Below are positions 1 through 7,348 of a stretch of DNA of 7,348 bases, piece by piece. Source of the stretch: Bacillota bacterium (GTDB lineage: Bacteria; Bacillota; Bacilli; Bacillales_B; DSM-18226); assembly GCA_030705665.1 (NCBI GenBank), contig JAUZQA010000207.1, forward strand, positions 1-7,348. Reading direction: 5' to 3'. Numbering within the stretch: position 1 is the stretch's first letter; each line of letters starts with the position of its first letter. The notes below the pieces were generated by a model. That model did no database searches, was not told the origin of the DNA, and saw only the letters and a list, made by a program, of their open reading frames with translations. Both the position numbers and the translations under genes were made by a program.

Positions 1-23
1 GGGAATGAACCTCAATCAAATAA

Positions 24-141
<118 letters not shown>

Positions 142-144
142 TTT

Positions 145-175
145 ACTATATAGTATTATAAAAATACTACATAGT
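145..175 (+). other. AT-rich stem-loop between 5S and tRNA
   Basis: The 5S-tRNA spacer folds into a hairpin. ACTAT-A-TAGTATT (145-157) pairs with AATACTA-C-ATAGT (163-175) around a five-base loop, giving twelve pairs and one A-C mismatch, followed by TTTCT. It sits just where the precursor must be cut to release 5S and tRNA, so a processing or transcript-stabilising role is the simplest reading. The short T run would also allow weak termination. The fold is seen in the sequence; the role is inferred. Confidence 0.55.
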
Positions 176-185
176 TTTCTATTGT

Positions 186-348
<163 letters not shown>

Positions 349-369
349 ATAGGCAGTCTTAATCATTTT

Positions 370-398
370 TTGCCCAAAGTCACAAATTAATGTAAACT
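370..398 (+). promoter_or_regulatory. candidate sigma-A promoter for the tsaE operon
   Basis: TTGCCC (370-375) and TAAACT (393-398) are separated by 17 bases; each matches four of six consensus positions. Transcription would start near 405 and give a leader of about 100 bases. Candidate nested short pairings in that leader are ATCCT 414-418 with AGGAT 474-478, AGTGA 422-426 with TCACT 453-457, and TCCA 428-431 with TGGA 442-445. A TATAAT at 483-488 is a better match, but it would start the RNA at or inside the Shine-Dalgarno sequence, so I prefer the upstream pair. No motif here decides it. Confidence 0.35.
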
Positions 399-502
399 AC
401 AGTTATGACAGCCATCCTAAGAGTGATTCCAGTAGGGTTTTTGGACGCTTTTTCACTAATTTTGAAATTAAAGAGGATAGGTTATAATTAAAAGGTGATC
501 AA

Positions 503-958
503 ATGAATCAATATATAATCCAAACAAAAAGTGCGGAGCAGACAACACAATTTGCTGAAAACTTGGCAGCTTTGCTTAGCCCAGGAGATGTCATTGCACT
601 TGAAGGTGACCTTGGTGCTGGTAAAACAACCTTTACAAAAGGTCTTGCAAAGGGGCTTGAAATTAAAAGAACGGTAAACAGCCCTACATTTACGATTATA
701 AAAGAATACCATGGCAGACTCCCGCTATATCATATGGATGTTTACCGGGTTGAAAATGCCTTCGAGGATTTGGGGTTTGATGAGTACTTTGAAGGCGACG
801 GCGTAACGGTAGTAGAGTGGGCTCATTTAATCGAGGAGCAGCTACCCAAAGAGCGGTTAACGATCTATCTTTATCACGAGGACAACGACCATCGCAAAAT
901 TGTATTAGACCCTCTTGGAAAAAGGTACGAGCAATTATGTAAGGAGATTATCTCATGA
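503..958 (+). CDS. tsaE: TsaE, ATPase of tRNA t6A37 biosynthesis
   Basis: TsaE (YdiB in B. subtilis) is the P-loop ATPase that joins TsaB-TsaD in the cytoplasm and is needed for repeated rounds of threonylcarbamoyl transfer to A37 of ANN-decoding tRNAs. The 151-residue protein has the usual length. The Walker A motif GDLGAGKT is at 35-42, the conserved SPTFTI segment at 60-65, DVYR at 79-82 (the Asp is the expected metal-site residue) and the family VVEWA motif at 103-107, with Glu105-Trp106. The start ATG is preceded by AGGTGATC (493-500), an eight-base match to the anti-SD region. It opens the operon and its TGA overlaps the tsaB ATG as ATGA. The family identity is secure; the mechanistic role is established knowledge. 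Confidence 0.97.
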
Positions 959-1653
959 CTGTTTTAGCGATTGACACTTCTAATCAAGCATTAGGGGTGG
1001 CGCTTTATGATGAAAATAAAGTGATTGGCGAGTATATAACGAATTTGAAAAAAAACCATTCGATTCGAATTATGCCGGCCATTCAAATGTTAATGAAAGA
1101 CTGTGAACGGACTCCCAAGGATTTAACGAAAATTGTGGTAGCAAAAGGACCTGGTTCCTATACAGGTGTACGAATCGGTGTAACAATTGCTAAAACATTG
1201 GCTTGGTCGTTGCAGCTGCCTCTTGTAGGAGTTTCAAGCCTGGAGATTCTTGCTGCTGGTGCAGGACGTTATTTTAATGGGGCTGTTGTACCTTTATTTG
1301 ATGCACGTAGAGGACAAGTTTATTCAGGATTATATCGTTACCACAATAATGAACTTGTCACTGTTCAAAACGATGCATTGGTAATGATGACAGAATGGGC
1401 TGAAGAACTGAAGTCTGTGGAAAATAAAATTCTTTTTATTGGAAATGACTTAATCATTCATCGTCCAACGATTGAAGAAATTCTGGGAAGCCAGGCAATT
1501 TTTTCAGAAGTAACGGAAAATAATCCACGGCCATCGGAGCTTGTATTATTGGGAAAAGATAAACCAGGCGAGGACATTCACTCATTCGTTCCCAATTATA
1601 TTCGGTTGGCTGAGGCTGAAGCAAAATGGTTAGAGGGCAAGAGTCAAAAATAA
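955..1653 (+). CDS. tsaB: TsaB, scaffold partner of TsaD in t6A synthesis
   Basis: TsaB (YdiC/YeaZ) is a catalytically inactive ASKHA-fold paralogue of TsaD. It dimerises with TsaD and supports the TsaBDE complex. The 232-residue product starts with the phosphate-1-like strand VLAIDTSN (3-10), carries the family NHSIRIMPAI segment (34-43), and has the hallmark KGPGSYTGVRIG (64-75). The C-terminal half is the more variable lobe. It does not keep the HxxxH metal site found in TsaD, as expected for TsaB. Its ATG overlaps the tsaE stop (ATGA), suggesting translational coupling. The stop is followed by 22 bases before rimI. Confidence 0.96.
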   Translation: MTVLAIDTSNQALGVALYDENKVIGEYITNLKKNHSIRIMPAIQMLMKDCERTPKDLTKIVVAKGPGSYTGVRIGVTIAKTLAWSLQLPLVGVSSLEILAAGAGRYFNGAVVPLFDARRGQVYSGLYRYHNNELVTVQNDALVMMTEWAEELKSVENKILFIGNDLIIHRPTIEEILGSQAIFSEVTENNPRPSELVLLGKDKPGEDIHSFVPNYIRLAEAEAKWLEGKSQK

Positions 1654-1675
1654 ATAGGGATAGGAAAAGAGAGAA

Positions 1676-2125
1676 ATGGATGAATCAATCGTTTTTCGGT
1701 TTATGAGGGAAGAGGATATTGATCAGGTTTTAGAAATTGAACATAGGTCCTTTACAACACCTTGGAGCCGCGAAGCCTTCTATAATGAGCTCAACATGAA
1801 TAAATTCGCGGTTTATATTGTACTTGAGGTGGATAAAAAAGTCGTTGGATATTGTGGCGTGTGGGTGGTTATTGATGAAGCACATATAACCAATATTGCC
1901 ATCCTTCCGGAATATAGAGGGAGAAAATTTGGTGAAGCCTTAATGCAAAACCTATTTGATGTAGCCAAAACGATGGGAGCAAAAAGCATGACCCTTGAAG
2001 TTCGGGTTACAAATTATGTCGCCCAAGCCTTGTATCGCAAGTTTGGTTTTCAAAAAGGCGGCTTACGTAAAAATTATTATACTGATAATCAGGAAGATGC
2101 ACTAGTAATGTGGGTGAAATTATGA
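1676..2125 (+). CDS. rimI: RimI, ribosomal protein S18 N-alpha-acetyltransferase
   Basis: This is a GNAT-fold acetyltransferase of 149 residues (YdiD in B. subtilis). RimI transfers acetyl from acetyl-CoA to the N-terminal residue of ribosomal protein S18. The acetyl-CoA pyrophosphate loop RKFGEA (83-88) fits the Q/RxxGxG/A motif and follows the strand [12 protein letters not shown]. The LEVR...N...ALYRKFGF block keeps a Glu (108) and a Tyr (120) twelve residues apart, the spacing of the proposed catalytic pair of E. coli RimI (Glu103, Tyr115). The ATG has an AGGA-type ribosome binding site at about 1662-1665. The TGA stop overlaps the tsaD start. The fold and subfamily are clear; S18 as substrate is inferred from the family and context. 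Confidence 0.92.
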
Positions 2126-3147
2126 AAATTGATTTAATGGTGATGGGAGTAGAGTCCAGCTGTGACGAGACAGCAATAGCCATTATTAAAAACGGTAGAG
2201 AAATTGCTGCCAATGTTGTGGCTTCGCAAATTGAAAGCCATAAACGATTTGGAGGAGTGGTACCGGAAATCGCCTCCCGCCACCATGTGGAGCAAATTAC
2301 AATCGTTATAGAGGAAGCGATGAATCAAGCGGGGATTGAATTTGCTGACCTTGATGCGATTGCTGTTACAGAAGGTCCTGGATTGGTGGGAGCATTGTTA
2401 ATTGGAGTGAATGCTGCAAAAGCACTTGCCTTTGCTCATGATATTCCACTTGTTCCTGTTCATCATATTGCCGGGCATATTTATGCGAATCGTTTAGTAG
2501 CAGAAATGAAGTTTCCGCTTATTGCCCTTGTCGTTTCAGGCGGACATACTGAGCTGGTTTATATGAAGGAGCATGGGCATTTTGAAGTCATTGGGGAAAC
2601 AAGAGACGACGCTGCCGGTGAGGCGTACGATAAAGTGGCCAGAACCTTAAACTTAACCTATCCTGGCGGTCCTCAAATTGACCGTTTAGCACAGGAGGGA
2701 AAACCAACGATTGACCTTCCGCGGGCATGGCTTGAGGAAAATTCCTATGATTTTAGCTTTAGTGGTTTAAAATCGGCTGTGATCAATACGGTTCATAACG
2801 CCGAACAACGCGGTGAAACGATTATACCTGAAGATTTAGCTGCGAGCTTTCAAGCAAGTGTGGTTGAGGTACTTGTGAAAAAAACAGAAAGAGCTGTGGC
2901 TGAATATGGGGTAAAGCAAGTATTGTTAGCTGGCGGAGTTGCTGCTAATAAAGGACTGCGAGCAGCTTTAAGCGAGGCTTTTGCTAATAAAGAAGATATT
3001 GAATTGGTTATTCCGCCTTTATCTTTCTGTACAGACAATGCCGCTATGATTGCTGCTGCCGGAAGTGTCATGTTTGAAAAAGGAAAACGTGCTGAATTAA
3101 CCTTAAATGCCAATCCGGGCCTTGAAATTGAAAAATATAACGACTAA
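2122..3147 (+). CDS. tsaD: TsaD, tRNA threonylcarbamoyladenosine transferase subunit
   Basis: TsaD (Gcp, YdiE) transfers the threonylcarbamoyl group from TC-AMP, made by TsaC, to N6 of A37 in tRNAs reading ANN codons. With the start at 2122 it has 341 residues, normal for the family. Visible motifs are [10 protein letters not shown] (9-18), SRHHVEQI (52-59), the metal-binding HxxxH as H115 and H119 within VHHIAGH, SGGHTEL (139-145), a central DFSFSGLK, and the C-terminal LAGGVAANK and FCTDNAAM blocks. I chose ATG 2122 because it overlaps the rimI stop as ATGA and has GGGTGA six or so bases upstream. The in-frame GTG at 2110 would add four residues but has no Shine-Dalgarno sequence. It is the last gene of the operon. 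Confidence 0.97.
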
Positions 3148-3218
3148 TGCTTTTGAAGAACCATTCCAATTGGATACTATATATGGCATGGAATATTTAG
3201 ATTCATGCTGGATATGGA

Positions 3219-3246
3219 GACCAAAAACGGAATTGGTTCTTTTTTT
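3219..3246 (+). terminator. weak candidate terminator of the tsaE-tsaD operon
   Basis: GACCAA (3219-3224) can pair with TTGGTT (3233-3238), counting one G-U pair, around an eight-base loop. It is followed by C and seven Ts (3240-3246). The stem is short, so efficiency is doubtful, but no better plus-strand terminator is visible after tsaD. The T run merges into the first DnaA box. Confidence 0.4.
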
Positions 3247-3412
3247 GTGGATAACTTTTTTAAAAAATTCACTGAAAGAATTAAAGTTGTTAATAAAGTA
3301 GACTTATTCTGTGGATAATGTGGATAAGTTGAATGATTTCTGTGGATAATGTGGAAAACCCTTTGGATAGTTATAGAGTTCAACTTTTAATTGTGAATAA
3401 GTTTGTGGAAAA
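3246..3412 (-). promoter_or_regulatory. DnaA-box cluster (non-oriC)
   Basis: Four exact DnaA boxes TTATCCACA occur on the minus strand, reading TGTGGATAA on the plus strand at 3246-3254, 3310-3318, 3319-3327 and 3341-3349. TTATTCACA at 3392-3400 also fits the TTATNCACA consensus. TTTTCCACA near-boxes lie at 3350-3358 and 3404-3412. All point the same way. Boxes 3310/3319 and 3341/3350 are directly adjacent at 9-base spacing, and the two pairs start 31 bases apart, about three helical turns. DnaA is the replication initiator and also a transcription factor. DnaA-box clusters outside oriC are known in B. subtilis and buffer initiation; from memory one adjoins gcp (tsaD). The boxes are seen directly; binding and function are inferred. 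Confidence 0.85.
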
Positions 3413-3441
3413 AAAGAGGCAGGAGTAATTCCTGCCTCTTT
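3409..3441 (-). terminator. rho-independent terminator of ydiF
   Basis: A twelve-pair perfect stem, AAAGAGGCAGGA (3413-3424) with TCCTGCCTCTTT (3430-3441), closes a five-base loop. Read on the minus strand it lies four bases past the ydiF stop and is followed by a run of seven Ts (complement of 3409-3415), so it is a strong ydiF terminator. On the plus strand it has only a short T run, so termination from the tsaD side would be weaker. Its T tract overlaps the last DnaA near-box. Confidence 0.9.
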
Positions 3442-3445
3442 AGTG

Positions 3446-5362
3446 TCATTCTGCCAATTCAGCCCATTCATCCATTAGCTGTTCGAGGTCGGCTTTAGCT
3501 TGGTCATTTTTTTGAGTAATTTCTAGTACTCTTTCGTGATCCTGGAAAATATCAGGTTCACAGAGCTGCTGTTCATAGCTGGCAATTAATTCTTCATGTT
3601 CTTCAATCTTCAATTCAAGCTCTTCTAACTTCCGCTTTTTCTGTCTTTCTTGTTTTTTGTTTTCTTTGTCTTGTTGATAATTGGATTTATCTTGTAATTC
3701 TTGAGAGATAACTATTTTGGATGTTAATTTTTCAAGCTGCTCCAGCTCTTCCATTTCGGTTTTCTTTTCGACATAGTAATCGTAGTCACCAAGATATTCC
3801 ATGCAGCCTTCGCTGCTTAATTCTATGATTTTAGTAGCAATTCGATTAATAAAATATCGATCATGAGAAACAAACAAAATGGTTCCCGGATAATCAATTA
3901 AGGCATTTTCAAGCACTTCCTTGCTGTCGAGATCAAGGTGGTTGGTGGGCTCATCCAAAATTAATAAATTAGCTTTTTCCAACATTAATTTTGCCAATGC
4001 CAGCCGTGCTTTCTCGCCGCCGCTTAAGGTAGAGACAATTTTGAGGACATCATCACCTGAAAATAAAAAGTTCCCTAGAGTCGTTCGGATTTCCTTTTCT
4101 GTTTTTAGTGGATAGACATCCCAAAGCTCGTTCAATACCCGTTTGTTGGAGGTTAATTCAGCTTGCTCCTGGTCATAGTATCCAATTGAAAGGTTTGAAC
4201 CGTATGAAAAAGCTCCAGCAAGGGCTGGCTGCTTTTTAATAATGGTTTTAAGCAGCGTGGATTTACCAATACCATTTGGACCTACAAGAGCAATGCTGTC
4301 TCCTCGGGAAATACGAAATGAGATCCTCTCGGAAACTTTTTTATCGTTATACCCAACCGATAGAGAATCTACCATCAGCACATCATTTCCGCTTTGTTTT
4401 TCGATTTCAAACGAAAAAGAGGCAGACTTTTCATCGCCGAGAGGTCGGTCCATCCTATCCATTTTATCAAGCTGTTTTCGGCGGCTCTGGGCTCTTTTGG
4501 TTGTGGAAGCACGAGCTAAATTTCGTTGAATAAAATCCTGCAGGTCAGCGATTTCCTGCTGCTGTTTTTCATAAAGCTTCATTTCACGCTCGTAATTTGC
4601 TGCCTTTTGATCTAAATAAGAGCTATAATTGCCAGGGTATTTCCTAATCTGATGGCGGGATACTTCATAAACCTGAGTGACCACCTTATCGAGAAAATAG
4701 CGGTCATGTGAGACAATTAAAATGGCCCCATCATAACCTTGAAGGTATTGTTCAAGCCAAGAAAGGGTTTCAATGTCTAGATGGTTGGTTGGCTCGTCCA
4801 GGATTAAGATATCAGGCTTTGTTAGTAATAGCTTTCCAAGGGCAAGACGTGTTTTTTGCCCTCCGCTCATGCTGGCAATCATGGCAGATGAATCGTGAAA
4901 GTTTAAACCGTGCAGGACAGAACGGATATCGGCTTCGTACTGATAGCCGCCTTGTTCTTTAAATTTTATCTGCAATTGGTCATATTCTTTCAAAGTTCTT
5001 TCATATTTAGCGGGATTGTTAAAAGTGGATGGATCCGCCATTTGCTCTTCTAAATTCCTTAATGATTTTTCCATATTCCGAACATGCTCGAATACAGACA
5101 GCATTTCATCCCAAATCGATAATTTGGATTCTAAACCAGTGTTTTGGGCTAAATAGCCAATCGTCACTTCTTTAGGTTTGATCAATTCACCATCATCGAA
5201 AGAAAGATGACCGGCGATAATCTTTAGCAAGGTTGATTTTCCAGCACCATTCCGTCCAACAAGGGCAACACGATCGCGGGATTGTAATTCAAGCTTTATA
5301 TTCGATAAAATAAGATCAGCACCATAATACTTTGAGAGTTGATTCACTTGTAATAAAATCAT
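3446..5362 (-). CDS. ydiF: ABC-F family ATPase (YdiF type), ribosome-associated
   Basis: This is a soluble ABC-F protein of 638 residues with two nucleotide-binding domains and no membrane segments. The family binds the ribosomal E site and acts on stalled or misplaced P-site tRNA. Domain 1 has Walker A GRNGAGKS (36-43), signature SGGQKTRLALG (166-176) and Walker B LILDEPTNHLD (186-196), with catalytic Glu190; the insertion near 93-140 is the arm region. A charged helical linker (about 245-320, rich in K, R, Q and E) is the P-site tRNA interaction motif. Domain 2 has GPNGIGKS near 360, SGGEKARLAL near 446 and LILDEPTNHLD near 466. The last 90 residues form a charged coiled coil, as in Uup-like members. 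The start is preceded by GAGGTGA (5369-5375) six bases away. It is monocistronic, convergent with tsaD and divergent from moaC. An antibiotic-resistance role is not indicated. The E. coli gene also called ydiF is unrelated. Confidence 0.94.
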   Translation of the reverse strand: MILLQVNQLSKYYGADLILSNIKLELQSRDRVALVGRNGAGKSTLLKIIAGHLSFDDGELIKPKEVTIGYLAQNTGLESKLSIWDEMLSVFEHVRNMEKSLRNLEEQMADPSTFNNPAKYERTLKEYDQLQIKFKEQGGYQYEADIRSVLHGLNFHDSSAMIASMSGGQKTRLALGKLLLTKPDILILDEPTNHLDIETLSWLEQYLQGYDGAILIVSHDRYFLDKVVTQVYEVSRHQIRKYPGNYSSYLDQKAANYEREMKLYEKQQQEIADLQDFIQRNLARASTTKRAQSRRKQLDKMDRMDRPLGDEKSASFSFEIEKQSGNDVLMVDSLSVGYNDKKVSERISFRISRGDSIALVGPNGIGKSTLLKTIIKKQPALAGAFSYGSNLSIGYYDQEQAELTSNKRVLNELWDVYPLKTEKEIRTTLGNFLFSGDDVLKIVSTLSGGEKARLALAKLMLEKANLLILDEPTNHLDLDSKEVLENALIDYPGTILFVSHDRYFINRIATKIIELSSEGCMEYLGDYDYYVEKKTEMEELEQLEKLTSKIVISQELQDKSNYQQDKENKKQERQKKRKLEELELKIEEHEELIASYEQQLCEPDIFQDHERVLEITQKNDQAKADLEQLMDEWAELAE

Positions 5363-5387
5363 CTATTTTCACCTCAATACTAAAAAT

Positions 5388-5416
5388 AGTTTACCGTATT
5401 CCTGAAAAGTCGGCAA
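5388..5416 (-). promoter_or_regulatory. candidate sigma-A promoter of ydiF
   Basis: On the minus strand, TTGCCG (5411-5416) and TAAACT (5388-5393) are 17 bases apart. Transcription would begin near 5381, leaving a leader of about 19 bases that still contains the GAGGTGA ribosome binding site. The position fits a short-leader gene; the -10 matches only four of six consensus bases. Confidence 0.5.
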
Positions 5417-5493
5417 TAAACCCGATATACATAGTTGTAAATAAGGCGACGGAACTATTTTTATATATTCGTTCAAAGTTTCACAGACATAAA

Positions 5494-5502
5494 TGATAAA
5501 AT
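5494..5502 (+). promoter_or_regulatory. candidate extended -10 promoter of moaC-rex
   Basis: TGATAAAAT is an extended -10 element (TGN plus TAAAAT). No good -35 exists at 17 bases; TTCAAA at 5472-5477 is 19 bases away. The start near 5509 gives a leader of about 24 bases containing AGGGAGGA. An imperfect inverted repeat, TAAATGATA (5490-5498) with TATTATTTA (5507-5515), covers this element and could be an operator, but it is AT-rich and may be chance. Confidence 0.45.
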
Positions 5503-5532
5503 AGTGTATTATTTACAGGGAGGACTATATTT

Positions 5533-6027
5533 ATGGCGGAATTTACACATTTCAATGAAGAAGGCAGAGCAAAGATGGTGGACGTAAGTGGTAAATCGGA
5601 AACTGTCAGAACTGCCCTAGCTCATTCAAGCATAACTGTAAGTAAAGAAATATATGAAAAGATAACAAATAACGAAATAAAAAAGGGTGATGTATTAGCT
5701 GTTGCCCAAGTTGCAGCGGTTATGGCAGCAAAGAAGACGTGGGATATCATTCCTATGTGCCATCCTATTCCACTACAAGGGATCAATGTTTCATTCACTT
5801 GGGAAAAAACTGATAAGGAACAATACAGCTTATTGATTGCTGCATCCGTTAAAACAAAAGGGAGTACGGGAGTGGAAATGGAAGCGCTAACAGCTGCATC
5901 CGCTTGTGCATTGACCGTTTATGATATGTGTAAAGCCGTTGACAAAGGGATGGTAATTGGACCAACATACTTGGTAGAAAAAACAGGTGGAAAAAGTGGG
6001 GACTTCAAGAGAACCCAGCAAGTTTAA
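5533..6027 (+). CDS. moaC: MoaC, cyclic pyranopterin monophosphate synthase
   Basis: MoaC works after MoaA in the first step of molybdenum cofactor synthesis, turning the 3',8-cyclo-GTP intermediate into cyclic pyranopterin monophosphate. It is a hexameric cytoplasmic enzyme. The 164-residue product keeps MVDVSGK (15-21), Lys51, MCHPIPL (75-81) with His77, [11 protein letters not shown] (113-123), DMCKA (131-135) with Asp131 and Lys134, and the closing KTGGKSG. Lys51 and His77 have the numbering of E. coli MoaC, and Asp131/Lys134 correspond to its Asp128/Lys131. The ribosome binding site is AGGGAGGA (5517-5524), eight bases before the ATG. moaA and other moa genes are not in the window, so the cofactor genes are scattered. 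rex follows after 38 bases and may be cotranscribed. The leader is too short for a Moco riboswitch. Confidence 0.97.
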
Positions 6028-6065
6028 TATAGGATTAAAATGTTCAAGTGAGGTGAAGAAGACCT

Positions 6066-6758
6066 ATGAGTAATGATACTGTAAAAATACCACAGGCAAC
6101 AGCAAAACGGCTGCCCTTATATTATCGTTTTTTAAATGCCCTGCATTCTTCCGGCAAGCAGAGGGTTTCGTCCGCAGAATTGAGTGAAGCAGTGAAAGTG
6201 GATTCTGCAACCATCCGCAGAGATTTTTCTTATTTCGGAGCTTTAGGAAAGAAAGGGTACGGCTATAATGTAAACTACTTGTTATCCTTCTTTAGAAAGA
6301 CGCTGGACCAGGATGAGTTAACAAGAGTTGCCCTCATTGGGGTCGGTAACTTAGGAACAGCTTTCCTTAATTATAATTTTTTAAAAAATAATAATACAAA
6401 AATTGATAGTGCTTTTGATGTAGATCCCCAAAAGGTTGGAACGAAGATCGGGGATGTTACTGTTTATCATATGGATGACATCGAAAAACGCTTACTAGAG
6501 GAGAATATTTCGGTCGCGATTCTAACTGTACCGGCTCCTGTTGCGCAAACGATTACGGACAGTTTAGTAAAGGCAAATGTTAAGGGTATTTTAAACTTTA
6601 CTCCAGCAAGATTAAGTGTTCCTTCGTCAATCAGGGTACATCATATTGACTTGGCCGTGGAGCTCCAGTCACTAGTATATTTCTTAAAGCATTATTCCAA
6701 CGACAATGAAGTTGAAGATGAAGCGGAAAAAGAAGTGGAACTCGAAGAAGAAATTTAA
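6066..6758 (+). CDS. rex: Rex, redox-sensing transcriptional repressor
   Basis: Rex is a homodimeric repressor that reads the NADH/NAD+ ratio. NADH releases it from DNA and derepresses fermentation and respiratory genes. The 230-residue product has an N-terminal winged helix (about 9-80) with recognition helix [12 protein letters not shown] (47-58) and the conserved KKGYGYNV (62-69). A Rossmann domain follows with GVGNLG (92-97), FDVDPQK as the adenosine-binding acidic strand, and the C-terminal dimerisation segment [12 protein letters not shown]. The last 16 or so residues are very acidic, with ten Glu/Asp, and extend past the approximately 215 residues I recall for B. subtilis Rex. The ribosome binding site is GAGGTGA (6050-6056), nine bases from the ATG. 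No full Rex box (TTGTGAA-N4-TTCACAA) is seen in the window, so autoregulation is not supported. The order moaC-rex is usual in Bacillus. Confidence 0.96.
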
Positions 6759-6771
6759 ATATGAAATAAGG

Positions 6772-6802
6772 GACCTGTTCACATTCGTGAATGGGTCTTT
6801 TT
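6772..6802 (+). terminator. rho-independent terminator after rex
   Basis: GACCTGTTCAC (6772-6782) pairs fully with GTGAATGGGTC (6787-6797), with two G-U pairs, around loop ATTC. Five Ts follow. It ends the moaC-rex transcript and insulates the downstream repeat region. Confidence 0.92.
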
Positions 6803-6843
6803 ATTACTTACTATAAGGACTATCAAAAATATGGGAGCATTGA

Positions 6844-7103
6844 GGCTTCCATGTGCCCGAAGCAGGGCAGAAATAGGTGGGAAGGTAACGTAGGGGGCAT
6901 CTATGTGCCCGAAGCGGAGCTGGAATAGAGAGTAAGGTAACATAGGGGGCTTCTACGTGCCCGAAGCGCTGCTGGAATAGAGAGCAAGGTAACATAGAAG
7001 ACATCTACGTGCCCGAAGTGCTGCTGGAATAGAGAGTAAGGTAACAAAGAAGGCATCCATGTGCCCAAACAGATTCAGAAACAAAGACCAAAGTAACATA
7101 GAG
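6844..7103. repeat. five-unit tandem array, exact 52-bp period
   Basis: Five units start at 6844, 6896, 6948, 7000 and 7052. GTGCCCGAAG recurs at 6853, 6905, 6957 and 7009, with a degenerate copy at 7061. GTAAC recurs at 6885, 6937, 6989, 7041 and 7093. Units 2-4 are nearly identical (CTGGAATAGAGAG is shared), while units 1 and 5 are diverged, the usual pattern of an array kept uniform at its centre. There are no indels. GGGCAT...GTGCCC can form short hairpins at some unit joints. The period is not a multiple of three, so a minus-strand open frame across it (6804-7004) cannot encode a periodic peptide and is unlikely to be a gene. Similar repeat-derived small ORFs are, from memory, dispersed in Bacillus genomes. 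Its role is unknown. Confidence 0.9.
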
Positions 7104-7173
7104 ATTCAATATGCGAGTTAAAAGATTTTTTGAAAGTAATATTTAAAACTTAATATGAACAAAACAAACTACG

Positions 7174-7202
7174 TTTACAACGTAACAGTGTTATGTTACA
7201 TT
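7174..7202 (+). promoter_or_regulatory. sigma-A promoter with extended -10 for the yhbD-like gene
   Basis: TTTACA (7174-7179) and TACATT (7197-7202) are 17 bases apart, and TGT before the -10 gives an extended -10. The start would be near 7209, just before the ribosome binding site AAGGGAG (7211-7217). The stretch from 7104 to 7173 is plain AT-rich sequence in which I see nothing else convincing. Confidence 0.65.
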
Positions 7203-7209
7203 AGTAACA
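7182..7209. promoter_or_regulatory. operator-like TAACA/TGTTA palindromes over the promoter
   Basis: TAACA-G-TGTTA (7183-7193) is a perfect odd palindrome. It is followed directly by TGTTAC-ATTA-GTAACA (7194-7209), a perfect palindrome with a four-base centre. GTAACA (7182-7187) and TGTTAC (7194-7199) form a third pairing with six bases between. The cluster covers the spacer, the -10 and the transcription start, where a repressor would act. The binding protein is unknown; the HTH protein encoded just downstream is an obvious but untested candidate. Confidence 0.55.
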
Positions 7210-7226
7210 GAAGGGAGTTTTCTAAA

Positions 7227-7348
7227 ATGAGTGAAGAGCTAATTTCCAAAAAAGATTTGTTAGAGTTGACCGGAATCTCCTATGGACAGTTGTATCGATG
7301 GAAGCGGAAGGATCTAATTCCAGAAGAATGGTTTGTTAGGAAATCGAC
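7227..7348 (+). CDS. yhbD: YhbD-like (DUF4004) MerR-type HTH protein, 5' part
   Basis: Only the first 40 codons lie in the window; the frame is open to the edge. The ATG has AAGGGAG (7211-7217) nine bases upstream. The visible residues resemble the N-terminus of B. subtilis YhbD as I remember it. The segment [20 protein letters not shown] (6-25) is a helix-turn-helix of the MerR-like kind, followed by the wing-like LIPEEWF (30-36). In Bacillus this gene precedes the bactofilin genes yhbE and yhbF, so it may regulate or work with a cytoskeletal or motility-linked operon. That part is context from memory and cannot be tested here. It starts a new transcription unit after the repeat region. Confidence 0.75.

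What the first reader, a model, noticed from the sequence alone, without database searches (positions are those of the whole stretch)
3246..3412. Dense DnaA-box cluster between tsaD and ydiF, far from any dnaA/oriC context
Four exact TTATCCACA boxes, one TTATTCACA and two TTTTCCACA near-boxes lie within 167 bases, all co-oriented, with abutting pairs at 9-base spacing repeated 31 bases apart. A single exact 9-mer is expected by chance far less than once per window of this size, so seven related sites in one gap are not random. Non-oriC DnaA-box clusters that titrate DnaA are known in B. subtilis, and I recall one near gcp. If so, this is a conserved replication-control site held next to a tRNA-modification gene, with a box architecture that can be compared across species.
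Basis: partly seen in the sequence, partly recalled or inferred. Interest (0 to 1): 0.7.

Follow-up and report, generated by a model that had tools for sequence, protein, structure and literature searches.

The report
Conserved DnaA-box cluster beside tsaD
This is a cluster of binding sites for DnaA, the protein that starts chromosome copying; the same spot is already known to bind DnaA in Bacillus subtilis, and the comparison made here finds it kept in many relatives, with the sites mostly lined up on one face of the DNA helix.

Summary
In detail: seven co-oriented DnaA boxes (4 exact, 3 with one mismatch) at 3246-3412; no shuffle reaches the window's counts. The window (a Neobacillus or near kin) carries the same element, so the kind is known. 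It is not far from oriC: 246 kb (4.4%) in the closest genome.

What the comparison adds: the cluster follows tsaD in 79 of 80 close relatives, 79 of 90 loci read of the order sample and 60 of 90 of the class sample; control patterns give 0 or 1. Boxes drift less than spacers. Same-strand spacings follow a 10.5-bp period, which suggests a structured DnaA assembly. Long DnaA-trio runs are lacking, so it is probably no origin. Clusters beside tsaC, rlmH and mnmE also recur (18 of 30, 11 of 28, 13 of 29 loci; groEL control 0 of 30). DnaA binding and replication effect are untested in this organism.

The parts
2110..3147 (+). tsaD (gcp); GTG at 2110 or ATG at 2122; the conserved anchor of the cluster
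   Evidence: TIGR03723, 451 bits; ORF
3155..3246 (+). long hairpin followed by a run of T: probable terminator of the tsaD operon, ending where box 1 starts
   Evidence: fold of 3150-3248: -31.8 kcal/mol, z -5.87, 0 of 200 shuffles as stable; the simple terminator scan did not list it
3246..3254 (-). DnaA box 1, exact TTATCCACA
3310..3318 (-). DnaA box 2, exact; abuts box 3
3319..3327 (-). DnaA box 3, exact; starts 22 bp before box 4
   Evidence: this spacing is common in relatives
3341..3349 (-). DnaA box 4, exact; abuts box 5
3350..3358 (-). near-box 5, TTTTCCACA; this imperfect form is the commonest second member of abutting pairs in close relatives (71 of 127 pairs)
3392..3400 (-). near-box 6, TTATTCACA; 42 bp from box 5, 12 bp from box 7
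3404..3412 (-). near-box 7, TTTTCCACA; its T run is part of the T run of the ydiF hairpin
3402..3446 (-). hairpin with a run of T: probable ydiF terminator
   Evidence: fold -19.8 kcal/mol, z -7.08, 0 of 200 shuffles as stable; not listed by the simple terminator scan
3446..5362 (-). ydiF, ABC-F ATPase, convergent with tsaD
   Evidence: NF000355, 490 bits, over cut-off; the name ydiF is from synteny

Best explanation
It is the Neobacillus counterpart of the gcp/ydiF DnaA-box cluster of B. subtilis, an oriC-proximal, non-coding DnaA-binding locus that helps restrain replication initiation. Proposed working: ATP-DnaA loads on the strong boxes (1-4) and spreads cooperatively to abutting and phased weaker boxes (5-7), giving an assembly on one helical face. 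Because the locus lies close to oriC it is copied soon after initiation; doubling it binds more DnaA and lowers what is free to refire oriC. Shown here: sequence, position in the closest genome, conservation, strand bias, helical phasing, lack of long trio runs. Shown elsewhere for B. subtilis: binding, preference for ATP-DnaA, early initiation when six clusters are removed together (the passages I read do not name the six; that gcp/ydiF is one is recalled). Inferred: that this copy binds DnaA, that phasing reflects one assembly, and the timing argument.
For: Cluster far above chance. The same gap is a top in vitro DnaA region in B. subtilis: 10 sites, Kd 0.15 uM with ATP-DnaA and 0.33 with ADP-DnaA, 16-fold more DNA recovered with ATP- than ADP-DnaA at 55 nM (PMC4447404). 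Removing six clusters gives early initiation, partly relieved by one reintroduced cluster (PMC5295017; PMC13220808). The eight DnaA-regulated gene sets listed for B. subtilis do not include gcp or ydiF (PMC8203912), so a transcriptional role is the less likely reason for conservation. Cluster after tsaD: 79 of 80 near, 79 of 90 order loci, 60 of 90 class loci; control patterns 0 or 1 (controls run to 1490 bp). Pairwise identity 0.88 inside boxes, 0.69 outside; boxes higher in 1825 of 1926 ordered pairs. Phasing at 10.5 bp R 0.75, 0.47, 0.66 in the three sets, largest null 0.196; on distinct architectures of the class-only set R 0.67, n=160. Chromosomes with the cluster have tsaD nearer dnaA (median 9.7%, n=20) than those without (22%, n=7).
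Against: No binding or replication data for this organism. 30 of 90 class loci lack a cluster in the stretch read, whole clades among them, so it is dispensable in some lineages. Against titration as such: about 10-fold overproduction of DnaA did not cause over-initiation in B. subtilis (PMC13220808), and a 2017 review says clusters with significant roles have not been identified there, the effect being strong only when all six were removed (PMC5295017). The distance test is not corrected for relatedness, and 9 of 36 genomes (all with the cluster) were left out. Related rows inflate the phasing and identity statistics; the order set has clear out-of-phase spacings (56-58, 78 bp). The convergent setting holds in close relatives (75 of 79) and mostly in the order (59 of 75) but not in the class-only set (14 of 48), so shelter from transcription is no general requirement. 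Confidence lowered from 0.85 to 0.8 on the overproduction result.
Confidence: 0.8

Rival explanations
1. Passive sink: independent boxes soak up DnaA; strand and spacing do not matter. (A version of the same role; its odds overlap with the best explanation.)
For: Several boxes are kept while positions turn over; PMC5295017 reads the six-cluster deletion as sensitivity to free DnaA; PMC11019786 says the clusters sequester DnaA.
Against: Spacings favour whole turns in all three sets, and most boxes of a cluster read TGTGGATAA in the tsaD direction in 79 of 79 near, 73 of 76 order and 48 of 54 class clusters within 800 bp; a pure sink needs neither.
Confidence: 0.3
2. DnaA-controlled promoter or terminator region acting on tsaD, ydiF or an antisense transcript.
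For: Other B. subtilis clusters sit upstream of DnaA-regulated genes (PMC8203912); two weak promoter-like sites fall among the boxes; in the class-only set the next long frame is co-directional in 34 of 48, so a promoter for it is possible there.
Against: Promoter-like sites are at chance level (2 found, 1.9 expected); both flanking genes end at the cluster here; gcp and ydiF are not in the list of DnaA-regulated sets.
Confidence: 0.06
3. A second, cryptic replication origin.
For: Abutting co-oriented boxes resemble the box pair that loads DnaA at oriC (PMC6669920).
Against: Runs of 4 or more DnaA-trios beside a box: 0 of 48 class-only clusters and 5 of 80 near loci (none of 5 or more), against 18 of 30 oriC loci; window best run 2, G001 oriC 6. 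The test is imperfect: 12 of 30 true oriC loci also fail it, and oriC stretches were longer. A B. subtilis study with initiation blocked judged use of another origin unlikely (PMC11019786).
Confidence: 0.02
4. Chance or drift: a run of similar 9-mers made by local duplication.
For: Abutting pairs repeat at 31 bp, as a duplication would leave.
Against: Same element at the same gene in most relatives read, controls 0 or 1; boxes drift less than the bases between them.
Confidence: 0.01

Closest known systems
B. subtilis gcp/ydiF DnaA-box cluster (region 4 of Table 1 in PMC4447404; recalled as one of the clusters of Okumura 2012, which is not held)
   Same: Same gap between the 3' ends of tsaD/gcp and ydiF; many boxes (10 sites reported there, 7 here).
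   Different: Different genus; binding measured there, not here.
E. coli datA and DARS
   Same: Non-coding DnaA-box loci outside oriC that tune initiation.
   Different: datA acts with IHF to promote DnaA-ATP hydrolysis; B. subtilis lacks IHF, datA and DARS (PMC13220808). No hydrolysis or exchange activity was tested here.
oriC of Bacilli
   Same: TTATCCACA boxes with phasing at about 10.5 bp (R 0.40, n=195; phasing of a distal incC box shown in PMC6669920).
   Different: oriC boxes lie on both strands (majority strand 0.60, against 0.98 near and 0.77 class-only at tsaD); 18 of 30 oriC loci have trio runs of 4 or more, 0 of 48 class-only tsaD clusters do. Stretch lengths differ between the two, so the R values are only roughly comparable.

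Membership tests
B. subtilis-type DnaA-box cluster (DBC), gcp/ydiF member | Several DnaA boxes in the gap between the 3' ends of tsaD/gcp and ydiF | tested here: met
   B. subtilis location from PMC4447404
B. subtilis-type DnaA-box cluster (DBC), gcp/ydiF member | Lies close to oriC | tested here: met
   tested in the closest genome only: 246 kb, 4.4%, in G001; the window's own genome is not held
B. subtilis-type DnaA-box cluster (DBC), gcp/ydiF member | High-affinity, ATP-favoured DnaA binding | not testable with these tools
   shown for B. subtilis only
B. subtilis-type DnaA-box cluster (DBC), gcp/ydiF member | Removal, with the other clusters, makes initiation early | not testable with these tools
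   reported for B. subtilis
Replication origin of the B. subtilis type | DnaA-trios next to a DnaA-box pair | tested here: not met
   best run 2 in the window, 6 at G001 oriC; the test misses 12 of 30 true oriC loci at a run of 4
Replication origin of the B. subtilis type | Next to dnaA | tested here: not met
   no dnaA among the seven window genes scanned; dnaA is 246 kb away in G001
datA / DARS | IHF (or Fis) site and DnaA nucleotide switching | not tested
   IHF is reported absent from B. subtilis; no site search made here
DnaA-regulated promoter | Promoter overlapped by the boxes and a regulated gene | tested here: inconclusive
   promoter-like sites at chance level; expression not testable

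The most novel reading that the evidence does not exclude
The tsaD cluster is an ancestral control element of the class Bacilli: a phase-locked, strand-biased array on which ATP-DnaA forms a defined assembly that senses DnaA-ATP, a functional counterpart of datA with other parts, and not a mere sink. It belongs to an old oriC-proximal set of four clusters, all beside tRNA/rRNA-modification genes (two of them, tsaC and tsaD, for the same t6A modification), so a link between t6A synthesis and initiation control may have kept them there.
Probability: 0.25. Interest if true: 0.75.

Novelty: new member of a known kind. Interest (0 to 1): 0.5.

Why it matters
How bacteria without datA, DARS or Hda, such as B. 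subtilis, limit initiation is not settled. [quoted passage not shown] The set found here gives on the order of two hundred natural versions of one such region with a measurable grammar (strand bias, 10.5-bp phase; strong-weak abutting pairs in close relatives), so spacing and orientation can be tested directly. It also suggests that clusters described in one species are old, and so a general part of initiation control to be explained.

Tried and rejected
Cryptic origin: judged unlikely for lack of long trio runs. Promoter: promoter-like sites at chance. Known RNA at the gap: none over Rfam's cut-offs, only 5S rRNA and a tRNA elsewhere. Plasmid origin: no near match in one plasmid collection. 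Shelter from transcription as the general reason for the site: fits the window and close relatives, fails in the class-only set (14 of 48 convergent; read from the longest open frame only). Strict co-orientation as a universal rule: fails outside close relatives, where an inverted box often precedes the array. The weak second box (TTTTCCACA) holds for close relatives (71 of 127 abutting pairs) but fades in the order (23 of 80) and class-only (3 of 30) sets. Phasing of the other clusters: tsaC R 0.70 (n=44) and rlmH 0.58 (n=35), but mnmE only 0.35 (n=21, p about 0.08). A first box-against-spacer comparison (0.98 against 0.51-0.59) was anchored on the boxes themselves, so partly true by construction, with boxes defined in one sequence of each pair, replaces it.

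Searches for earlier reports of class-wide conservation or phasing of these clusters (listings only) showed none that I recognised as such; Okumura 2012 and Ishikawa 2007 are not held and may contain comparisons.

Full report
Observation. The seven sites are at the stated places, on one strand, with the stated spacing. Exact sites are expected 0.07 times per shuffled window and 4 are found (largest of 200 shuffles 1). With one mismatch allowed, 10 are found in the window and 2.06 expected (largest shuffle 8). The gap lies between tsaD (TIGR03723) and a convergent ABC-F gene. Two hairpins followed by T runs bound it: 3155-3246 on the tsaD side (z -5.87) and 3402-3446 on the ydiF side (z -7.08); a simple terminator scan listed neither. 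The boxes thus fill the island between two probable terminators, and the last near-box shares the T run of the ydiF hairpin.

Identity. The closest of 80 named relatives is Neobacillus sp. PS3-12 (TsaD 96% identical), so the window is from a Neobacillus or near kin; its own genome is not held. In B. subtilis the region 'downstream of gcp; downstream of ydiF' is region 4 of the top DnaA regions in vitro, with 10 sites and a Kd of 0.15 uM (ATP-DnaA) or 0.33 uM (ADP-DnaA); at 55 nM, 16-fold more DNA was recovered with ATP- than with ADP-DnaA (PMC4447404, passages read). Two reviews state that removing six clusters outside oriC causes early initiation (PMC5295017 and PMC13220808, passages read). 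The passages do not name the six; PMC4447404 lists six strong regions outside dnaA's own, gcp/ydiF among them. The original paper (Okumura 2012) is not held. PMC13220808 adds, against a simple titration view, that 10-fold overproduced DnaA did not cause over-initiation. A review lists eight DnaA-regulated gene sets in B. subtilis; gcp and ydiF are not among them (PMC8203912, passage read).

Conservation. Three sets were read. (a) 80 named loci (best 80 of 510): both genes were found in 76, and all 76 keep at least 4 boxes with up to one mismatch; 79 of 80 have at least 3 boxes within 300 bp in the first 800 bp after tsaD. (b) An even sample of 101 genomes of the order, of which 90 loci were read and 11 were not fetched: 76 of 90 within 800 bp, 79 of 90 within 1490 bp. 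One of the order negatives may be displaced and not lost: in G005 a box pair lies 4.4 kb beyond tsaD, though G005 also has 3 matches to the reversed control pattern, the only one of 36 genomes that does. (c) An even sample of 101 genomes of the class, of which 90 loci were read (6 genomes also in set b) and 11, mostly the most divergent, were not fetched: 54 of 90 within 800 bp and 60 of 90 within the stretch held, up to about 2 kb. Controls on the same DNA to 1490 bp (the box reversed, and four permuted 9-mers) gave 0 of 80, 0 of 90, and for the class 0, 0, 0, 0 and 1 of 90. On a quick TsaD tree the trait needs 12 changes; shuffled labels need 25.2 on average. Presence is scattered over most major branches, which fits an old element with several losses; the tree cannot tell gain from loss.

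Grammar. In close relatives the core commonly reads box-22-box-9-box-42-box-12-box, usually with further boxes before it. In 1926 ordered pairs of alignable close gaps, boxes defined in the first sequence only have identity 0.88 against 0.69 outside them and 0.67 in control stretches 15 bp off (pairs are not independent). Same-strand spacings in the near set gather at 12, 22, 31, 40-43, 51-54, 61-64 and 73-74, with few at half-turns; the class-only set looks alike, the order set is noisier, with out-of-phase spacings at 56-58 and 78. The resultant length at 10.5 bp is 0.745 (near), 0.471 (order) and 0.655 (class-only, L178-L261); the largest of 500 jittered nulls is 0.110, 0.126 and 0.196. Counting each distinct architecture once and adjacent boxes only, R is 0.78, 0.56 and 0.67 (n = 332, 299, 160). 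P-values here assume independence, which related rows do not have. The surroundings of dnaA in 30 class genomes give R 0.40 (n = 195), with boxes on both strands (majority strand 0.60, against 0.98 for near and 0.77 for class-only tsaD clusters). Helical phasing of a distal box at incC has been shown by experiment (PMC6669920, passages read), so phased DnaA boxes as such are known.

The wider set. In G001 all exact TTATCCACA were listed (93 sites; the reversed control has 51). Apart from oriC, groups of three or more within 500 bp lie at 2409 kb, 2572 kb and 2602.6 kb; the tsaD cluster (2 exact plus near-boxes) is at 2853 kb and dnaA at 2606 kb. Three lone close pairs lie elsewhere (1062, 3918 and 5534 kb). 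Neighbours of the three groups are a TsaC-type synthase, RlmH, and MnmE/Jag. With the recalled equivalences YwlC = TsaC-type and YydA = RlmH, these match B. subtilis regions at ywlC, yydA and trmE/jag. In a 30-genome class sample, at least 3 boxes in 300 bp occur within or within 1.5 kb of tsaC in 18 of 30 loci, mnmE in 13 of 29, rlmH in 11 of 28, and groEL in 0 of 30; of the same 30 genomes, tsaD loci of 26 were read and 17 have it. By the coordinates, groEL lies within about 22 kb of tsaD on one contig in 23 of the 30. The rlmH clusters lie upstream of the gene in 11 of 11; mnmE clusters upstream in 8 and in the first 150 bp in 5 of 13; tsaC clusters upstream in 2, in the first 150 bp in 15 and at 271 bp in 1 of 18, counted from the earliest possible start of the G001 frame. 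At tsaD the cluster was sought on the 3' side only.

Position. In 27 of the 36 genomes with a dnaA search (9 left out because contig length was not at hand or dnaA and tsaD lie on different contigs; all 9 have the cluster), tsaD is a median 9.7% of the chromosome from dnaA where the cluster is present (n = 20) and 22% where absent (n = 7; Mann-Whitney p 0.0013, not corrected for relatedness). Exceptions exist both ways: G163, G144 and G133 keep it at 25-34%, and G160 lacks it at 13%.

Mechanism. The most likely reading is an oriC-proximal DnaA-binding locus that helps restrain re-initiation. Conservation at a site with no known regulated gene argues for a replication role. Phase and strand argue for a cooperative assembly, in line with the ATP preference measured in B. 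subtilis. Which of sink or structured complex matters in vivo is not settled by sequence. It is unlikely to be an origin by the trio test, which 12 of 30 true oriC loci also fail at a run of 4.

Novelty. The kind and the B. subtilis member are known, so this is a new member of a known kind. The class-wide recurrence of four clusters and the phased grammar may be new; eight paper searches did not show them (listings seen), but the two key papers are not held.

Noticed in passing
L111 (3362-3855), L112 (3033-3191), L113 (2091-2169), all in genome G001: The three other cluster sites near oriC, like tsaD, sit beside tRNA/rRNA-modification genes (tsaC, rlmH, mnmE); two of the four serve t6A. This may only reflect old gene order near oriC.
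   Followed up: partly
G001, 2409378-2409799, 2572032-2572198, 2602590-2602668, 2853156-2853237: All exact TTATCCACA of these four clusters point 5'->3' toward oriC; near-boxes are mixed. Leading-strand G skew could explain this.
   Followed up: partly
window 6843-7102: Tandem array of a 52-bp unit, 4.3 copies, 84% matches, in the gap after rex; function unknown.
   Followed up: no
L144, L145, L182, L210: A box on the opposite strand often lies 11-24 bp before the co-oriented array, with its own spacing phase (class-only R 0.62, n=40).
   Followed up: partly
L142, L148, L153, L158, L159, L161: In some relatives the gap between tsaD and ydiF is 2.4-3.5 kb; a cluster stays next to tsaD and more scattered boxes appear further on.
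   Followed up: no
window 25-260: 5S rRNA followed by tRNA-Met (CAT) just upstream of the tsaE-tsaB-rimI-tsaD genes.
   Followed up: no
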